The notes below the pieces were generated by a model, which worked only from the letters and a program-made list of their open reading frames with translations, was not told the origin of the DNA and made no database searches. Position numbers and translations under genes: made by a program. From Rossellomorea aquimaris (lineage in GTDB: Bacteria; Bacillota; Bacilli; Bacillales; Bacillaceae_B), in NCBI RefSeq assembly GCF_008180865.1, contig NZ_VTEX01000001.1:705261-769260 (forward strand): a stretch of DNA of 64,000 nucleotides, given 5' to 3'. Numbering within the stretch: position 1 is the stretch's first letter; each line of letters opens with the position of its first letter. Below, one piece after another: positions 1 to 64,000 of this stretch.

Positions 1-988
1 TCGTAGCGCACTTAATACAATAAAATGCATGTTCAAATTTTAATATCTCTATTCCTATCTCCTCTTTTGTAAATTCGGAGAAGATTTCCTGAGCATCAAA
101 TGTTCCATAATAATTCCCAACTCCAGCATGATCTCTTCCCACAATGAAATGCGAACAGCCGAAATTTTTCCGTACTAAACTATGGAATACAGCCTCACGA
201 GGCCCTGCATATCTCATCGCTGCAGGAAAAGTAGACAATAGGACCCGATCTTTAGGATAGTATTCATCGAGTAGTATTTTATAGCTTATCATTCGAATCT
301 CCGCAGGGATATCGTCTTGCTTTGTATCTCCCACTAATGGGTGAATTAATAATCCATCGACATTTTCCAAGGCTGTTTTTTGAAGGTATTCATGGGCACG
401 GTGTATGGGATTCCTTGTTTGGAATGCGACGATGGTATTCCAACCTAATTCTGTATATCTTTCCCTCAATTGTTTTGGTGTTAGGAAATCCCTTGTAAAA
501 CAATCAGGGAATTGAAGCAGCTTAACGGGTCCAGCTACATACACATCCTCTTTTGTAAAGGTTTTCTGAACACCGGGGTGAAGTTTGTCCAATGTTTTAA
601 ATACGAAAAGTGCTTCTGCTTCTTTACTGTATTCATACATTTCTTGTATATCCATCATACCGTAGGCCACTCCATCTTCTCCTTTAAGAAAAACGGTATC
701 ACCAATTGAAAGACTCTCCTTTAATTGTTTAGAAATAGGGAGAGTAATAGGTAGACTCCAAACCATTCCATTTGCCAAACGCATATCTTTCAGAACATTC
801 AGATAGTCTTTTTGGTTCATGAATCCCTGTAAGGGGCTGAAGGCACCTGTGGCAATCAGAACTAAATCGGAAAGCCCCCATGAATCTAACGTGATGGATG
901 GAAGGGAAGAAATTCGGGTTAATAGTTCATCACGTACTTTCCCTTTTACTACCTGGTCAATGAGTTTACCGCCATGAGGGGTAATCAT
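1..988 (-). CDS. sat: Sulfate adenylyltransferase, C-terminus cut by window edge
   Basis: ATP sulfurylase converts sulfate and ATP to adenosine 5'-phosphosulfate, the first cytosolic step of assimilatory sulfate reduction. Translating the minus strand gives 329 codons, beginning [10 protein letters not shown] and still open at base 1; the B. subtilis enzyme is about 380 residues, so about 50 are missing. Visible family motifs are [11 protein letters not shown], which holds the ATP-binding HxxH, and [13 protein letters not shown]. The ATG at 988 follows AAAGGAG at a good distance; an in-frame ATG at 1006 would precede that site and is not used. No cysH or cysP lies upstream, so sat appears to be first in its transcript here. 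Confidence 0.95.
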
Positions 989-1367
989 AATAAATTCTCC
1001 TTTCATAAAACATCATTTTTATTACCTGATCATCACCATCCATATGATGAAGTGTAGATCGACACCTGACTCTTACTAGTTTATGTTAAAAATAATGAGA
1101 GGAGAGGGCTGTGGAATAAAACAAACATCAGCCCACCCCTTATAACGAAAGCGCCTTCACCAGTACTGCTATACGTAAAGCGAAACATTAAATATGAGGA
1201 TGTCGTCAAATAGTTTTTGGGTGACATACTCTGAAAATGGAGGAGTATGAACCCATACTCGAGGGAATCGATTTCGGTGTTTGCTACTTACGAAAGAACT
1301 AAATCATATTTCATTCTTAGTATTCATAAGATACATAGACAACTTCAATAGGGTGGTGAGCATTTAC
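989..1367. other. Intergenic region between divergent sat and an unknown gene
   Basis: No gene is seen in this stretch. It holds a GGGCTG/CAGCCC inverted repeat around 1107-1136 and a three-part repeat, CATACTC (1225-1231), GAGTATG (1243-1249) and CATACTC (1254-1260), whose middle copy can pair with either neighbour. I found no S-box consensus before sat. CATACTCT at 1225 resembles a sporulation sigma-E -10 element, but I see no -35 element at the right distance. Confidence 0.4.
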
Positions 1368-2573
1368 ATGAAATTAAAAATCAATAATCATGATTGGGGA
1401 TCAATTCCAGACTATTCCTTATCAGCCATCCAGTTTTTTTGTGCGGAGAATAATTATCATTTCAATTGGAACAAAGAAGAACAAATGGTGGAAGTGAATA
1501 GTTCTTTACACGGAAAAAAAGTATGGCTATCAGTGAACACACCGAATGAAAACATAAATCATGAGATACATGAAAAGGTGAAAGAAGTATTAACTCATTA
1601 TGGAGTGGATATTTCAATAATGGAAAATACTGAATGGCTCAGTGAGGGGGACCTGTTTTTTGAACTAGTGACGAGTAAACCAAAGGGCGATAAACGGTTT
1701 GTTTCATTTGGATATAACGAAAAACTGAATTCCATCAATGTGAAAAAAAGTCTCTCGGTCTATAAGGATGAGGTGCATTTCAATGGGTACTATTTATTGC
1801 AAGAGCGACACTCAATTCCCCATCTTAGATGTTCCATACAGTGTAAAGATGAAGAATTCTTACTTAATGAAGCTCCTGCAATTTTAACGACTTGTGCACT
1901 GAAAATACTACTTGGGAATCAAAAACCCACCTTACTCGATTTGAATGTGATGCACTTATTAAAAACGACAGGTAAGCTTGTTGAGGACTCGGGAATAAAT
2001 AAGGATGAGGTAAAGAAGCCAAATAGGCATACCGAGATTGATGATAAAGAATATGAAGAAATCAAAAAGCAAAAAGCGAATCGGAAAACTCGGGAAGCCC
2101 AGGTGAAAAAGCCATCTGCTGAAATATATTTTGATTATAATTTATTACCCAATCGAAAACTGGAACGATATTCTATCAAAGCAGATTTTTTCATAAAGAA
2201 TACAGGAAACGTAGACTTATTGAATCCAAAAATCTGCTTTCGAATGAATCCTCCAGATAAAATTGAAATTGGTGGACAGATCCTGCCCCCTGAAATGAGT
2301 GAGATTTTTTCCATTCAAGGCCAAAACGGTGCACAAGGATGGAGGTATATGGGGGAAGATTGGCTCGAAAAGGCATTCGCAACTGGGGATTATTGGATTG
2401 AATCTATACAGGAATCAGTTATTCCACCGGGGGAAACAATTGCGGTGGAGGGGTTACAATTTACGTTAGAAAATCTCGAAGAACAGGAAACTTCTACTAT
2501 TTTGGGGTTTGTGTTATTTGAAGAACAAGAGCTCCAGCTCAGTTCAAACAACAAAATCATGATTACCTTTTAA
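1368..2573 (+). CDS. Unrecognised protein with C-terminal beta-sandwich-like region
   Basis: I do not recognise this 401-residue protein. The start is placed at the ATG at 1368 behind AGGGTGGTG; the frame is open upstream to 1281 without a better site. Three parts can be seen: an N-terminal 200 residues of mixed charge; a charged linker rich in K and E (about 215-255, KEYEEIKKQKANRKTREAQ); and a C-terminal 150 residues with the alternating pattern of a beta-sandwich (IKADFFIKNTGNVDLLNP). There is no signal peptide or membrane segment. It ends at a terminator shared with the convergent coiled-coil gene. A role in sporulation or the cell surface is possible but unsupported. Confidence 0.6.
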   Translation: MKLKINNHDWGSIPDYSLSAIQFFCAENNYHFNWNKEEQMVEVNSSLHGKKVWLSVNTPNENINHEIHEKVKEVLTHYGVDISIMENTEWLSEGDLFFELVTSKPKGDKRFVSFGYNEKLNSINVKKSLSVYKDEVHFNGYYLLQERHSIPHLRCSIQCKDEEFLLNEAPAILTTCALKILLGNQKPTLLDLNVMHLLKTTGKLVEDSGINKDEVKKPNRHTEIDDKEYEEIKKQKANRKTREAQVKKPSAEIYFDYNLLPNRKLERYSIKADFFIKNTGNVDLLNPKICFRMNPPDKIEIGGQILPPEMSEIFSIQGQNGAQGWRYMGEDWLEKAFATGDYWIESIQESVIPPGETIAVEGLQFTLENLEEQETSTILGFVLFEEQELQLSSNNKIMITF

Positions 2574-2576
2574 CCA

Positions 2577-2615
2577 TAAAAAGTTGCCAAGGGATCTTCC
2601 TAGGCAACTTTCTTT
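2577..2615. terminator. Bidirectional terminator between convergent genes
   Basis: AAGTTGCC pairs with GGCAACTT around a 14-base interior, with A-rich sequence before and T-rich sequence after. It can serve both the gene ending at 2573 and the minus-strand gene ending at 2626. Confidence 0.8.
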
Positions 2616-2625
2616 ATTACTGACG

Positions 2626-3876
2626 TCATTCACTTGTACTGTCGTCGTTTTGAGTGACCATTTTATCGGCTATTGGTTTCTGACGAGGTTTAATAATATG
2701 GGTTTGACTTCGTTTTTGATTTTCAACCATTCGTTTCAGCTCAAATAAATTGTGGGTCATTCTTGAATTTTGGTCACGGATGGAATCCACTTCCTCAATA
2801 AACTCTATAAATCGCTGCTCGACTTCTTCAAATTTCTCCATTAGTACTTCATTTTGATGGATAAAGTTGAGTTCTTGCTCCTGCTCAACCGCTTCAATCC
2901 GTTCATCCTGTTGTTTTGACCGTTGATCAATATCGGCAAATTGGGTGGAAAACCACCACTCATTCTCTTCAAATTGCTTTTGATATTCGCTGATAAATGT
3001 TTTAAGATATTCCATTTTTTGCTTTTCTGCTTCAACTAACTGATCCTTTGCGAACTGCAAAGAATCAAGTGCATGTTTCCTCTCAGACATTAGCTTTTCT
3101 AGCTCTTCTGTTTTAGAAATAAGGCTATAGAACATTTCTTTCTTCGTTTCTTCGGAATGAGCTAATGCAGCATTTAAATCCGAAATATGCTGTTGTTGAC
3201 TAAGGACCTTCGTATTTAAAGATTGATTTCGTTGCAGTAATGTTTGCTTTTCTTTAAGTAAAGTTTCGTTTTCAGTGGATGACTTAGTATGACTTTCTTC
3301 CAGCTTGGATAAGGAAAGTGAGAGGGTATTGAGTTCATTTTCGGATTGAAGGAGTTTTTTTTCTAGTTCATTTATGGTTATAGATTTGTCTTGAAGCAGA
3401 TTTTCCTTTTCGTGAAGCTGTTGAAGGAGTGAATCTCTTTCTTTATCCAGCCTGGACATGGAAAGGTCCAGGTTTTTCCGCTCCACTTCAGTTTGAACGA
3501 GCTTTTGCTCTAATTCATGAATTTTTTCAGTCTTCTCTATAAGGATATTCTCCTTTATGTGTTGTTGATGGTGAAGGTCATTTACTTGATTCTCAAGCTT
3601 TTCTTTCCATTCTTTAAATCTATTTCGATCCTTTATAAGTTCTTCTTCAGAAACCCGGTTTATTTCTAACTCCTCATTTAGATGCTCTAATTGGTGAAGG
3701 TTAGAAATGAAAAGTTCTTTATAATGCTGAACTTCAGCATACAGATGGCTTTCTTGTAATCTTTCAATGGTTTGGTTTAGTTCATCTATTTTAGAAAGGA
3801 AGTATAATTTTTCTTGGTTTTCAATGTGATACATAGGTGTCTTTATTTCATTCTTCGCTATTTTAATCTCCTCCAT
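2626..3876 (-). CDS. Long coiled-coil protein, function unknown
   Basis: This 416-residue soluble protein is almost entirely predicted coiled coil. Heptad-like runs of L, E, K and Q cover about residues 20-370 (for example ELEQKLVQTEVERKNLDL), and two stretches repeat the pattern INELEKKLLQSE / IHELEQKLVQTE, suggesting internal duplication. The tail is basic and polar (about 375-416). There is no membrane segment. The start is uncertain: the ATG at 3876 has no good upstream site, and a strong GGAGGAG lies inside codons 2-4. An internal start such as the ATG at 3834 is possible. I cannot assign a function. Confidence 0.6.
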   Translation of the reverse strand: MEEIKIAKNEIKTPMYHIENQEKLYFLSKIDELNQTIERLQESHLYAEVQHYKELFISNLHQLEHLNEELEINRVSEEELIKDRNRFKEWKEKLENQVNDLHHQQHIKENILIEKTEKIHELEQKLVQTEVERKNLDLSMSRLDKERDSLLQQLHEKENLLQDKSITINELEKKLLQSENELNTLSLSLSKLEESHTKSSTENETLLKEKQTLLQRNQSLNTKVLSQQQHISDLNAALAHSEETKKEMFYSLISKTEELEKLMSERKHALDSLQFAKDQLVEAEKQKMEYLKTFISEYQKQFEENEWWFSTQFADIDQRSKQQDERIEAVEQEQELNFIHQNEVLMEKFEEVEQRFIEFIEEVDSIRDQNSRMTHNLFELKRMVENQKRSQTHIIKPRQKPIADKMVTQNDDSTSE

Positions 3877-4110
3877 GGGTATTTGTCTTACTTTACGTTA
3901 TGCACCATTTACAAGGGGAGTTACATGGATGAAAGCCCATTTATACTGGTAAGCGGGAAGTTTCGAACAATTTTCAACACTTAAGCGCCTCTATTGTATG
4001 TATCCTCGAAAACCTTTATACTATTATAATGTGCAAGAATGTATATCTTCTTAGATGATTTATAATAGAAGATAAGCGGTTTGGTTATAGAGGCAGAAAG
4101 GGGATTTTTC

Positions 4111-5676
4111 ATGAACGAAGAACAAAGAAAACATGGACAACAATCAAAGTCTGTTACTCCATCGGACCAAAAATCCGAAAAGGATTACAGTAAATACTTT
4201 GAAAGTGTCTATATCCCACCATCGTTAAAAGATGCCAAAAAGCGTGGGAAGGAAGAAATTAAATATCATAATGACTTTACGATTGATGATCAATATAGAG
4301 GTTTAGGGGAAGGCAAGAAATTCTATATTCGTACGTACGGTTGTCAAATGAATGAACATGACACAGAAGTGATGGCAGGGATTTTCATGGCATTAGGCTA
4401 TGAAGCGACGAATTCGACTGATGATGCAGACGTTATCCTTTTAAATACATGTGCGATTCGTGAAAATGCCGAGAATAAGGTATTTGGTGAATTAGGTCAC
4501 CTGAAGCATTTGAAGCGGGAAAAACCCGAGCTTTTGATCGGTGTATGCGGGTGCATGTCCCAGGAAGAATCCGTTGTGAATAAAATTCTGAAAACATACC
4601 AGCAAGTGGATATGATTTTTGGAACCCATAACATTCATCGTCTTCCTAAAATCTTGTCCGATGCCTATATGTCCAAAGCCATGGTCGTGGAAGTTTGGTC
4701 TAAAGAGGGGGACGTCATCGAGAACCTTCCTAAGGTACGCCGTGGGAACATTAAAGCTTGGGTGAACATCATGTACGGGTGTGACAAATTCTGTACGTAC
4801 TGTATCGTTCCATACACACGCGGTAAGGAACGGAGCCGTCGTCCTGAAGAAATCATCCAGGAGGTACGAAACCTTGCCGCCCAGGGGTATCAAGAAATCA
4901 CACTTCTTGGACAGAACGTGAATGCCTATGGTAAAGATATCGAGGATCTTGAATATGGCCTAGGAGATTTAATGGACGATCTTCGAAAAGTGGATATTCC
5001 GCGTATTCGATTTACGACAAGTCATCCGAGGGATTTCGATGATCATTTAATTGAAGTCCTTGCGAAAAAAGGGAATCTGGTTGAGCATATTCACTTACCG
5101 GTTCAATCCGGATCGACAGATGTCCTGAAGATCATGGCCCGTAAGTATTCACGTGAGCAATTCCTGGAATTAGTAAGGAAAATTAAAACAGCGATGCCGG
5201 ACGTTGCTCTTACAACTGACATCATCGTCGGATATCCGAATGAAACCGACGAGCAATTCGAAGAAACTCTTTCTTTATATCGGGAAGTTGGCTTTGAATC
5301 GGCCTTTACGTACATCTATTCTCCTAGGGAAGGTACTCCTGCGGCGAAAATGAATGACAATGTACCGATGGAAGTCAAGAAGGAACGGCTTCAACGGTTA
5401 AATGCAGTTGTGAAGGAATACTCTGCTGAAGCGATGAAGAACTATAAAGGACAGATCGTCGAGGTACTGGTGGATGGAGAGAGTAAGAAAAACCCTGACA
5501 TCCTTGCCGGCTATACCCGACGCAGTAAGCTTGTCAACTTCAAGGCTCCTAAAACAGCCATTGGAAAAATTGTAAAGGTTAAGATCACAAATGCTAAATC
5601 GTGGTCACTGGATGGGGAAATGGTCGAAAATGGCCAGATTGGATCAGAATTTCAAGAACCGGTAGAGGTGAATTAA
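4111..5676 (+). CDS. miaB: tRNA-2-methylthio-N6-dimethylallyladenosine synthase MiaB
   Basis: MiaB is a radical-SAM enzyme that methylthiolates i6A37 in tRNAs reading UNN codons, acting after MiaA, which is encoded at 37.2 kb. The 521-residue protein has an N-terminal UPF0004 domain with cluster cysteines near 78, 114 and 148 (YGCQMN, NTCAIR, GVCGCM). The radical-SAM motif CX3CX2C is at about 224-231 (GCDKFCTYC), and a C-terminal TRAM domain covers roughly 445-510. The start at 4111 follows AAAGGGGA and gives the N-terminus expected of Bacillus MiaB (509 residues in B. subtilis). ricA follows one base after the stop, so the two are co-transcribed as in B. subtilis ymcB-ymcA. Confidence 0.97.
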
Positions 5677-5677
5677 T

Positions 5678-6109
5678 ATGGCAAAGTACACAAAAGACGA
5701 TATTATGAAGCGGGCAGAAGAGCTTGCAACGATGATTGCTGAAACAGAAGAAGTGGATTTCTTTAAACGCGCTGAAGCTCAGATTCACGAAAATCAAAAA
5801 GTGCGTGAAATGATCGCAAGTATTAAGAGCTTACAAAAACAAGCGGTTAACTTCCAGCACTATGGTAAGACAGAAGCGCTAAAAATGGTTGAAGAAAAGA
5901 TTGAAAACCTGGAAAAGGAAATCGATGCCATTCCAGTCGTACAACAATTTAAAGAGTCTCAAACGGACGTGAATGATTTACTGCAAATTGTTGCTTCCGT
6001 CATTTCTAATAATGTGACGGATCACATCATTGAAACAACAGGCGGAGATTTACTCCGTGGTGAAACCGGATCACAAGTGAAAAACTCAACGCCTGGAAGC
6101 TGTTCTTAA
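5678..6109 (+). CDS. ricA: RicA/YmcA, Y-complex subunit (RicAFT)
   Basis: RicA works with RicF (YlbF) and RicT (YaaT) in a complex that promotes RNase Y-dependent mRNA maturation and is needed for sporulation, competence and biofilm formation in B. subtilis. The 143-residue product is a helical YlbF/YmcA-family protein: helices over about 5-25, 30-75 and 85-115. It ends in a Cys near the C-terminus (TPGSCS), where family members carry a cysteine used for iron-sulfur binding. It lies immediately after miaB, the same order as in B. subtilis, and is followed by a strong terminator. Confidence 0.95.
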   Translation: MAKYTKDDIMKRAEELATMIAETEEVDFFKRAEAQIHENQKVREMIASIKSLQKQAVNFQHYGKTEALKMVEEKIENLEKEIDAIPVVQQFKESQTDVNDLLQIVASVISNNVTDHIIETTGGDLLRGETGSQVKNSTPGSCS

Positions 6110-6352
6110 TAGAAGAAAGGTGTAAATAGGTGCATCGTGAAAATAAAAACGATCTCTGCTTAAAGGAATATCCCTTTCATGCGGAGATCGTTTTTTGTGT
6201 TTTGTTTGACCTTTTGCTATTGTTTCCTTCTTCGTTTTAGTTGTGCGCTCCACTATCGAAAAATCTGGTAGGACACTTCGGAGCTTCGTCACATCCCGGC
6301 CCGTATTTCTAAGGATATGATCCCTCTTTCGTCTTGCTTTGCTTTTTGACAT
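6086..6352 (-). CDS. Small basic conserved hypothetical protein
   Basis: The frame encodes 88 residues starting MSKSKARRKRDH, with a good AGGAGG eight bases before the ATG at 6352. The N-terminal 55 residues are strongly basic (K/R-rich, TTKTKKET, TKHKKR), like a short conserved basic protein I recall between ricA and cotE in other Bacillus genomes. The rest of the frame runs through a perfect terminator hairpin and overlaps the 3' end of ricA by 24 bases. The last 30 codons may therefore be read-through of a shorter ancestral gene. Its function is unknown; the charge suggests nucleic-acid or ribosome binding, which is inference only. Confidence 0.6.
   Translation of the reverse strand: MSKSKARRKRDHILRNTGRDVTKLRSVLPDFSIVERTTKTKKETIAKGQTKHKKRSPHERDIPLSRDRFYFHDAPIYTFLLLRTASRR
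6144..6197. terminator. Bidirectional terminator after ricA
   Basis: AACGATCTC pairs with GAGATCGTT, and AAAGG pairs with CCTTT inside. T-runs follow on both strands, and the hairpin lies inside the minus-strand small basic gene. Confidence 0.85.
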
Positions 6353-6454
6353 GAATACATCCTCCTATCAAATTGTCACTTCATTGCTGATTCTTAGTTT
6401 ATCATTTTTCTATGGTGGCGGGTAGTGCATTCCGGAACATTCAATGGGTATTCG

Positions 6455-6462
6455 CATACAAT
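6455..6462 (+). promoter_or_regulatory. Candidate sigma-E -10 element for cotE
   Basis: CATACAAT matches the sigma-E -10 consensus CATACAMT exactly and lies 103 bases before the cotE ATG. The -35 side (GGAACATT) is weaker. B. subtilis cotE is transcribed by sigma-E and sigma-K, which supports the reading. Confidence 0.45.
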
Positions 6463-6564
6463 ACATTATCTCGCAACAATCCCATTATGTAATTAAATTT
6501 TCTCGCACAAACACCTAGATAGTCGCATAAGATGAATTGAAAATGAATGAGGAGGTTCGCTCGA

Positions 6565-7101
6565 ATGGCAGAATATAGAGAGATTATTACTAAAGCGGTC
6601 GTAGCGAAGGGACGTAAATTCACACAGTCTCATCATACGATTAGCCCGCCGCATAATCCATCGAGCATTTTAGGCTGCTGGATCATTAATCACAAGTATG
6701 AAGCACACAAAGTAGGCAAGAAGGTTGAAATTCACGGTTCATACGATATCAACGTATGGTACTCCCACAGTGACAACACAAAGACATCTGTTGTAACGGA
6801 GAGAGTACAGTATACTGATTGCATTAAGCTGAAATACCGTGATCCTGATTGCTTAGATGATATTGAAGTATGTGCTCGCGTACTGCAACAGCCGAATTGC
6901 TGCGAAGCGGTTATTTCACCAAACGGTAACAAAATCATTGTTCACGTGGAACGTGAATTCCTAGTGGAAGTTATAGGAGAAACGAAAGTATGTGTCCTTG
7001 TAAATCCTGAAGGTTGTGACGATGAAGACTGGGATTGTGACTTAGATGATGAAGAATTTGAAGAGTTAGATCCAGACTTCTTAGAAGGAGACGAAGAATA
7101 G
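6565..7101 (+). CDS. cotE: Outer spore coat morphogenetic protein CotE
   Basis: CotE assembles on the forespore surface and recruits outer coat proteins. The 178-residue product matches the family in length (181 in B. subtilis). It begins [18 protein letters not shown], contains conserved [20 protein letters not shown] at about 27-46, and ends in a highly acidic tail (about 150-178, [18 protein letters not shown]), as known CotE proteins do. The start at 6565 is set by GAGGAGG; an upstream in-frame ATG at 6547 precedes that site. In B. subtilis mutS follows directly; here about 21.7 kb intervenes. Confidence 0.97.
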
Positions 7102-7107
7102 CATTTA

Positions 7108-7137
7108 CTAGGAAGACGGCCTCTTCCTAGTTTTTTC
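7108..7137 (+). terminator. cotE terminator
   Basis: CTAGGAAGA pairs with TCTTCCTAG and is followed by TTTTTTC, seven bases after the cotE stop. Confidence 0.9.
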
Positions 7138-7189
7138 TTCTCCAGAGTTTAAAGGAATTTATCGCATAAGGGATGGTAAACAGTACAGG

Positions 7190-7218
7190 GGGCATCTCTC
7201 TAGATGCTCTTTTTTTCG
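7190..7218 (+). terminator. Second hairpin with T-run after cotE
   Basis: GCATCT-CTCT-AGATGC is followed by a run of seven or more T. It looks like a second intrinsic terminator, or the remains of an older gene end, just before the inverted-repeat element at 7226. Confidence 0.65.
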
Positions 7219-7225
7219 TCGTGAA

Positions 7226-7538
7226 AGAGGCTGGGACAAAAGTGTTTTAGTGCAAGTGAAAACCCGTACAAATCTGCATTTTAGTGGGCAGATTTGTTCG
7301 GGTTTATAATTTATTTTTGAATCATTTGATTTTAGCTGTTTCTAGCGGTTGATTGGAGTGCAAGACGAAGACTCCTGCGGGAAAAGTAGCTTATGTGAGA
7401 CCCCGCAGGCTTGCCGAGGAGGCTCACGGGCTACCCGAGGAAAGCGTAGTCTTGCACGGAAATCATTAGCGGTATTGAGAACCTAAACTTCTATTGTTCG
7501 TTTTGATATCGTAGTTTTTTAGTTTTGTCCCAGCCTCT
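7226..7538. repeat. 313-bp MITE-like element with perfect 16-bp terminal inverted repeats
   Basis: The ends AGAGGCTGGGACAAAA (7226-7241) and TTTTGTCCCAGCCTCT (7523-7538) are perfect inverted repeats. Inside are a hairpin (ACCCG..CAAATCTGC / GCAGATTTG..CGGGT, about 7260-7305) and a GC-rich palindromic core at about 7365-7460 (GACTCCTGCGGG, GAGACCCCGCAGG, GAGGAGGCTCAC). There is no open frame for a transposase, so any movement would need help from elsewhere. It fills most of the 444-bp gap between cotE and the YeiH-family gene and ends eight bases from that gene's stop codon, so it may also end its transcript. Similar core sequences recur at 50.7 and 51.1 kb. Confidence 0.8.
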
Positions 7539-7545
7539 ATTTAGC

Positions 7546-8535
7546 CTATAGAATAAGGAATAAACTGATGAGTGCACATGTAATAGAAGCAATTAAGCCA
7601 GTGAGGAGGGGTTTATATCCTAACTGAGTAATGTCTTTTATTCTCACTTGAAGACCTACTGCTGCCATTACCATGATGATCATAAATTTTGAAGAAACCT
7701 TAAGGTAAGATTCGATCATTTCAGGAATGAAACCAAATGTATGAAGTACAGAGACGGCTAAAAATAAAAAAACAAACCAGGGGAATGCACTACTGTATTG
7801 AGATTTACATTCATTTCTCTTTCTTAATAAAAATGGTAAACAAAACATCACAGGAATCAAGAACAATGTTCGGGCAAGCTTCACCGTCGTTGCCACCTCT
7901 CCTGCTTCATCCCCATATGAATAACCAACGGCGATTGCTGACGATGTATCATGTACGGCTGTACCTGCCCAAATGCCAAACGAGAGATCAGACATGTGAA
8001 GGAGATGACCAATGATTGGATACATAATAAAAGCAATTAAATTAAAGAAAACAATCGTCGATAAAGCATAGGCTGTTTCATTTTCTTTCGCCCCAACGAT
8101 TCCCTTCACAGCCGAAATAGCCGTAGCCCCGCAAATACTGGTGCCGATTCCTATTAACAAGCTTAACCGTTTGTCTATACGAAGCCATTTACCTACGAAA
8201 TATGTCAAGCTAATGCCGATGGAAACCGATAAAAATATCACCCATAAACCTTTTTGCCCAATAAGAAGGATATCATACAGGCTTAAACCGACACCGAGAA
8301 ATACGATGGCCACTTTCAACAGTGTTTTCAAGGTGAATTGTATACCTGGTTCGAATGATGAAGGAAGTTTGGTTGTGTTTTTAAGAATGACTCCGATAAT
8401 AATCGCAAATAACAAACTGCCTATCAGAGGGAAAAGTGAACCTAATCCTTTGGACAATAAAGTGATTAATATAATGATGATCATGCCCCAAGCTTCTTTA
8501 GGAAGAAAGGAACCTTTTTGTATGTCATGCTGCAA
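7546..8535 (-). CDS. YeiH/UPF0324-family putative sulfate exporter
   Basis: This 329-residue integral membrane protein has about ten hydrophobic segments and the family signatures GTSICGATAI (about 130-140) and GTAVHDTSSAIAVGYSYGDE (about 190-210). UPF0324/YeiH proteins are placed in a putative sulfate exporter family, though substrates are poorly proven. Translation begins at a TTG at 8535 behind AGGAG with ten-base spacing. The gene stands alone on the minus strand and is the first gene of the region inserted between cotE and mutS. Functional assignment is by family only. Confidence 0.85.
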   Translation of the reverse strand: MQHDIQKGSFLPKEAWGMIIIILITLLSKGLGSLFPLIGSLLFAIIIGVILKNTTKLPSSFEPGIQFTLKTLLKVAIVFLGVGLSLYDILLIGQKGLWVIFLSVSIGISLTYFVGKWLRIDKRLSLLIGIGTSICGATAISAVKGIVGAKENETAYALSTIVFFNLIAFIMYPIIGHLLHMSDLSFGIWAGTAVHDTSSAIAVGYSYGDEAGEVATTVKLARTLFLIPVMFCLPFLLRKRNECKSQYSSAFPWFVFLFLAVSVLHTFGFIPEMIESYLKVSSKFMIIMVMAAVGLQVRIKDITQLGYKPLLTGLIASITCALISLFLIL

Positions 8536-8685
8536 TGTCCTATAGCTCCTTTGTGAAAAATCAACTATTCCTCAGTATAGTACAACCTATAATAGACGTG
8601 AACTCTAAAACACTATTCATTTTATTGTATGTTAAAATAGAAAAGATATAGAAACAAAACACCTAGTATTGAAAGGATTTTTAAC

Positions 8686-10854
8686 ATGAAAAAGATTTTA
8701 GTCCTGGCAGAAAAACCTTCTGTCGGTAGAGATATTGCCAAAGTACTTCAGTGTACGAAAAAAGGAAATGGATTCTTAGAAGGAAACGACTATATCGTGA
8801 CTTGGGCTCTGGGACATTTAGTCACATTGGCAGAGCCTGAAAGCTATGATGACCGCTATAAAGCATGGAAGCTTGAGGATCTGCCCATGCTCCCTTCATC
8901 CCTTAATCTTGTAGTCATTAAGAAAACAGGAAAACAGTTTAGCTCAGTGAAATCACAAATGAACCGTCCTGATGTCAAAGAAATCGTCATTGCCACTGAT
9001 GCCGGCCGGGAAGGGGAGCTTGTTGCCCGCTGGATCATTGAGAAAGCCCGGGTAAATAAACCGCTGAAACGATTATGGATTTCATCTGTCACCGATAAGG
9101 CGATTAAAGACGGATTCAATAAACTGAGAGATGCTAAACAATACGAAAACCTATATGCAGCTGCCCAAGCGAGATCTGAAGCCGATTGGTATGTGGGAAT
9201 GAATGCTACCAGGGCTTTGACTACCAAGCACAATGCACAGTTATCATGTGGACGTGTACAAACACCTACGTTAAGCATCATTGCCCAGAGGGAAGAAGAA
9301 ATCAGGAACTTTAAACCACAAACGTATTATGGCATACAGGCTACAACGGATCGTGGTTCGTTTATTTGGTCAAACCATAAAAATAAAGATACGAAAACAT
9401 TTTCGAAAGAAGAAATAACAAGCGTCATGAAATTATTGAAGGACAAAAAGGAAATCACTATTCAGACAGTAAAAAAATCACAAAAGAAAAATCACGCCCC
9501 TTCTTTATATGATTTAACAGAATTGCAAAGAGATGCTCATAAAATCTTTGGCTATTCTGCCAAAGAGACACTATCCATTATGCAGAAATTGTACGAACAA
9601 CATAAATTAGTCACTTATCCACGAACAGATAGTAAACATTTATCCAGCGATATGGTCGCCACATTAAAGGACAGATTGAAAGCGGTCAGTGTACAACCTT
9701 ATCGTAAAATGGCTCATTTAGCGTTGCAGAGTTCAAACCAACTTTCAAAAGCATACGTTGATGACCAAAAGGTGACGGATCACCATGCCATAATACCGAC
9801 GGAGGAGACACCTTTCCTACAAAAGTTACAGGACCGTGAAAGAAAGATCTATGATCTAGTCGTGAAACGCTTCTTAGCTGTATTCTACCCTCCATATCTT
9901 TATGAACAAACGACGATAGAAGCCTCGATTGGGACTGAAACCTTTCAGACGAAAGGTAAGCGGATTGTAGAAATCGGTTGGAAAGAAGTATATGATTTTG
10001 ATTCAGAAAAAGATCAATTGCTATCAAAAATGGAAGAAGGGGATATATTTTCCGTTCTGTCAATAAAAGAAACAGAAGGGCAGACGAATCCTCCCGGCCG
10101 TTTCAATGAAGGAACACTTCTATCCGCTATGGAAAACCCAAAGAAATTCATGAAAGAAAGTAACAAAGATCTTCTTGACACCATACATGAAGCAGGGGGA
10201 CTCGGTACAGTTGCGACAAGGGCAGATATAATTGAAAAGCTTTTTAACTCAGGAGTGATTGAACCGAAAGGAAAAGAAATTCTAATTACGTCTAAAGGAA
10301 AGCAATTATTGGAGTTGGCACCACTTGAATTACAATCCCCGACCCTTACAGCAGAGTGGGAGCAAAAGCTTGAAAAAATCGCAAATGGTTCTCTTAATAA
10401 GCAGGAATTCTTAAAAGAGATTAAAGATTATACAAGTAAGTCGGTTAGTGAAATTAAGAACTCTACTAAGAAATTCTCTCATGATAATCTAACCGGAACG
10501 AAATGTCCTGACTGTGGAAATCTGATGCTTGAGATAAAGAATAAGCATGGTAAGAAATTAGTCTGTCAAGATCGCGAGTGTGGTCACCGGAAAAATATTA
10601 GCAAAAAAACCAATGCACGGTGCCCGAATTGCCATAAACGCTTAGATCTAAGAGGTGAAGGGGAAGGCCAGATGTTCACATGTGTGTGTGGACATAGAGA
10701 GAAACTTTCAACCTTTAATGATCGCAGAAAAAAAGAAAAGAATAGCAAAGCAACTAAAAGGGATGTAAATAAGTATTTGAAAACACAGCAGAATGATGAG
10801 CCGGTCAACACTGCATTAGCCGATGCTCTGGCAAAATTAAAACTGGATCAGTAA
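8686..10854 (+). CDS. topB: DNA topoisomerase III
   Basis: TopB is a type IA topoisomerase that decatenates DNA, usually with a RecQ helicase. The 722-residue product (727 in B. subtilis) starts with a Toprim domain (VLAEKPSVGRDIA at 5-17; acidic DAGREGE near 105). The four-domain core follows, with the active-site tyrosine in TYPRTDS at Y311. Two C-terminal zinc-ribbon-like modules follow (CPDCGNL..CQDRECGH near 605-632, CPNCHK..CVCGH near 645-667). It is preceded by its own intergenic region and ends at a clear terminator. It belongs to the variable block between cotE and mutS, so its position is not the B. subtilis one. Confidence 0.96.
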   Translation: MKKILVLAEKPSVGRDIAKVLQCTKKGNGFLEGNDYIVTWALGHLVTLAEPESYDDRYKAWKLEDLPMLPSSLNLVVIKKTGKQFSSVKSQMNRPDVKEIVIATDAGREGELVARWIIEKARVNKPLKRLWISSVTDKAIKDGFNKLRDAKQYENLYAAAQARSEADWYVGMNATRALTTKHNAQLSCGRVQTPTLSIIAQREEEIRNFKPQTYYGIQATTDRGSFIWSNHKNKDTKTFSKEEITSVMKLLKDKKEITIQTVKKSQKKNHAPSLYDLTELQRDAHKIFGYSAKETLSIMQKLYEQHKLVTYPRTDSKHLSSDMVATLKDRLKAVSVQPYRKMAHLALQSSNQLSKAYVDDQKVTDHHAIIPTEETPFLQKLQDRERKIYDLVVKRFLAVFYPPYLYEQTTIEASIGTETFQTKGKRIVEIGWKEVYDFDSEKDQLLSKMEEGDIFSVLSIKETEGQTNPPGRFNEGTLLSAMENPKKFMKESNKDLLDTIHEAGGLGTVATRADIIEKLFNSGVIEPKGKEILITSKGKQLLELAPLELQSPTLTAEWEQKLEKIANGSLNKQEFLKEIKDYTSKSVSEIKNSTKKFSHDNLTGTKCPDCGNLMLEIKNKHGKKLVCQDRECGHRKNISKKTNARCPNCHKRLDLRGEGEGQMFTCVCGHREKLSTFNDRRKKEKNSKATKRDVNKYLKTQQNDEPVNTALADALAKLKLDQ

Positions 10855-10863
10855 TTTTTCTAG

Positions 10864-10900
10864 GGATGACTCCCTATTTTAGGAGTCATCTCTATCTTTT
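10864..10900 (+). terminator. topB terminator
   Basis: GATGACTCC pairs with GGAGTCATC and is followed by a T-rich tract ending in seven T. Confidence 0.9.
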
Positions 10901-10953
10901 TTTAATTATAATTGATAGAATATTTGTAATTATGTAAAAATGAGGTGAGTGTG

Positions 10954-11475
10954 ATGACATCAATTACCATTCAAGAATTTTTTGAAGCAATTGAAAAAGG
11001 CGATAAAGAGACAGTGGAGCAGTCATTGAGAAATGACACCAATCTTTGTAACGCAGATAATGAACAAGGTTTAATAGCATTAGGGGTGGCTGCACATTAT
11101 GGTCATAGAGAAATCGTTGAGCTTCTGCTGAATTTTGGTGCGGATATCAATTCCTTCTCAAATTCGAAAGTTTCCTACATTCCTTCTAATACGGCTTTAC
11201 ATGCAGGAATCGCCGGGAAGGCTTCGAAAGAACTGTTGGAGTTTTTACTAAAACAAGGAGCAAATGTGAATCAACCCGATTCATCAGGGCACACACCGTT
11301 ACATGTTGCTGCTTTCGACGGAAGTGAAGAAATTGTGTCCCTGTTACTGGCTCATGGAGATGGACAAGAGATACATTCAGGGAATGACCGTACTCCATTG
11401 GACATTGCAAGAGAAAGAAATAATAAAGAATTTTTAAAAGCCCATGAAGAATTTGCAAAAGGAAAAGTACAGTAG
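10954..11475 (+). CDS. Ankyrin-repeat protein
   Basis: This 173-residue soluble protein is built from about four ankyrin repeats. Typical repeat cores are GLIALGVAAHYGHREIVELLL (first part near 45-65), NTALHAGIAG..LLEFLLKQGANVN (about 90-118) and HTPLHVAAFDGSEEIVSLLL (about 124-143). The ATG at 10954 follows AGGTGA at five bases; an in-frame GTG nine bases earlier overlaps that site. Ankyrin repeats mediate protein binding; no catalytic domain or signal peptide is present, so the partner is unknown. It lies between topB and cstA with separate terminators on both sides. Confidence 0.85.
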   Translation: MTSITIQEFFEAIEKGDKETVEQSLRNDTNLCNADNEQGLIALGVAAHYGHREIVELLLNFGADINSFSNSKVSYIPSNTALHAGIAGKASKELLEFLLKQGANVNQPDSSGHTPLHVAAFDGSEEIVSLLLAHGDGQEIHSGNDRTPLDIARERNNKEFLKAHEEFAKGKVQ

Positions 11476-11490
11476 CTTCGAGCATGTGTC

Positions 11491-11522
11491 ATGCACCTCT
11501 TTAAAGGGGTGTATTTTATTTT
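11491..11522 (+). terminator. Terminator after ankyrin gene
   Basis: CACC..CTTTAAAG..GGTG forms a hairpin followed by a T-rich tract. Confidence 0.7.
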
Positions 11523-11599
11523 TGCGATTTTTGTTAATGAGAGGTTGATTCATACAACATGATTCACTCTATATGTATTATGTTATGAAACTTTTTTTG

Positions 11600-11623
11600 A
11601 ACAATGTAAGGGATTACATTGTT
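11600..11623. promoter_or_regulatory. 24-bp perfect palindrome upstream of cstA, likely operator
   Basis: AACAATGTAA-GGGA-TTACATTGTT has two perfect 10-base arms. It is followed directly by TTGACTTGACGG, which offers -35-like hexamers, and lies about 140 bases before cstA. There is no T-run, so it is not a terminator. The arms do not match the GlnR/TnrA spacing (N7), cre, Fur or LexA consensus. Confidence 0.6.
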
Positions 11624-11761
11624 GACTTGACGGTCTTTAGTTTAAATGTGAGTTAATTATTTATTCGGAAGAAATAATATTTTTAGAAAATTCTGTTGTT
11701 ATTTGTCGTTTCGCATATTAAAATAAACGTTAAATTCATTTACTGAAGGGAGGACATCGTG

Positions 11762-13210
11762 ATGCTAACATTTCTTGCATCCATCTGTATTCTAGTAGTA
11801 GGTTATTTCATTTATTCAAAGGTGGTAGAGGGTATTTTCGGTATTGATGATACCAATGTGACTCCTGCATACTCAAAAGAGGACGGCTTAGACTATATGC
11901 CCATGAGCTGGTGGAAAGCAAGCCTGGTTCAATTGTTAAACATTGCGGGGTTAGGTCCGATCTTCGGGGCAATTTTAGGCGCTTTGTATGGACCTGTAGC
12001 ATTCCTATGGATTGTGATTGGCACCCTATTTGCCGGAGCGGTTCATGATTACTTTTCTGGAATGTTATCTCTAAGGCATAGTGGAGCTCAGTTTCCTTCA
12101 ATCGTAGGAAAATATTTAGGAAAACCTGTACAATCCGTTATGAACATTTTATCAATCGTGCTGATGATTCTCGTAGCCGCGGCTTTTACATCAGGCCCTG
12201 CACAACTAATGGCAGAGGTGACACCGCTTAATTTTATGACGTCTCTTGTCATTATTTTTACATACTTTCTCATTGCAACTGTCTTACCGATTAATAAGAT
12301 TATTGGAAAGGTTTATCCGTTCTTTGGAGCCATCCTTATCTTTATGGCAGTAGCGATTGGAATTGGGTTGTTTTTCTTTGAACATCCAGTCCCAAATCTA
12401 ACATTTGAAAACTTACATCCAAATGATTTACCTCTATGGCCTTTACTGATGGTTACCGTTTCATGCGGGGCAATCTCTGGATTCCATTCCACTCAAAGTC
12501 CCATCTTAGCCAGAACCTTAAAAAAAGAAAGTGAAGGACGAAAAGTATTCTATGGAGCGATGGTGGCTGAAGGAATCATCGCATTGATCTGGGCTGCAGC
12601 AGGTATGGCATTCTTTAATGGAACAGCTGGGCTTCAAGAAGCATTGGCAGCTGGTGGACCTGCAGGAGTGGTAAATGAAATCAGCAAAACGACGTTAGGC
12701 ACGTTAGGTGGAGTACTAGCTGTCCTGGGTGTAATAATCCTTCCAGTCACAACAGGGGATACTGCGTTAAGATCATCAAGAATGATGCTTGCTGATTTAA
12801 TGAATGATATACGTAAGAAAGATGTTGAAGGGAAATGGCTGCCGGTCTTGTTAGTTATACCGGTGGCAGTCCCGACGTTTTTACTTACTCAGATTGACTA
12901 TACCTTCCTGTGGAGATATGTTGGATGGTCCAACCAGGTAGTAGCAACCGTTATGTTGTGGACTGCTGCCATTTATTTATTACAACAAGCAAGATTCCAC
13001 TGGATATGCAGTATTCCTGCATTGTTTATGACAGGAGTTGTAAGCTCGTATATTTTTTACGCTCCAGAAGGTTTTGGTCTTTCCTATTCAACAGCAATGA
13101 TGATCGGTTCCGTCATTTGGTTGGCTGTCTTGATATGGTTTGTGGCACAAGTAGTAAAATACAGACCTCGCAGGAAACAATTACTAGAGATGAAGTCAGT
13201 AAGTTCATAA
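11762..13210 (+). CDS. cstA: CstA-family carbon starvation / pyruvate or peptide permease
   Basis: CstA proteins are large membrane permeases induced on carbon limitation and implicated in pyruvate and peptide uptake. This 482-residue form is the shorter variant found in Bacillaceae (E. coli CstA is about 700). It has roughly 13 hydrophobic segments and the family signatures GPIFGAILGALYGP (about 63-76), GAVHDYFSGMLSLRHSG (about 94-110) and SGFHSTQSPI (about 237-246). Two overlapping starts exist, GTG at 11759 and ATG at 11762; the ATG is better spaced from GGGAGG. A 24-bp palindrome upstream may control it. Its position directly before the pyrimidine cluster suggests a shared carbon-scavenging theme, which is inference. 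Confidence 0.9.
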   Translation: MLTFLASICILVVGYFIYSKVVEGIFGIDDTNVTPAYSKEDGLDYMPMSWWKASLVQLLNIAGLGPIFGAILGALYGPVAFLWIVIGTLFAGAVHDYFSGMLSLRHSGAQFPSIVGKYLGKPVQSVMNILSIVLMILVAAAFTSGPAQLMAEVTPLNFMTSLVIIFTYFLIATVLPINKIIGKVYPFFGAILIFMAVAIGIGLFFFEHPVPNLTFENLHPNDLPLWPLLMVTVSCGAISGFHSTQSPILARTLKKESEGRKVFYGAMVAEGIIALIWAAAGMAFFNGTAGLQEALAAGGPAGVVNEISKTTLGTLGGVLAVLGVIILPVTTGDTALRSSRMMLADLMNDIRKKDVEGKWLPVLLVIPVAVPTFLLTQIDYTFLWRYVGWSNQVVATVMLWTAAIYLLQQARFHWICSIPALFMTGVVSSYIFYAPEGFGLSYSTAMMIGSVIWLAVLIWFVAQVVKYRPRRKQLLEMKSVSS

Positions 13211-13223
13211 CGATAATCGACAA

Positions 13224-13257
13224 AAACAGCCTTTTCAGTGGAGAAGGCTGTTTTTTT
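13224..13257 (+). terminator. cstA terminator
   Basis: AAACAGCCTT pairs with AAGGCTGTTT and is followed by a T-run. Confidence 0.9.
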
Positions 13258-13638
13258 AGGATAAGTTCAAATGGTCTTGCATAGACCTATAAGAATGAAA
13301 AGGAATGAATCAAGAGGGCAGTCTGTATTTTTTGTCGATTGAAAACTGAATTTTTAAAAGATTAAAACAAATCATTCTACAAAATTCGTAATGAAAGTAT
13401 GCTACCTTAAGAGAAACCATTCATTTTATTGAATGTACATAATGACAAATCAGGAACGTAGTTAGTGTTACAGATTGTATAGTGCATTCTGTAAAAGTAC
13501 GGGTTAAAATAAAGTGAAAATACTTAAAATTCAGATTTTTATTTCAGTCGGTGAAATCTAGTAAGTGTAAACCAATGGAGAAAAAACAATGAAAGCGCTT
13601 ACTATTTTATATAATTTATTTGTGCAGGGGGTAATGAA
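13258..13638 (+). other. Control region of the pyrimidine-degradation operon
   Basis: No gene is seen in these 380 bases. It is A+T-rich and holds a CATTCA-N6-TGAATG inverted repeat (13418-13435), a cre site (13589-13603) and a TATAAT at 13610-13615 with no good -35 partner. The missing -35 hexamer suggests a promoter needing an activator, for which the PucR protein encoded in the same operon is the obvious candidate. Confidence 0.5.
13589..13603 (+). promoter_or_regulatory. cre site (CcpA operator)
   Basis: ATGAAAGCGCTTACT fits every position of the Bacillus cre consensus WTGNAANCGNWNNCW. It lies seven bases before a TATAAT and about 35 bases before the first gene of the pyrimidine operon, where bound CcpA would block transcription when glucose is plentiful. 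Confidence 0.75.
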
Positions 13639-14529
13639 ATGTCAGACTTGGTGAAAATTGGACTTATTCAAGCTTCTCATGATGTAGATGGTAGTGAAGG
13701 GGTAGATGTCCATAAGGAGCAAGCGATCAAGAAACATGTGGAACTGGTGCGAGACGCAGCAAGAAAGGGAGCTCAAATCATTTGTTTACAGGAAATCTTC
13801 TATGGTCCTTACTTTTGCTCAGAACAAAACCCAAAGTGGTATGACTCTGCTGAAGAAATACCAAATGGCCCTACAACTAAACAGTTCCAGGAGTTAGCCA
13901 AAGAGCTGAGTGTCGTCATCGTCCTACCAATCTATGAAAGAGAAGGAATAGCTACTTACTATAATACGGCAGCGGTCATCGATGCAGATGGATCCTATCT
14001 TGGAAAATATCGAAAGCAGCATATTCCACATGTTGGGGTAGGAGAGGAAGGTTACGGATTCTGGGAGAAATATTACTTTAAACCAGGAAACCTCGGGTAT
14101 CCGGTATTTGATACTGCTTATGCAAAAGTAGGAGTTTATATTTGCTATGACCGTCACTTCCCGGAAGGGGCCCGCCTATTAGGTTTAAAAGGGGCGGAAA
14201 TTGTGTTCAATCCATCTGCAACTGTAGCTGGATTATCTGAATACTTATGGAAGCTTGAGCAGCCAGCCCATGCGGTGGCAAACGGCTACTACTTGGGAGC
14301 CATTAATCGTGTTGGTTTTGAGGGTCCTTGGAATATGGGTGAATTTTACGGACAGTCCTATTTAGTAGATCCGAGGGGCAGCTTTGTTTCCATTGGAAGC
14401 AGAGATAGTGATGAGGTCATTATCGGTGAAATGAATAAGAAGCTATTACGTGAAGTCCGGGATACATGGCAGTTCTATCGAGACCGCAGGCCTGAAACTT
14501 ATAACGATATGACGGCTTTACTTCCTTAA
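13639..14529 (+). CDS. pydC: Beta-ureidopropionase (N-carbamoyl-beta-alanine amidohydrolase)
   Basis: This nitrilase-superfamily enzyme hydrolyses N-carbamoyl-beta-alanine to beta-alanine, CO2 and ammonia, the third step of reductive pyrimidine breakdown. The 296-residue protein carries the superfamily triad E52 (LQEIF), K126 (YRKQHIP) and C169 (ICYDRHFPE). It has the extended C-terminal RRPETY motif common in beta-ureidopropionases. The start has a GGGGG site seven bases upstream. It is the first gene of an operon with preT, preA and the hydantoinase, which fixes the substrate better than sequence alone; the superfamily also contains N-carbamoyl-D-amino-acid and putrescine hydrolases. Confidence 0.9.
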   Translation: MSDLVKIGLIQASHDVDGSEGVDVHKEQAIKKHVELVRDAARKGAQIICLQEIFYGPYFCSEQNPKWYDSAEEIPNGPTTKQFQELAKELSVVIVLPIYEREGIATYYNTAAVIDADGSYLGKYRKQHIPHVGVGEEGYGFWEKYYFKPGNLGYPVFDTAYAKVGVYICYDRHFPEGARLLGLKGAEIVFNPSATVAGLSEYLWKLEQPAHAVANGYYLGAINRVGFEGPWNMGEFYGQSYLVDPRGSFVSIGSRDSDEVIIGEMNKKLLREVRDTWQFYRDRRPETYNDMTALLP

Positions 14530-14621
14530 TAATTTGAGGCTGACGGTGAACCATCATTGTCAGCCATGGGGTGTTTAACAGGTTATGGAAATTAATAGGA
14601 AATGGATAGGGGGAAGTCAGT

Positions 14622-15977
14622 TTGTCTAACACACTTTCATTACTCAATCTTGAGAAGAATTTTCTCGAAGCCCATGAGGGATTGACCAATAGGGAAGCCG
14701 TGGAGGAAGCAAATCGCTGCTTGTATTGTTATGATGCTCCGTGCATAACAGCTTGTCCCACAAGCATTGATATACCTTCATTTATTAAAAAGATTGCATC
14801 CGGGAACTTGAAAGGATCCGCAAAAACTATCATGTCTGCAAATCCTGTGGGTGCGAGCTGCTCGCGTGTCTGTCCGACAGAAGAGCTGTGTGAAGGGGCC
14901 TGTGTACTGAATCATTCTACTAAACCAATCATGATAGGAGACCTGCAGCGATATGCAACGGATTGGGCAAGACATAACGAAACAGTGCTATTTGAAGCAG
15001 GGGAGCCAAATGGGACTAGAGTAGGGATTATCGGGGGTGGACCAGCCGGCCTATCGGCTGCAAGGGAACTTGCACGTTTCGGTTATGAAGTGACCATTTA
15101 TGAAGCCGAAAAAGAAGCGGGGGGCTTGAATACTTATGGAATTGTATCTTTCCGCCTTCCCCAGAGCGTATCCTTCTGGGAAGTGGACCAGGTAAAGAAA
15201 TTGAATGTCGATATTCGAACCAATGTAAAAGTTGGTCAAGACATATCTGCAGATGAAATCGTAGAGAGCCATGATTTTGTCATCCTGGCAGCGGGAATGT
15301 CCCATGTTCCAGATTTGAAAATTGAAGGGGAAAACTTAAAAGGTGTTCATGACGCCATTGAATTTGTTAAGGCAACTAAAAGGGGCAAGCTGTCGCAAGA
15401 CTATGTGGGCAAAAAAGTGGTGGTGATTGGGGCTGGAAATACAGCCATCGATGGAGCTACCTGTTCTGTCCGCTTAGGAGCAAACAATGTGAAAATCTTA
15501 TACCGACGTACACAAGAAGAAATGACGGCTTATGATTTTGAATACGAATTTGCAAAACAGGATGGAGTAGAATTCCGCTGGCTAACGGCACCTCAGCGAA
15601 TTATAGGAAATGAAGCGGGAGAAGTAACGGGAATCGAATGCATCAAGATGGAGTTAGGAGATCCAGGTGAGGATGGGAGAAGACGTCCGACTCCAGTCAA
15701 AGGCTCACAGTTTGTGCTTCCTGTTGACGCAGTCATTAAGGCGATTGGCCAAACTCGTCATCTATCGCTTATTGAACAATTCGGAGTGGAGCATTCAGAC
15801 GGTGTTGTACAAGTTAATCGAGACACCTTCCAAACTTCTAATCCAAAGATTTTCGCCTGTGGAGACGTTGTTTTTGGTAAGGGAGTAGGAGAAGCAATGG
15901 TCGTTACGGCTGCAGAGCAAGGGAAACTTGCCGCTTATCATTTACATGCACAATTGGAGAAAGTCCACGTGAATTAA
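14622..15977 (+). CDS. preT: Dihydropyrimidine dehydrogenase (NAD-type) subunit PreT
   Basis: PreT is the FAD/iron-sulfur electron-input subunit that passes electrons from a nicotinamide cofactor to PreA for reducing uracil and thymine. The 451-residue GltD-like protein has N-terminal cluster cysteines C33, C36, C41, C45 and C80, C84, C90, C94. An FAD fingerprint follows (GIIGGGPAGLSAA, about 135-147), then a nucleotide-binding fold (VVVIGAGNTAID, near 266-277) and a closing FAD motif (FACGDVVFGKG). It begins at a TTG (14622) behind AGGGGGA. A 23-base gap separates it from preA. Confidence 0.94.
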   Translation: MSNTLSLLNLEKNFLEAHEGLTNREAVEEANRCLYCYDAPCITACPTSIDIPSFIKKIASGNLKGSAKTIMSANPVGASCSRVCPTEELCEGACVLNHSTKPIMIGDLQRYATDWARHNETVLFEAGEPNGTRVGIIGGGPAGLSAARELARFGYEVTIYEAEKEAGGLNTYGIVSFRLPQSVSFWEVDQVKKLNVDIRTNVKVGQDISADEIVESHDFVILAAGMSHVPDLKIEGENLKGVHDAIEFVKATKRGKLSQDYVGKKVVVIGAGNTAIDGATCSVRLGANNVKILYRRTQEEMTAYDFEYEFAKQDGVEFRWLTAPQRIIGNEAGEVTGIECIKMELGDPGEDGRRRPTPVKGSQFVLPVDAVIKAIGQTRHLSLIEQFGVEHSDGVVQVNRDTFQTSNPKIFACGDVVFGKGVGEAMVVTAAEQGKLAAYHLHAQLEKVHVN

Positions 15978-16000
15978 GATTGTCCTAGGGGGGGGAACTC

Positions 16001-17287
16001 ATGGCAAATTTAAACATTGATTTAGCAGGAATTAAATCACCTAATCCATTTTGGCTGGCGTCCGCGCCACCAACGAACTCAGGTTACCAGGTTCAAAGAG
16101 CATTCGAGGCAGGTTGGGGCGGTGCAGTATGGAAAACATTAGGGGAGCCCATTATAAATGTCTCTTCAAGGTTCGCAGCTGTAAGTTTTAATGGTCAAAA
16201 AGTAGCAGGATTCAATAATATCGAACTCATTACCGATCGACCATTAGAAGTGAATTTGAAGGAAATCTATGAAACAAAAAAACGATTTCCGAATCATGCA
16301 ATCATAGCATCATTAATGGTAGAGCCTAAACAAGAAAAATGGCATGAAATCGTAAAGAAGGTTGAAGACGTCGGTGTTGATGGGCTGGAGCTGAATTTCG
16401 GATGTCCACACGGAATGGCTGAACGGGGAATGGGATCTGCGTCCGGTCAGGTACCAGAACTAGTCGAGAAACAAACCTTTTGGGCGAAAGAGGTGGCCAG
16501 GACACCTGTAATTGTAAAATTGACACCAAACATTACAGACATTACTGTCACAGCTGAAGCGGCTGTCCGCGGTGGTGCGGATGCAGTAAGTATGATCAAT
16601 ACAATCAACAGTTTAGCAGGAGTTGATCTGGATTCTTGGAATACCATTCCGCATGTAGCCGGAAAAGGTGCTCATGGAGGTTATTGCGGACCTGCAGTGA
16701 AGCCAATTTCATTGAACATGGTTGCCGAATGCGCCAGAAATCCTCGTATCAACGTTCCGATCTCAGGAATGGGAGGAGTATCCAATTGGCAGGATGCCGT
16801 TGAATTTATGCTTATGGGAGCATCTGGGGTTCAGGTTTGCACAGCTGCTATGCATCATGGTTTTAGAATAGTCGAGGATATGCTTGATGGCTTAAATAAT
16901 TATTTGGATGAAAAAGGGATTGCATCAGTCCAGGATATCGTCGGGAAATCAGTACCGAGATTTTCTGATTGGGGAAATCTTGATCTTAATTATAGTGTTG
17001 TGGCAAAAATCAACACGGATGTTTGTATTAACTGTAATAAATGTCATATTGCCTGTGAAGATACGTCTCATCAATGCATTGACATGCTGAAAGATCCTAA
17101 AGGAAACAGCTATTTAAAAGTGCGGGAAGAAGATTGCGTCGGGTGTAATTTATGTTCGATTGTATGTCCGGTTGATGGGGCTATTGACATGATAGAGGTT
17201 TCAAGTGGCCATATGCCAATGACATGGAATGAACGTCAAGCGGTAGTAGGAAACCTATCCGAAGCTAGAGTAAACGCGGCGAAATAA
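16001..17287 (+). CDS. preA: Dihydropyrimidine dehydrogenase (NAD-type) catalytic subunit PreA
   Basis: PreA is the FMN-containing subunit that reduces uracil or thymine to the dihydro form. The 428-residue protein has a dihydroorotate-dehydrogenase-like TIM barrel (about 1-315) with NFGCPHGMAERGMG at 132-145 and KLTPNITDI near 176. A ferredoxin tail follows with two 4Fe-4S sets, CINCNKCHIAC and CVGCNLCSIVCP (about 340-395). At the position of the catalytic cysteine of the mammalian enzyme (in GLACGQ), this protein has serine (S148, in GSASGQ), by hand alignment. The ATG at 16001 follows GGGGGG. It sits between preT and the hydantoinase in one operon. Confidence 0.94.
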   Translation: MANLNIDLAGIKSPNPFWLASAPPTNSGYQVQRAFEAGWGGAVWKTLGEPIINVSSRFAAVSFNGQKVAGFNNIELITDRPLEVNLKEIYETKKRFPNHAIIASLMVEPKQEKWHEIVKKVEDVGVDGLELNFGCPHGMAERGMGSASGQVPELVEKQTFWAKEVARTPVIVKLTPNITDITVTAEAAVRGGADAVSMINTINSLAGVDLDSWNTIPHVAGKGAHGGYCGPAVKPISLNMVAECARNPRINVPISGMGGVSNWQDAVEFMLMGASGVQVCTAAMHHGFRIVEDMLDGLNNYLDEKGIASVQDIVGKSVPRFSDWGNLDLNYSVVAKINTDVCINCNKCHIACEDTSHQCIDMLKDPKGNSYLKVREEDCVGCNLCSIVCPVDGAIDMIEVSSGHMPMTWNERQAVVGNLSEARVNAAK

Positions 17288-17303
17288 TTCTGGAGGTATG
17301 GAT

Positions 17304-18731
17304 ATGAATAAAATTATTCAAAATGGAACCATTATTACGGCAACAGACACATATAAAGCGGATGTGCTTATACAGAATGGTAAGATCGCAGCTATAGGTA
17401 AAGGGTTTGATACTAGCAATGCAGAAATAATTGACGCGAATGGAAAGTACATTTTTCCCGGTGGGATCGACCCCCATACTCATCTGGAAATGCCTTTTGG
17501 TGGGACGGTATCAAAGGATGATTTCGAGAGTGGAACCATTGCAGCAGCGTTTGGAGGAACAACGACACTCATTGATTTCTGTTTGACCAATAAGGGAGAA
17601 CCTCTTCAAAATGCAATTGATACTTGGCATGCGAAGTCTAAGGATAAAGCAGTAATCGATTATAGTTTCCATTTAATGATCGGGGAAATCAATCAAGATG
17701 TCCTATCGCAGCTTCCTGAGATGATGGATAAAGAGGGGATTACATCATTCAAAGTCTTTATGGCATATAAAAATGTATTCCAGGCAGACGATGAAACGCT
17801 ATTTAGAACCTTAATAGCCGCGAAGGAATTAGGAGCACTCGTAATGGTACATGCAGAGAATGGCGACGTTATTGAGTATTTAACCGAAAAGGCTTTAGTG
17901 GAAGGGAAAACGGAACCAATTTATCACGCGCTGACGAGACCTCCTGAACTGGAGGGGGAAGCGACTGGCCGTGCAGCTAAACTAACCGGATTGGCAGATT
18001 CCCAATTATATGTTGTGCATGTTTCCTGCTCTGATGCCGTTGAACAGATTTCAGCAGCGAGAAGTAAAGGATTGAATGTTTGGGGAGAAACATGTCCTCA
18101 GTATCTTGTGCTTGATCAAACCTATTTAGAACGTCCGAATTTTGAGGGAGCTAAATACGTTTGGTCGCCGCCCCTTCGTGAGAAGTGGCACCAAGATGTT
18201 CTCTGGAATGCCTTGAAAAGTGGTCAGCTGCAAACAATAGGGTCAGATCAATGCTCATTTGATTTCCAAGGGCAAAAAGATCTTGGGAAAGATGATTTCA
18301 CTAAAATCCCGAATGGCGGACCGATTGTAGAGGACCGTGTATCCATATTATTCTCAGAAGGAGTTGAAAAAGGGCGGATAAGCTTAAACCAGTTTGTTGA
18401 TATCATGTCTACACGTAGTGCAAAGCTGTTTGGCCTCTATCCTCAGAAGGGAACCATTGCAGTAGGTTCTGATGCAGATGTGGTCATTTTCGATCCAAAT
18501 GCTGAGAGAGTGATAAGTGCTGAAACTCATCATATGGCAGCAGATTATAACCCGTTTGAAGGCATGAAGATAAAAGGTGAACCTGTTTCTGTATTTTCCA
18601 GGGGTGAATATGTCATTAAAGACAAACAGTTTGTCGGTAAGCTGGGAACCGGAAAGTATATTAAGAGAGCAAAATACGGTAAGCTTCTTTCAAATGAAGA
18701 GAGTGAAGCACTTCAATCCTCTAAGTCTTAA
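17304..18731 (+). CDS. hydA: Dihydropyrimidinase (hydantoinase)
   Basis: This metal-dependent cyclic amidase opens dihydrouracil or dihydrothymine to the N-carbamoyl amino acid, the second step of the pathway. The 475-residue protein has the metal ligands H58 and H60 (DPHTH), the lysine expected to be carbamylated, K150 (SFKVFMAYK), H183 (MVHAENG), H239 (VVHVSCSD) and a C-terminal aspartate (GSDQCSF). ATGs lie at 17298 and 17304; only the second is well spaced from GGAGG. Because its neighbours act on dihydropyrimidines and N-carbamoyl-beta-alanine, dihydropyrimidinase is preferred over other hydantoinase activities. Confidence 0.93.
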   Translation: MNKIIQNGTIITATDTYKADVLIQNGKIAAIGKGFDTSNAEIIDANGKYIFPGGIDPHTHLEMPFGGTVSKDDFESGTIAAAFGGTTTLIDFCLTNKGEPLQNAIDTWHAKSKDKAVIDYSFHLMIGEINQDVLSQLPEMMDKEGITSFKVFMAYKNVFQADDETLFRTLIAAKELGALVMVHAENGDVIEYLTEKALVEGKTEPIYHALTRPPELEGEATGRAAKLTGLADSQLYVVHVSCSDAVEQISAARSKGLNVWGETCPQYLVLDQTYLERPNFEGAKYVWSPPLREKWHQDVLWNALKSGQLQTIGSDQCSFDFQGQKDLGKDDFTKIPNGGPIVEDRVSILFSEGVEKGRISLNQFVDIMSTRSAKLFGLYPQKGTIAVGSDADVVIFDPNAERVISAETHHMAADYNPFEGMKIKGEPVSVFSRGEYVIKDKQFVGKLGTGKYIKRAKYGKLLSNEESEALQSSKS

Positions 18732-18773
18732 AAACTTTAGAAAATAATGCATCTTAACTGTAGAACAACTCCT

Positions 18774-18804
18774 GCCAGAGGAAGGGAGACTGCCTTCCTC
18801 CGGC
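18774..18804 (+). promoter_or_regulatory. Strong hairpin without T-run inside the pyd operon
   Basis: GCC-a-GAGGAAGG and CCTTCCTC-c-GGC pair with one mismatched position. No T-run follows, so this is unlikely to be a full terminator. It may adjust mRNA stability between the enzyme genes and the transporter gene. Confidence 0.5.
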
Positions 18805-18862
18805 CACTCTTGTCAAAGATTTGGTTTTGCCATTCGATGCAAACAAATAAGGGGTGTTCAAG

Positions 18863-20335
18863 ATGAAGAAAAGTTATTTAAAGTCTCCTGATTTATTACC
18901 GATTAAAGAGAGCGAAAGAAAAATCACCAAGCTTGGCTATTCATTTATGTGGGTTGGAATGGTTGTCGTTCTTGCAACCTTCGCCATTGGCGGAGCCGGA
19001 GTCGTATCCCTACCCCTACCTCTTGTTGTACTTGCCACCATCATTGGGTCACTTGCGATCGGTCTATTTATTACATTGACCGGGGATATCGGGATTGAGC
19101 ATGGGGTATCATTCCCAGTCTATATGAGAGCCCCTTTTGGAACGCTTGGAACCCATATTCCTTCTGTAGTGCGTGGTCTGGCAGCATCAATGTGGTTTGG
19201 AATAAACACTTACTTTGGTGCAACAGCGATGAATGGTATTTTAAATATTTTATTTGGTTTTGATAATTGGTTTGTTTGTTTCGTGATTTTTGCGGTCCTT
19301 CAATTAGTGAATACAGCTCTTGGGATTAAAGCTGTGGAAAGATTTGCCGACCTTGCAGCACCGGTCATCATTCTAATTTCTGTATGGATGTATTCATCCT
19401 TATCTGAATCTGCCGCTTCTCAAGGAAGAGACATTTGGAGCTGGGTTGAAAGTCCGGTAACAGGTGCTGCAACTTTTACGGCTTTTCTGGTAGTCGTCTT
19501 TAGTAATATGGGATTTTGGGCCACACTATCTGCTGATATTCCGTCCATTTCCAGATTCATGAAAGCTCCAAAAAATGAGCGGAATTGGTTTAAGAGGAAT
19601 AAAAGCTCGTTAATTGGTAACCTTGTAGCTCTTCCTATCACTCAATCATTTATGGTGTTAATTGGAGGAATTTCATATATTGCCGTACTGAATTATGATC
19701 CCGTAGTAGCTCTTCAAGAAGCAGCGAGCGGATTCGTTTTAGGTGTCCTCCTTCTAATGATCGTCCTGGCTCAATGGTCAACGAATATTGCTGCGAATAT
19801 CGTTCCGGCTGCAACAATATTCTCTAATGTCGGGGGACCAAAATTCCCGTTCTGGGCAGGGGTCATTACTGCTGGTATTGTGGGTACGATCGTACAACCA
19901 TGGAACCTTTTTGGTGTAATCATTCCAGTTCTACTATTCGTAGGAGGCATTTTGTCAGCCATCGTAGGGATTTTGATTTCAGATTATTATTTTATCAGGA
20001 AGCGAAGAGTCAATGTACCTGCATTATATGAAGACAAAGGACAATTCAAGTATATGAATGGAGTGAATCTTGCAGGGTTCATTTCATGGATTATTGGAGG
20101 AGTTGCCTCCTATTACGTTCCAAACTTCTCTTTTTTAGTCGGCTTCGGGGGTGGAGCTATTTGCTATTATGTATTAGCTAAATTCTGGTGGTTTAAGAAA
20201 TATGAGCAGGCAGAACTAATTGATCCGAGTGATGAGAAATATCTTGGCTTGTCTGTCGGCCGCGATTGGGAAATTCAAGTCGAAGAAGAAGTCGTTGTCT
20301 CAGAAGAATCCCCAACAGGAACAAGTTTTTCTTAA
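18863..20335 (+). CDS. NCS1-family nucleobase permease (likely uracil/pyrimidine)
   Basis: This 490-residue membrane protein has about 12 hydrophobic segments and the NCS1 (nucleobase:cation symporter-1) pattern, including SFPVYMRAPFGTLG (about 85-98), an unwound-helix-like stretch rich in glycine near 30-45, and an NIAANIVPA motif (about 308-316). NCS1 members carry uracil, cytosine, allantoin or hydantoins. Uracil or a related pyrimidine is inferred from its place between hydA and the operon's small genes. The ATG at 18863 behind AAGGGG is preferred over a GTG at 18854. An acidic cytosolic tail closes the protein (QVEEEVVVSEE). Confidence 0.88.
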   Translation: MKKSYLKSPDLLPIKESERKITKLGYSFMWVGMVVVLATFAIGGAGVVSLPLPLVVLATIIGSLAIGLFITLTGDIGIEHGVSFPVYMRAPFGTLGTHIPSVVRGLAASMWFGINTYFGATAMNGILNILFGFDNWFVCFVIFAVLQLVNTALGIKAVERFADLAAPVIILISVWMYSSLSESAASQGRDIWSWVESPVTGAATFTAFLVVVFSNMGFWATLSADIPSISRFMKAPKNERNWFKRNKSSLIGNLVALPITQSFMVLIGGISYIAVLNYDPVVALQEAASGFVLGVLLLMIVLAQWSTNIAANIVPAATIFSNVGGPKFPFWAGVITAGIVGTIVQPWNLFGVIIPVLLFVGGILSAIVGILISDYYFIRKRRVNVPALYEDKGQFKYMNGVNLAGFISWIIGGVASYYVPNFSFLVGFGGGAICYYVLAKFWWFKKYEQAELIDPSDEKYLGLSVGRDWEIQVEEEVVVSEESPTGTSFS

Positions 20336-20406
20336 TAGGAATGGTTTTCATTGGATCATGAAGCAGGGTAGTTCTTATCTGAAGATACGATAGAAAGGGT
20401 GTCGTC

Positions 20407-20610
20407 ATGTCTGATTATCAAGAGTTTTTAAGTGAACGGGATAAGATTGATTTTCTCATTCAAAAAGGTTTTAAAATTGAGAAAATAACAGAGAACCTAA
20501 GTGGGGCATTTGTTCTGTTTAAGCATACTGAAAATAAAAGAAGTGCCACTCTTCATGTGAAAACGGCAAATGCACGAAAATATTTTTCAAATCTATTACT
20601 TCAAAACTAA
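20407..20610 (+). CDS. Small unknown protein A of the pyd operon
   Basis: This 67-residue soluble protein begins MSDYQEFLSERDKIDFLIQK, with AAAGGG nine bases before the ATG. It is mixed in charge, with predicted helix over about 5-25 and then a probable beta region (FVLFKHTENKRSATLHVKT). There is no membrane segment, metal motif or known domain that I recognise. It lies 71 bases after the permease gene and 21 bases before a second tiny gene, in the same direction as the whole operon, so it is very probably co-transcribed. A role linked to pyrimidine uptake or breakdown is guilt by association. Confidence 0.7.
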   Translation: MSDYQEFLSERDKIDFLIQKGFKIEKITENLSGAFVLFKHTENKRSATLHVKTANARKYFSNLLLQN

Positions 20611-20631
20611 TAGTTGAAGGGGGAAACTTGG

Positions 20632-20817
20632 ATGAGTGACGTTATGGGACCGCGTGAAGGAAAGGAACTGACACTCCTTCCTGGAAATATGCAAACGTCT
20701 GACGAGTTAATCGAATGGGTGTTAGCCGTCTTATCTTCACAACAGCTATCAGATGAAGAAATAATGAAATGGTGGAGTGAAGAGATCCAGTTTGCCATCC
20801 CCTATGTAGAAGAATAG
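20632..20817 (+). CDS. Small unknown acidic protein B of the pyd operon
   Basis: This 61-residue acidic protein starts at the ATG at 20632 behind GGGGG; an in-frame TTG at 20614 lies before that site. It reads MSDVMGPREGKELTLLPGNM and then forms a probable amphipathic helical pair rich in W and E (ELIEWVLAVLSS, EEIMKWWSEE). There are no cysteines, signal peptide or recognised domain. The short start motif, two helices and acidic charge suggest a partner-binding or adaptor protein, which is only inference. It ends 72 bases before the PucR regulator gene. Confidence 0.7.
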   Translation: MSDVMGPREGKELTLLPGNMQTSDELIEWVLAVLSSQQLSDEEIMKWWSEEIQFAIPYVEE

Positions 20818-20889
20818 ATGCAAAATGAGGGATTGGTTCCGCCAATCCTTTTTCTCCATTTTCCTAAGGCAGAACAAGAGGAGAGAAAA

Positions 20890-22491
20890 ATGAAAAGTAA
20901 TTACTATTTCTCAGTAGAAGATATTCTAGTAAGAAAGTACTTTGAACATGCTAAAGTGATTGCTGGGCACAATGGTCTCAGCCGTCAGGTGAAGTGGGTC
21001 CATGTAGTCGAAGTAACTTCGATAAAAAATCTTCTTAACGGAAATGAACTGATTCTTTCTACAGGAATCGCTTTACAGGAGGAAAAGACCTTTCTTTCAC
21101 TCCTTCAACAGTTAATCGAGAGTGAAGCAGCAGCCATTTGCATTGAACTTGATACAAACATTTCCACGATTCCAATTTCTGTATTAAAGTGTGCAGATGT
21201 ATTTGATTTTCCTATTATCGTGTTTCAAAGGGAAGTTCCGTTCGTTAGTATAACTCAGGATATTCACTCCGTACTCATCAATCAGCAATACGACATGATA
21301 AAAAAACTGGATTCATATGCACAGGAGTTAAACAGAAGGCTGCTCGGGGTTAATCACTTCAGAGAGATCCTTCAGGTTTTACATAAGGAGCTTACTGTAC
21401 CTGTACTCTTTCAGTTGAAAGAACAAGAGGTGGAAATCTATCCTCTCATGAGCTCACCTGATGAAGAGAGGATACGAGAATGTTATCACAGTCATAAAGA
21501 TTCCCGTAATCATCATTTTGCCTCCACTAAAGTTATTCTATTTGACCAGGAATACGCAGAGTTATGTATATACAGAAGCGATCATCCTTTTAGTGAATAT
21601 GAGCTTCTTATATTGGACAGAACTTCAACGGCGTTAGCCCAGTATTTAATGAGAGAATTGTATTTTAACGAGCAAAAACGGTTAGAAGACTCCAAATGGA
21701 TTACCTGTTGGTTAAAAGGAGAACAGTCCTATGAGAGACTCTCCGCATTTTTAGCAGACTTAAAAGTACAAGTCAATGGTGGAGTCGTCTGTATTTGCCA
21801 GACGAATAGGCTGAATGAACAAGAGCCGATTGATTTTACCTATTTTAATCTTGTCACCAGAAGTATTTTTGAACAACAGGGTTTTCGTGTGTTACCCGAA
21901 AGAGTAGGGAATGATCTCATTTTCATTCTTCTGGACACAAGGAGGACAGGAGATTGGAAATCGAGAGTCACCACTGCCTACGAAAAGATTCTTCAGTCTG
22001 ATTTCTTTAAAGATTCTTCACAAACAGTATTTGCAACTGGCAAGTACCAAATGGAGACGATGGAAATTCACAAGAGCTATGAAACAGCTAAAGATAGTCT
22101 CATGTTTCAGTCAAAGGTGGATGCTTCAAAAGCGTATTTTTTCTTTGATGACTTGCATTTATACAGGCTGATTTCAATCGTTAACAACAATGTTAATCTG
22201 TGGGAAATGATCGAAGAGTACCTCACTCCGCTCCTGGATTATGATCGTAAACATGATGGCAGTCTATTGAAGACGTTGAAGGTTTTCCTTGCATGTCAGG
22301 GATCAAAACAGGAAACATCAAAACAACTATTCATTGTAAGACAAACACTCTACCATCGCCTCAAAAAAATTGAAGATTTACTTGGAGATGATTTCATGAC
22401 CTCTGATAAACGTGTGGCCATCGAGTTTCTCCTTGCTGCCCATGACTATTTGCAACCACTCAGCTCTTTGAAAAAGTCGAAGATTAATTAA
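20890..22491 (+). CDS. pucR: PucR-family transcriptional regulator
   Basis: PucR proteins are activators of purine and pyrimidine catabolic genes in Bacillaceae. The 533-residue product has an N-terminal PucR sensor domain (about 5-130, SVEDILVRKYFEHAKVIAGHNG) and a C-terminal HTH_30 domain (about 465-515) with the family form KQLFIVRQTLYHRLKKIEDLLG. The ATG at 20890 follows GAGGAGAG; the frame is open upstream to 20818 without a site. It is the last gene of the pydC-preT-preA-hydA-permease run and just before the mmsA-aminotransferase pair, so it probably controls both. The effector is unknown. Confidence 0.9.
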   Translation: MKSNYYFSVEDILVRKYFEHAKVIAGHNGLSRQVKWVHVVEVTSIKNLLNGNELILSTGIALQEEKTFLSLLQQLIESEAAAICIELDTNISTIPISVLKCADVFDFPIIVFQREVPFVSITQDIHSVLINQQYDMIKKLDSYAQELNRRLLGVNHFREILQVLHKELTVPVLFQLKEQEVEIYPLMSSPDEERIRECYHSHKDSRNHHFASTKVILFDQEYAELCIYRSDHPFSEYELLILDRTSTALAQYLMRELYFNEQKRLEDSKWITCWLKGEQSYERLSAFLADLKVQVNGGVVCICQTNRLNEQEPIDFTYFNLVTRSIFEQQGFRVLPERVGNDLIFILLDTRRTGDWKSRVTTAYEKILQSDFFKDSSQTVFATGKYQMETMEIHKSYETAKDSLMFQSKVDASKAYFFFDDLHLYRLISIVNNNVNLWEMIEEYLTPLLDYDRKHDGSLLKTLKVFLACQGSKQETSKQLFIVRQTLYHRLKKIEDLLGDDFMTSDKRVAIEFLLAAHDYLQPLSSLKKSKIN

Positions 22492-22640
22492 TTGTAAAAT
22501 GTCAAATTGAGAGGTCAGGTTCTTTTACACAATGTCTAATGCAACCACTTACAATTTATTTCATAATAAAACTATAAACGTTACGACAGGTCCTACACTA
22601 CGGAGAAACAGCCGATGAAAAAATAAGGAGGAACTAGAAT

Positions 22641-24107
22641 ATGACGATCATTAAAAAAGACGTAGCTGTATTAAAGAATTACATTGGAGGGGAATGGGTT
22701 GATTCTCTTAGCTCACAGACGTTACAAGTCGTGAATCCTGCTACAAATGAAGAGATTGCAAGAGTCCCGGTTTCTACTAAAGAAGACGTCGCTATGGCTG
22801 TGAAGGCTGCCAAGCAAGCCTCACAAACCTGGAAGAAGACGCCGGTTCCAAAACGTGCACGTATTTTATATAAATACCATTCTTTACTTTCAGACAATCA
22901 TGAGGAATTGGCCAAACTGGTTGTACAGGAAAATGGTAAATCATTTAAAGAGGCGTATGGTGAAGTGCAGCGGGGACTTGAGTGTGTGGAATTCGCTTGT
23001 GGTGCACCGACTTTAATGATGGGTGAAACGTTGAGTGGTATTGCAGAGGATATAGATTCAGAGATGTTCCGTTATCCAATTGGGGTAGTGGGGGGGATCA
23101 CGCCATTTAACTTTCCAATGATGGTACCCCTGTGGATGTTCCCGCTTGCAATTGCGTGTGGAAATACCTTCGTGTTGAAGCCATCTGAAAGAACCCCGAT
23201 TTTAGCCAATAGGCTTGCAGAGTTATTAACAGATGCAGGAATGCCTGATGGTGTATTAAATGTCGTACATGGTGCACATGATGTCGTAAATGGGTTGATC
23301 GAGCATAAAGAAGTAGCAGCCATATCCTTCGTCGGGTCTCAGCCGGTGGCTAAATATGTGTATCAACAGGCTGCCTCTCATGGGAAAAGGGTGCAGGCAT
23401 TATCCGGGGCGAAGAATCATCATGTTGTCATGCCTGATGCAGATATGAATAAAGCGGCTGAGCATATTATCAGTTCAGCGTTTGGCAGTGCCGGCCAGAG
23501 ATGTATGGCGTGCAGTGCCGTAGTGGTTGTAGGGGATAATGAACCGTTTGTTAAAGCTTTAAGTAAAAAAGCAGATGAGTTATGTATTGGTAACGGAATG
23601 GACGAAGAAGTGCTTCTCACTCCCGTCATTCGAAAAGAACATCGGGAGAAGACACTTGGTTATATTGACAAAGGTCTGCAGGAAGGCGCATCCCTAATAC
23701 GAGATGGGCGTAAAGAAATGGATGACTTCAAGGAAGGAAACTTCTTGGGTGCAACGATCTTTGACCATGTTTCACCGGATATGACCATTGCAAAAGAAGA
23801 AATGTTTGCCCCTATCCTCAGTTTACTGAGAGCCAAGGATCTGGATGAAGGACTTGATTATATTCGTCAATCACGATATGGAAATGGTGCTACGATTTAC
23901 ACGAAAGATGCAAAGGCTGTCCGACAGTTCAGAGAAGAAGCAGACGCTGGAATGCTGGGTATCAACGTTGGTGTTCCTGCGACAATGGCGTTCTTCCCAT
24001 TTTCAGGGTGGAAGGATTCTTTCTATGGGGATATGCATGTAAACGGTAAAGACGGAGTAAATTTCTATACTAGGAAGAAAATGATCACTTCTCGATTTGA
24101 TTTTTAA
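22641..24107 (+). CDS. mmsA: CoA-acylating (methyl)malonate-semialdehyde dehydrogenase
   Basis: This NAD-dependent enzyme converts malonate semialdehyde (from uracil) to acetyl-CoA, or methylmalonate semialdehyde (from thymine) to propionyl-CoA, with loss of CO2. The 488-residue protein is an aldehyde dehydrogenase with the family's FNFPMMVPLWMFP stretch (about 154-166), KPSERTP (about 179-185) and the catalytic cysteine C288 in GQRCMAC. It resembles B. subtilis IolA, but the setting beside the aminotransferase and pyd operon points to the last step of pyrimidine breakdown. A GGAGG site precedes the ATG. Confidence 0.93.
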   Translation: MTIIKKDVAVLKNYIGGEWVDSLSSQTLQVVNPATNEEIARVPVSTKEDVAMAVKAAKQASQTWKKTPVPKRARILYKYHSLLSDNHEELAKLVVQENGKSFKEAYGEVQRGLECVEFACGAPTLMMGETLSGIAEDIDSEMFRYPIGVVGGITPFNFPMMVPLWMFPLAIACGNTFVLKPSERTPILANRLAELLTDAGMPDGVLNVVHGAHDVVNGLIEHKEVAAISFVGSQPVAKYVYQQAASHGKRVQALSGAKNHHVVMPDADMNKAAEHIISSAFGSAGQRCMACSAVVVVGDNEPFVKALSKKADELCIGNGMDEEVLLTPVIRKEHREKTLGYIDKGLQEGASLIRDGRKEMDDFKEGNFLGATIFDHVSPDMTIAKEEMFAPILSLLRAKDLDEGLDYIRQSRYGNGATIYTKDAKAVRQFREEADAGMLGINVGVPATMAFFPFSGWKDSFYGDMHVNGKDGVNFYTRKKMITSRFDF

Positions 24108-24128
24108 TCTGAGTTAGGGGGAACTTTC

Positions 24129-25481
24129 ATGGTGAAAGCAGGTCAATCTCAAGATGTATGGTTAAGGAATGATGAAAAGCTCATTTGGCATTCCATGAAA
24201 CCATACAATCCCGATGGAACAATGGTCGTTACAGAGTCTGCAGGGTCCTGGATTACAGATAAGGATGGTCAAAAATTTCTGGATGGCATGGCAGGGCTAT
24301 GGTGTGTAAACGTAGGATATGGTCGACAGGAATTAGCAGAAGCAGCTTATCTTCAGCTTAAAAAAATGGCGTACTTTCCACTAACACAAAGTCATCAGCC
24401 GGCTATTGAGCTTGCTGAGAAATTAAATCATTTACTTGGGGATGACTATGTCATTTTCTTTTCCAACAGTGGCTCAGAAGCCAACGAAACCGCCTTTAAG
24501 ATTGCCAGACAGTATCACCAGCAAAAAGGGGAACACGGACGGTATAAAATTTTTTCCAGATATAGAGGGTATCACGGGAATTCCATGGGGGCCCTGGCCG
24601 CAACAGGTCAGGCTCAGCGGAAATATAAGTATGAGCCGTTAGCTCCCGGATTTATCCATATCGCTCCACCCGATAGCTATCGCGATGAAACATCGGGGCA
24701 AAGCCCACATGAACTTCCTGGAGTAAAGGCAATTGATCAAGCGATGACCTGGGAATTAAGTGAAACAGCGGCTGCGTTGATCATGGAACCAATCATCACA
24801 GGAGGTGGGGTACTCGTTCCACAAGATGAATATATGAAAGCGGCGAAAGAAGTTTGTGAGAAGCATGGAGCACTCATGATTGTCGATGAAGTGATTTGTG
24901 GCTTTGGACGTACAGGCAAGCCATTTGGTTTCATGAATTATGATGTAAAGCCGGATATCATCACAATGGCAAAAGGGATTACAAGTGCGTATCTTCCGTT
25001 ATCTGCAACAGCCGTGAAGCGTGAGATATATGAAGAGTTTAAAGGAACTGAGGAATATGATTACTTCCGCCATATCAATACATTCGGTGGAAACCCTGCA
25101 GCATGTGCCCTTGCTTTGAAAAACATTGAAATCATGGAGAGTGAGAAGCTTTTTGAACGCTCCGCTGATCTTGGTGAAAAGGCATTGAACACGTTGAAAA
25201 ATCATTTGCAAGATCATCAATATGTTGGAGATGTTCGAGGAAAGGGTCTATTAATTGGAATTGAAATGGTAAGTGATAGGGAAACAAAAGAACCTTTAGA
25301 CGTCTCGAAGGTCAATGAGGTGATTGGATACTGTAAACAAAAAGGTGTAATCATTGGGAAAAATGGGGCTACAGTCGCTGGTTACAACAATGTGCTTACT
25401 TTATCACCACCATTGAACATAGAAGAGGAAGATCTGGATCTGTTATTATCCACCGTGATGGATGGGATCAAGCAACTTTAA
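24129..25481 (+). CDS. Class III (omega-amino acid) aminotransferase, likely beta-alanine transaminase
   Basis: This fold-type I PLP enzyme of 450 residues probably transfers the amino group of beta-alanine or 3-aminoisobutyrate to pyruvate or 2-oxoglutarate, giving the semialdehyde used by the neighbouring dehydrogenase. Visible features are FSNSGSEANETA (about 115-126), YHGNSMGALAATGQ (about 150-163), the acidic cofactor residue in VDEVICGFGRTG (about 255-266) and the PLP lysine K282 in MAKGITSAY. It starts 21 bases after mmsA and ends before a strong terminator, so the pair forms one transcript. The amino acceptor cannot be told from sequence. Confidence 0.92.
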   Translation: MVKAGQSQDVWLRNDEKLIWHSMKPYNPDGTMVVTESAGSWITDKDGQKFLDGMAGLWCVNVGYGRQELAEAAYLQLKKMAYFPLTQSHQPAIELAEKLNHLLGDDYVIFFSNSGSEANETAFKIARQYHQQKGEHGRYKIFSRYRGYHGNSMGALAATGQAQRKYKYEPLAPGFIHIAPPDSYRDETSGQSPHELPGVKAIDQAMTWELSETAAALIMEPIITGGGVLVPQDEYMKAAKEVCEKHGALMIVDEVICGFGRTGKPFGFMNYDVKPDIITMAKGITSAYLPLSATAVKREIYEEFKGTEEYDYFRHINTFGGNPAACALALKNIEIMESEKLFERSADLGEKALNTLKNHLQDHQYVGDVRGKGLLIGIEMVSDRETKEPLDVSKVNEVIGYCKQKGVIIGKNGATVAGYNNVLTLSPPLNIEEEDLDLLLSTVMDGIKQL

Positions 25482-25492
25482 TAATAATGACT

Positions 25493-25530
25493 GGGAAAAC
25501 ACCTGTTTGTGCAGGTGTTTTCCCTTTTCT
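25493..25530 (+). terminator. Terminator of the mmsA-aminotransferase operon
   Basis: GGGAAAACACCTG pairs perfectly with CAGGTGTTTTCCC, followed by TTTTCTT. This marks the end of the pyrimidine-degradation cluster. Confidence 0.93.
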
Positions 25531-25583
25531 TATTAAATTGAATTTTATGGTAAAATAGATGAGTAAGAACATAGGGGGAGGGG

Positions 25584-25952
25584 ATGAGCATCATTTTCAA
25601 AGGGATTGATCATATTCAGTTTGCTGCTCCAAAAGGCAGCGAAGAGGAAGCTAGAAAGTTCTTTGGTGAAATTCTTGGTCTGAAGGAAATACCGAAACCT
25701 GAAAATCTTCAAGGGAGAGGCGGTTGTTGGTTTCAATATGGACCACAAGAAATTCATGTGGGGGTACAAAATGATTTTGTGCCAGCAACAAAAGCACATC
25801 CAGGATTACTTGTTGCAGATTTAGAAGCACTTAGAAGTAACCTAATGGAGAAAGGAATCAGGATAAAAGAAGATACACCGATTAACGGTAGAAATCGCTT
25901 TTTCGTCTCAGATCCATTTGGAAATCGAATTGAATTTTTAGAATACCATTAA
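25584..25952 (+). CDS. VOC-family (glyoxalase/dioxygenase fold) protein
   Basis: This 122-residue protein has the vicinal-oxygen-chelate pattern of two beta-alpha-beta-beta-beta units: GIDHIQFAAPKGSEEEARKFF at the start, IHVGVQNDF mid-way, and the closing FVSDPFGNRIEFLEYH. Possible metal ligands are H10, H53 and the late glutamate in IEFLE. VOC proteins include glyoxalases, dioxygenases and antibiotic-binding proteins, so the substrate cannot be named. GGGGGAGG precedes the ATG, and an extended -10-like TGGTAAAAT lies about 27 bases upstream. Confidence 0.85.
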   Translation: MSIIFKGIDHIQFAAPKGSEEEARKFFGEILGLKEIPKPENLQGRGGCWFQYGPQEIHVGVQNDFVPATKAHPGLLVADLEALRSNLMEKGIRIKEDTPINGRNRFFVSDPFGNRIEFLEYH

Positions 25953-25956
25953 TAAT

Positions 25957-25990
25957 GAATGCACCTCATGAATTAGGAGGTGCATTTTTA
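25957..25990. terminator. Bidirectional terminator between VOC and VanW genes
   Basis: ATGCACCTC pairs with GAGGTGCAT, and a T-run follows on the plus strand. Confidence 0.85.
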
Positions 25991-26001
25991 TTTTCAAAAC
26001 A

Positions 26002-26928
26002 CTATTCTTGAATGAATTTATCCACATCTTTCTCCATAGATGAATTTTGTGAAGCGCTAGGGACCTTTCTTTTTTCCACATTGATAAGATCGGAAGAATA
26101 AATCGAAGTGATAACTTGCCCGCCAATTACTTTTGCACGGATGAGCAGTGGCTGGTTATATGCGTTTCTAAAAGTGAAGTCGGGTCCATACCAGCTAACT
26201 GTAGCATCTCTGCCCAGAGGCACGTAAGGAACCCTCTTTGAATGATGATACCGTTCTAATATTTTTACACCAGCCTGGTCAACCGCATTAAATAAAGTGG
26301 ATGATACCTGACAAATCCCACCCCCTATATCTTCTGAGAGTTCCCCTTTTATAATCACGGGGGCTTTTTTATATCCCTTTTCTTTCGTTCTTTTTCCAAC
26401 CACACCGTTAAAGGAGAATACTTCTCCAGGGAACACAACCGTATTATTGATTCTCTCTGTCGCTAGAACGATATTTTGAGTCCGTTCCTCATTATGCTTA
26501 TTGAAATATGTGACGTATCTTCCAATAAGCTGTGTTCGGATGTGCGCAAGGATCTCACTGTCGACTTTGGGATGTAATGTCATAAGGGGTGCTTCCGTAT
26601 TGATTGACCCTCTAGAAAAGAAGAAGGAATGAACCAGCTCACGAAATCTCCGTTCATTAAGTTTGTAACCGGCTCTTTCTGAAATAATTTGATTATTCTC
26701 ATTGATATAGGCATTCTGAGGAGGGGTATAGACCTGATTTTGCACTTCTGAAACTAATTCCTCATATTGCTTTTCGTCCATTATTGGTTCATCTACCAAT
26801 GGTATACTCAATGAATTTCGTTCTATAGAAATTGGCGCATGATTTTGAAATTGAATATGTAATTGATCTTGACCATTCATCACAGGAAACAGTAATAGAC
26901 CAATTGAACTAAGTTTAATCCAGAGCAT
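26002..26928 (-). CDS. VanW-family secreted or membrane-anchored protein
   Basis: This 308-residue protein has a hydrophobic N-terminal segment (about 3-18) acting as a signal or anchor, then a non-conserved region and a VanW domain (about 140-270). Its signatures are FPGEVFSFNGVVGKRT and EDIGGGICQVSSTLFNA. VanW proteins are named after an accessory gene of vancomycin-resistance operons, but in Bacillus they are common cell-surface proteins of unknown role (for example YoaR). There are no van ligase or dipeptidase genes here. The start has GGAAGGG upstream. It is divergent from the secreted protein at 27059. Confidence 0.85.
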   Translation of the reverse strand: MLWIKLSSIGLLLFPVMNGQDQLHIQFQNHAPISIERNSLSIPLVDEPIMDEKQYEELVSEVQNQVYTPPQNAYINENNQIISERAGYKLNERRFRELVHSFFFSRGSINTEAPLMTLHPKVDSEILAHIRTQLIGRYVTYFNKHNEERTQNIVLATERINNTVVFPGEVFSFNGVVGKRTKEKGYKKAPVIIKGELSEDIGGGICQVSSTLFNAVDQAGVKILERYHHSKRVPYVPLGRDATVSWYGPDFTFRNAYNQPLLIRAKVIGGQVITSIYSSDLINVEKRKVPSASQNSSMEKDVDKFIQE

Positions 26929-27058
26929 CTGAACCCTTCCTTTCGTATGTAGTATCGGTGTAAAAGGCTTCTTTCATGTTAAATCCTAATTGCCAAAAAT
27001 TGATGGTTATGTATTTGCAGTTGTGATTAGAAACTAAGGAAAAAAAAGAGGTCTTTAC

Positions 27059-27877
27059 ATGCTTTATTTATTCAGGTTCATGATGATTGCGTCTTTACTT
27101 TTTGCCTGCAGTGCTAAACCTGCGGGGGCAATGCCTAGTTTTACTGTAGAAATACTTCCGTGGGATCAAGTGAAAGAGATTATTCCTAAGCAATCGTATT
27201 TTACGATCATTGATGTAGAAACCGGCCTTTCTTTCAAGGTACAAAGAAGAGCAGGAAGCAAACATGCGGATGTACAACCAGTTACAAAAAAAGACACGAA
27301 AATCATGAAATCCATCTATGGGGGAAAATGGAGTTGGGACCGTCGTGCAATTCTCGTTTTTGTACATGATCAACTAATATCTGCCTCAATGAACGGAATG
27401 CCGCACGGAGCAGGCGCTCTCCAAAACAATTTTCCGGGACATTTCTGCGTGCATTTTTATGGAAGTACAACCCATAAGACACCAACGCCTGATTTGGCCC
27501 ATAAGATCATGATTTTAAAAGCAGGTGGAAAACTGGATGGGTTTCTATACAAATTAGATCCCTATGAGTTGATCAGTGTCATGGAGATTGCTGTCAATCA
27601 GCATGATAAAAAGCTACTTTCACAAGTGATGTCTGGAAGTAATGGGTCCTTAAAGGAAACCCTTAAGAGAGTGAAACATATGGATGTTACTAAAAGATCG
27701 ATACTTCCTGTAGAGGATTTACCTGCACTTGTTGGGATGAAGCTAAAGGTTAGAGTGAAATGGATACGATCGAATCAATCTCAAGAAGAAAATAACGTTC
27801 AATTCATCATTCGGAAAGATGCGATTGAGGATCAATGGAAAATTGATGGTCATGCATTTCTTGAGGAAATGGATTAA
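27059..27877 (+). CDS. Secreted protein of unknown function
   Basis: The 272-residue product has a cleavable signal peptide (hydrophobic 2-17, likely cut after PAGA). An extracellular domain follows with well-spaced motifs: YFTIIDVETGLSFKVQRRAGS (about 48-68), GGKWSWDRRAILV (near 90-102) and a histidine-rich GHFCVHFYGSTTHKTPTPD (about 130-148). Its H, C and S pattern hints at a cell-wall-associated enzyme domain that I recall from hypothetical Bacillus proteins, but I cannot name it. The last 100 residues look like an unrelated alpha/beta extension. It diverges from a VanW gene, another surface protein. Confidence 0.75.
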   Translation: MLYLFRFMMIASLLFACSAKPAGAMPSFTVEILPWDQVKEIIPKQSYFTIIDVETGLSFKVQRRAGSKHADVQPVTKKDTKIMKSIYGGKWSWDRRAILVFVHDQLISASMNGMPHGAGALQNNFPGHFCVHFYGSTTHKTPTPDLAHKIMILKAGGKLDGFLYKLDPYELISVMEIAVNQHDKKLLSQVMSGSNGSLKETLKRVKHMDVTKRSILPVEDLPALVGMKLKVRVKWIRSNQSQEENNVQFIIRKDAIEDQWKIDGHAFLEEMD

Positions 27878-27993
27878 GGATCAATCATATACATTATTTA
27901 CCTCCAGTGGATGAATTCTTATTCTCTATGTGCGTTTTTAATATGCAAAATAGGGAAAAGGGTATATAAATAAATCGTGGAGGGAACACACCG

Positions 27994-28614
27994 ATGTTTG
28001 ATTTTGTAATAAATTTAATTAAGGAGCTTGGAATGTGGGGGTTATTCGCTGGAAATGCAATTGAAGCGTCATCCTTGCCATTTCCGGGAGCCCTCGTGAC
28101 ACTGACATATGGTTACCTTTTAGATCCATCTTGGACGAAGCTGATCATTTTAGCATTCACAAGCAGCTTGGTTTATACGGTATGTAGTTATATCCCATAT
28201 GGAATAGGATATAAATTAAAAGATAAACTCAATGAAAAAACCAGCTCAAAGAAATTAGCTAAAGGTCAAAAATGGTTTCGGAAATGTGGATTGTGGAGTA
28301 TTGCCATCACGAGACCGCTTGGCATTGGTAACTATATTTCTTATGTTGCAGGTATTAGTAAAGTGAATAAATGGACATTTGGCGGATTAACGTTCATCGG
28401 AATCTTCCCAATTACCCTCACGATGTTAATAGTCGGCAAGAATGGAAATCTCAAGTATGTACAGTCATTGATGAGTAACATACAAACCTACCTTCTCATT
28501 GGAGGGGCTATACTGTTGATTGGTTTCTTATCATATAAATACTTTTTTAGATTTAAGGAAAAAAACACCAGCTGCTTGGACGATGAGTCAAGCATAGCAA
28601 AACAAACCGAATAA
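27994..28614 (+). CDS. DedA-family membrane protein
   Basis: The DedA/SNARE-associated family includes flippases for undecaprenyl phosphate and phosphatidylethanolamine. This 206-residue protein has an N-terminal re-entrant stretch (NAIEASSLPFPGALVTLTYGYL, about 20-42) and the conserved arginine-glycine motif RPLGIGNYISYVAGIS (about 104-119), with hydrophobic segments near 45-68, 125-148 and 165-185. GGAGGG precedes the ATG. The charged C-terminal tail is short. It stands alone at the end of the inserted region, just before mutS. Confidence 0.88.
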   Translation: MFDFVINLIKELGMWGLFAGNAIEASSLPFPGALVTLTYGYLLDPSWTKLIILAFTSSLVYTVCSYIPYGIGYKLKDKLNEKTSSKKLAKGQKWFRKCGLWSIAITRPLGIGNYISYVAGISKVNKWTFGGLTFIGIFPITLTMLIVGKNGNLKYVQSLMSNIQTYLLIGGAILLIGFLSYKYFFRFKEKNTSCLDDESSIAKQTE

Positions 28615-28622
28615 ACAAGACA

Positions 28623-28658
28623 TCGATTCGCTCCTCATTTGGGAAGCGGATTTTTTGT
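28623..28658 (+). terminator. Terminator after dedA-family gene
   Basis: ATTCGCTC..GGGAAGCGGAT pairs imperfectly and is followed by TTTTTTG. Confidence 0.65.
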
Positions 28659-28741
28659 GAGAAAAGGAGATGTACACACTGATCGTAAATTGACCAGAAC
28701 CGGTTTCCTCAATCTACTACATGCTCCAACCGTTTTACGTG

Positions 28742-28750
28742 TGATATAAT
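28742..28750 (+). promoter_or_regulatory. Extended -10 promoter for mutS-mutL
   Basis: TGATATAAT is TG-N-TATAAT, a full extended -10 element, 48 bases before the mutS ATG. No clear -35 hexamer is seen, which an extended -10 promoter can tolerate. Confidence 0.5.
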
Positions 28751-28797
28751 GAATAGTCGAGATTAGTAGATTTACATGGAAAGGTTTGAATGAAACC

Positions 28798-31419
28798 ATG
28801 ACACAATATACCCCAATGATAAAACAATACTTACAAGTAAAGGCAGAATACCAAGATGCCTTTTTATTTTTTCGTTTAGGTGATTTTTATGAAATGTTTT
28901 TTGACGATGCCATAGCAGCATCACAGGAACTTGAAATAACGTTAACAAGTCGTGATGGGGGAGGGAAGGAACGTATTCCCATGTGTGGAGTTCCTTATCA
29001 TTCTGCTCCTAACTACATAGAGCAGCTCATCGATAAAGGTTTTAAAGTAGCAATTTGTGAACAAACCGAAGATCCGAAACAAGCTAAGGGAGTTGTGCGG
29101 AGAGAAGTTGTTCAGCTCATTACACCCGGTACGGTTATGGATGGTAAAGGCCTGAATGACAAAGAGAACAACTATATTGCTTCTGTAACAGATTTTAAAG
29201 ATGAAACTTACGGACTTTCTTATAGTGACTTAACAACAGGGGAAACAAAAGTGACTTTGGTCACAGATGGTCTTCAAGCATTGTTGAATGAATTATCTAC
29301 GATTGGTGCGAAGGAAGTCGTCATTCACCCCGATCTAAATGAAGCGGTACAAGGAAAGATTAAAGAACGAAACGAAGTTACCTTGTCATATGAGAAAGGA
29401 GCTGAAGGTGGAGGAGATTTTGCTCATCTCGTTGCCCCTTTAAAACAAGATAAACTAATAAAAGCTTCCTCCCTCCTTTTTCACTACCTCTTCCGTACAC
29501 AGAAGAGAAGCCTTGATCATTTACAAATTGTTGAGACATATCAGCTGCATCAATTTATGAAAATGGATTACTATTCGAAGCGAAATCTGGAGTTGACGGA
29601 AACGATCCGCTCAAAAGGAAAGAAAGGTTCGCTTCTTTGGCTATTAGATGAAACGATGACGGCTATGGGAGCCCGGTTACTCAAGCAATGGATCGATCGA
29701 CCACTTATTCATAAACAGGACATTCAAAGACGTCAAACGGTTGTTGAGGTGCTATTGGAGCGATTCTTTGAGAGGCAGGACCTTAGAGAAAGATTAAAGG
29801 AAGTGTATGACCTAGAGAGGCTTGCGGGGCGGGTTGCGTTCGGTAATGTGAATGCACGTGATTTGATTCAGCTGAAAAAATCACTTCAGCAAGTACCTGT
29901 GTTAAAACACCTGGTGGGATCACTCGAAAATGAAGCAACCGATGATCTCGTAAGGAAACTTGATCCATGTGAAGAGCTGACAGATCTTCTTGACCTGGCT
30001 TTAGTGGAAAATCCCCCTCTTACAATTAAAGAGGGAAGTCTGATTCGGGATGGGTATCATAATGAGCTTGATCAATATCGTGATGCAAGTAGAAACGGGA
30101 AGTCCTGGATTGCTCAGCTCGAACGTGATGAAAGGGAAAGGACTGGAATCCGGTCCCTTAAAGTTGGATTTAACAGGGTCTTTGGCTATTATATCGAAGT
30201 AACGAGAGCAAACCTTCAACACCTGGAAGAAGAACGCTATGAAAGAAAACAGACATTAACGAATGCTGAACGTTTCATCACCCCTGAGTTAAAGGAGAAA
30301 GAAGCGCTTATCCTTCAGGCCGATGAAAAAAGTGTGGAATTGGAATATGAACTGTTCCTTGGAATTCGTGAGAGAGTCAAGGAATTCATCCCCCGCCTGC
30401 AGAGGCTCGCGAAACTCGTAAGTGAATTGGACGTTCTCCAGTGCTTTGCAACGGTAAGTGAAAAGCGTCATTATATCCGCCCTGTCTTTAATGAAGAAAG
30501 AATAATCAGGTTGAGGGACGGACGTCATCCGGTTGTGGAAAAGGTGATGGGTGCTCAGGAATATGTTCCGAACGACTGCTATATGGATCAAGAAAAAGAA
30601 GTCTTTCTTATCACAGGACCGAATATGTCGGGGAAAAGCACTTATATGAGACAAGTGGCTTTAACGAGTATTCTTGCTCAAATTGGGTGTTATGTTCCTG
30701 CCAGTGAAGCAAACCTGCCAATCTTTGATCAAGTATTTACGCGAATTGGGGCAGCGGATGATCTGATTTCAGGTCAAAGTACTTTCATGGTGGAGATGTT
30801 AGAGGCAAAAAATGCGATCATCAACGCGACTCAGCAGAGTTTAATATTATTTGATGAAATTGGACGCGGTACCTCCACTTATGACGGCATGGCTTTGGCC
30901 CAAGCGATTATTGAATACATTCATGAACATATACGGGCAAAAACCTTATTCTCCACTCACTATCATGAGCTGACGGTTCTTGAAGAAGAATTACAAAAGG
31001 TGAAAAACGTACATGTAAGTGCCATGGAACAAAACGGGAAGCTCGTTTTCCTTCATAAAATCAAAGAGGGAGCAGCTGACAAAAGTTATGGAATTCACGT
31101 TGCCGAACTTGCAGAACTACCTGAAGCCCTGATTGAAAGAGCAAACGAAATCCTTCTTGAGCTTGAGCGTAAGGATGAGACTTCTCACTACAGAGAAGTG
31201 GCTGTTGCGAGGGAATCAGCTGTTGAGAAACACGAGCCAAGTGAAGAAGAACTTGCCCAGCTCTCCTTTTTTTCTGATGAGAAGAAGGAGATCAAAGAAA
31301 AGCTTACTTCTAAAGAAAAGAAATGCTTAGAGGAGCTTAAAAAACTCGATATCCTGGAGATGACTCCCTTGGATGCAATGAACACTCTCTACGTGATCCA
31401 AAAAAAGTTAAAAAATTAA
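28798..31419 (+). CDS. mutS: DNA mismatch repair protein MutS
   Basis: MutS recognises mismatches and recruits MutL. The 873-residue protein has the mismatch-binding N-terminal domain with [12 protein letters not shown] near 26-37 (the F and E that contact the mismatch), connector, lever and clamp regions, and the ATPase with Walker [10 protein letters not shown] near 607-615 and [10 protein letters not shown] helix-turn-helix dimer region and a charged tail follow. The ATG at 28798 gives an N-terminus ([12 protein letters not shown]) matching B. subtilis; an in-frame TTG at 28786 sits too close to AAAGG. mutL starts 13 bases after the stop. Confidence 0.97.
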
Positions 31420-31432
31420 TGGAGGTGAAACT

Positions 31433-33322
31433 GTGGTAAAAATATTTCAGCTTGATGATTCGCTTTCCAATAAAATTGCCGCCGGTGAAGTTGTAGAAAG
31501 ACCGGCTTCTGTCGTGAAGGAGCTCCTTGAAAACAGTATAGATGCAGGCGGATCCGTAATCGAAATTCATATCGAAGAAGCAGGCTTACATTCGATACGC
31601 ATCATTGATAATGGAGACGGTATCGAAGAGGATGATGTGAAAACAGCTTTCAAACGCCATGCAACCAGTAAAATCAAAGACGAAAATGATTTATTCCGTA
31701 TCCGGACATTGGGATTTAGAGGAGAAGCCCTGCCCAGTATTGCTTCCGTTTCCCATTTTGAGCTGAAAACGAGTACGGGAGATGGTCCAGGTACGTATAT
31801 CGAACTTGAAGGTGGAGAAATCAACTCACTCGAAAAAACATCGTCAAGAAAAGGCACAGATATCACAGTTTCACACTTGTTCTTCAATACACCTGCACGA
31901 TTAAAATATATGAAAACCATTCATACTGAGTTGGGAAACATTACAGATGTGGTGAACCGGATTGCCCTGGCACATCCTACCGTTTCAATCAAGCTTTTGC
32001 ACAACGGTAAGGCACTACTACACACCAATGGTAATGGAGATGTCCTGCAGGTTCTGGCAGCTATCTATGGGGTAGGAATTGCCAAAAAGATGGTTCCGAT
32101 TGAAGTCAGCTCACTTGACTTCAAGGTTAAGGGCTACATCTCCCTGCCGGAGGTTACACGTGCTTCCAGAAATTATATTTCAACGATGATCAATGGAAGG
32201 TTTATAAAAAACTATGCTTTGGCGAAAGCAATCGGCGAGGGGTATCACACACTTCTTCCTATTGGTCGTCACCCCATCGTCCTTCTTAGCATAGAGATGG
32301 ATCCCATTCTGGTAGATGTGAATGTACATCCTTCCAAGATGGAGGTCCGCATTAGTAAAGAAAGTGAATTAAACACAATAGTTACGGAAGGAATCAAAAG
32401 GGTGTTCAAAGGAAAAGAATTGATTCCTTCAGGATCCGTGGCACCGAAGATTGTACAGCCAAAATCAGAGCAAACGTTTATGAACCTGGACCATTCGGCT
32501 AAAACTCATGCGAAAGAGGAAATGGCGGGATTTGCAGGTGCGGTTCGTGAACGGTTAGTTCCTAAAGAAGAACCGGAAAAGCTTTATGAGCCAAAAACAG
32601 ATATGAACGAATCCCATGAGGCAGAAATCCCTGGTACAGATGAACCGGCAGTTCCGGACTTAACGCGCACAATTGACGAAGAAATGGAATTCCAGGATAC
32701 TAATGGGGAAGAAGTATTCCATGAAAAAGGTCACTCTCCTAGAGTTCCTCCACTTTATCCTGTTGGCCAAATGCACGGTACTTATATCTTTGCCCAAAAT
32801 GATCGCGGCCTATATATCATTGATCAACATGCAGCTCAAGAACGAATAAAATATGAGTTCTTTAAAGAAAAAGTGGGGGAGGTTGCGAAGGAGCTCCAAG
32901 AACTCCTGGTCCCACTTACCCTTGAATTTTCTACAGATGAGTACATTAAAATTAATGAATACCGCCATCTTCTGGAAGAAGTCGGTGTGTTTCTGGAAGA
33001 ATTCGGATACAATAGCTTTATTGTACGGGCTCATCCTCAATGGTTTCCAAAAGGGGAAGAACAGCAAACCATTGAAGATATGATCGAACAGGTGTTGAAA
33101 ATGAACAGGGTTGATATCAAAAAACTCCGGGAAGAAGCAGCTATTATGATGAGTTGCAAAGGTTCGATCAAGGCGAACCATCATTTGCGCAATGAAGATA
33201 TGCAAGCTTTACTGGACGAACTGAGAAGAACCAGTGACCCATTTACCTGTCCACACGGGCGACCAATTATCATCCACTATTCAACTTATGAAATGGAAAA
33301 GATGTTTAAACGAATAATGTAA
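31433..33322 (+). CDS. mutL: DNA mismatch repair endonuclease MutL
   Basis: MutL links MutS to strand removal and, in Bacillus, nicks DNA itself. The 629-residue protein has the GHKL ATPase ([17 protein letters not shown] near 14-30, [11 protein letters not shown] near 98-108), a low-complexity linker (about 340-430), and a C-terminal endonuclease domain with the metal motif [12 protein letters not shown] starting at D464. CPHGRP near the end is another nuclease metal motif. It begins with GTG (31433) behind a perfect GGAGGTGA. It is co-transcribed with mutS and followed by a terminator. Confidence 0.97.
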
Positions 33323-33324
33323 AA

Positions 33325-33366
33325 ATAGCCGATGGAATACTGCGAATCCATCGGCTGTTTCTATTT
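33325..33366 (+). terminator. mutL terminator
   Basis: AGCCGATGGA pairs with TCCATCGGCT and is followed by GTTTCTATTT. Confidence 0.85.
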
Positions 33367-33517
33367 AGTTTTAAACACCAGTGTCGAAAGGTATAATTCG
33401 TTTAAACACCCTACCAACAGCATACAAGGTACTGAAAAGATGATGCTGAATAGGTGATTTTGTATCAAAAATATGCCTCACCCAATAAATATGAGGCATA
33501 GGTTGTCCAATTAATAA

Positions 33518-33955
33518 TTATCCAGATGTTGCAATAGCACTAAAACTCTCAGGACCGACCCTGATAGTCCCAATAGCTGAGGCGCTTATATATGCGGTAT
33601 ATACTAAAGGTCCACTTTCCGGCTTAGGCGCGTTAAAGTTTGCGCCAGAAAATGTAATGAGCTGTGGTCCCAAAATCTCCAGACTCAATTGCTGTTCAGC
33701 AGAATATACAGTAGTTAAACCTGATTGTTGCGTCCCCCTTACTACAGTGATAGTGACACTAGTTGCAAGCGGAATTAAAGGTAACTGTACAGCGACAGTT
33801 CCACTGAACTCGACTCTTATCTGTCCAACAGTTGCCTTTGTTACGTCCAACCCCACCACACCAAATAAAGAATCGGTACCTACAAGGATTGGGGTAGTTA
33901 AGGTGTTAGCCAAACTGGCATTTTGACTTGTTCTACCATCTAGAAAGATACCCAT
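33518..33955 (-). CDS. Putative spore-surface beta-sandwich protein
   Basis: This 145-residue protein lacks cysteines and charged clusters and is dominated by T, S, V, L and G in short alternating strands (VEFSGTVAVQLPLIPLATSVTITVV). It ends in IRVGPESFSAIATSG. The composition and length recall exosporium and coat-surface jelly-roll proteins of bacilli (ExsF/BxpB-like or BclA C-terminal domains), but I cannot show homology by eye. Of two adjacent ATGs (33958, 33955) the second is better spaced from AGGAGG. A sigma-E-like promoter lies just upstream, which supports expression in the mother cell. Confidence 0.6.
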   Translation of the reverse strand: MGIFLDGRTSQNASLANTLTTPILVGTDSLFGVVGLDVTKATVGQIRVEFSGTVAVQLPLIPLATSVTITVVRGTQQSGLTTVYSAEQQLSLEILGPQLITFSGANFNAPKPESGPLVYTAYISASAIGTIRVGPESFSAIATSG

Positions 33956-33980
33956 CATCTCACCTCCTTTTTTCTAATCT

Positions 33981-34011
33981 AGTATATGTTATGTAATTCT
34001 ACTATTTATGA
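33981..34011 (-). promoter_or_regulatory. Candidate sigma-E promoter for the putative spore-surface gene
   Basis: On the minus strand TCATAAA (34011-34005) and CATATACT (33988-33981) resemble the sigma-E -35 and -10 elements (kmATATT, CATACAMT) with a 16-base spacer, slightly longer than usual. It lies about 25 bases before the start codon. Confidence 0.4.
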
Positions 34012-34529
34012 CTGTGCTGGTTGATTATAAATGATAAATACATAATAAACGAACGCTGTGTAGTTGATTTCGGATCATACTGGTAGGGGATGACGGTAGT
34101 AATTTGTAATTATATCAATCTTTATAAAAAGTATTAGATGAGATGAGTGGGTATAGGCACAAAAAGGGTGATAATAAGAGTGGTATGCCTAAAATGATTT
34201 TAATGCTAAATGTAATAAGAGTATTACACTTGAATGATATTGATTACAATAATTATATTATGGAAACTTATATAACTTCCGTTTCCATTCTTTCAATAAT
34301 TATTTAGTAATAGATTATTAGCGTTTTTTTCAAAAAGAAACAGTATCAAAGTGAACGAGTCTGACACATACTTATTCTCCATTATATGAAAGTACTTTAT
34401 TGCCATTTCGTTATCTATATATGAAATTTATCAGAATGCATTTTTGTTGAAGGAATTCTTCTCACAAAAAGCTAATACTAAGATATAGATATTTTCAGAA
34501 AATTCAATATATAAATAGGGGGAAATGGA
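34012..34529. other. A+T-rich gap before the penicillin-acylase gene
   Basis: These 518 bases are A+T-rich. I see no RNA gene, repeat or convincing coding region; the best frame is an unsupported 40-codon one at 34185. It presumably holds the promoters of the two divergent genes on each side. Confidence 0.5.
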
Positions 34530-36914
34530 ATGAATGGAGGCATAGAGCTTCTAAGGGAGAAAAAGAATAAACGCCTTAAAATTACATTATGGACAGCGGG
34601 ATCCATTCTATTTATCATGCTTGGAATCCTTATTTTTGCAAATTATTACATTGACAGATCTCTGCCTGTAACATCTGGTACCATTTCTTTAAATGGGTTA
34701 TCCCAAGATGTAGAAGTGATCAGGGATAAAGACGGCGTGCCCCATATTCTAGCTCAAAATGAAAAAGACCTGTATATGGCACAGGGTTATGTACAGGCCC
34801 AGGATCGTCTATTCCAAATGGACCTAAGCAGAAGACAGGCTTCAGGGCGATTGAGTGAAGTGGTCGGTGAGAAAGCAATTGATCGGGACAAGTTCTTCCG
34901 GACATTTGGTTTGCGGAGGGCAGCGGAGGTTTCATTTACTGCATATCCTGATGAAGCGAAGCAGCTTCTCGAATGGTATGCAGATGGGGTCAACGCTTAT
35001 ATGCAAGAAGCCAAAGATGAAGGAAGGCTCCCTATAGAATTCACCCTGCTTGGTTACAAACCTGAAAGATGGACTCCAATCGATTCATTAACCATCGGGA
35101 AGTATATGGCATTTGATTTAGGGGGCCACTGGCAAGGTCAGGCTTTCAGGTATTGGGCATTAGAAAACATGCCTAAGGATAAAGCGTATGATTTGTTCCC
35201 TTCATACCCTGAAGACGCTCCTGCCATTCTATCAGATATAGGAGAAGTTCAGGTTGATATGGAGCAATCATTTGCCGGTGCAGTCATTCCACCTGAATTT
35301 AATGGGAGCAACAACTGGGTGGTAAGTGGAGAGAAAACAGCCAGTGGTAAACCCCTCCTGGCAGACGACCCCCACCTCTCATTAGGAACTCCTTCCATAT
35401 GGTATCAGATGCACCTGGAATCACCACAAGTCAATGTGAGTGGAGTAATTTTTGCCGGTATTCCAGGAATCATCCTTGGTCATAATAAGCAAATTGCATG
35501 GGGGGTAACAAATACGGGACCTGATGTTCAGGACTTATATGTAGAAAAACAAAATGAAGAAGATCCTTCTCTGTTTTTATATGATGAAAATTGGGAAAGG
35601 GCAACGGTCATAGAAGAGCCCATTAAAGTAAAAGATGGTGACACCATTCCTTATGAAGTCACGATCACAAGACATGGTCCGGTGATTTCAGAATTTGCTC
35701 ATCAAAATGAAAGTGGAAAAGTACTATCAATGAGATGGACAGCTCTTGATCCAAGTCTGGAACTTCTCGCAATCCTTAACATCAATAAGGCAAAGGATTG
35801 GGATGAATTTGAAGAAGCCTTAAAGGACTTCCACGTTCCTACACAAAATTTCGTTTTTGCCTCAGAGGATGGAACGATTGCGTATAAGGCCAATGGGAAA
35901 ATTCCTATCAGGAAAAAAGGGGACGGACTTCTGCCTGTACCGGGGTGGGATTCTGATTATGAATGGGAAGGATTTATACCATTCGAAGAGCTTCCAAAAG
36001 TCATCAATCCAGAATCGGGTTTCATTGCAACAGCGAATAATAAAGTAGTTACTGATGAATATCCATATCATATTAGTCACCACTGGGCTCAGCCATATCG
36101 GTACATGAGAATATCGGAGTATATAGAAGCGGAAAAGGAATTCACTCTTTCGGATATGAAAGACCTTCAAATGGATCAGATGAATTTACATGCACGTGAA
36201 ATGGTTCCTATTCTGATTGAAGATATGGAAAGCGGCTCATTAACTGCTAAAGAAAAAGCAGCTGTTGAGCTGCTGAAGTCCTGGAACATTAAAGATGATA
36301 AAAAACAAGCTGCTCCACTCGTTTTTCATCAGTGGATGAACGAAATTTCCACTGGCCTATTTAAAAAAGATATTCCAAAAGATATGATGAAACTGTTTGA
36401 AGGCCGTCAAAGTGTCGTGGATGAACTCATCCGAAAAGCTCATAACGGAGAGGAATCTCAGTGGTTTGTGGACAGAGGAGGATACCAGACTTTCTTAACA
36501 GCTTCACTTACCCAAGCATTAGACGAGCTGGAAGAAGCATATGGTTCTTCTATGGAAGAGTGGGAGTGGGGACTGTATCATAGAGTATACTTTGAACACC
36601 CTTTATCGGGAGCTTCTTCCGTGTTGAAATGGTTCTTAAATGACAGGGATCCCGAGCCGTTGGGAGGAAGTAGAGTGACGGTGGGTGCTGCAAGTTACAA
36701 TGAGAGTGGAATCGTCAATCATGGTGCTTCGTGGAGATTTGTTATTGATACAGAGAACATGAACAATGGCTATCATATTGTAGGCCCTGGCCAAGCGGGG
36801 CATTATAAAAGTAAATGGTATCAAAATCAAATGGACGCGTGGAAAAACGGGGACTATCATCAAACATCCATCTCAAACCGAGATGGGGACAGGTTAATAT
36901 TAAAAGCAAATTAA
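34530..36914 (+). CDS. Penicillin acylase family (Ntn-hydrolase) membrane-anchored protein
   Basis: The 794-residue protein has an N-terminal membrane anchor (about 16-40) and the penicillin G acylase fold. The alpha-type region (about 45-265) is followed by the self-cleavage junction FNGSNNWVVSG near 265-275, where the serine becomes the N-terminal nucleophile of the beta chain. GIPGIILGHN..IAWGVTN (about 312-335) is another family signature, as is a late HNGEES region. Members hydrolyse penicillins, acyl-homoserine lactones or other amides; the substrate here is unknown. Quorum quenching is one possibility. AGGGGG precedes the ATG, and a terminator follows. Confidence 0.9.
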   Translation: MNGGIELLREKKNKRLKITLWTAGSILFIMLGILIFANYYIDRSLPVTSGTISLNGLSQDVEVIRDKDGVPHILAQNEKDLYMAQGYVQAQDRLFQMDLSRRQASGRLSEVVGEKAIDRDKFFRTFGLRRAAEVSFTAYPDEAKQLLEWYADGVNAYMQEAKDEGRLPIEFTLLGYKPERWTPIDSLTIGKYMAFDLGGHWQGQAFRYWALENMPKDKAYDLFPSYPEDAPAILSDIGEVQVDMEQSFAGAVIPPEFNGSNNWVVSGEKTASGKPLLADDPHLSLGTPSIWYQMHLESPQVNVSGVIFAGIPGIILGHNKQIAWGVTNTGPDVQDLYVEKQNEEDPSLFLYDENWERATVIEEPIKVKDGDTIPYEVTITRHGPVISEFAHQNESGKVLSMRWTALDPSLELLAILNINKAKDWDEFEEALKDFHVPTQNFVFASEDGTIAYKANGKIPIRKKGDGLLPVPGWDSDYEWEGFIPFEELPKVINPESGFIATANNKVVTDEYPYHISHHWAQPYRYMRISEYIEAEKEFTLSDMKDLQMDQMNLHAREMVPILIEDMESGSLTAKEKAAVELLKSWNIKDDKKQAAPLVFHQWMNEISTGLFKKDIPKDMMKLFEGRQSVVDELIRKAHNGEESQWFVDRGGYQTFLTASLTQALDELEEAYGSSMEEWEWGLYHRVYFEHPLSGASSVLKWFLNDRDPEPLGGSRVTVGAASYNESGIVNHGASWRFVIDTENMNNGYHIVGPGQAGHYKSKWYQNQMDAWKNGDYHQTSISNRDGDRLILKAN

Positions 36915-36977
36915 AGTCTAAAGCAGCTGGTCATCAAAGGTTAAAAACAATTCCCACAAGAAGAATTATTAACATCT

Positions 36978-37012
36978 ATAAACAGCCTGGAGAGCCTTTC
37001 CGGGCTGTTTAT
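36978..37012 (+). terminator. Terminator after penicillin-acylase gene
   Basis: TAAACAGCC pairs with GGCTGTTTA, with TGGAGAGCCTTTCCG between the arms. Confidence 0.75.
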
Positions 37013-37212
37013 AGTATGAGAGTTTAATGTGGGTGAGTTTTATCCCCTATAGAAATGGGTACATTCACTTCTAAGAAGAAGGGAGGAAATCAGCTTCTTA
37101 TATTGAATAATCATAAAAGAATTGGGTATACTGGCAAGATGTGATTTAACAACATCTATCATTATGGTACGATAATATGTAACGAAACATTTACATAGAA
37201 AGCAGTGAACGT

Positions 37213-38172
37213 ATGACAAGATTTGAAAAAGAGAAAGTGATCGTTCTTATTGGTCCGACTGCTGTAGGTAAAACCAAAACAAGTATAGAACTTGCCAAGA
37301 GGTATAATGGCGAAATCATAAGCGGTGACTCCATGCAGATTTATAAAAAAATGGATATCGGTACCGCGAAAATCACCCCTGAGGAAATGGAAGGAGTCCC
37401 ACATCATCTCCTTGATATTAGAGAGCCCGTGGAATCCTTTTCTGTAGCAGACTTTCAGCAACTTGTCCGAAAGAAAATTTCAGAGATTCACTCACGTGGA
37501 AAAGTCCCTCTTATAGTTGGGGGGACAGGGCTATATATTCAGTCGGTATTATACGATTATCAATTCACTGAAACTCCAGGTGATGAACACTATCGTGAGG
37601 AATTAGAAGCAAGCCTTGAGAAAAATGGTTCCGAGTGGCTTCATGATCGATTAGTATCTGTCGATCCCGCGTCAGCAGGGAATATACACCGGAATAATAC
37701 CCGACGAGTCATTCGTGCATTGGAGATTTATCATTGTACCGGCAAGACAATGTCTGAGTATCAAGAAGAGCAATCACAGGAGCTGCAGTACGAAGTGGCT
37801 TTAATTGGGTTAACCATGGATCGGGAAAAACTTTATGAAAGGATAAACCTCCGTGTTGATCTGATGATGAAACAAGGTTTATTAGAAGAAGTAAAAGAGT
37901 TGTACGATAAAGGTATAAGAAATGTTCAGTCTGTTCAAGCCATTGGGTACAAAGAACTTTACGATTATTTTGATGGTAAAGTCAGCTTGGAACGGGCAAA
38001 TGAAAGCCTAAAGCAAAATTCAAGAAGATATGCAAAGCGCCAACTTACATGGTTCAGAAATAAAATGGATGTTGCCTGGTTCGATATGACAATTGAGAGT
38101 CAGCACACCAAAAATATTGAGGATATTTCAGAATTTATTGCAGGAAAGCTACAATTAAAGTCGAATAAGTAA
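37213..38172 (+). CDS. miaA: tRNA dimethylallyltransferase MiaA
   Basis: MiaA adds the isopentenyl group to A37 of tRNAs reading UNN codons, making the substrate of MiaB at 4.1 kb. The 319-residue protein begins with the P-loop [11 protein letters not shown] (about 14-24). It has the conserved [17 protein letters not shown] (about 37-53), [15 protein letters not shown] (about 101-115) and the tRNA-binding [17 protein letters not shown] [13 protein letters not shown] (near 160-172). It is followed 27 bases later by hfq, the classic miaA-hfq pairing. Confidence 0.97.
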
Positions 38173-38199
38173 CGTAGAGATAGAAGAGGAGGACTAACC

Positions 38200-38436
38200 A
38201 TGAAACAATCCATTAATATCCAAGATCAATTCCTTAATCAATTAAGAAAAGAGAGTTCACTATGTACGGTATTTTTATTGAATGGATTCCAAATCCGTGG
38301 ACAAGTGAAAGGTTTTGATAACTTTACAGTGCTGTTTGAGTGCGAAGGAAAACAGCAGCTTGTATATAAGCATGCCATTTCAACATTCGCTCCACAGCGA
38401 AATGTCCAAATAAATTTTGAAGAACAAAGCAATTAA
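38200..38436 (+). CDS. hfq: RNA chaperone Hfq
   Basis: Hfq is a hexameric Sm-like RNA-binding protein. The 78-residue product (73 in B. subtilis) has the Sm1 motif [27 protein letters not shown] pattern (about 24-48) and the Sm2 motif [10 protein letters not shown] (about 57-66), with Q8 and F42-like residues for proximal-face RNA binding. GAGGAGG precedes the ATG by eight bases. A good terminator follows. Confidence 0.97.
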
Positions 38437-38451
38437 TATTAAAAGACTGCG

Positions 38452-38480
38452 AAAGCTGCCTCAATGGGCAGCTTTTTTTG
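38452..38480 (+). terminator. miaA-hfq terminator
   Basis: AAAGCTGCC pairs with GGCAGCTTT and is followed by a T-run of seven. Confidence 0.9.
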
Positions 38481-38822
38481 TAGTAATCATCAGTATATTT
38501 ATCATATAGGGCATGAATCTGATTCGTGATTGCAAGAATTAATTAATGAAACGAAAAGTAATTGAATAGGATGATAAGAGAGGCTTTTTTTATGTCCCTC
38601 ACTTATCAAGTTCCAAATTAGTTTTCACTAGTTATGAATATGATGAATCGTTATGAAAAATAAACGAAGCAAAAGATTCCGTGTTTCTTTTTATTTCTCG
38701 GGAAAGCGCAGAAATAGACAGAATTCTTCTAATTTGTCGAAAAAACCTGGTGAAAAATAGGCGTTTGTCACCCTAAAATCTTCAGGAGCGTATACTGTCT
38801 TAAGAATGGTGAGGTGAATCCA
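38481..38822 (+). other. Gap between hfq and spoVK
   Basis: No gene is seen here. TATACTGT at 38791-38798 resembles a sigma-E -10 element (CATACANT), about 25 bases before the spoVK start. B. subtilis spoVK is sigma-E dependent, so this is the likely promoter, but the -35 side is not convincing. Confidence 0.35.
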
Positions 38823-39776
38823 TTGGATCAACCAATGAGAATGAAAAATAATGGTCAAATCAGCATTGTATTGAATTCTCAAAAACGGAGTTCAGTAAAA
38901 GATACGATAAGACATGATTCCATTCCTCAGTCGCTCCCTCAAGAGCATGTCGCATTAAAAGAAATAGAAGAAGAACTTGGATCACTTGTCGGAATGGAAG
39001 AAATGAAGAAAATGGTGAAAGAAATCTATGCTTGGATATATGTTAATAAGAAACGGGAAACAATGGGGTTGAAAGCAGGAAAACAAGCCCTTCATATGAT
39101 GTTCAAAGGAAATCCCGGTACAGGAAAGACTACTGTCGCAAGGATTATCGGAAAACTGTTCTTGAAAATGAATGTACTTTCTAAAGGTCATTTAATCGAA
39201 GCAGAGAGAGCAGATCTGGTTGGTGAATATATTGGTCACACTGCTCAGAAAACAAGAGACCTTGTCAAAAAAGCCCTGGGTGGAATTTTGTTTATCGATG
39301 AAGCGTATTCACTGGGCAGAGGAGGAGAGAAGGATTTCGGGAAAGAAGCCATCGATACACTTGTCAAACATATGGAGGATAAGCAGCATGAATTCATCTT
39401 GATCCTGGCAGGATACTCGAGGGAAATGGAACACTTTCTTACCTTGAATCCCGGTCTTCAATCAAGATTCCCTCTCGTCTTTCACTTTCCGGATTATTCA
39501 GTTGATCAGCTGATGGAAATCGGCAGAAGGATGTTAGAAGAAAAGGAATATTTATTAAGTCATGATGCAGAAAGAAAGATCCGGGAACATCTTCACTCAG
39601 CAAAAAATACATTATCTCCTATGGCATTTTCAAATGGCAGGTATGTACGGAATGTATTAGAAAAGTCAATTCGTACTCAGGCCATGCGGCTGCTAATGGA
39701 AAATTGCTATGATCGACATGATTTATTAACAATCCGCAGCAATGATTTAGTGTTTAACAAAGGATCATCTGAATGA
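38823..39776 (+). CDS. spoVK: Stage V sporulation protein K (AAA+ ATPase)
   Basis: SpoVK (SpoVJ) is a CbbX-like AAA+ ATPase needed for spore maturation. The 317-residue protein has Walker A GNPGTGKTT (about 96-104), Walker B ILFIDEAY, and the strongly conserved LVGEYIGHTAQKTRDLVKKA and LVKHMEDKQHEFILILAGYS. The N-terminus MDQPMRMKNNGQIS aligns with B. subtilis if translation begins at the TTG at 38823, which is well spaced from GAGGTGA; an in-frame GTG at 38814 overlaps that site. A bidirectional terminator follows. Confidence 0.93.
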   Translation: MDQPMRMKNNGQISIVLNSQKRSSVKDTIRHDSIPQSLPQEHVALKEIEEELGSLVGMEEMKKMVKEIYAWIYVNKKRETMGLKAGKQALHMMFKGNPGTGKTTVARIIGKLFLKMNVLSKGHLIEAERADLVGEYIGHTAQKTRDLVKKALGGILFIDEAYSLGRGGEKDFGKEAIDTLVKHMEDKQHEFILILAGYSREMEHFLTLNPGLQSRFPLVFHFPDYSVDQLMEIGRRMLEEKEYLLSHDAERKIREHLHSAKNTLSPMAFSNGRYVRNVLEKSIRTQAMRLLMENCYDRHDLLTIRSNDLVFNKGSSE

Positions 39777-39817
39777 CTATACTTAGTAAACATCTAGTAA
39801 TATAAAAATCTATAAAA

Positions 39818-39848
39818 AAATGCATTCAAAAGTGAATGCATTTTTCTA
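39818..39848. terminator. Bidirectional terminator between spoVK and the channel gene
   Basis: ATGCATTC pairs with GAATGCAT; A-run before and T-run after serve both convergent genes. Confidence 0.88.
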
Positions 39849-40457
39849 TTATACATGTGCCCGTAAGCTCCTATTCGGTAACCTCCATTTGTATAAATAG
39901 GATAGAACACGTAATGTTGTTGTGATCACGAATAAAGAGTAGAGTTCAAATGCTGAATGGACTACCCCGAGCCCGATTGCTGCTCCGCACAGGACTGCCC
40001 AGACAGCATAAATTTCTGAACGAAGCACTAATGGTTTCCGACCGGCAAGGAGATCACGAATGATTCCGCCCCCGCTCCCTGTCAGCACAGCTGCTACAAT
40101 AATAGCGCTTATTGGATGATTCATTTCAGAAGCATACAGTGCTCCTTGTATAGCAAAAGCTGAAAGACCTATGGCATCAAAGAAATTCCCCCATTTTCTC
40201 CAGTGTTTTAGGAGATTATTAGGGAAAAGAAAGACAGCTGTTATGGAAAGGAGGGCAATCTGAAACAACATGCCTTGCTCCCATAGAGCGGAAACAGGGA
40301 CGCCAATCAGTAAATTCCGAATAGCCCCTCCACCGAATGCTGTGACAATTCCTAATATATAAACACCGAGGATATCGTATTCCTCTTCCATGGCAATGAT
40401 AGCTCCTGAAATAGCAAAAGCAATGGTACCTATAATACTTAATACTTCCCACGTCAT
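39849..40457 (-). CDS. TRIC-type cation channel family protein (UPF0126)
   Basis: This 202-residue membrane protein belongs to the UPF0126/YadS family, whose bacterial members are structural relatives of trimeric intracellular cation channels. It shows two repeats of three hydrophobic segments. Each repeat has a glycine-rich motif: GIVTAFGGGAIRNLLIG (about 35-51) and AAVLTGSGGGIIRDLLAG (about 122-139). The start at 40457 is six bases from GGAGGA; an ATG at 40463 abuts the site. In B. subtilis the spoVK-ynbA interval has no such gene, so this is an insertion. Confidence 0.88.
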   Translation of the reverse strand: MTWEVLSIIGTIAFAISGAIIAMEEEYDILGVYILGIVTAFGGGAIRNLLIGVPVSALWEQGMLFQIALLSITAVFLFPNNLLKHWRKWGNFFDAIGLSAFAIQGALYASEMNHPISAIIVAAVLTGSGGGIIRDLLAGRKPLVLRSEIYAVWAVLCGAAIGLGVVHSAFELYSLFVITTTLRVLSYLYKWRLPNRSLRAHV

Positions 40458-40662
40458 ACACATTCCTCCTAACCCTATTACAATATGCTACATGCCATTA
40501 TGTAGATTCTTGAATGAGTGTGATATCGTAAATTCAAACATACTGATTTTAACACGTCTGCACTTAATTGCAACCATTTTTCATTCCTTTTTACATAGAG
40601 TTTACGAGGCGAATTTGGTATGATGAAAATAATAATGAATTGTACAGAAAGAAGGATGTTTA

Positions 40663-41916
40663 TTGAAGAATGAAGTAAAGGAAAAAGTCATTCTTGTTGG
40701 GTGTCAACTCGAGGAAGATGACTTGCGTTTTCAGTATGGTTTAGACGAACTTGAAGAATTGACGGAAACGGCTCAAGGTCAAGTAATGGCTATACTAACT
40801 CAAAAACGGGATCGTGTTCATCCTGGTACATATATAGGAAAAGGTAAAGTGGAAGAGTTGGTCCTTTTAGAAGAGCAATTTGAACCGGATATAATCATTT
40901 TTAATGATGAACTATCTCCGAGTCAAATTAGAAATTTATCAAAAGATTTAAATGCAAGGGTGATTGATCGTACTCAACTGATCCTGGATATCTTCGCTGG
41001 CCGCGCCCGTTCAAGAGAGGGGAAATTACAAGTAGAGCTTGCTCAACTTCAATATCTGCTTCCTCGATTAATCGGTCAAGGAGCTTCTCTCTCAAGGTTG
41101 GGAGGAGGAATTGGTACAAGAGGGCCGGGTGAAACAAAGCTCGAAAGTGACCGTCGTCACATTCATCGCAGGATTGATGATATTAAGAAACAACTACAAA
41201 TCATTGTTGAACACAGAGAAAGGTATCGTGAACGAAGAAAGCGTAACAAAGCCTTTCAAATTGCACTGGTAGGTTATACAAACGCTGGGAAATCGACTTT
41301 GTTTAATCGAATTTCATTAGCAGACTCTTATGAAGAGAATCAACTCTTCGCAACATTGGACCCGATGACCAGAAAAATGCCCTTGCCCAGTGGCTACTTG
41401 ACATTACTAACGGATACAGTCGGATTTATCCAAGATCTCCCGACTACATTAGTAGCGGCTTTTCGCTCTACACTGGAAGAGGTGAGAGAGGCGGATCTTC
41501 TTCTCCATGTAGTGGATAGTTCTAATCCCGATTACAGTCAGCATGAAAAAACCGTTCAATCTTTATTACAAGACCTGGACATGTTTGGACTGCCTCAGTT
41601 AACGGTTTACAACAAGAAAGATGTGATGCACCATGACTTTGTCCCAAGCAGCGAATGGGATCGTATCATGATCAGTGCCTTAAACGAACACGATCGCGGG
41701 CAGCTTCTATTAAAAATAGAAGAAATCGTAAAAAAACATATGACATCTTATCATGTATTCATTCCAGCGAGTGAAGGGAAGGTCCTTTCACAATTAAAGA
41801 ATGAAACCATCTTAAAAAAGCTGCAATTTATTGAAGAAAACCAGGTTTATGAATTGAAGGGCTATCACCTGGAAGATCATCCAATCGCAGGCAGCATCAA
41901 GAAATTTCAAAGGTAG
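40663..41916 (+). CDS. hflX: Ribosome-associated GTPase HflX (YnbA)
   Basis: HflX splits stalled ribosomes under stress and has GTPase activity. The 417-residue protein has the N-terminal HflX domain with the glycine-rich [20 protein letters not shown] (about 142-161). A G domain follows with P-loop GYTNAGKST at G204-T212, switch region GPTKL-like DPMTRK and [10 protein letters not shown], and NKKD. It starts with TTG (40663) behind AAGGATG. ynbB follows 17 bases later, matching the B. subtilis ynbA-ynbB pair upstream of glnRA. Confidence 0.95.
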
Positions 41917-41933
41917 AAGGGAAACAAAACCTC

Positions 41934-43211
41934 ATGTTTGAACAATTAGTGCACGGAAACACTCTAAAACCATTGGTAACAAAAGTTGAAGAAAGCATTA
42001 AAGATATACACAACCAAATTGAAGAACGGGCCGAAAATAACCAGTTCAGTGTGCTTAGATCTTTTCAAAAGCACCGTGTAAGCGATTCCCACTTCATACC
42101 TTCAACTGGCTATGGGTATGACGATGCAGGAAGAGACACATTAGAAAGTATTTATGCCGATGTTTTCGGAGGAGAAGCAGGACTAGTGCGTCCTCAGATT
42201 ATTTCAGGTACTCATGCAATCTCCATCGCCTTATTTGGTGTACTCAGACCTGGGGACGAATTAGTGTACATAACGGGAAAACCATATGATACGTTAGAAG
42301 AAATTGTTGGGATTCGCGGGGAAGGAACCGGGTCACTGAAAGACTTTCAAATTGGCTATCAAAGTGTAGATTTACTCCAGTCTGGAAAGGTGGATTTTGA
42401 AGGGGTGGCAAAAACGATTTCTTCCAAAACAAAAATGGTGGGGATTCAGCGATCTAAAGGATATGCCAACCGACCTTCCTTTACTATAGAAGAAATCAAA
42501 GAAATGATTGATTTTGTAAAAGAGATAAACCCTGAAATGGTTGTCTTCGTAGACAACTGCTACGGAGAGTTTGTAGAAGAGAGTGAGCCTTGTCACATCG
42601 GAGCAGATTTAATGGCAGGCTCCCTTATCAAAAATCCTGGTGGAGGTCTTGCTAAAACCGGGGGTTACATTGTAGGAAAGAAAGAATACGTTGACGCATG
42701 TTCATATCGAATGACCTCTCCTGGAATAGGGGCAGAGGCGGGTGCATCTCTTTATAGCTTGCAAGAAATGTATCAAGGTTTCTTTTTGGCACCCCATGTG
42801 GTGGCACAATCATTAAAGGGGGCCGTCTTCACATCTGCGCTTTTAACGGAACTTGGCATGAATACAAATCCAAGTCCTCATGCAAAACGAACAGATTTAA
42901 TTCAGTCTGTGCAGTTCGATGACAGAGATAAGATGGTCGCATTTTGTCAGGCAATCCAGTTTGCATCACCTATAAATTCTCATTTTACTCCCTATCCCAA
43001 CTATATGCCCGGCTACGAGGATGATGTCATTATGGCAGCAGGAACATTCATTCAAGGTTCCAGCATTGAATTATCTGCAGACGGTCCGATAAGACCACCT
43101 TATGTGGCATATGTTCAGGGGGGATTAACTTACGCCCATGTAAAAATTGCCGTTTGCTCAGCAGTAGATAATTTGATTGAAAAAGGTTTAATCACTGTGA
43201 CAATAGGATAA
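41934..43211 (+). CDS. ynbB: YnbB, methionine gamma-lyase-family PLP protein
   Basis: The 425-residue protein belongs to the YnbB family of fold-type I PLP enzymes related to methionine gamma-lyase and other C-S lyases. It has HAISIALFGVLRPGD (about 90-104), DNCYGEFVE (about 205-213) and the cofactor lysine within NPGGGLAKTGGYI (about 238-250). The true reaction is not established. Its start lacks a strong site (GAAGGGAAAC). It follows hflX closely and precedes glnR-glnA, conserved in B. subtilis. Confidence 0.88.
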   Translation: MFEQLVHGNTLKPLVTKVEESIKDIHNQIEERAENNQFSVLRSFQKHRVSDSHFIPSTGYGYDDAGRDTLESIYADVFGGEAGLVRPQIISGTHAISIALFGVLRPGDELVYITGKPYDTLEEIVGIRGEGTGSLKDFQIGYQSVDLLQSGKVDFEGVAKTISSKTKMVGIQRSKGYANRPSFTIEEIKEMIDFVKEINPEMVVFVDNCYGEFVEESEPCHIGADLMAGSLIKNPGGGLAKTGGYIVGKKEYVDACSYRMTSPGIGAEAGASLYSLQEMYQGFFLAPHVVAQSLKGAVFTSALLTELGMNTNPSPHAKRTDLIQSVQFDDRDKMVAFCQAIQFASPINSHFTPYPNYMPGYEDDVIMAAGTFIQGSSIELSADGPIRPPYVAYVQGGLTYAHVKIAVCSAVDNLIEKGLITVTIG

Positions 43212-43223
43212 TAAATTAGTAAT

Positions 43224-43253
43224 TGGATAGTCTAAATCTGACTATCCTTTTCT
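43224..43253 (+). terminator. Terminator after ynbB
   Basis: GGATAGT pairs with ACTATCC and is followed by TTTTCT. Confidence 0.8.
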
Positions 43254-43265
43254 ACTGAATTCTTA

Positions 43266-43316
43266 TGTAAGAAAATCTAACATTTGATTGACAGAACTCC
43301 TTACATTACATATAAT
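43266..43316 (+). promoter_or_regulatory. glnR-glnA promoter with two GlnR operators
   Basis: TTGACA (43288-43293) and TATAAT (43311-43316) are both perfect, with a 17-base spacer. The upstream site TGTAA-GAAAATC-TAACA (43266-43282) fits TGTNA-N7-TNACA exactly. A second, TGACA-GAACTCC-TTACA (43289-43305), overlaps the -35 and spacer. GlnR bound there would block the promoter when glutamine is plentiful, as known for B. subtilis. Confidence 0.9.
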
Positions 43317-43350
43317 AAGGTCAAGAAGGAAAACAAAAGGAGGAATCAGG

Positions 43351-43767
43351 ATGAGCGGTAGTGAAATTCGTCGAACGATGGCATTATTCCCAATTAGTAT
43401 TGTCATGCAGCTCACGGACCTAACAGCTCGTCAGATTCGATACTATGAAGAGCACCAATTGATCAGCCCTGCACGTACTGAGGGGAATCGCAGGCTCTTT
43501 TCCTTGAATGACATTGATAAGTTATTAGAAGTAAAGGATTTGTTAGATCAAGGCATCAACATGGCTGGGATTAAGAAGATATATGCGGTATCCAGTCATA
43601 ATGAAAGTAAAGTAGTATCTGACGTAAGCAATGAAAAGGAAGAAAAAGCACGACAGGATCTATCCGATGACGAGTTGCGTAAATTACTTCGAAATGAATT
43701 GATGCATTCCGGTCGATTTACTAAAGCATCTTTGCGTCAAGGTGACATGTCTCGCTTTTTTCATTAA
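43351..43767 (+). CDS. glnR: Nitrogen-repressor GlnR (MerR family)
   Basis: GlnR represses glnRA when feedback-inhibited glutamine synthetase stabilises its DNA binding. The 138-residue protein has a MerR-type winged helix-turn-helix (about 13-80, [34 protein letters not shown]). A variable middle and the C-terminal glutamine-synthetase-contact tail ([19 protein letters not shown]) follow. The ATG at 43351 follows AAAGGAGG; the frame is open to 43288 but that overlaps the promoter. It lies 37 bases before glnA with paired operators upstream. Confidence 0.96.
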
Positions 43768-43804
43768 ATAAAACCTTTAATAAACTTGAGGAGGAAACAC
43801 GTAA

Positions 43805-45139
43805 ATGGCAAAGTATACTCGAGAAGATGTTTTAAGATTAGCGAATGAAGAAGGTGTAAAGTTCATCCGACTGCAATTCACTGACATTCTGGGGACGATT
43901 AAGAACGTAGAAATCCCTCTTAGTCAGCTTGAGAAGGCACTAGATAACAAGATGATGTTTGACGGATCTTCAATTGAAGGGTTTGTTCGAATTGAAGAAT
44001 CAGATATGTACCTATTCCCTGATTTAGACACTTGGTTAGTATTCCCATGGACAGCTGAAAAAGGAAAAGTAGCCCGACTGATCTGTGATATCTACAATCC
44101 AGATGGCACTCCATTCGAAGGAGATCCGCGTAACAATTTAAAGCGCATCTTAAGTCAAATGGAAGAGCTAGGGTTTACTGACTTCAATCTTGGACCTGAG
44201 CCAGAATTCTTCCTCTTTAAATTAGACGTAAATGGTGAGCCGACATTAGAATTGAACGATAACGGTGGCTACTTCGACTTAGCTCCTACAGATTTAGGGG
44301 AGAACTGCCGTCGGGATATCGCATTAGAACTAGAAGAAATGGGCTTTGAAATCGAAGCATCTCACCACGAAGTTGCACCTGGTCAACATGAGATCGACTT
44401 TAAATATGCAAGTGCATTAAGAGCATGTGATGATATCCAAACATTTAAACTAGTGGTTAAAACGATTGCACGCAAGCATGGATTACACGCAACATTCATG
44501 CCTAAGCCTCTATTTGGTGTAAATGGATCGGGAATGCACTGTAACATGTCCCTATTCAAAAATGGGGAAAACTCTTTCTTCGATGAAAAGGGAGATCTGC
44601 AATTAAGCGATACAGCTCGTCAATTCCTTGCAGGTATCATTAAACATGCAACTGACTTTACAGCGATCACTAACCCGACTGTAAACTCATACAAGCGTTT
44701 AGTACCTGGATATGAAGCACCTTGTTATGTTGCATGGTCTGCTCGTAACCGCAGCCCATTAATCCGTATCCCTGCTTCTCGTGGATTAAGCACACGTGTT
44801 GAGGTCCGTAGTGTTGACCCGGCCGCAAACCCATACTTGGCGATGGCTGTATTACTGGCTGCTGGATTGGATGGAATTAAGAATAACCTTCCAGCTCCTA
44901 AGCCAATCGACCGCAACATTTATGTTATGGATAAAAAAGAGCGTGAAGAAGCGGGAATCGTAGATCTTCCAGCAACTTTACACGCTGCATTAGAAAACCT
45001 TAAAACAAATGAAGTAATCGTTAAATCCCTTGGAGAACACATCTTCGAACACTTCGTTGAAGCGAAAGAAATCGAATGGGATATGTTCCGTACACAAGTA
45101 CACCCATGGGAGCGCGAGCAATACATTCAAATGTATTAA
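43805..45139 (+). CDS. glnA: Glutamine synthetase (GSI-alpha)
   Basis: GlnA makes glutamine from glutamate and ammonia. The 444-residue protein equals B. subtilis GlnA in length and is GSI-alpha type, lacking the adenylylation region. It has the beta-grasp with FDGSSIEGF near 56-64 (latch-region DGSS), NLGPEPEFF near 127-135, the [10 protein letters not shown] substrate stretch near 238-247, and the feedback-sensing arginine loop. AGGAGG precedes the ATG. It is co-transcribed with glnR and ends at a very strong terminator. Confidence 0.98.
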
Positions 45140-45165
45140 TCCTAAAAAAGTGTATTTTATTCAAA

Positions 45166-45209
45166 AGGAGTGGAGGCAGCATAAATGCTGCCTCCACTCC
45201 TTTTTTTTG
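45166..45209 (+). terminator. glnA terminator
   Basis: GGAGTGGAGGCAGCA pairs perfectly with TGCTGCCTCCACTCC around TAAA, followed by eight T. Confidence 0.97.
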
Positions 45210-45221
45210 GCCATCAAAAAT

Positions 45222-45252
45222 ATAAGCCGCTAAGTATACATAGCGGCTTATT
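45222..45252 (-). terminator. lexA terminator
   Basis: TAAGCCGCTA pairs with TAGCGGCTTA; on the minus strand TATATTTTTG follows. Confidence 0.85.
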
Positions 45253-45257
45253 ACATA

Positions 45258-45878
45258 TTAATGTACTTGACGATAAACTCCGACAACTTTTCCTAAAATG
45301 GATACATTTCGTAAAATGATCGGAGCCATGGTTGAATTCTCTGGTTGTAATCGGACATAGTCCTTTTCTTTAAAGAAGCGTTTTACAGTCGCTTCATCTT
45401 CCTCAGTCATCGCTACGACGATATCTCCATTGTTCGCTGTTTGTTGCTGACGCACGATAACAAAATCCCCATCCAAGATCCCGGCCTCTATCATACTGTC
45501 ACCCATGATTTCCAGCATGAAGACCTGTTCATCCGAAGGTGCCATACGCTCAGGGAGTGGGAAGAATTCCTCGACATTCTCAACAGCCGTGATGGGTTGA
45601 CCGGCTGTAACCTTACCGATTAAAGGAACGTTAACAACCCGCTGACGCGGTATCATATCCTCTTCAAGATTTAAGATTTCGATGGCTCTTGGTTTAGTGG
45701 GATCTCTACGAATAAGACCTTTACTCTCTAACCTGGCCAGATGTCCGTGTACGGTGGAACTAGAAGCAAGACCAACGGCTTCCCCGATTTCCCGTACGGA
45801 AGGTGGGTACCCTTTTTCTCTTACTGCAATTTTAATATATTCTAGTATGTCCTGCTGTCTTTTAGACAATTTTGTCAT
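45258..45878 (-). CDS. lexA: SOS repressor LexA
   Basis: LexA represses the SOS regulon and self-cleaves on RecA filaments. The 206-residue protein (205 in B. subtilis) has an N-terminal winged helix ([23 protein letters not shown] near 25-47), the cleavage site A92-G93 (VTAGQ) and the S128/K166 dyad ([15 protein letters not shown]). The ATG at 45878 is seven bases from AGAGGTG; a GTG at 45884 is an alternative. It is divergent from yneA with three shared LexA boxes between. Confidence 0.97.
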
Positions 45879-45938
45879 GTTCACGCACCTCTATTATAGA
45901 TCTTATGTTCCCATTATAGCATGTCTTTCCAGCTGATA

Positions 45939-46019
45939 CAAACATAAGTTCGAATTTCTGTTGACACCAAACGAATGTTCGTATTACAATGAATATAACA
46001 AAAACAGAACAAACATTCG
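45939..46019. promoter_or_regulatory. Three LexA (SOS) boxes between lexA and yneA
   Basis: Against CGAAC-N4-GTTCG there are three sites: CAAACATAAGTTCG (45939-45952, one mismatch), CAAACGAATGTTCG (45968-45981, one mismatch) and AGAACAAACATTCG (46006-46019, two mismatches). The middle site lies within the yneA promoter spacer (TTGACA at 45961, TACAAT at 45985). B. subtilis has the same three-box layout. Confidence 0.85.
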
Positions 46020-46035
46020 TATGGAGGTATTTTTT

Positions 46036-46362
46036 ATGTTAACACACATTTGGAATCGTTTCTCTTACATTATTATATTATTTATTTTAGCGCTTTTATC
46101 TGCAGCCTTTTTGCTAGTGGTCATGGCAAACCAGCCGTCATATCAAAGCATCACCGTTCAGGATGGAGACACACTATGGACTATTGCCAAACAGTACAAT
46201 GAAGAATATTCTATGACGGTGGAAGAATTTATCGCTTGGGTCGGAGAGGAAAATAATCTCACATCATTCTCAATCAAACCCGGTGAATCACTTGTGTTAC
46301 CTATAGAAAATCCAACATTATCCACCCATTCAGACTATGAATTGGTAATGAACGAAGAATAG
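46036..46362 (+). CDS. yneA: SOS cell-division inhibitor YneA
   Basis: YneA delays septation during the SOS response. The 108-residue protein (103 in B. subtilis) has a single transmembrane helix (about 9-30), then a LysM domain (YQSITVQDGDTLWTIAKQY near 40-58, SIKPGESLVLP near 84-94) that contacts the cell wall. The ATG at 46036 follows GGAGG; the frame is open upstream to 45961 across the LexA boxes and cannot start there. The short acidic tail is typical. It is co-transcribed with yneB. Confidence 0.93.
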   Translation: MLTHIWNRFSYIIILFILALLSAAFLLVVMANQPSYQSITVQDGDTLWTIAKQYNEEYSMTVEEFIAWVGEENNLTSFSIKPGESLVLPIENPTLSTHSDYELVMNEE

Positions 46363-46370
46363 AGGGATAG

Positions 46371-47024
<654 letters not shown>

Positions 47025-47129
47025 CTCTTGTTTTATCTCCTTTAATCTAGTAACATGACGATAGAATTAAGCTTTACTATTGGTTGTGTATTAGATTTTG
47101 CTTACTATGCAATAAAGGAGTTTTTATAG

Positions 47130-47363
47130 ATGCTTTCAAAAACAAAAATGAATCGAATCAATGAACTTGCCAAGAAGTCCAAGAGTAGCGGACTAACCGA
47201 ACAAGAAGCAAAAGAGCAGTCCAAGTTGAGAAAAGAATACCTGGAAACGTTTCGTCAATCGATGAAAGGGACCATTGAAAATACAAGAATATTTGATCCG
47301 GAAGGTAATGAAGTGACGCCTAAGAAGATTCAGGATATACAGACTAAGAAGAAAATGAACTAA
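47130..47363 (+). CDS. ynzC: YnzC, DUF896 small protein
   Basis: The 77-residue protein is a two-helix DUF896/UPF0291 member starting MLSKTKMNRINELAKKSKSSG, with the family pattern LTEQEAKEQSKLRKEYLETFR (about 22-42) and RIFDPEGNEVTP near the end. B. subtilis YnzC forms a helical hairpin; its role is tied to the SOS operon but not defined. AAAGGAG precedes the ATG, and a strong terminator follows. Confidence 0.94.
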   Translation: MLSKTKMNRINELAKKSKSSGLTEQEAKEQSKLRKEYLETFRQSMKGTIENTRIFDPEGNEVTPKKIQDIQTKKKMN

Positions 47364-47371
47364 ATGAATGA

Positions 47372-47412
47372 ACTGCCAGGTCCATATTATATGGACCTGG
47401 CAGTTTTTTTCA
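47372..47412 (+). terminator. Terminator of the yneA-yneB-ynzC operon
   Basis: CTGCCAGGTCCATA pairs with TATGGACCTGGCAG and is followed by seven T. Confidence 0.96.
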
Positions 47413-47558
47413 TCTTCACCCCTTATGAAATCATAAGGTTTTTTATTTTCAACGATCATAAAGTCATGTTATCATTCAAGATAGTTGTATAAACTATCAA
47501 AGAAGATTAATATTAATAAGGTACATTAAGGTACATTAAAAGGAAGGATGTCTGACAT

Positions 47559-49562
47559 ATGTTTGATAACACAGATCAGTTAGCAATTAATACAATCCGT
47601 ACATTATCTATCGATGCAATTGAAAAAGCAGGTTCTGGACACCCCGGAATGCCTATGGGAGCAGCTCCGATGGCGTATGCTCTTTGGACAAGATTCATGA
47701 ACCATAATCCGAAAAATCCTGAGTGGTTTAACCGGGACCGCTTCGTTTTATCTGCCGGTCATGGATCCATGCTATTATATAGCCTGCTTCATTTATCAGG
47801 TTATGACGTTTCAATGGAAGATCTTAAAGAATTCCGTCAATGGGGAAGTAAAACTCCGGGTCACCCGGAATACAAACATACTCCAGGAGTAGAAGCTACG
47901 ACTGGACCATTAGGACAAGGAATCGGTATGGCAGTCGGTATGGCACTAGCTGAAAGGCATTTAGCGACTACATACAATAAGGATCAATACGATATGGTAG
48001 ATCATTTTACATATTCTATTTGTGGAGATGGAGACTTAATGGAGGGTGTGGCCTCTGAAGCAGCTTCATTGGCAGGTCACTTGAAATTAGGTCGTCTAGT
48101 AGTTCTCTATGATTCAAATGATATTTCACTTGATGGAGAGTTAGACAAATCTTTCTCTGAAAGTGTGAAAGGCCGATTTGAATCATATGGTTGGCAATAT
48201 ATTCGTGTTGAAGACGGAAATGATCTTGATGAAATTTCCAAAGCAATCGAAGAGGCTCAAGGTGATACTACCCGTCCAACTATGATCGAAGTTAAGACGG
48301 TCATCGGATACGGAGCTCCTAATAAATCAGGGAAATCTGCAGTTCACGGTGCTCCGCTTGGTGAAGACGAAATGAAGCTAACGAAAGAAGCTTATCAATG
48401 GACGTTTGAGCAGGATTTTCATGTACCTGATGAAGTTTACAGCAGATTCGAGGAAAAAATCCAACAAGCAGGTTCTGAAAAAGAAGAAGCTTGGGCTGAC
48501 CTATTCATAAAATATAAAGAAGAGCATCCAGAGCTTGCTGTCCAATTAGAAGCAGCAATCAAAGGCGATCTTCCAGAAGGATGGGATAAAGATATCCCGG
48601 TATATGAAGAAGGAAAAGCACTGGCTAGCAGAGCTTCTTCCGGTGAAGTCTTAAATGCGATTGCAAAGAATCTCCCTTCATTCATTGGTGGATCAGCTGA
48701 CTTAGCCGGATCTAACAAGACGATGATTAAAGATGAAGCAGACTTTACACATGAATCGCCTGAAGGTCGTAATATCTGGTTCGGTGTTCGTGAGTTCGGT
48801 ATGGGTGCAGCCATGAATGGTATGGCTCTTCACGGCGGTCTGCACGTATTCGGAGGAACATTCTTCGTATTCAGTGACTATTTAAGACCTGCAATCCGCT
48901 TAGCTGCTCTAATGGGCTTACCTGTGACATATGTATTCACACATGATAGTATCGCAGTCGGAGAAGATGGACCTACCCATGAACCTGTAGAACAGCTTGC
49001 TTCACTTCGTGCGATGCCTAACCTTTCTGTCATCCGCCCTGGTGACGGAAATGAAGTTGCTGCAGCATGGAAATTATCATTAGAGTCTAAGGATCAGCCT
49101 ACGATGTTAGTTCTATCTCGTCAGGACCTCCCAACTCTTAAAGGTACTGCAGATAAAGCGTATAACGGCGTAGACAAAGGCGCATATGTCGTATCTGCAT
49201 CTGGCAAGGAACAGCCTGATGCCTTACTGATTGCAACTGGTTCTGAAGTACATTTGGCAGTAGACGCTCAAAATGCACTTGAAAAAGATGGAATCAGCGT
49301 ATCTGTCATTAGTATGCCATCTTGGGATCGCTTCGAGAAACAATCAAAAGAATACAAAGAATCTATTCTGCCGAAGAGTGTGAAAAAACGTCTTGCTATC
49401 GAAATGGGATCTCCAATGGGTTGGGACCGCTATGTAGGAGACGAAGGCGATATTTTAGCTATTGATGGATATGGTGCATCTGCTCCTGGAGCAAAAGTCA
49501 TGGAAGAGTACGGCTTTACAACAGACAATGTAGTTTCAAGAATCAAAGCGTTGATACAGTAA
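47559..49562 (+). CDS. tkt: Transketolase
   Basis: Transketolase moves two-carbon units in the non-oxidative pentose phosphate pathway using thiamine diphosphate. The 667-residue protein is identical in length to B. subtilis Tkt. It has [16 protein letters not shown] (about 24-39), the ThDP motif GDGDLMEG (about 153-160) and the central domain glutamate region ([14 protein letters not shown], about 408-421). The C-terminal substrate stretch includes [16 protein letters not shown]. It has its own promoter region and a strong terminator; it follows ynzC as in B. subtilis. Confidence 0.98.
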
Positions 49563-49579
49563 TGAATTAAAGACATGAA

Positions 49580-49621
49580 AGGTCGACTCCTTAATACTCT
49601 TTAAGGAGTCGACCTTTTTTT
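49580..49621 (+). terminator. tkt terminator
   Basis: GGTCGACTCCTTAA pairs with TTAAGGAGTCGACC and is followed by seven T. Confidence 0.96.
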
Positions 49622-49737
49622 AGCTGAATGTAATTGTCGATAAAATGAGTATGTTTGGAAGAGAATGGGTAAATGATGAAAAGTCCCTAAATATTACAAC
49701 TTGAGCCAATCACCGATATTTTTGAGTTAACTTGCTC

Positions 49738-49803
49738 TTCGACAAAACTAGTGTAGATTTTCAACAATTTCCGACAATGACTCCTATCTAGTTGATTTAT
49801 ACT
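49738..49803 (+). promoter_or_regulatory. Spo0A boxes and promoter of sirA
   Basis: TTCGACAAA (49738-49746) is a perfect Spo0A box (TTCGACA), and TTCCGACAA (49769-49777) is a close second one near the -35 position. TATACT at 49798 is a plausible -10. B. subtilis sirA is activated by phosphorylated Spo0A, so the arrangement fits. Confidence 0.75.
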
Positions 49804-49832
49804 ATATGAAAGAAAGGTAGGAGGGTGTAAAG

Positions 49833-50270
49833 GTGCGAAACTATCAAATCTATTGGATTGAGGAAATGTTTGTTCAGCACTATTATGGTCGGGAAAGAAT
49901 ATTCTATCAGCTGTTTTCCGAGTGGGAAGCAAGTACAGGGGAGCTTCACGATATCATCTCGAAACAAGTAAATTACATTACTAGGCCTATTCCATACCTT
50001 CCTACACAAAGACTCCTGCAGCACGAGATCATTAAAATTGAAGGAGCGGCTTGGGTTGATTCTGTTGCAACGATTGAAAGGGTCGATTCAGGTGCTACAC
50101 TTGTTCTCAATGAGAAATGGATGACGCTGAATGCTTGGGGTCACGATGAATCTGAATATGTCTTTTTTGAAATCCTGCGCAGAAATATGGGTCAGCTCCT
50201 CGCAATTGATATCCAAAATGAACGTTTTGGGTGGTTAAAACCGATTAAACAAAGAAAATTTATATATTAA
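49833..50270 (+). CDS. sirA: Sporulation inhibitor of replication SirA (YneE)
   Basis: SirA binds DnaA and stops new rounds of replication when cells enter sporulation. The 145-residue protein (148 in B. subtilis) starts MRNYQIYWIEEMFVQHYYGRE, the conserved SirA opening, and has the mixed alpha/beta pattern and YVFFEILRRN stretch of the family. It begins with GTG (49833) behind GGAGGGTG. Upstream Spo0A boxes support the assignment. It lies between tkt and yneF as in B. subtilis. Confidence 0.95.
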   Translation: MRNYQIYWIEEMFVQHYYGRERIFYQLFSEWEASTGELHDIISKQVNYITRPIPYLPTQRLLQHEIIKIEGAAWVDSVATIERVDSGATLVLNEKWMTLNAWGHDESEYVFFEILRRNMGQLLAIDIQNERFGWLKPIKQRKFIY

Positions 50271-50354
50271 TAAGAAATTATGACAGAAATATTGTATAAT
50301 GTTTCATGGTTTAGTACACTTTTATAAGGACAACATGAAGGAGGAAGTAAGAGT

Positions 50355-50576
50355 ATGTCAACGACTGGGTTACTTATTCTAGTTGGAGTTCTAGCATTAC
50401 TTGCTGGAGTTGCACTAGGATTTTTCATTGCTCGTAAATATATGATGAGCTATCTTAAGAAAAATCCACCAATCAACGAGCAAATGTTACGCATGATGAT
50501 GATGCAAATGGGTCAAAAACCTTCCCAAAAGAAAATCAATCAAATGATGAATGCAATGAATAAGAACATGAAGTAA
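50355..50576 (+). CDS. yneF: YneF, UPF0154 membrane protein
   Basis: The 73-residue protein has one transmembrane helix (about 4-26, [24 protein letters not shown]). A conserved cytosolic part follows with [33 protein letters not shown] sequence rich in methionine. It is the UPF0154 family, function unknown. AGGAGG precedes the ATG. In B. subtilis ccdA is close downstream; here 6.2 kb carrying repeats, camS and an ABC exporter lies between. Confidence 0.94.
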
Positions 50577-50582
50577 TAGTTA

Positions 50583-50611
50583 GAAGCACTCAGGTAATGA
50601 GTGCTTTTTCT
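50583..50611 (+). terminator. yneF terminator
   Basis: AGCACTC pairs with GAGTGCT and is followed by TTTTTC. Confidence 0.85.
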
Positions 50612-50710
50612 ATTTGTGACTATACTACTTACGATAAAGGGCTTATAACCCGTTCTTTCGTAATGGCTCTTTTCGTATATTTTGTTGCAATTGTAGATGA
50701 GAAAGTAATA

Positions 50711-50962
50711 GTTGATTTCCGCTCCAGGAAGCTCGCTTTCCGCGGGGCTGGCGGTGAGCCTCCTCGGCTGCGCCTCCGGGGTCTCACCTGTCTAGCTACG
50801 GGGCTTAGGGGCTCGAGGTCATAAGCCAAGTCTGCCAAAAAGGCAAAGAGCGCCTTTCCGGCAGACTCGTCTTATGCTTGTCGCCCCTGGGCAAAGCCCC
50901 TCCGCTTTTCGTACTGTCCAGCTATTCCCGCAGGAGTCGAGCCTCCTTCCGCTCCAATCAAC
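50711..50962. repeat. Composite 252-bp palindromic repeat with inserted hairpin
   Basis: The element is bounded by GTTGATT and AATCAAC. Its GC-rich core, read on the minus strand, carries GACTCCTGCGGG, GAGACCCCGGAGG, GAGGAGGCTCACCG and CCGCGGAAAGCG, the pattern of the element at 7226. Between two AGCT tetramers (50793 and 50920) it holds an extra part of about 125 bases. That part folds into a long hairpin: GGGGC/GCCCC, CATAAG/CTTATG, GTCTGCC/GGCAGAC and AAAGGC/GCCTTT. There is no gene. It looks like one repeat carrying another, in the 846-bp gap between yneF and camS. Confidence 0.75.
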
Positions 50963-51127
50963 TTTCTGAACATGTATCCTCAACGGTAAACAATAAAAAC
51001 AAAAATTTTAGCAAACCATCTCATTCAAGGTAAGTAGATATTGTTCTTTTTAAGAAAAAGAATTATTTTTTCTAGTTACATTGTTTTCTTGCACACCTTG
51101 AAGCTCTGTCATGAAAACTCTGTTAAA

Positions 51128-51245
51128 GATGGTGAGGGGAACTGCGCAGACTCCGGCGGATTTTGGGCGTGCCGAGACCCCGGAAGCGAAGCTGAGGAGG
51201 CTCGGCCGAACGTCCGCGGAAAGCGAAGCAGTTCCCCTCACCATC
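51128..51245. repeat. 118-bp element with perfect 18-bp terminal inverted repeats
   Basis: GATGGTGAGGGGAACTGC (51128-51145) is perfectly inverted at 51228-51245. The interior has AGACTCCGGCGG, GAGACCCCGGAAG, GAGGAGGCTCGG and CCGCGGAAAGCGAAG, clearly related to the cores of the elements at 7226 and 50711 but with different ends. Short CTCTGT and ACAGAG sequences lie farther out. No coding region is present. Confidence 0.75.
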
Positions 51246-51362
51246 CAGCATAAACTGGTTGACAGAGCCCTTGCAGATTCTATACTAGAAAACAACAACC
51301 TTTGCGAAAAGAGCCTTAGCATTTAGGCTAAAATGATTATTTTAGTCAATTCATAAAAACTT

Positions 51363-51375
51363 AATGATTATCATT
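51363..51375. promoter_or_regulatory. Fur-box-like palindrome upstream of camS
   Basis: AATGATTATCATT is a perfect palindrome matching the central 13 bases of the 19-base Fur consensus GATAATGATTATCATTATC; the outer bases do not match. It lies about 48 bases before the camS start, next to weak promoter-like sequence. Confidence 0.4.
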
Positions 51376-51422
51376 CAGATTGAAATTGAATTTATGATAG
51401 AATAAAGTCCGGAGGGAGTCAT

Positions 51423-52544
51423 ATGAAAAAATGGATGATTGCTTCACTGTCTCTCATGATTCTTGTTGCCGGCTGCAGCAATAAGCCTCAAGAAGTGATG
51501 GATGAAGAAACACTTGAAATTCAAAATAGTGCAGCTGGAGAAGCGCGCGAATATCTAAATTATAAAGTGAACAAAGAGAAGAAATCAATCAATCGTGGTC
51601 TCATTACGATGATGATTAATAATCGCAGTGATATGGATGAAATCGAGACTGGCCTCATGTCTTTATCCACCGAGCATTTTTCTCCAGAGGATTATGTATA
51701 CCAGGAAGGTCAATATCTTAAGGATCTAAATTCATGGCTTGGAAGAAAGTCTAAATCAAATAAATTAGGGCTTAATCCTGCTCTGGAGATTAAGGATGAT
51801 ATGGGCTGGGAACAACAAATGGAGCTTGAAAAAAAGAATCCCATGTATCTCGCTTATATCCATGAACAGAACTACGTTGACTCAGAAGGGAAGATAAAAG
51901 GGATTTCCCTCGGTCTTGCTATGAATACCGTAGATTATATTCGAGTCGAAGATGAAAATAAGCTCATGCATTTTGATGAGGCAAAGATCGATGATCAACA
52001 GTTAGAAGAATACGGAAAAAAGATAGCCAACACCGTTGTCAGTAGGCTGAAAGCAAATAAGGAACTAAAAGATGTTCCTGTTCTGATATCCCTATACAAA
52101 CTTCAACCATTGAATAGCGTAGTGTCAGGCAACTATATTACCTCAAGCTATGTTGACGAAAATGATAAGACTGCAAAAAAATGGAACGATGTAACGGATA
52201 AATATTATTACTTTCCTAGTGATGAAGGGGAAGAGAAAGATCGAGATCTACATAATCGGATACGTGATTTAGAAGATTATGTTTCGAAATATTTTTCACA
52301 CCAGGATATTGAGTTTGTCGGAAAAGCCTTATACCAAAAAGACACCTTGAATAAACTCGTGATTGATGTACATACAGGGATGGTGAAAGAAACAGAACTA
52401 ATAGGCTTTTCTCAGGCGATTGGCCCTGAAATTGTTGATTACTTCCCTCACACACCCGTTTACCTATATGTGAAAACACCAAAGGGTCTGAAAGCAACCA
52501 TTGTAAAAGAAGTGGACCAGGAACCATTTGTTCAAATCCATTAG
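51423..52544 (+). CDS. camS: CamS-family sex-pheromone-type lipoprotein
   Basis: The 373-residue protein has a lipoprotein signal with lipobox VAGC and lipidated C18, then the CamS domain. In Enterococcus and Staphylococcus the CamS signal peptide yields a peptide pheromone; in Bacillus (YerH) its role is unknown. Recognisable stretches include INRGLITMMINNRSDMDEIETGL (about 59-81) and EFVGKALYQKDTLNKLVIDVH. CGGAGGGAG precedes the ATG. In B. subtilis yerH sits near ligA, not here, so this may be a moved or second copy. Confidence 0.88.
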   Translation: MKKWMIASLSLMILVAGCSNKPQEVMDEETLEIQNSAAGEAREYLNYKVNKEKKSINRGLITMMINNRSDMDEIETGLMSLSTEHFSPEDYVYQEGQYLKDLNSWLGRKSKSNKLGLNPALEIKDDMGWEQQMELEKKNPMYLAYIHEQNYVDSEGKIKGISLGLAMNTVDYIRVEDENKLMHFDEAKIDDQQLEEYGKKIANTVVSRLKANKELKDVPVLISLYKLQPLNSVVSGNYITSSYVDENDKTAKKWNDVTDKYYYFPSDEGEEKDRDLHNRIRDLEDYVSKYFSHQDIEFVGKALYQKDTLNKLVIDVHTGMVKETELIGFSQAIGPEIVDYFPHTPVYLYVKTPKGLKATIVKEVDQEPFVQIH

Positions 52545-52556
52545 CATAAGATGAAC

Positions 52557-52598
52557 AAAAAGAGCATCTCTTAAAACATTAAGAGGTGTTCTTTTTTG
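52557..52598 (+). terminator. camS terminator
   Basis: AAAGAGCATCTCTT pairs with AAGAGGTGTTCTTT and is followed by a T-run. Confidence 0.9.
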
Positions 52599-52687
52599 TG
52601 TATAAGTCTTATCAAAAAAAAGATTTCTCATTTTTTTGAAATTTGGTAAAATAAAGAGTCGATTTTTATAGATACGGGGGAGACAAA

Positions 52688-54436
52688 ATGAGAGTCTTTT
52701 TAGATTTAAAGTGGTTTTTTCTGCAAGAGAAAAAGTCATATATCACAGGTACCATCCTGCTTTTATTTGTAGCATTTCTTCAATTGATCCCACCAAAGAT
52801 TGTAGGGATCATTGTGGACAGTATTAAAGGGAACACATTGACCCGTCAAGACATGCTGAAGTGGATTCTTATCCTCATCGCCACGGCTCTATCAATGTAC
52901 GGCCTTCGGTTCGTATGGAGGATCATGATTTTTGGTTCGGCGACCAAACTTTCCCGCTTGCTCCGGAATCGTTTGTATCATCATTTTACCAAAATGTCGC
53001 CCTCCTTTTATCAAGAGAGAAGAGTCGGTGATTTGATGGCGCATGCCACAAATGATCTTCAAGCGATTCAACAAACCGCAGGAGTTGGAGTATTGACATT
53101 TGTAGACTCCATATCTACAGGAGGATTCGTGATACTGGCCATGGCTTTTACAATCAGCTGGAAGCTTACCCTTATTGCTTTGATCCCAATGCCGTTCATG
53201 GCTATGCTTACGAGTTATTATGGTACTCTCTTGCATAAACGCTTTCATAAAGCACAGGAAGCATTCTCATCCTTAAATGATAAAACACAGGAAAGTGTAA
53301 CTGGAATCAAGGTTCTTAAGACGTTTGGACAAGAGAGAGAGGATATCGAATCATTTCGAAAGCAATCTGAAGATGTAGTGCAAAAGAATATAGCTGTTGC
53401 AAAAGTGGATTCCCTTTTCGATCCAACCATTTCAATAATAGTAGGAGTTTCATTCTTTCTATCCATTGTATTTGGGTCAAGATTTGTCGTAAGTGGAGAA
53501 CTGACAATAGGAGAATTAATCTCTTTTACTACCTACCTGGGACTTCTCATTTGGCCGATGCTCGCATTCGGATGGTTATTTAATATTGTAGAAAGAGGGC
53601 GTGCGTCTTACGACCGTGTCTCTCAGTTATTAAATAAAAGGGTAGATATTAAAGATCAAGAAGGAGCGCTGGATCGAGTGCCTTCAGGAGATATAGAATA
53701 TAAGATTGAGTCCTTTGCTTATCCAAATGAAGATGAGCATACTTTAGAGAATATTCAATTTTCCTTAAAGAAAGGTCAAACGATAGGGATCGTAGGAAAA
53801 ACGGGAGCAGGTAAAACAACGCTTCTAAGATTATTACTAAGGGAGTTTGAAGGGTATAAGGGCGAAATAACGTTCGGCGGGGAAAAGATCCAGGATTATA
53901 AATTAACCCGTTTACGTGAAAGTATAGGATATGTGCCTCAGGATCATTTTCTTTTTTCAGCAACGATTCTTGAGAATATTGCTTTCACTCATCCACTTAC
54001 CCCGAAAGAAAAAGTGGAAGAGGCGGCTGTACTTGCGCATATCCATGATGATATCATTCATTTCAGCGAAGGATACGGTACTGTGGTGGGTGAAAGAGGT
54101 GTTTCGTTATCTGGTGGACAAAAGCAAAGGATCTCGATTGCGAGAGCGCTGTTAATGAATCCAGAGGTACTCATACTTGACGACTCGTTGTCAGCTGTTG
54201 ATGCAAAGACAGAGGAATCCATCTTGACATCATTAAAGGAAAATAGAGCCGGAAAAACGACCATGATCACTTCTCATCGATTAAGTGCGATTCAACATGC
54301 AGACTTAATCATCGTCCTTGAAGAAGGAATGATCACGGAGAGAGGCAGTCATAGTGAACTGATGATGAAAAAAGGATGGTATAGGGAAATGTATCTGCGT
54401 CAACAGTTAGAAGAAATAGTGGAACATGGGGGATAA
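52688..54436 (+). CDS. bmrC: Heterodimeric ABC exporter subunit, BmrC/YheI-like
   Basis: BmrC and BmrD form a multidrug exporter. This 582-residue half-transporter (585 in B. subtilis) has six transmembrane helices (about 1-310), then the nucleotide-binding domain with Walker A GKTGAGKTT (about 370-378), signature LSGGQKQRISIARAL and Walker B VLILDDSLSAVDAKTEES. The catalytic glutamate after Walker B is aspartate (LDD), as in BmrC, so this subunit gives the degenerate half-site. The partner gene starts four bases after the stop. No BmrB-type leader peptide was found upstream. Confidence 0.9.
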   Translation: MRVFLDLKWFFLQEKKSYITGTILLLFVAFLQLIPPKIVGIIVDSIKGNTLTRQDMLKWILILIATALSMYGLRFVWRIMIFGSATKLSRLLRNRLYHHFTKMSPSFYQERRVGDLMAHATNDLQAIQQTAGVGVLTFVDSISTGGFVILAMAFTISWKLTLIALIPMPFMAMLTSYYGTLLHKRFHKAQEAFSSLNDKTQESVTGIKVLKTFGQEREDIESFRKQSEDVVQKNIAVAKVDSLFDPTISIIVGVSFFLSIVFGSRFVVSGELTIGELISFTTYLGLLIWPMLAFGWLFNIVERGRASYDRVSQLLNKRVDIKDQEGALDRVPSGDIEYKIESFAYPNEDEHTLENIQFSLKKGQTIGIVGKTGAGKTTLLRLLLREFEGYKGEITFGGEKIQDYKLTRLRESIGYVPQDHFLFSATILENIAFTHPLTPKEKVEEAAVLAHIHDDIIHFSEGYGTVVGERGVSLSGGQKQRISIARALLMNPEVLILDDSLSAVDAKTEESILTSLKENRAGKTTMITSHRLSAIQHADLIIVLEEGMITERGSHSELMMKKGWYREMYLRQQLEEIVEHGG

Positions 54437-54439
54437 GTT

Positions 54440-56245
54440 ATGGATACGATACCGACGTTAACGGCGAAAGAACAGCGAAACATATTTTTTCGTCTAATGA
54501 AATATACAAAGCCGCATAAGAAAACGATTTTATTTGCATTTTCATTATTGCTTTTGACAACAATCGGCGATGTCTTTGGACCAATCATCATCAAGGTCTT
54601 TATAGACGATTATTTAACCCCAAGAGAATTTCCCTACGGTCCCCTTGTAGGATTGGGAGCGACCTATCTATTCATCCAAATTGGAAACGTGTTGATCTCA
54701 TACTTTCAATTATTGAAATTCCAGGAAATAGCACTGAAAATCATTCAGCAGCTCCGGGTGGATGTTTTTACTAAGGTACAGGGATTAGGAATGAAGTATT
54801 TCGATAAAACCCCGGCAGGAAGCATTGTCTCACGAGTGACGAATGATACGGAAGCGATTAAAGATATGTTTGTGAGTGTGCTTGTATCATTCATTCAGGG
54901 AGCATTCCTATTAACAGGCATCTTTATCGCCATGTTTGCACTCAATCCCCGTCTTGCCTTCTTTTGTTTATTCATATTGCCGGTCATATTTATGATTATG
55001 AATCTTTACCGCAAGTTTAGTGCTATCTTCTATCAGGATATGCGCGAGAGATTGAGTCAGCTTAATGCAAAGCTTAGTGAATCGCTTCAGGGAATGTCCA
55101 TCATTCAAATCTTCAGGCAGGAAAAAAGACTAAGAGAAGAATTCGGCAATATCAATGAAAAACATTATTTAGCAGGAATGAGAAATATTAAAGTTGATGG
55201 ATTATTATTAAGACCCGCCATTGATCTGGTGTATGTAGCTGCCCTGATAGTCGTGTTAAGTTATTTTGGCGTGACATCATTCAATCAGACCATTGAAATA
55301 GGGGTATTATATGCCTTTGTAAATTATCTGGACCGTTTCTTTGAGCCTGTCAATCAAATCATGATGAGGCTATCCATGTTTCAGCAGGCCATCATTGCCT
55401 CTTCCCGTGTCTTTAAGCTGCTCGATGAAGATGAACTTTCACCTGCACAGAATGTGGAAAATCTTTCGAAAGGTACAATCATTGAAGGGAAAATAACGTT
55501 TGACAATGTTTCGTTCTCTTATGATGGGCAGAGAGACGTACTTAAGAATATTTCATTTACTGCAAGCCCGGGAGAAACAGTTGCTCTAGTAGGGCACACA
55601 GGAAGTGGTAAGAGCTCAATCATCAATTTACTCATGAGGTTCTATGAATTTGATCGTGGAAATATTCTTATAGACGGTCAAAACATTAAGTCGTATCCAG
55701 TAGAAGAGCTCCGAGGGAAAATGGGGCTTGTGCTGCAGGATCCATTTCTATTCTTCGGAACCATCAGAGATAATATTAAGCTTCATTCCGAAGAGATGAC
55801 GGATAGAGAGGTGGAGGGAGCTGCCACATTCGTTCAAGCCAATACTTTTATAGAAAAACTACCTGAAGCATATGGGCATCCAGTGGTTGAAAGGGGATCA
55901 ACGTTTTCGAGTGGCCAAAGGCAATTAATCGCATTTGCGCGAACCATCGCAACCCGACCGAAAATCCTTGTCCTGGATGAAGCAACGGCCAACATCGATA
56001 CAGAAACGGAAGAAGCCATTCAAGAGGCATTATCAAGAATGCGAAAAGGAAGAACAACGATTGCCATTGCTCACAGGCTTTCTACCATTCAAGATGCAGA
56101 TCTGATCCTGGTCCTTCATAAAGGAGAGATTGTAGAGAGAGGAAGTCATCAGGAATTACTTGTTCAAAAAGGTATTTATCATAAAATGTATCTTCTACAA
56201 AATGGTTTAGTAGATGGCATGGAAGATACCGTAACTGGTTCTTAA
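54440..56245 (+). CDS. bmrD: Heterodimeric ABC exporter subunit, BmrD/YheH-like
   Basis: The 601-residue partner has a six-helix membrane domain (about 1-330) and a nucleotide-binding domain. The domain has Walker A GHTGSGKSS (about 384-392), a degenerate signature FSSGQRQLIAFART and a canonical LDEATANID with the catalytic glutamate. Together with the upstream gene this gives one active and one degenerate ATP site, the BmrCD pattern. It is about 70 residues shorter than B. subtilis BmrD (673), so an insert of that protein is missing. GGGGGA precedes the ATG. Confidence 0.9.
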   Translation: MDTIPTLTAKEQRNIFFRLMKYTKPHKKTILFAFSLLLLTTIGDVFGPIIIKVFIDDYLTPREFPYGPLVGLGATYLFIQIGNVLISYFQLLKFQEIALKIIQQLRVDVFTKVQGLGMKYFDKTPAGSIVSRVTNDTEAIKDMFVSVLVSFIQGAFLLTGIFIAMFALNPRLAFFCLFILPVIFMIMNLYRKFSAIFYQDMRERLSQLNAKLSESLQGMSIIQIFRQEKRLREEFGNINEKHYLAGMRNIKVDGLLLRPAIDLVYVAALIVVLSYFGVTSFNQTIEIGVLYAFVNYLDRFFEPVNQIMMRLSMFQQAIIASSRVFKLLDEDELSPAQNVENLSKGTIIEGKITFDNVSFSYDGQRDVLKNISFTASPGETVALVGHTGSGKSSIINLLMRFYEFDRGNILIDGQNIKSYPVEELRGKMGLVLQDPFLFFGTIRDNIKLHSEEMTDREVEGAATFVQANTFIEKLPEAYGHPVVERGSTFSSGQRQLIAFARTIATRPKILVLDEATANIDTETEEAIQEALSRMRKGRTTIAIAHRLSTIQDADLILVLHKGEIVERGSHQELLVQKGIYHKMYLLQNGLVDGMEDTVTGS

Positions 56246-56250
56246 ACGTA

Positions 56251-56290
56251 TAAAGGGCAGACCCTATAGATGAGGGGTCTGCCCTTTGTT
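56251..56290 (+). terminator. Terminator of the ABC exporter operon
   Basis: AAAGGGCAGACCC pairs with GGGTCTGCCCTTT; the following T content is modest. Confidence 0.85.
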
Positions 56291-56335
56291 GGTTAATATT
56301 TATATTAGAATAGTATAATTGTAATCAATAATGCC

Positions 56336-56512
56336 TTAGCTCATTTGAGGTGAGCATTTTTTTATGTATAGGGAGTTGTAGCTATTTAACAGACGATCAA
56401 GTTCCTGACTAAATTGAATAGCTTGAGGTGACGTGAGTCCATTTTCAGCAACAATATCAATTAATTGAGCACGCTTTTTTTCAATTCGTTGGAGAAGCTC
56501 TTTTTTAGACAC
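56336..56512 (-). CDS. ynzD: Spo0E-like aspartyl-phosphate phosphatase (YnzD-like), 58 residues
   Basis: This short gene is read from the minus strand as VSKKELLQRIEKKRAQLIDI (start GTG at 56512) and continues to QAIQFSQELDRLLNSYNSLY. SQELD is the Spo0E-family SxxxD signature, placed in the second helix of the expected two-helix hairpin. Spo0E-type proteins dephosphorylate Spo0A and delay sporulation. GAAAGGAAA precedes the GTG at a usual distance. I recall that B. subtilis has a Spo0E-like gene, ynzD, between yneF and ccdA, which matches this place. Confidence 0.85.
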   Translation of the reverse strand: MSKKELLQRIEKKRAQLIDIVAENGLTSPQAIQFSQELDRLLNSYNSLYIKKCSPQMS

Positions 56513-56778
56513 GGCTGTTTCCTTTCTTTTGTATGTCCTTACAAACGGAATACAAAACTAGTAATAACTGTAACTTTTTATTAGTATAACGAAAATCGAA
56601 CTGTTTTTCAAAACAAAATTATTGGTTTTTTTAAAAAGAAAAGAGAGTTTAACACATTTGAAAAAGTAAAATGTGCATGTAATATAATGGTCACAAATCT
56701 TTCACACAAACATTCCTCATAGAATCCGGGTTTGTTTGATAGAATAGAGATATATACTGAAATGTAGGAGTTGTAAAA

Positions 56779-57486
56779 ATGTCTGATATTAATATTTTCT
56801 TAGCATTTGGGGCCGGTTTCCTAAGCTTCATCTCTCCATGCTGCCTTCCATTATATCCCGCTTTTCTTTCTTATATAACTGGAATGAGTGTAAATGAGCT
56901 CAAAACGGATAATGCAATGCTTCAAAGAAGAAGTTTATTACATACTTTATTTTTCTTAGTCGGTTTCTCGGCAATCTTTATCGCCATCGGTTTTGGTACT
57001 TCCCTTATCGGAAACTTCTTTTTAGATTATAAAGATCTCATTCGTCAACTTGGAGCTATCTTCATTGTCATATTTGGATTGGTAGTCATCGGCGTATTCA
57101 CACCGGAAACATTGATGAAGGACCGTCGCATTGAATTCAAGAATAGACCGGCAGGCCTTTTTGGCTCCGTATTAATCGGAATGGCATTTGCTGCCGGCTG
57201 GACACCATGTACCGGGCCGATTCTTGCTTCCGTTCTGGCTCTTGCCGCCTCTAATCCAGGTTCTGGTGTCATGTATATGACAGCTTACGTATTAGGGTTT
57301 GCCATTCCGTTTTTCATTCTGTCATTCTTTATCGGAAGAATGCAATGGGTCAGAAAAAACAGTGGAAAGATTGTTAAGGTAGGAGGATATGTGATGATTG
57401 CGGTAGGGATCATGCTATTCTTTGATTGGATGACCATCATTCTAGCTTACTTTACTTCGGTATTTGGAGGATTCACTGGGTTTTAA
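56779..57486 (+). CDS. ccdA: Cytochrome c biogenesis thiol-reduction protein CcdA
   Basis: CcdA passes reducing power across the membrane for cytochrome c maturation and sporulation (with StoA). The 235-residue protein has six transmembrane helices and the two redox cysteines in [11 protein letters not shown] (about 16-26) and GWTPCTGPI (about 145-153). GGAG precedes the ATG. It begins a run with yneI and ccdC as in B. subtilis. Confidence 0.96.
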
Positions 57487-57594
57487 ACCAAAATAGAATA
57501 TACAGTTCATTACGTTTTATGGTATAGTTTAAATGGATGAATTAGGAAATAAGGTGCGATAGACATCGGTAGCGTATACGAGGAGGAAACATCT

Positions 57595-57954
57595 GTGGCA
57601 ACGATACTTGTAGTGGATGATGCGAAATTTATGAGAATGACTCTTGGAAGCATGCTTTCCTCTGGCGGTCACGAAGTCGTAGGGGAAGCAGAGAATGGAC
57701 TTATCGCAGTAGAAAAGTATCGTGAGATTCAGCCGGATCTGGTCACAATGGACATCACGATGCCTGAGCTGGATGGCATAGAAGCGGTTAGAAGAATTCT
57801 ATCAGAGTTTCCCCAAGCTAAAGTAATCATGTGTTCTGCTATGGGTCAACAAAAGGTAGTGGTGGAAGCCATTGAAGCGGGAGCGAAGGACTTTATTGTG
57901 AAACCCTTTGACGAAGTGAGGGTAGAAGAAGCCATCAAAAGAGTATTAGGATGA
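57595..57954 (+). CDS. yneI: YneI, CheY-like single-domain response regulator
   Basis: The 119-residue protein is a lone receiver domain: acidic pocket in VVDDAKFMRM (about 5-14), phosphoacceptor aspartate in TMDITMPELDG (about 50-60), threonine/serine region CSAMGQ (about 81-86) and lysine in FIVKPFD (about 98-104). There is no output domain. It lies between ccdA and ccdC in B. subtilis too, and is sometimes called ccdB, though no role in cytochrome c maturation is shown. It starts with GTG (57595) behind GAGGAGG. Confidence 0.93.
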   Translation: MATILVVDDAKFMRMTLGSMLSSGGHEVVGEAENGLIAVEKYREIQPDLVTMDITMPELDGIEAVRRILSEFPQAKVIMCSAMGQQKVVVEAIEAGAKDFIVKPFDEVRVEEAIKRVLG

Positions 57955-57962
57955 TAAAATCG

Positions 57963-58000
57963 AAAGAGAGATTAAAGCTCTATTTAATCTCTCTTTTTTG
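57963..58000 (+). terminator. Terminator after yneI
   Basis: AGAGAGATTAAA pairs with TTTAATCTCTCT and is followed by a T-run. Confidence 0.95.
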
Positions 58001-58076
58001 TGTTTTCGTTTTTATCTCACTTGGGCTATAATAGGGAAAGGTATGAAAGTAGAAAATAAAAGGATGATGATGGTTT

Positions 58077-58556
58077 ATGATGATTGCTTCATCCATTGTT
58101 GCGATTTGCATGGGTTTTATGGTGATATTTATTAGAATGAAGGCTCAGAAAAAGCCTGTTAGCAGCAAGAAGATAATCTTACCTCCTTTGTTTATGAGTA
58201 CAGGTGCGTTAATGTTCTTATTTCCAGTTTTCCGAGTCACTTTAGGAGAGTTTCTAGAAGCGATTACCGTAGGAATGATCTTTTCTATATTGTTGATCAA
58301 GACTTCCAAATTCGAAATTCGTGATAATGATATTTATTTAAAACGTTCTAAAGCGTTTGCATTTATTTTGATTGGACTCCTATTAATACGAATATTGGCC
58401 AAGTCCATTCTAAGTGCATCGATCGATTATGGTGAACTTAGTGGGATGTTTTGGATTCTTGCCTTTGGTATGATCGTTCCGTGGAGAATCACCATGTATC
58501 TTCAATATAGAAAGCTGCAACAAGAGCAACAAGATTTAACAACGAATTCAATTTAA
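58077..58556 (+). CDS. ccdC: CcdC (YneJ) membrane protein
   Basis: The 159-residue protein has about four to five hydrophobic segments and matches the CcdC family: IVAICMGFMVIFIRMKAQKKP near 6-26, GEFLEAITVGMIFSILLIKTSKFE near 60-83 and a C-terminal MYLQYRKLQQEQQD. It is named for its place in the B. subtilis ccdA-yneI-ccdC cluster; its exact role is unknown. Two ATGs overlap at 58077 and 58080; the first is used. A terminator separates it from yneI. Confidence 0.92.
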   Translation: MMIASSIVAICMGFMVIFIRMKAQKKPVSSKKIILPPLFMSTGALMFLFPVFRVTLGEFLEAITVGMIFSILLIKTSKFEIRDNDIYLKRSKAFAFILIGLLLIRILAKSILSASIDYGELSGMFWILAFGMIVPWRITMYLQYRKLQQEQQDLTTNSI

Positions 58557-58568
58557 TTCAATGGGAAA

Positions 58569-58608
58569 AATAGCAGGGTGATTTCTATCACCCTGCTATT
58601 TTATTTGG
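58569..58608 (+). terminator. ccdC terminator
   Basis: AATAGCAGGGTGAT pairs perfectly with ATCACCCTGCTATT and is followed by TTATTT. Confidence 0.93.
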
Positions 58609-58727
58609 GAATTTATTCACATGAGATTACGATTTCTTTACAAAGGAAACCAATATGCTTAGTGTTGAGGCAATTAGGGCAAAGAGAGAGATGAAGAAAA
58701 TAACAAGAGATATTGGTGGGATAAGTA

Positions 58728-59207
58728 TTGTTTACACTAGCAGATATTTGGACGTTTTTTCTGGCATTCTTTTTAACGCTGCCATTGGTCACCATCGTCC
58801 ATGAAGCAGGTCATATCCTCGTTGCACGCATATTCGGTGCAAAGATAAAATTTTGTATTGGAACAGGTAAGCATTTAATGAGCATTGGTCCATTGGAAGT
58901 GAAGAGAATGTATTTTATGGAAGGTTGGTGTCAATATACAGAATTGAAGTATAACAAGGTGTGGGTTCATGTGCTTATTTATCTATCTGGAAGTTTATTT
59001 AACCTGATTGCGATTTTAGCCATTAACTTCCTAATATTTGAAGGAGTCATACCTGTTCACATCTTTTTCTATCAGTTTGTGTATTTCTCCGTTTATTTCA
59101 TATTCTTTTCATTGTTTCCGTATCGGAATGGAGAGGGGAAACCAAGTGATGGACAAGCGATACTTGACGTCATTCGATACGGTAAGGCAGAGGATCCCAT
59201 TGATTAA
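58728..59207 (+). CDS. Small M50-type (site-2 protease-like) membrane protein
   Basis: The 159-residue protein has a hydrophobic N-terminus, then the zinc-protease motif H25-E-A-G-H29 within a membrane segment (TIVHEAGHILVARIFGAKI). Two more membrane spans follow (about 83-105 and 110-136), and SLFPYRNGEGKPSDGQAI (about 128-146) resembles the third M50 ligand motif NxxPxxxxDG. This is the layout of a minimal site-2 protease, shorter than SpoIVFB. Its target is unknown. It begins with TTG (58728) after GGTGGG, so the start is less sure. A bidirectional terminator follows. Confidence 0.8.
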   Translation: MFTLADIWTFFLAFFLTLPLVTIVHEAGHILVARIFGAKIKFCIGTGKHLMSIGPLEVKRMYFMEGWCQYTELKYNKVWVHVLIYLSGSLFNLIAILAINFLIFEGVIPVHIFFYQFVYFSVYFIFFSLFPYRNGEGKPSDGQAILDVIRYGKAEDPID

Positions 59208-59212
59208 TCATA

Positions 59213-59248
59213 TAAAAAAGGTAAACGACTATCGTTTACCTTTTTTTG
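59213..59248. terminator. Bidirectional terminator
   Basis: GGTAAACG pairs with CGTTTACC with A6 before and T7 after; it serves the M50 gene and the small minus-strand gene whose stop it overlaps. Confidence 0.93.
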
Positions 59249-59333
59249 CTTTCTTCCATTTATAAAAGAGAAATGCAGCACCTATAATAAAAATTAAATA
59301 TAGCACAATCGGAATAATCAGTATCGATCCCAT
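59229..59333 (-). CDS. 34-residue single-span membrane peptide
   Basis: The minus strand reads MGSILIIPIVLYLIFIIGAA and continues to a basic tail, KWKKAKKGKR. AGGAAGGA lies at a good distance before the ATG (59333). The form is a single membrane helix followed by a positive end. No known name was recognised. It lies just upstream of, and in the same direction as, nothing else; the yneK gene ends close behind its start (59353), so the two may be co-transcribed. Confidence 0.6.
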   Translation of the reverse strand: MGSILIIPIVLYLIFIIGAAFLFYKWKKAKKGKR

Positions 59334-59352
59334 TCGCTTTCCTTCCTGTCAC

Positions 59353-59778
59353 CTAGAATAAATGTTCGTAAGGGGTTACATCTATTTGCATTTCGTTCAG
59401 TTTTTTTCGAAGAAACTTATGATCCCGCTTCGGAGTCGCCAGGATATACCCTCTTATGACCAATTCGTGAGTAATGGAAGAGGCTCTTTCTTTTAAAGCC
59501 AATTCTCCAATTTTACCTGCAATTTTTTGTTTCGCTACGTCTCTAAATAATTCGGGTACGGGTGTGACCAACTCATTGAGCATTTTCTTTTCCTCATCAC
59601 CCCATAAGTGGATGGTTTCATTCACATAATGTTCTTCCCAGTCCAAATCGGATTTTCCATCCTCTTTAGGAAATCTCTTTAAGAATTTCCTGAACATAAA
59701 GAATCCACCAATAGCAAATGAAGCCACTAAAAATACGACCCAAAACAGTATGAAATATAAGAACCAACCTTCAAGCAT
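59353..59778 (-). CDS. yneK: YneK, DUF2621 membrane-anchored protein
   Basis: The 141-residue protein has one N-terminal transmembrane helix (about 5-30) and a soluble part with the DUF2621 pattern (DLDWEEHYVNETIHLWGDEEKKML near 44-67, HKFLRKKLNEMQIDVTPYEHLF at the end). The function is unknown. In B. subtilis yneK follows ccdC, so the place fits. AGGTGAAAGC precedes the ATG at 59778. Confidence 0.9.
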   Translation of the reverse strand: MLEGWFLYFILFWVVFLVASFAIGGFFMFRKFLKRFPKEDGKSDLDWEEHYVNETIHLWGDEEKKMLNELVTPVPELFRDVAKQKIAGKIGELALKERASSITHELVIRGYILATPKRDHKFLRKKLNEMQIDVTPYEHLF

Positions 59779-59978
59779 GCTTTCACCTCAATTTTTCAAA
59801 AAGCGTATGTATCGTATTCATTATAGACAAGGGAAAAGCTTGTGACAAGAATATCGTCGTTTTTACAAAAGAAGTCTATACTGTTCTTAATTAGAAATGA
59901 TATACTAATAAATAACAAATATCGCGAAAATTCTTTCTATTTCGATTCTCGTGCTTGGATGGATAGGGGGCTCACAGG

Positions 59979-61304
59979 ATGATATATAGAGGGAGAATGG
60001 TATCAGTGCTTATTGGACTTTTACTAGTCTTAACATGGGATTTTATTTATTACTTTGTTCTGCATTATCCAGTGGATTTGAAAGTGGATTTGGTGTTCAC
60101 TCTATTGATTCTCTTTATCAGCTACTATATGGGGAAAAATTATGACACAAGCTATAAAACTCTCGCTGCCCTGCGAAAGAGTGAGGAGAGAGTGAAGCTT
60201 CTAAATGAAGAAATGCAGCATGTGCTTCAGAGTATCGATGAAGTTGTCTTTCATACCAATTCTAAGGGAGAGTTTCAATTTCTGAATCAATCCTGGGAAG
60301 ACTACACTGGATATACGGTTAAAGAAAGTTTACATAAGAATGCACTTCATTTTATATCCCTGCATGAACGTCATGAAATACTTCGAATGGTCAGACAAAG
60401 TATAAGCATGAAGAGGGAAAAAATGAAAATGGACTTCTCTTATCAGAAGAGGGATGGGCAGTTTCGTTGGGGTGAAGTGAATGTTAAGTTAAACTACAAT
60501 GAAAACGGTGAACTTCTTGGGACGGTGGGAACCATCTCAGACATTACCGAAAGAGTACATAATGAAGAAGAATTGATAGAAATGAATGAAACGTTAGCCA
60601 TAGAATCTCAAAAGCTATCTGTCGCCGGGCAATTAGCAGCCGGAATTGCACATGAGGTACGTAATCCCCTTACGTCGATCAACGGTTTCTTACAGTTATT
60701 AAGAGATGATGCCGATGAGAAGACGAAGGAATACTTAGGGATTGTCTTTTCTGAAATCAAGAGGATTGAACTTGTGCTGAGCGAATTATTGATTCTCGCA
60801 AAGCCGCAATCCGTTACATATAGACGAATCAATATCATTGAGACCCTTGATCATGTTGCGAAATTATTAAATACGAATGCTATTTTATATAATATTGAAA
60901 TCCAAACCGATTTCCATGAAAGGGAGCTTCATATTCGTGGGGATGAAAATCAGCTAAAACAAGTATTTATTAACTTACTTAAAAACGCCATAGAATCAAT
61001 GCCTCATGGGGGAACGATTACGATTAGTGCAGACTTGTCCTCTTATAACAAGGTTCAATTAACCTTCAAAGATGAGGGAGTAGGCATGAAAAAAGAAACG
61101 CTGGATAAACTCGGGGAGCCTTTCTTCACAACGAAGACGAAAGGCACGGGTTTAGGCCTCACCATATGTCTGAGAATTCTTCGTGATCATGGAGCGGATA
61201 TCAGGGTGCAAAGTGAGCAGGGAGAAGGTACCACCTTCCATATCATGTTTGAAGCTGTTCAAGCTTCAGAAAGAAAAAAGAGGGAAACCTTACAAAACCA
61301 ATGA
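59979..61304 (+). CDS. PAS-domain sensor histidine kinase, sporulation-kinase type
   Basis: The 441-residue protein has two transmembrane helices (about 8-28 and 36-52), a PAS domain (about 75-190, VLQSIDEVVFHTN, GTISDITERV), a HisKA domain with H225 in AAGIAHEVRNPLTSINGFLQLL-type sequence, and a HATPase (DENQLKQVFINLLKNAIESMP near 325-345, GTGLGLTIC). The phosphoacceptor region is the type found in Bacillus KinA-KinE, which feed Spo0F, so a role in the sporulation phosphorelay is likely. There is no adjacent response regulator, as for orphan Kin proteins. Confidence 0.88.
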   Translation: MIYRGRMVSVLIGLLLVLTWDFIYYFVLHYPVDLKVDLVFTLLILFISYYMGKNYDTSYKTLAALRKSEERVKLLNEEMQHVLQSIDEVVFHTNSKGEFQFLNQSWEDYTGYTVKESLHKNALHFISLHERHEILRMVRQSISMKREKMKMDFSYQKRDGQFRWGEVNVKLNYNENGELLGTVGTISDITERVHNEEELIEMNETLAIESQKLSVAGQLAAGIAHEVRNPLTSINGFLQLLRDDADEKTKEYLGIVFSEIKRIELVLSELLILAKPQSVTYRRINIIETLDHVAKLLNTNAILYNIEIQTDFHERELHIRGDENQLKQVFINLLKNAIESMPHGGTITISADLSSYNKVQLTFKDEGVGMKKETLDKLGEPFFTTKTKGTGLGLTICLRILRDHGADIRVQSEQGEGTTFHIMFEAVQASERKKRETLQNQ

Positions 61305-61307
61305 AAT

Positions 61308-61342
61308 AAGAGCCCTTATAGAACGAATATAAGGGCTCTTTC
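61308..61342. terminator. Bidirectional terminator between kinase and tRNA
   Basis: GAGCCCTTATA pairs with TATAAGGGCTC around GAACGAA, followed by TTT. It can end the kinase transcript and the minus-strand tRNA transcript. Confidence 0.9.
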
Positions 61343-61355
61343 ATTTGTGAAGATA

Positions 61356-61452
61356 TGGCGGGACTGCCTGGGAATCGAACCCAGCGGAGACGGCACGCGC
61401 CTCCCAAGAGGTTTTGAAGACCTAGGCATGCACCAGCTCTACAATCAGCCCC
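61356..61452 (-). tRNA. selC: Selenocysteine-type tRNA (anticodon UCA)
   Basis: On the minus strand a 97-base tRNA-like sequence begins GGGGCTGATTG and ends in CAGTCCCGCCA, with the CCA encoded. GGGGCTG pairs with CAGTCCC (one G-U). The T arm is CTGGG-TTCGATT-CCCAG, and the anticodon loop is CTTCAAA, giving UCA, which reads UGA. A long variable arm forms from GGAGGC and GTCTCC. Length, variable arm and anticodon are those of tRNA-Sec. By hand the D arm and the outer anticodon-stem pairs fit poorly, so a degenerate or unusual UCA tRNA is possible. No selA, selB or selD is in the window. Confidence 0.75.
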
Positions 61453-61756
61453 GAAAATAAGTATATATATGTTATACCATAGAAGAAAAACTTGTTCAAA
61501 TGTTTTTAGAATCTATAGGTACCATTGTCCAGTGTAAAAAGTTTGATGAACAGATAGAATAATAGGCTGTATATTTAAAATATTTACAAGATTTAAACTT
61601 TGTAGAAATTAGAAAATTCTTCTTTACCAGTCGATTCTCCCCGTGATAAGATACTTTTTGCCGGCTTATCATAAATTGAAGAAAGCGATTTCCAATAGGA
61701 ATTGCTAACCTTCTATACTTGAACATGTTGATTGAGACAGAGAGGGGAAAACAAGT

Positions 61757-62284
61757 ATGAAAAAAGTATGGTTTTTAGGTCTGGGTCTATCTTTAGCACT
61801 GGTTGGATGCTCCGATTCAGGTTCTGACGAAGCTAAAAAAGAGGAAACAACAAATGCATCGGAAGAAAACGAAAATGTTGCTGGAGATTTAATGGATTTT
61901 TATTTGAATTTAACAACAACCGTCAATGGTGTTGATATTGACCTTAATGGATATGAAGAAGCGATTGCAGGAGAAGAGCCTCCTGCAGGAGAAGAGTTGG
62001 AGAAAATGAAGGAAGCTGCTGCTGCATCAGCAACTGAATCTGCTAAAGCGGTAGAAGGACTGCAGATCCCTGAAGGTCTTGGTGATCAAGAGGACGCGGT
62101 GGAATCATTCCGATCGACTTTGACAGAATCATATAATATGAAAGCTGAAGCACTCTCAAAAGAAGGCGAAACTGATTTAACGGCAGCCAATGAAAAATTA
62201 AACGAAGCAGAAAACCAAATCAAAGAAATTCTTGATGAGGCTGGCTTAGTTAGCTCAAGCTTAATCAGTGACTTAAACGGTTAA
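61757..62284 (+). CDS. Small acidic lipoprotein, unknown function
   Basis: The 175-residue protein has a lipoprotein signal with lipobox LVGC (lipidated C18), a polar linker rich in S, D, E and K (about 19-45), and an alanine- and glutamate-rich helical region (EKMKEAAAASATESAKAVEGL near 88-108, ALSKEGETDLTAANEKLNEAENQIKEILDEA near 138-165). It would sit outside the membrane. No domain is recognised. GAGAGGGG precedes the ATG, and a strong terminator follows. Confidence 0.85.
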   Translation: MKKVWFLGLGLSLALVGCSDSGSDEAKKEETTNASEENENVAGDLMDFYLNLTTTVNGVDIDLNGYEEAIAGEEPPAGEELEKMKEAAAASATESAKAVEGLQIPEGLGDQEDAVESFRSTLTESYNMKAEALSKEGETDLTAANEKLNEAENQIKEILDEAGLVSSSLISDLNG

Positions 62285-62285
62285 T

Positions 62286-62326
62286 CAAAAAAGCGAATCC
62301 AGAAGCTTATGGATTCGCTTTTTTAC
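62286..62326 (+). terminator. Terminator after lipoprotein gene
   Basis: AAAAAAGCGAATCCA pairs perfectly with TGGATTCGCTTTTTT. Confidence 0.95.
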
Positions 62327-62391
62327 TATAAACAATAACGTAACCTTTTTCTTATAAATTCCCTATATTAATGTCGAGAGGAGGGAATAGG

Positions 62392-62529
62392 ATGGAGACC
62401 ATTATCGCTTTTGTGTCTGAGGTGGGTTTTCCGATAGTTGTCACAATGTATCTCCTGTATCGTATTGAGACAAAGCTGGATGCCGTGATTACATCGATCC
62501 AAACACTGCCACAGCAGTTAAAAGAATAA
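62392..62529 (+). CDS. YvrJ-family small protein, 45 residues
   Basis: This short gene reads METIIAFVSEVGFPIVVTMY, continues LLYRIETKLD and ends TLPQQLKE. GFPIVVTMYLLYRIE is the YvrJ-family signature: a hydrophobic helix followed by RIE and a short amphipathic tail. The function of the family is unknown. GAGGAGGG precedes the ATG at 62392 at a normal distance, and a terminator lies six bases after the stop. Confidence 0.85.
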   Translation: METIIAFVSEVGFPIVVTMYLLYRIETKLDAVITSIQTLPQQLKE

Positions 62530-62533
62530 TTGA

Positions 62534-62566
62534 AGGATACCCCTCATTATTGAGGGGTATCCTTTC
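62534..62566 (+). terminator. Terminator after YvrJ-type gene
   Basis: GGATACCCCTCA pairs with TGAGGGGTATCC and is followed by TTTCTT. Confidence 0.93.
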
Positions 62567-62704
62567 TTATTTCTGGAGGTTCACTTTGCCTTAGGGTGAA
62601 ATAAGAACAAACGTTCCTGGAAAGTGACATTTCCATTCACTTATAACTTATTAGTTTGATATAATTTAAGGAGATACTCATTGACCGGAGAGGAGACAAC
62701 AGTG

Positions 62705-63850
62705 ATGAAATTCATTCACACCGCCGATTGGCATTTAGGTAAATTGGTTCATGGCATATATATGACAGAAGAACAGCGATACATATTAGAGGAGTTTATA
62801 GAACTTGTAAAAAAGGAAGAACCTGATGCAGTCATCATTGCGGGTGATCTTTATGACCGGTCCGTTCCTCCTACAGAAGCTGTAGAGTTGTTGGACGAAG
62901 TTTTATACCGGATTAACGTAGAATTAAAGACACCGATTGTAGCTGTTTCTGGAAATCATGACAGTGCGGAGCGACTATCATTCGGTTCATCATGGTACAA
63001 GCATAGTCAATTCCACTTGAAAGGAAAACTGACAAATGACTTTACCCCAATCACCATTAAAGGGGTTCATTTCCACTGTGTTCCTTATGCTGAACCTGGT
63101 AATGTCAGACAAATACTAGAAGACGATTCGATTAACTCCCATCATGCGGCGATGGAGGCCATTGTGAAGAGAATCGAAGAGAAAATGAATCCAGATGAGC
63201 CGCATGTTTTTGTTGGTCATGCGTTTGTGCTTGGGGGGAAAACCACAGATTCAGAACGAACCCTTTCTGTTGGGGGATCCGGCTGTGTCGGTGCAGATGT
63301 GTTTAAGTCCTTCCATTATTCAGCACTGGGTCATCTTCATAGTCCAGATGCTATTAAGCATGAAACGATTCGATATTCAGGGTCTCTATTAAAATACTCA
63401 TTTTCTGAAGCGAGTCAGCGAAAGTCAGTGAGCATCGTAGAAATGGATGGGGATGGATCCTTCCGTTTACGGGAAGAAGTACTAAAGCCGAAGCAGGATA
63501 TGAGAGAACTCCAGGGTTTGATGGAAGAGCTTCTGGACCCTGCATTCTATCAATCCCAGAAAGTCGATGACTATCTAAAGATCACGTTACATGATGAAGG
63601 TACGTTAATCGATCCCATTAATCAATTGCGACAAGTCTATCCGAACGTTTTACATCTGGAGAGGAAAATGGACCTCACCGATGCCAAAAAGAAAAATACT
63701 TTCAAAGTATTGGAGGATAAGAAAAGGTCGGAACTGGATTTGTTTAAAGATTTCTACGGAGATATGACCACAGGTGAATTTACCAATGAAAAGGAAGAAG
63801 TCCTTAAGAACGTTATTGATAAAGCCAGAAAGGAGGTCGATCAAGCATGA
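62705..63850 (+). CDS. sbcD: Exonuclease subunit SbcD
   Basis: SbcD, with SbcC, forms the bacterial Mre11-Rad50-like nuclease that cuts hairpins and protein-blocked ends. The 381-residue protein has the metallophosphoesterase motifs HTADWHLG (5-12), AGDLYDR (about 50-56), SGNHD (about 88-92), GHAFVLGG and LGHLHSPD. The ATG at 62705 follows GAGAGGAG; the frame is open from 62681. sbcC starts with an ATGA overlap, showing translational coupling. Confidence 0.96.
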   Translation: MKFIHTADWHLGKLVHGIYMTEEQRYILEEFIELVKKEEPDAVIIAGDLYDRSVPPTEAVELLDEVLYRINVELKTPIVAVSGNHDSAERLSFGSSWYKHSQFHLKGKLTNDFTPITIKGVHFHCVPYAEPGNVRQILEDDSINSHHAAMEAIVKRIEEKMNPDEPHVFVGHAFVLGGKTTDSERTLSVGGSGCVGADVFKSFHYSALGHLHSPDAIKHETIRYSGSLLKYSFSEASQRKSVSIVEMDGDGSFRLREEVLKPKQDMRELQGLMEELLDPAFYQSQKVDDYLKITLHDEGTLIDPINQLRQVYPNVLHLERKMDLTDAKKKNTFKVLEDKKRSELDLFKDFYGDMTTGEFTNEKEEVLKNVIDKARKEVDQA

Positions 63851-64000
63851 AGCCCCTTCAACTAGTGATGCAAGCCTTTGGACCCTATGCAGCAAGAGAA
63901 ACGGTTGACTTTCGCTCGTTGGGGAACCGCACAATGTTCGTGATATCAGGGAAGACAGGTTCTGGTAAGACGACTATTTTTGATGGAATATCCTATGCGA
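63847..64000 (+). CDS. sbcC: Exonuclease subunit SbcC, N-terminus only
   Basis: The frame begins MKPLQLVMQAFGPYAARETV and reaches the window edge after 51 codons. It includes the Walker A SGKTGSGKTTIFDGISYA of the SbcC/Rad50 ATPase, which with SbcD processes DNA ends. The ATG overlaps the sbcD stop by four bases (ATGA), and AAGGAGG lies just upstream within sbcD. The remaining roughly 1,000 residues are beyond the window. Confidence 0.95.
   Translation, partial: MKPLQLVMQAFGPYAARETVDFRSLGNRTMFVISGKTGSGKTTIFDGISYA

Follow-up and report, generated by a model that had tools for sequence, protein, structure and literature searches.

The question raised by this locus is whether a 97-nucleotide sequence on the minus strand of a Rossellomorea aquimaris contig is the gene for a selenocysteine tRNA (selC) that is at work in the cell. 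The window, by which we mean the whole stretch of 64,000 nucleotides that was analysed, corresponds to C1:705261-769260 in a genome of 4.74 Mb and 17 contigs; the genus is one that we take to be aerobic and fairly close to Bacillus subtilis. From the letters alone the initial annotation had left three options, namely a working selC, a decaying one, or an unusual UCA tRNA by which UGA is read as a different amino acid. These were weighed with the rest of the genome and with a genus sample of 36 genomes (this one and 35 other Rossellomorea). The features are collected in Table 1.

Table 1. Positions of selC, its surroundings and selenocysteine-related genes; positions without a prefix are those of the window.
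Feature	Position	Strand	Basis
selC, tRNA-Sec (UCA), 97 nt, encoded GCCA end	61356..61452	-	ARAGORN + RF01852
UCA anticodon (TCA on the minus strand) inside the CTTCAAA loop	61415..61417	-	sequence reading + ARAGORN
Likely selC promoter, TTGAAC - 17 bp - TATAAC, 18 bp upstream of the tRNA	61471..61499	-	genus comparison
Bidirectional terminator-like hairpin common to selC (-) and the convergent kinase gene (+)	61308..61340	both	13-pair stem
Convergent PAS - HisKA - HATPase_c sensor kinase, TGA stop	59979..61304	+	Pfam
Divergent small putative lipoprotein, no Pfam family	61757..62284	+	ORF + Pfam search
Sec-peroxiredoxin gene	C1:1140081-1140710 (L143:4082-4711)	+	PF00578, UGA read-through
selA	C1:1048153-1049529	+	profile search
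selB	C1:778491-780314		profile search

The tRNA-Sec features that had been read from the sequence were confirmed. ARAGORN called a tRNA-SeC with the anticodon tca (position 36), which was the sole tRNA called in the window. The covariance model of bacterial tRNA-Sec (RF01852), with which a check had been advised, matched 61360-61452 over the whole model (1-91) with 51.3 bits (cut-off 47, E 2.1e-7) and was the sole Rfam match above the gathering cut-off within the window. G73, the encoded CCA, a long variable arm of 7 bp and the CTTCAAA anticodon loop are all present. Elsewhere in this genome the model reached up to 43.5 bits; the best 150 of 411 candidates were scored, and the single-copy status of selC rests on these. 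In the genus and in 14 control genomes the best 86 candidates per genome were scored. The RF01852 cut-off was also passed by five of the 14 controls (E. coli, Caulobacter, Thermus, Thermotoga and M. jannaschii). A selA match above cut-off was obtained in one control genome, taken to be E. coli, and no selA match was found in Caulobacter, Thermus and Thermotoga, though the tRNA cut-off was passed there. This indicates that the tRNA score alone is no proof and lends weak support, so that the rest of the genome is needed.

A poor fit of the D arm and of the base of the anticodon stem had also been noted, and correctly so. In the tRNA of the window the D stem has five of its six pairs, with a single base bulged out and an A-A mismatch, and the anticodon stem consists of 4 bp and a C-G pair over an internal loop. 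When the single strand was folded by free energy (z -1.2), the acceptor, variable and T arms formed and the D and anticodon arms did not. The 30 Rossellomorea genomes that carry the gene hold 17 distinct sequences, that of the window being identical to the one in genome G022. In all 17 the acceptor stem has seven pairs followed by an A8-G mismatch at the eighth position, so that the 13 positions of the acceptor and T stems amount to 12 Watson-Crick or G-U pairs. The T stem has five pairs and the variable arm seven, one of which varies from G-C to A-T. The D stem, with a 4-base UGGU loop and one bulged base, has six pairs in 14 sequences and five in the remaining three; among the 14 the bulge is at column 13 in 11 and at column 14 in four, one sequence having both. 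The five-pair sequences have a mismatch, A-A only in the window genome and G022 and T-T in G001 and G021. The anticodon stem has four pairs, and beyond an irregular internal loop C28-G48 closes it; pair 31-43 is G-C or A-T, pair 30-44 is A-T, G-T or C-G (broken in 2/17), and 29-46 pairs in 2/17. Outside the D and anticodon region the tRNA is almost invariant in the 30 genomes. As the irregular features other than the A-A mismatch recur throughout the genus, the poor fit of the two arms is for the most part accounted for by a trait of the lineage.

The Rossellomorea tRNA shares with the bacterial tRNA-Sec of RF01852 the UCA anticodon, the UGGU D loop, the plan of a 6-bp D stem, the long variable arm, the 13 acceptor and T-stem positions, G73 and the encoded CCA. 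It differs in the A-G at the eighth acceptor pair (17/17), the single bulged D-stem base and, in most sequences, the anticodon stem of 4 bp with a C-G pair over an internal loop. Unusual tRNA-Sec species with a 12-bp acceptor-T stem and with bulges in the D stem (13a) and the anticodon stem (43a) were described from genomes with complete systems in the available text of Santesmasses et al. (2017, PMC5330540). The bulged D-stem base, the additional base(s) at the bottom of the anticodon stem and the 12 acceptor-T pairs are common to those tRNAs and ours, whereas in Rossellomorea eight and not seven residues separate the T stem from G73, which gives the 8/5 length with a mismatch. Since 12-pair tRNA-Sec species with complete systems have been published, a full 13-pair acceptor-T domain was not taken as defining. 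The words Bacillus, Bacillaceae and Firmicutes were not found in the main text of that article.

A search of the genome for selA, selB and selD, which had been recommended, revealed all three over their cut-offs with 546, 337 and 397 bits, respectively, selD containing one in-frame TGA. The whole-protein models TIGR00474, TIGR00475 and TIGR00476 were likewise all over cut-off, and the Pfam domains of the three proteins are SelA, SelB-wing and AIRS. A poor covariance score together with a genome devoid of these genes, the combination that had been named as speaking against a tRNA-Sec, was thus not what was observed; the tRNA score and the three genes all exceed their cut-offs. About 12 kb separate selB from selC and 9 kb separate it from the edge of the window, and selD (-), a SelW-like gene (+) and selA (+) are clustered about 280 kb from selC. 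The same divergent block of selD and SelW-like gene plus selA, with UGA in both of the first two genes, occurs in Salibacterium salarium, the SelA of which is 54% identical.

Within the genus selC, selA, selD and the SelW-like gene with its UGA were each found in the same 30 of the 36 genomes. The searches of G004, G011, G012, G013, G014 and G023 yielded none of these genes, the absence of the tRNA resting on the 86 best candidates of each genome. A second match of 46.2 bits in G008, considered as a further selC copy, proved to be a tRNA-Ser. In G024 selA and selD are each split into two matches. Decay of the system in this genome was considered and rejected, as the matches to the kinase and the lipoprotein are truncated there too and the genome has 10% contamination, which makes sequencing errors likely.

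A decaying or dead selC, left behind after loss of the selenium system, would be in keeping with the irregular D arm and anticodon stem and with the RF01852 score, which is the lowest of the genus and common to the window genome and G022. However, selA, selB and selD exceed their cut-offs and keep open frames apart from a single Sec TGA, and the genome retains three UGA genes that are followed up below with their hairpins. The tRNA hardly varies outside the D and anticodon region, its irregularities bar the A-A mismatch are common to 30 genomes, and the six genomes without selA also gave no tRNA-Sec. Decay is therefore considered very improbable.

At least three genes of this genome contain an in-frame UGA, i.e. 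selD, the SelW-like gene and a peroxiredoxin gene. In SelD the Sec context is KAGUGCKL. The SelW-like gene, which was found by comparing read-through frames, is situated between selD and selA and encodes 79 residues with CMMU as its CxxU motif. The protein is over cut-off for PF10262 (Rdx; 73.7 vs 22.6 bits) and TIGR02174 (60.6 vs 34.2 bits) and below that of the narrower NF041051 (73.8 bits, cut-off 88). UGA occupies the CxxU position in all 30 genomes. The peroxiredoxin has 209 residues, matches PF00578 with 119.6 bits and carries Sec at the peroxidatic site (FFYSSDFTFVUPTE); it is the one match with a TGA among the 14 PF00578 matches of this genome. It scored 160.7 bits against PrxU NF040737 (cut-off 270) and 156 bits against AhpC TIGR03137 (cut-off 272). 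As the NF040737 cut-off was not reached, we name it Sec-peroxiredoxin and do not treat it as a member of the PrxU equivalog. At E <= 1e-40 it was found in 19 of the 36 genomes, all of them among the 30 with the trait and all with UGA at FTFxU (in G002 also a TAA). At the same threshold it was not found in the other 11 trait-bearing genomes, where the SelW-like protein and SelD are the known clients, nor in any of the six trait-free genomes.

The expectation that UGA-containing genes with bSECIS-like hairpins would accompany selC was thus borne out for SelD, the SelW-like protein and the peroxiredoxin. It was not borne out for formate dehydrogenase, since a PF00384 search of this genome at E <= 1e-10 gave no oxidoreductase, which means that a formate dehydrogenase of that type was likewise not detected. 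Molybdopterin oxidoreductases were also rejected as clients in the genus, PF00384 being matched in 13 of the 36 genomes and none of the 18 matches listed having an internal stop. A HesB-like client was dismissed too, as none of the three PF01521 matches of this genome contains a TGA. At another locus with a read-through frame, L126:17619-18311 (+), a short unit GTDLQTALIMKYR occurs twice together with a third start, 3' of a TlpA/ResA-like gene; the unit is perhaps an intergenic repeat family.

A hairpin follows the UGA codon in each of the three clients, and each time the loop is small and begins with G. Bacterial SECIS elements whose small apical loop contains a G are described in PMC1088965. 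In the SelW-like gene the hairpin is CCGCGA-GTT (or GGT)-TCGCGG, base 23 after UGA being the first of the loop, and the stem is identical in 30/30 genomes; the Salibacterium counterpart has one changed base in the stem and one in the loop. The Sec-peroxiredoxin hairpin, GCAGC-GGTC-GCTGC, is identical in 19/19. Codons for amino acids that never change were then compared inside and outside the hairpins. For the SelW-like gene 4/4 such codons were unvaried inside vs 1/24 outside (30 genomes), and for the peroxiredoxin gene 5/6 vs 2/55 (19 genomes); the sequences are related, so that Fisher values from this comparison are not independent tests. For selD no difference was seen, 0/4 hairpin codons being unvaried. 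Its hairpin, TTGACGCAA-GTG-TTGCGTCAA, nevertheless keeps seven central pairs in all 24 distinct sequences. Six of these never vary and pair 28-42 is A-T in 14, G-T in eight and T-A in two. Inner pair 33-37 occurs as A-T (15 sequences), G-C (five) and G-T (one) and is lost in three, and the outer pair 25-45 is broken in four of the 24.

A UCA tRNA through which UGA codes for some other amino acid has to be considered because of the anticodon and the unusual stems, and because look-alikes exist, such as the selC* tRNA-Cys, which has U73, and the allo-tRNAs (both in the available text of PMC7609411). The window tRNA differs from selC* in having G73 and not U73. It has, moreover, a long variable arm and is accompanied by selA, selB and selD, and the UGA codons with their hairpins stand at the usual catalytic position of known selenoprotein families. 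UGA elsewhere is a normal stop: it ends four of the 41 long ORFs of the window, the sensor kinase gene beside selC included, which implies that UGA also serves as an ordinary stop in this genome. Reassignment is accordingly rated as even less probable than decay. A tRNA-Ser pseudogene or a chance match to a permissive model can be dismissed with equal firmness, in spite of the 43.5 bits reached elsewhere in the genome, the five controls over cut-off and the tRNA-Ser match in G008, since the anticodon is TCA, vs TGA in that tRNA-Ser, and the gene shares its distribution (30/36 genomes) with selA, selD and the SelW-like UGA gene.

Given selA, selB and selD, the three UGA genes with hairpins and the co-occurrence in the same 30 of 36 genomes, the sequence is almost certainly a working selC and not a decaying or reassigned one, and it belongs to a complete selenocysteine system of the bacterial type in a Rossellomorea species. 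The first of the three options in the initial annotation is therefore the one that the genome supports. Expression and decoding, as predicted from these genes, would proceed as follows. The tRNA would be transcribed from its own promoter and end at the terminator common to the kinase gene. Seryl-tRNA synthetase would charge it with serine, which SelA would turn into Sec using selenophosphate from SelD. SelB would then deliver Sec-tRNA to UGA codons with a bSECIS hairpin downstream. The clients would be selD itself, the SelW-like CxxU redox protein and the peroxiredoxin with Sec as its peroxidatic residue.

The surroundings of selC are consistent with such a transcription unit. TTGNAY-17-TATAAC is present upstream of selC in 20 of the 30 genomes, a count given without a chance expectation. 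The site is unlisted in the consensus promoter scan, which demands a T at the last -10 position. The bidirectional terminator that had been proposed for the tRNA and the convergent kinase gene is indeed there on both strands with 13 pairs; terminator-like sites numbered two, vs a mean of 0.7 (sd 0.9) in shuffled sequences. The kinase neighbour was matched at 24 of the 30 selC loci, in some cases partially, and the divergent neighbour at 29, once in another arrangement. The putative lipoprotein call for the latter is based on LVGC near the N terminus of its product, presumably a lipoprotein motif.

In the available text of earlier surveys, three selenoproteins of three families were counted for the Firmicutes/Bacillales (Zhang, 2006, PMC1794560), and SelD, Prx and SelW-like proteins are among the top 20 selenoprotein families (Peng, 2016, PMC5029168). 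All three clients found here are on these lists. The system differs from the published trait in that no PF00384 match occurs in this genome and none with an internal stop in the genus, and in that selC, selB and selD-selW-selA lie at separate chromosome sites. No publication was found that links Rossellomorea, Bacillaceae selA/selD or Bacillus SG-1 to selenoproteins, in a search that covered few subscription papers. Likewise, nothing on Sec in Bacillales was found in the accessible parts of PMC13188914, PMC4561486, PMC9312934 and PMC2398784.

The Sec-peroxiredoxin deserves separate mention. Its comparison with solved structures led to known peroxiredoxins. Like PrxU (NF040737) and AhpC (TIGR03137) it belongs to the AhpC-TSA family with Sec or Cys at the peroxidatic site. 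Unlike these, it is without VCPA, which we take to be the usual motif of the resolving Cys, and has GVPANW or similar instead. Eighteen of the 19 genus proteins have an N-terminal FC, 15 of them as FCAQT; the G002 frame ends before FC. The query found 382 database relatives at E <= 1e-20, of which the best 120 were examined. Among these 120, 104 have 140 residues or fewer and are without the Sec region, and at least 60 of the 104 start with MAAVAAI or LAAVAAI, i.e. at the fourth codon after UGA. The other 16 are longer and have W at the Sec position in 15 cases and Cys in one (Alteribacter keqinensis); FCA is present in eight of them. The W presumably represents TGA translated under another code, and the short fragments from outside the genus probably carry a UGA upstream. 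VCPA was seen in no sequence among these best 120. They include entries named Neobacillus, Cytobacillus, Thalassobacillus, Salipaludibacillus and Pseudalkalibacillus, indicating that the Sec-peroxiredoxin family is wider than the genus. It may then be, with a probability that we put midway between acceptance and rejection, that selC serves an unannotated, formate-dehydrogenase-free selenoproteome across the Bacillaceae. Its client would be a distinct Sec-peroxiredoxin family with a peroxidatic residue that is almost always Sec, in which the C-terminal resolving Cys has been lost and the Cys of the N-terminal FCA probably resolves the selenenic acid.

In conclusion, a Bacillus-like core region very probably carries a working selC, and most of Rossellomorea (30 of the 36 genomes examined for selC, selA, selD and the SelW-like UGA gene) is equipped with genes for reading UGA as Sec. 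The tRNA itself is of a known type, and it is the formate-dehydrogenase-free selenoproteome and the peroxiredoxin that are of specialist interest. With 30 genomes that have the trait and six that do not, the genus offers a group in which to ask why Sec is kept without formate dehydrogenase. The available text of a recent review states that selenoproteins are rarely retained in aerobic bacteria (2026, PMC13188914). If the wider proposal is true, aerobic spore formers would keep Sec here for defence against peroxide, contrary to this rule. In any case the selenoproteome of these bacteria is partly hidden in databases, where the peroxiredoxin, to judge by the best 120 of 382 relatives, is mostly stored as a fragment that lacks the Sec region, or else has W in place of Sec.
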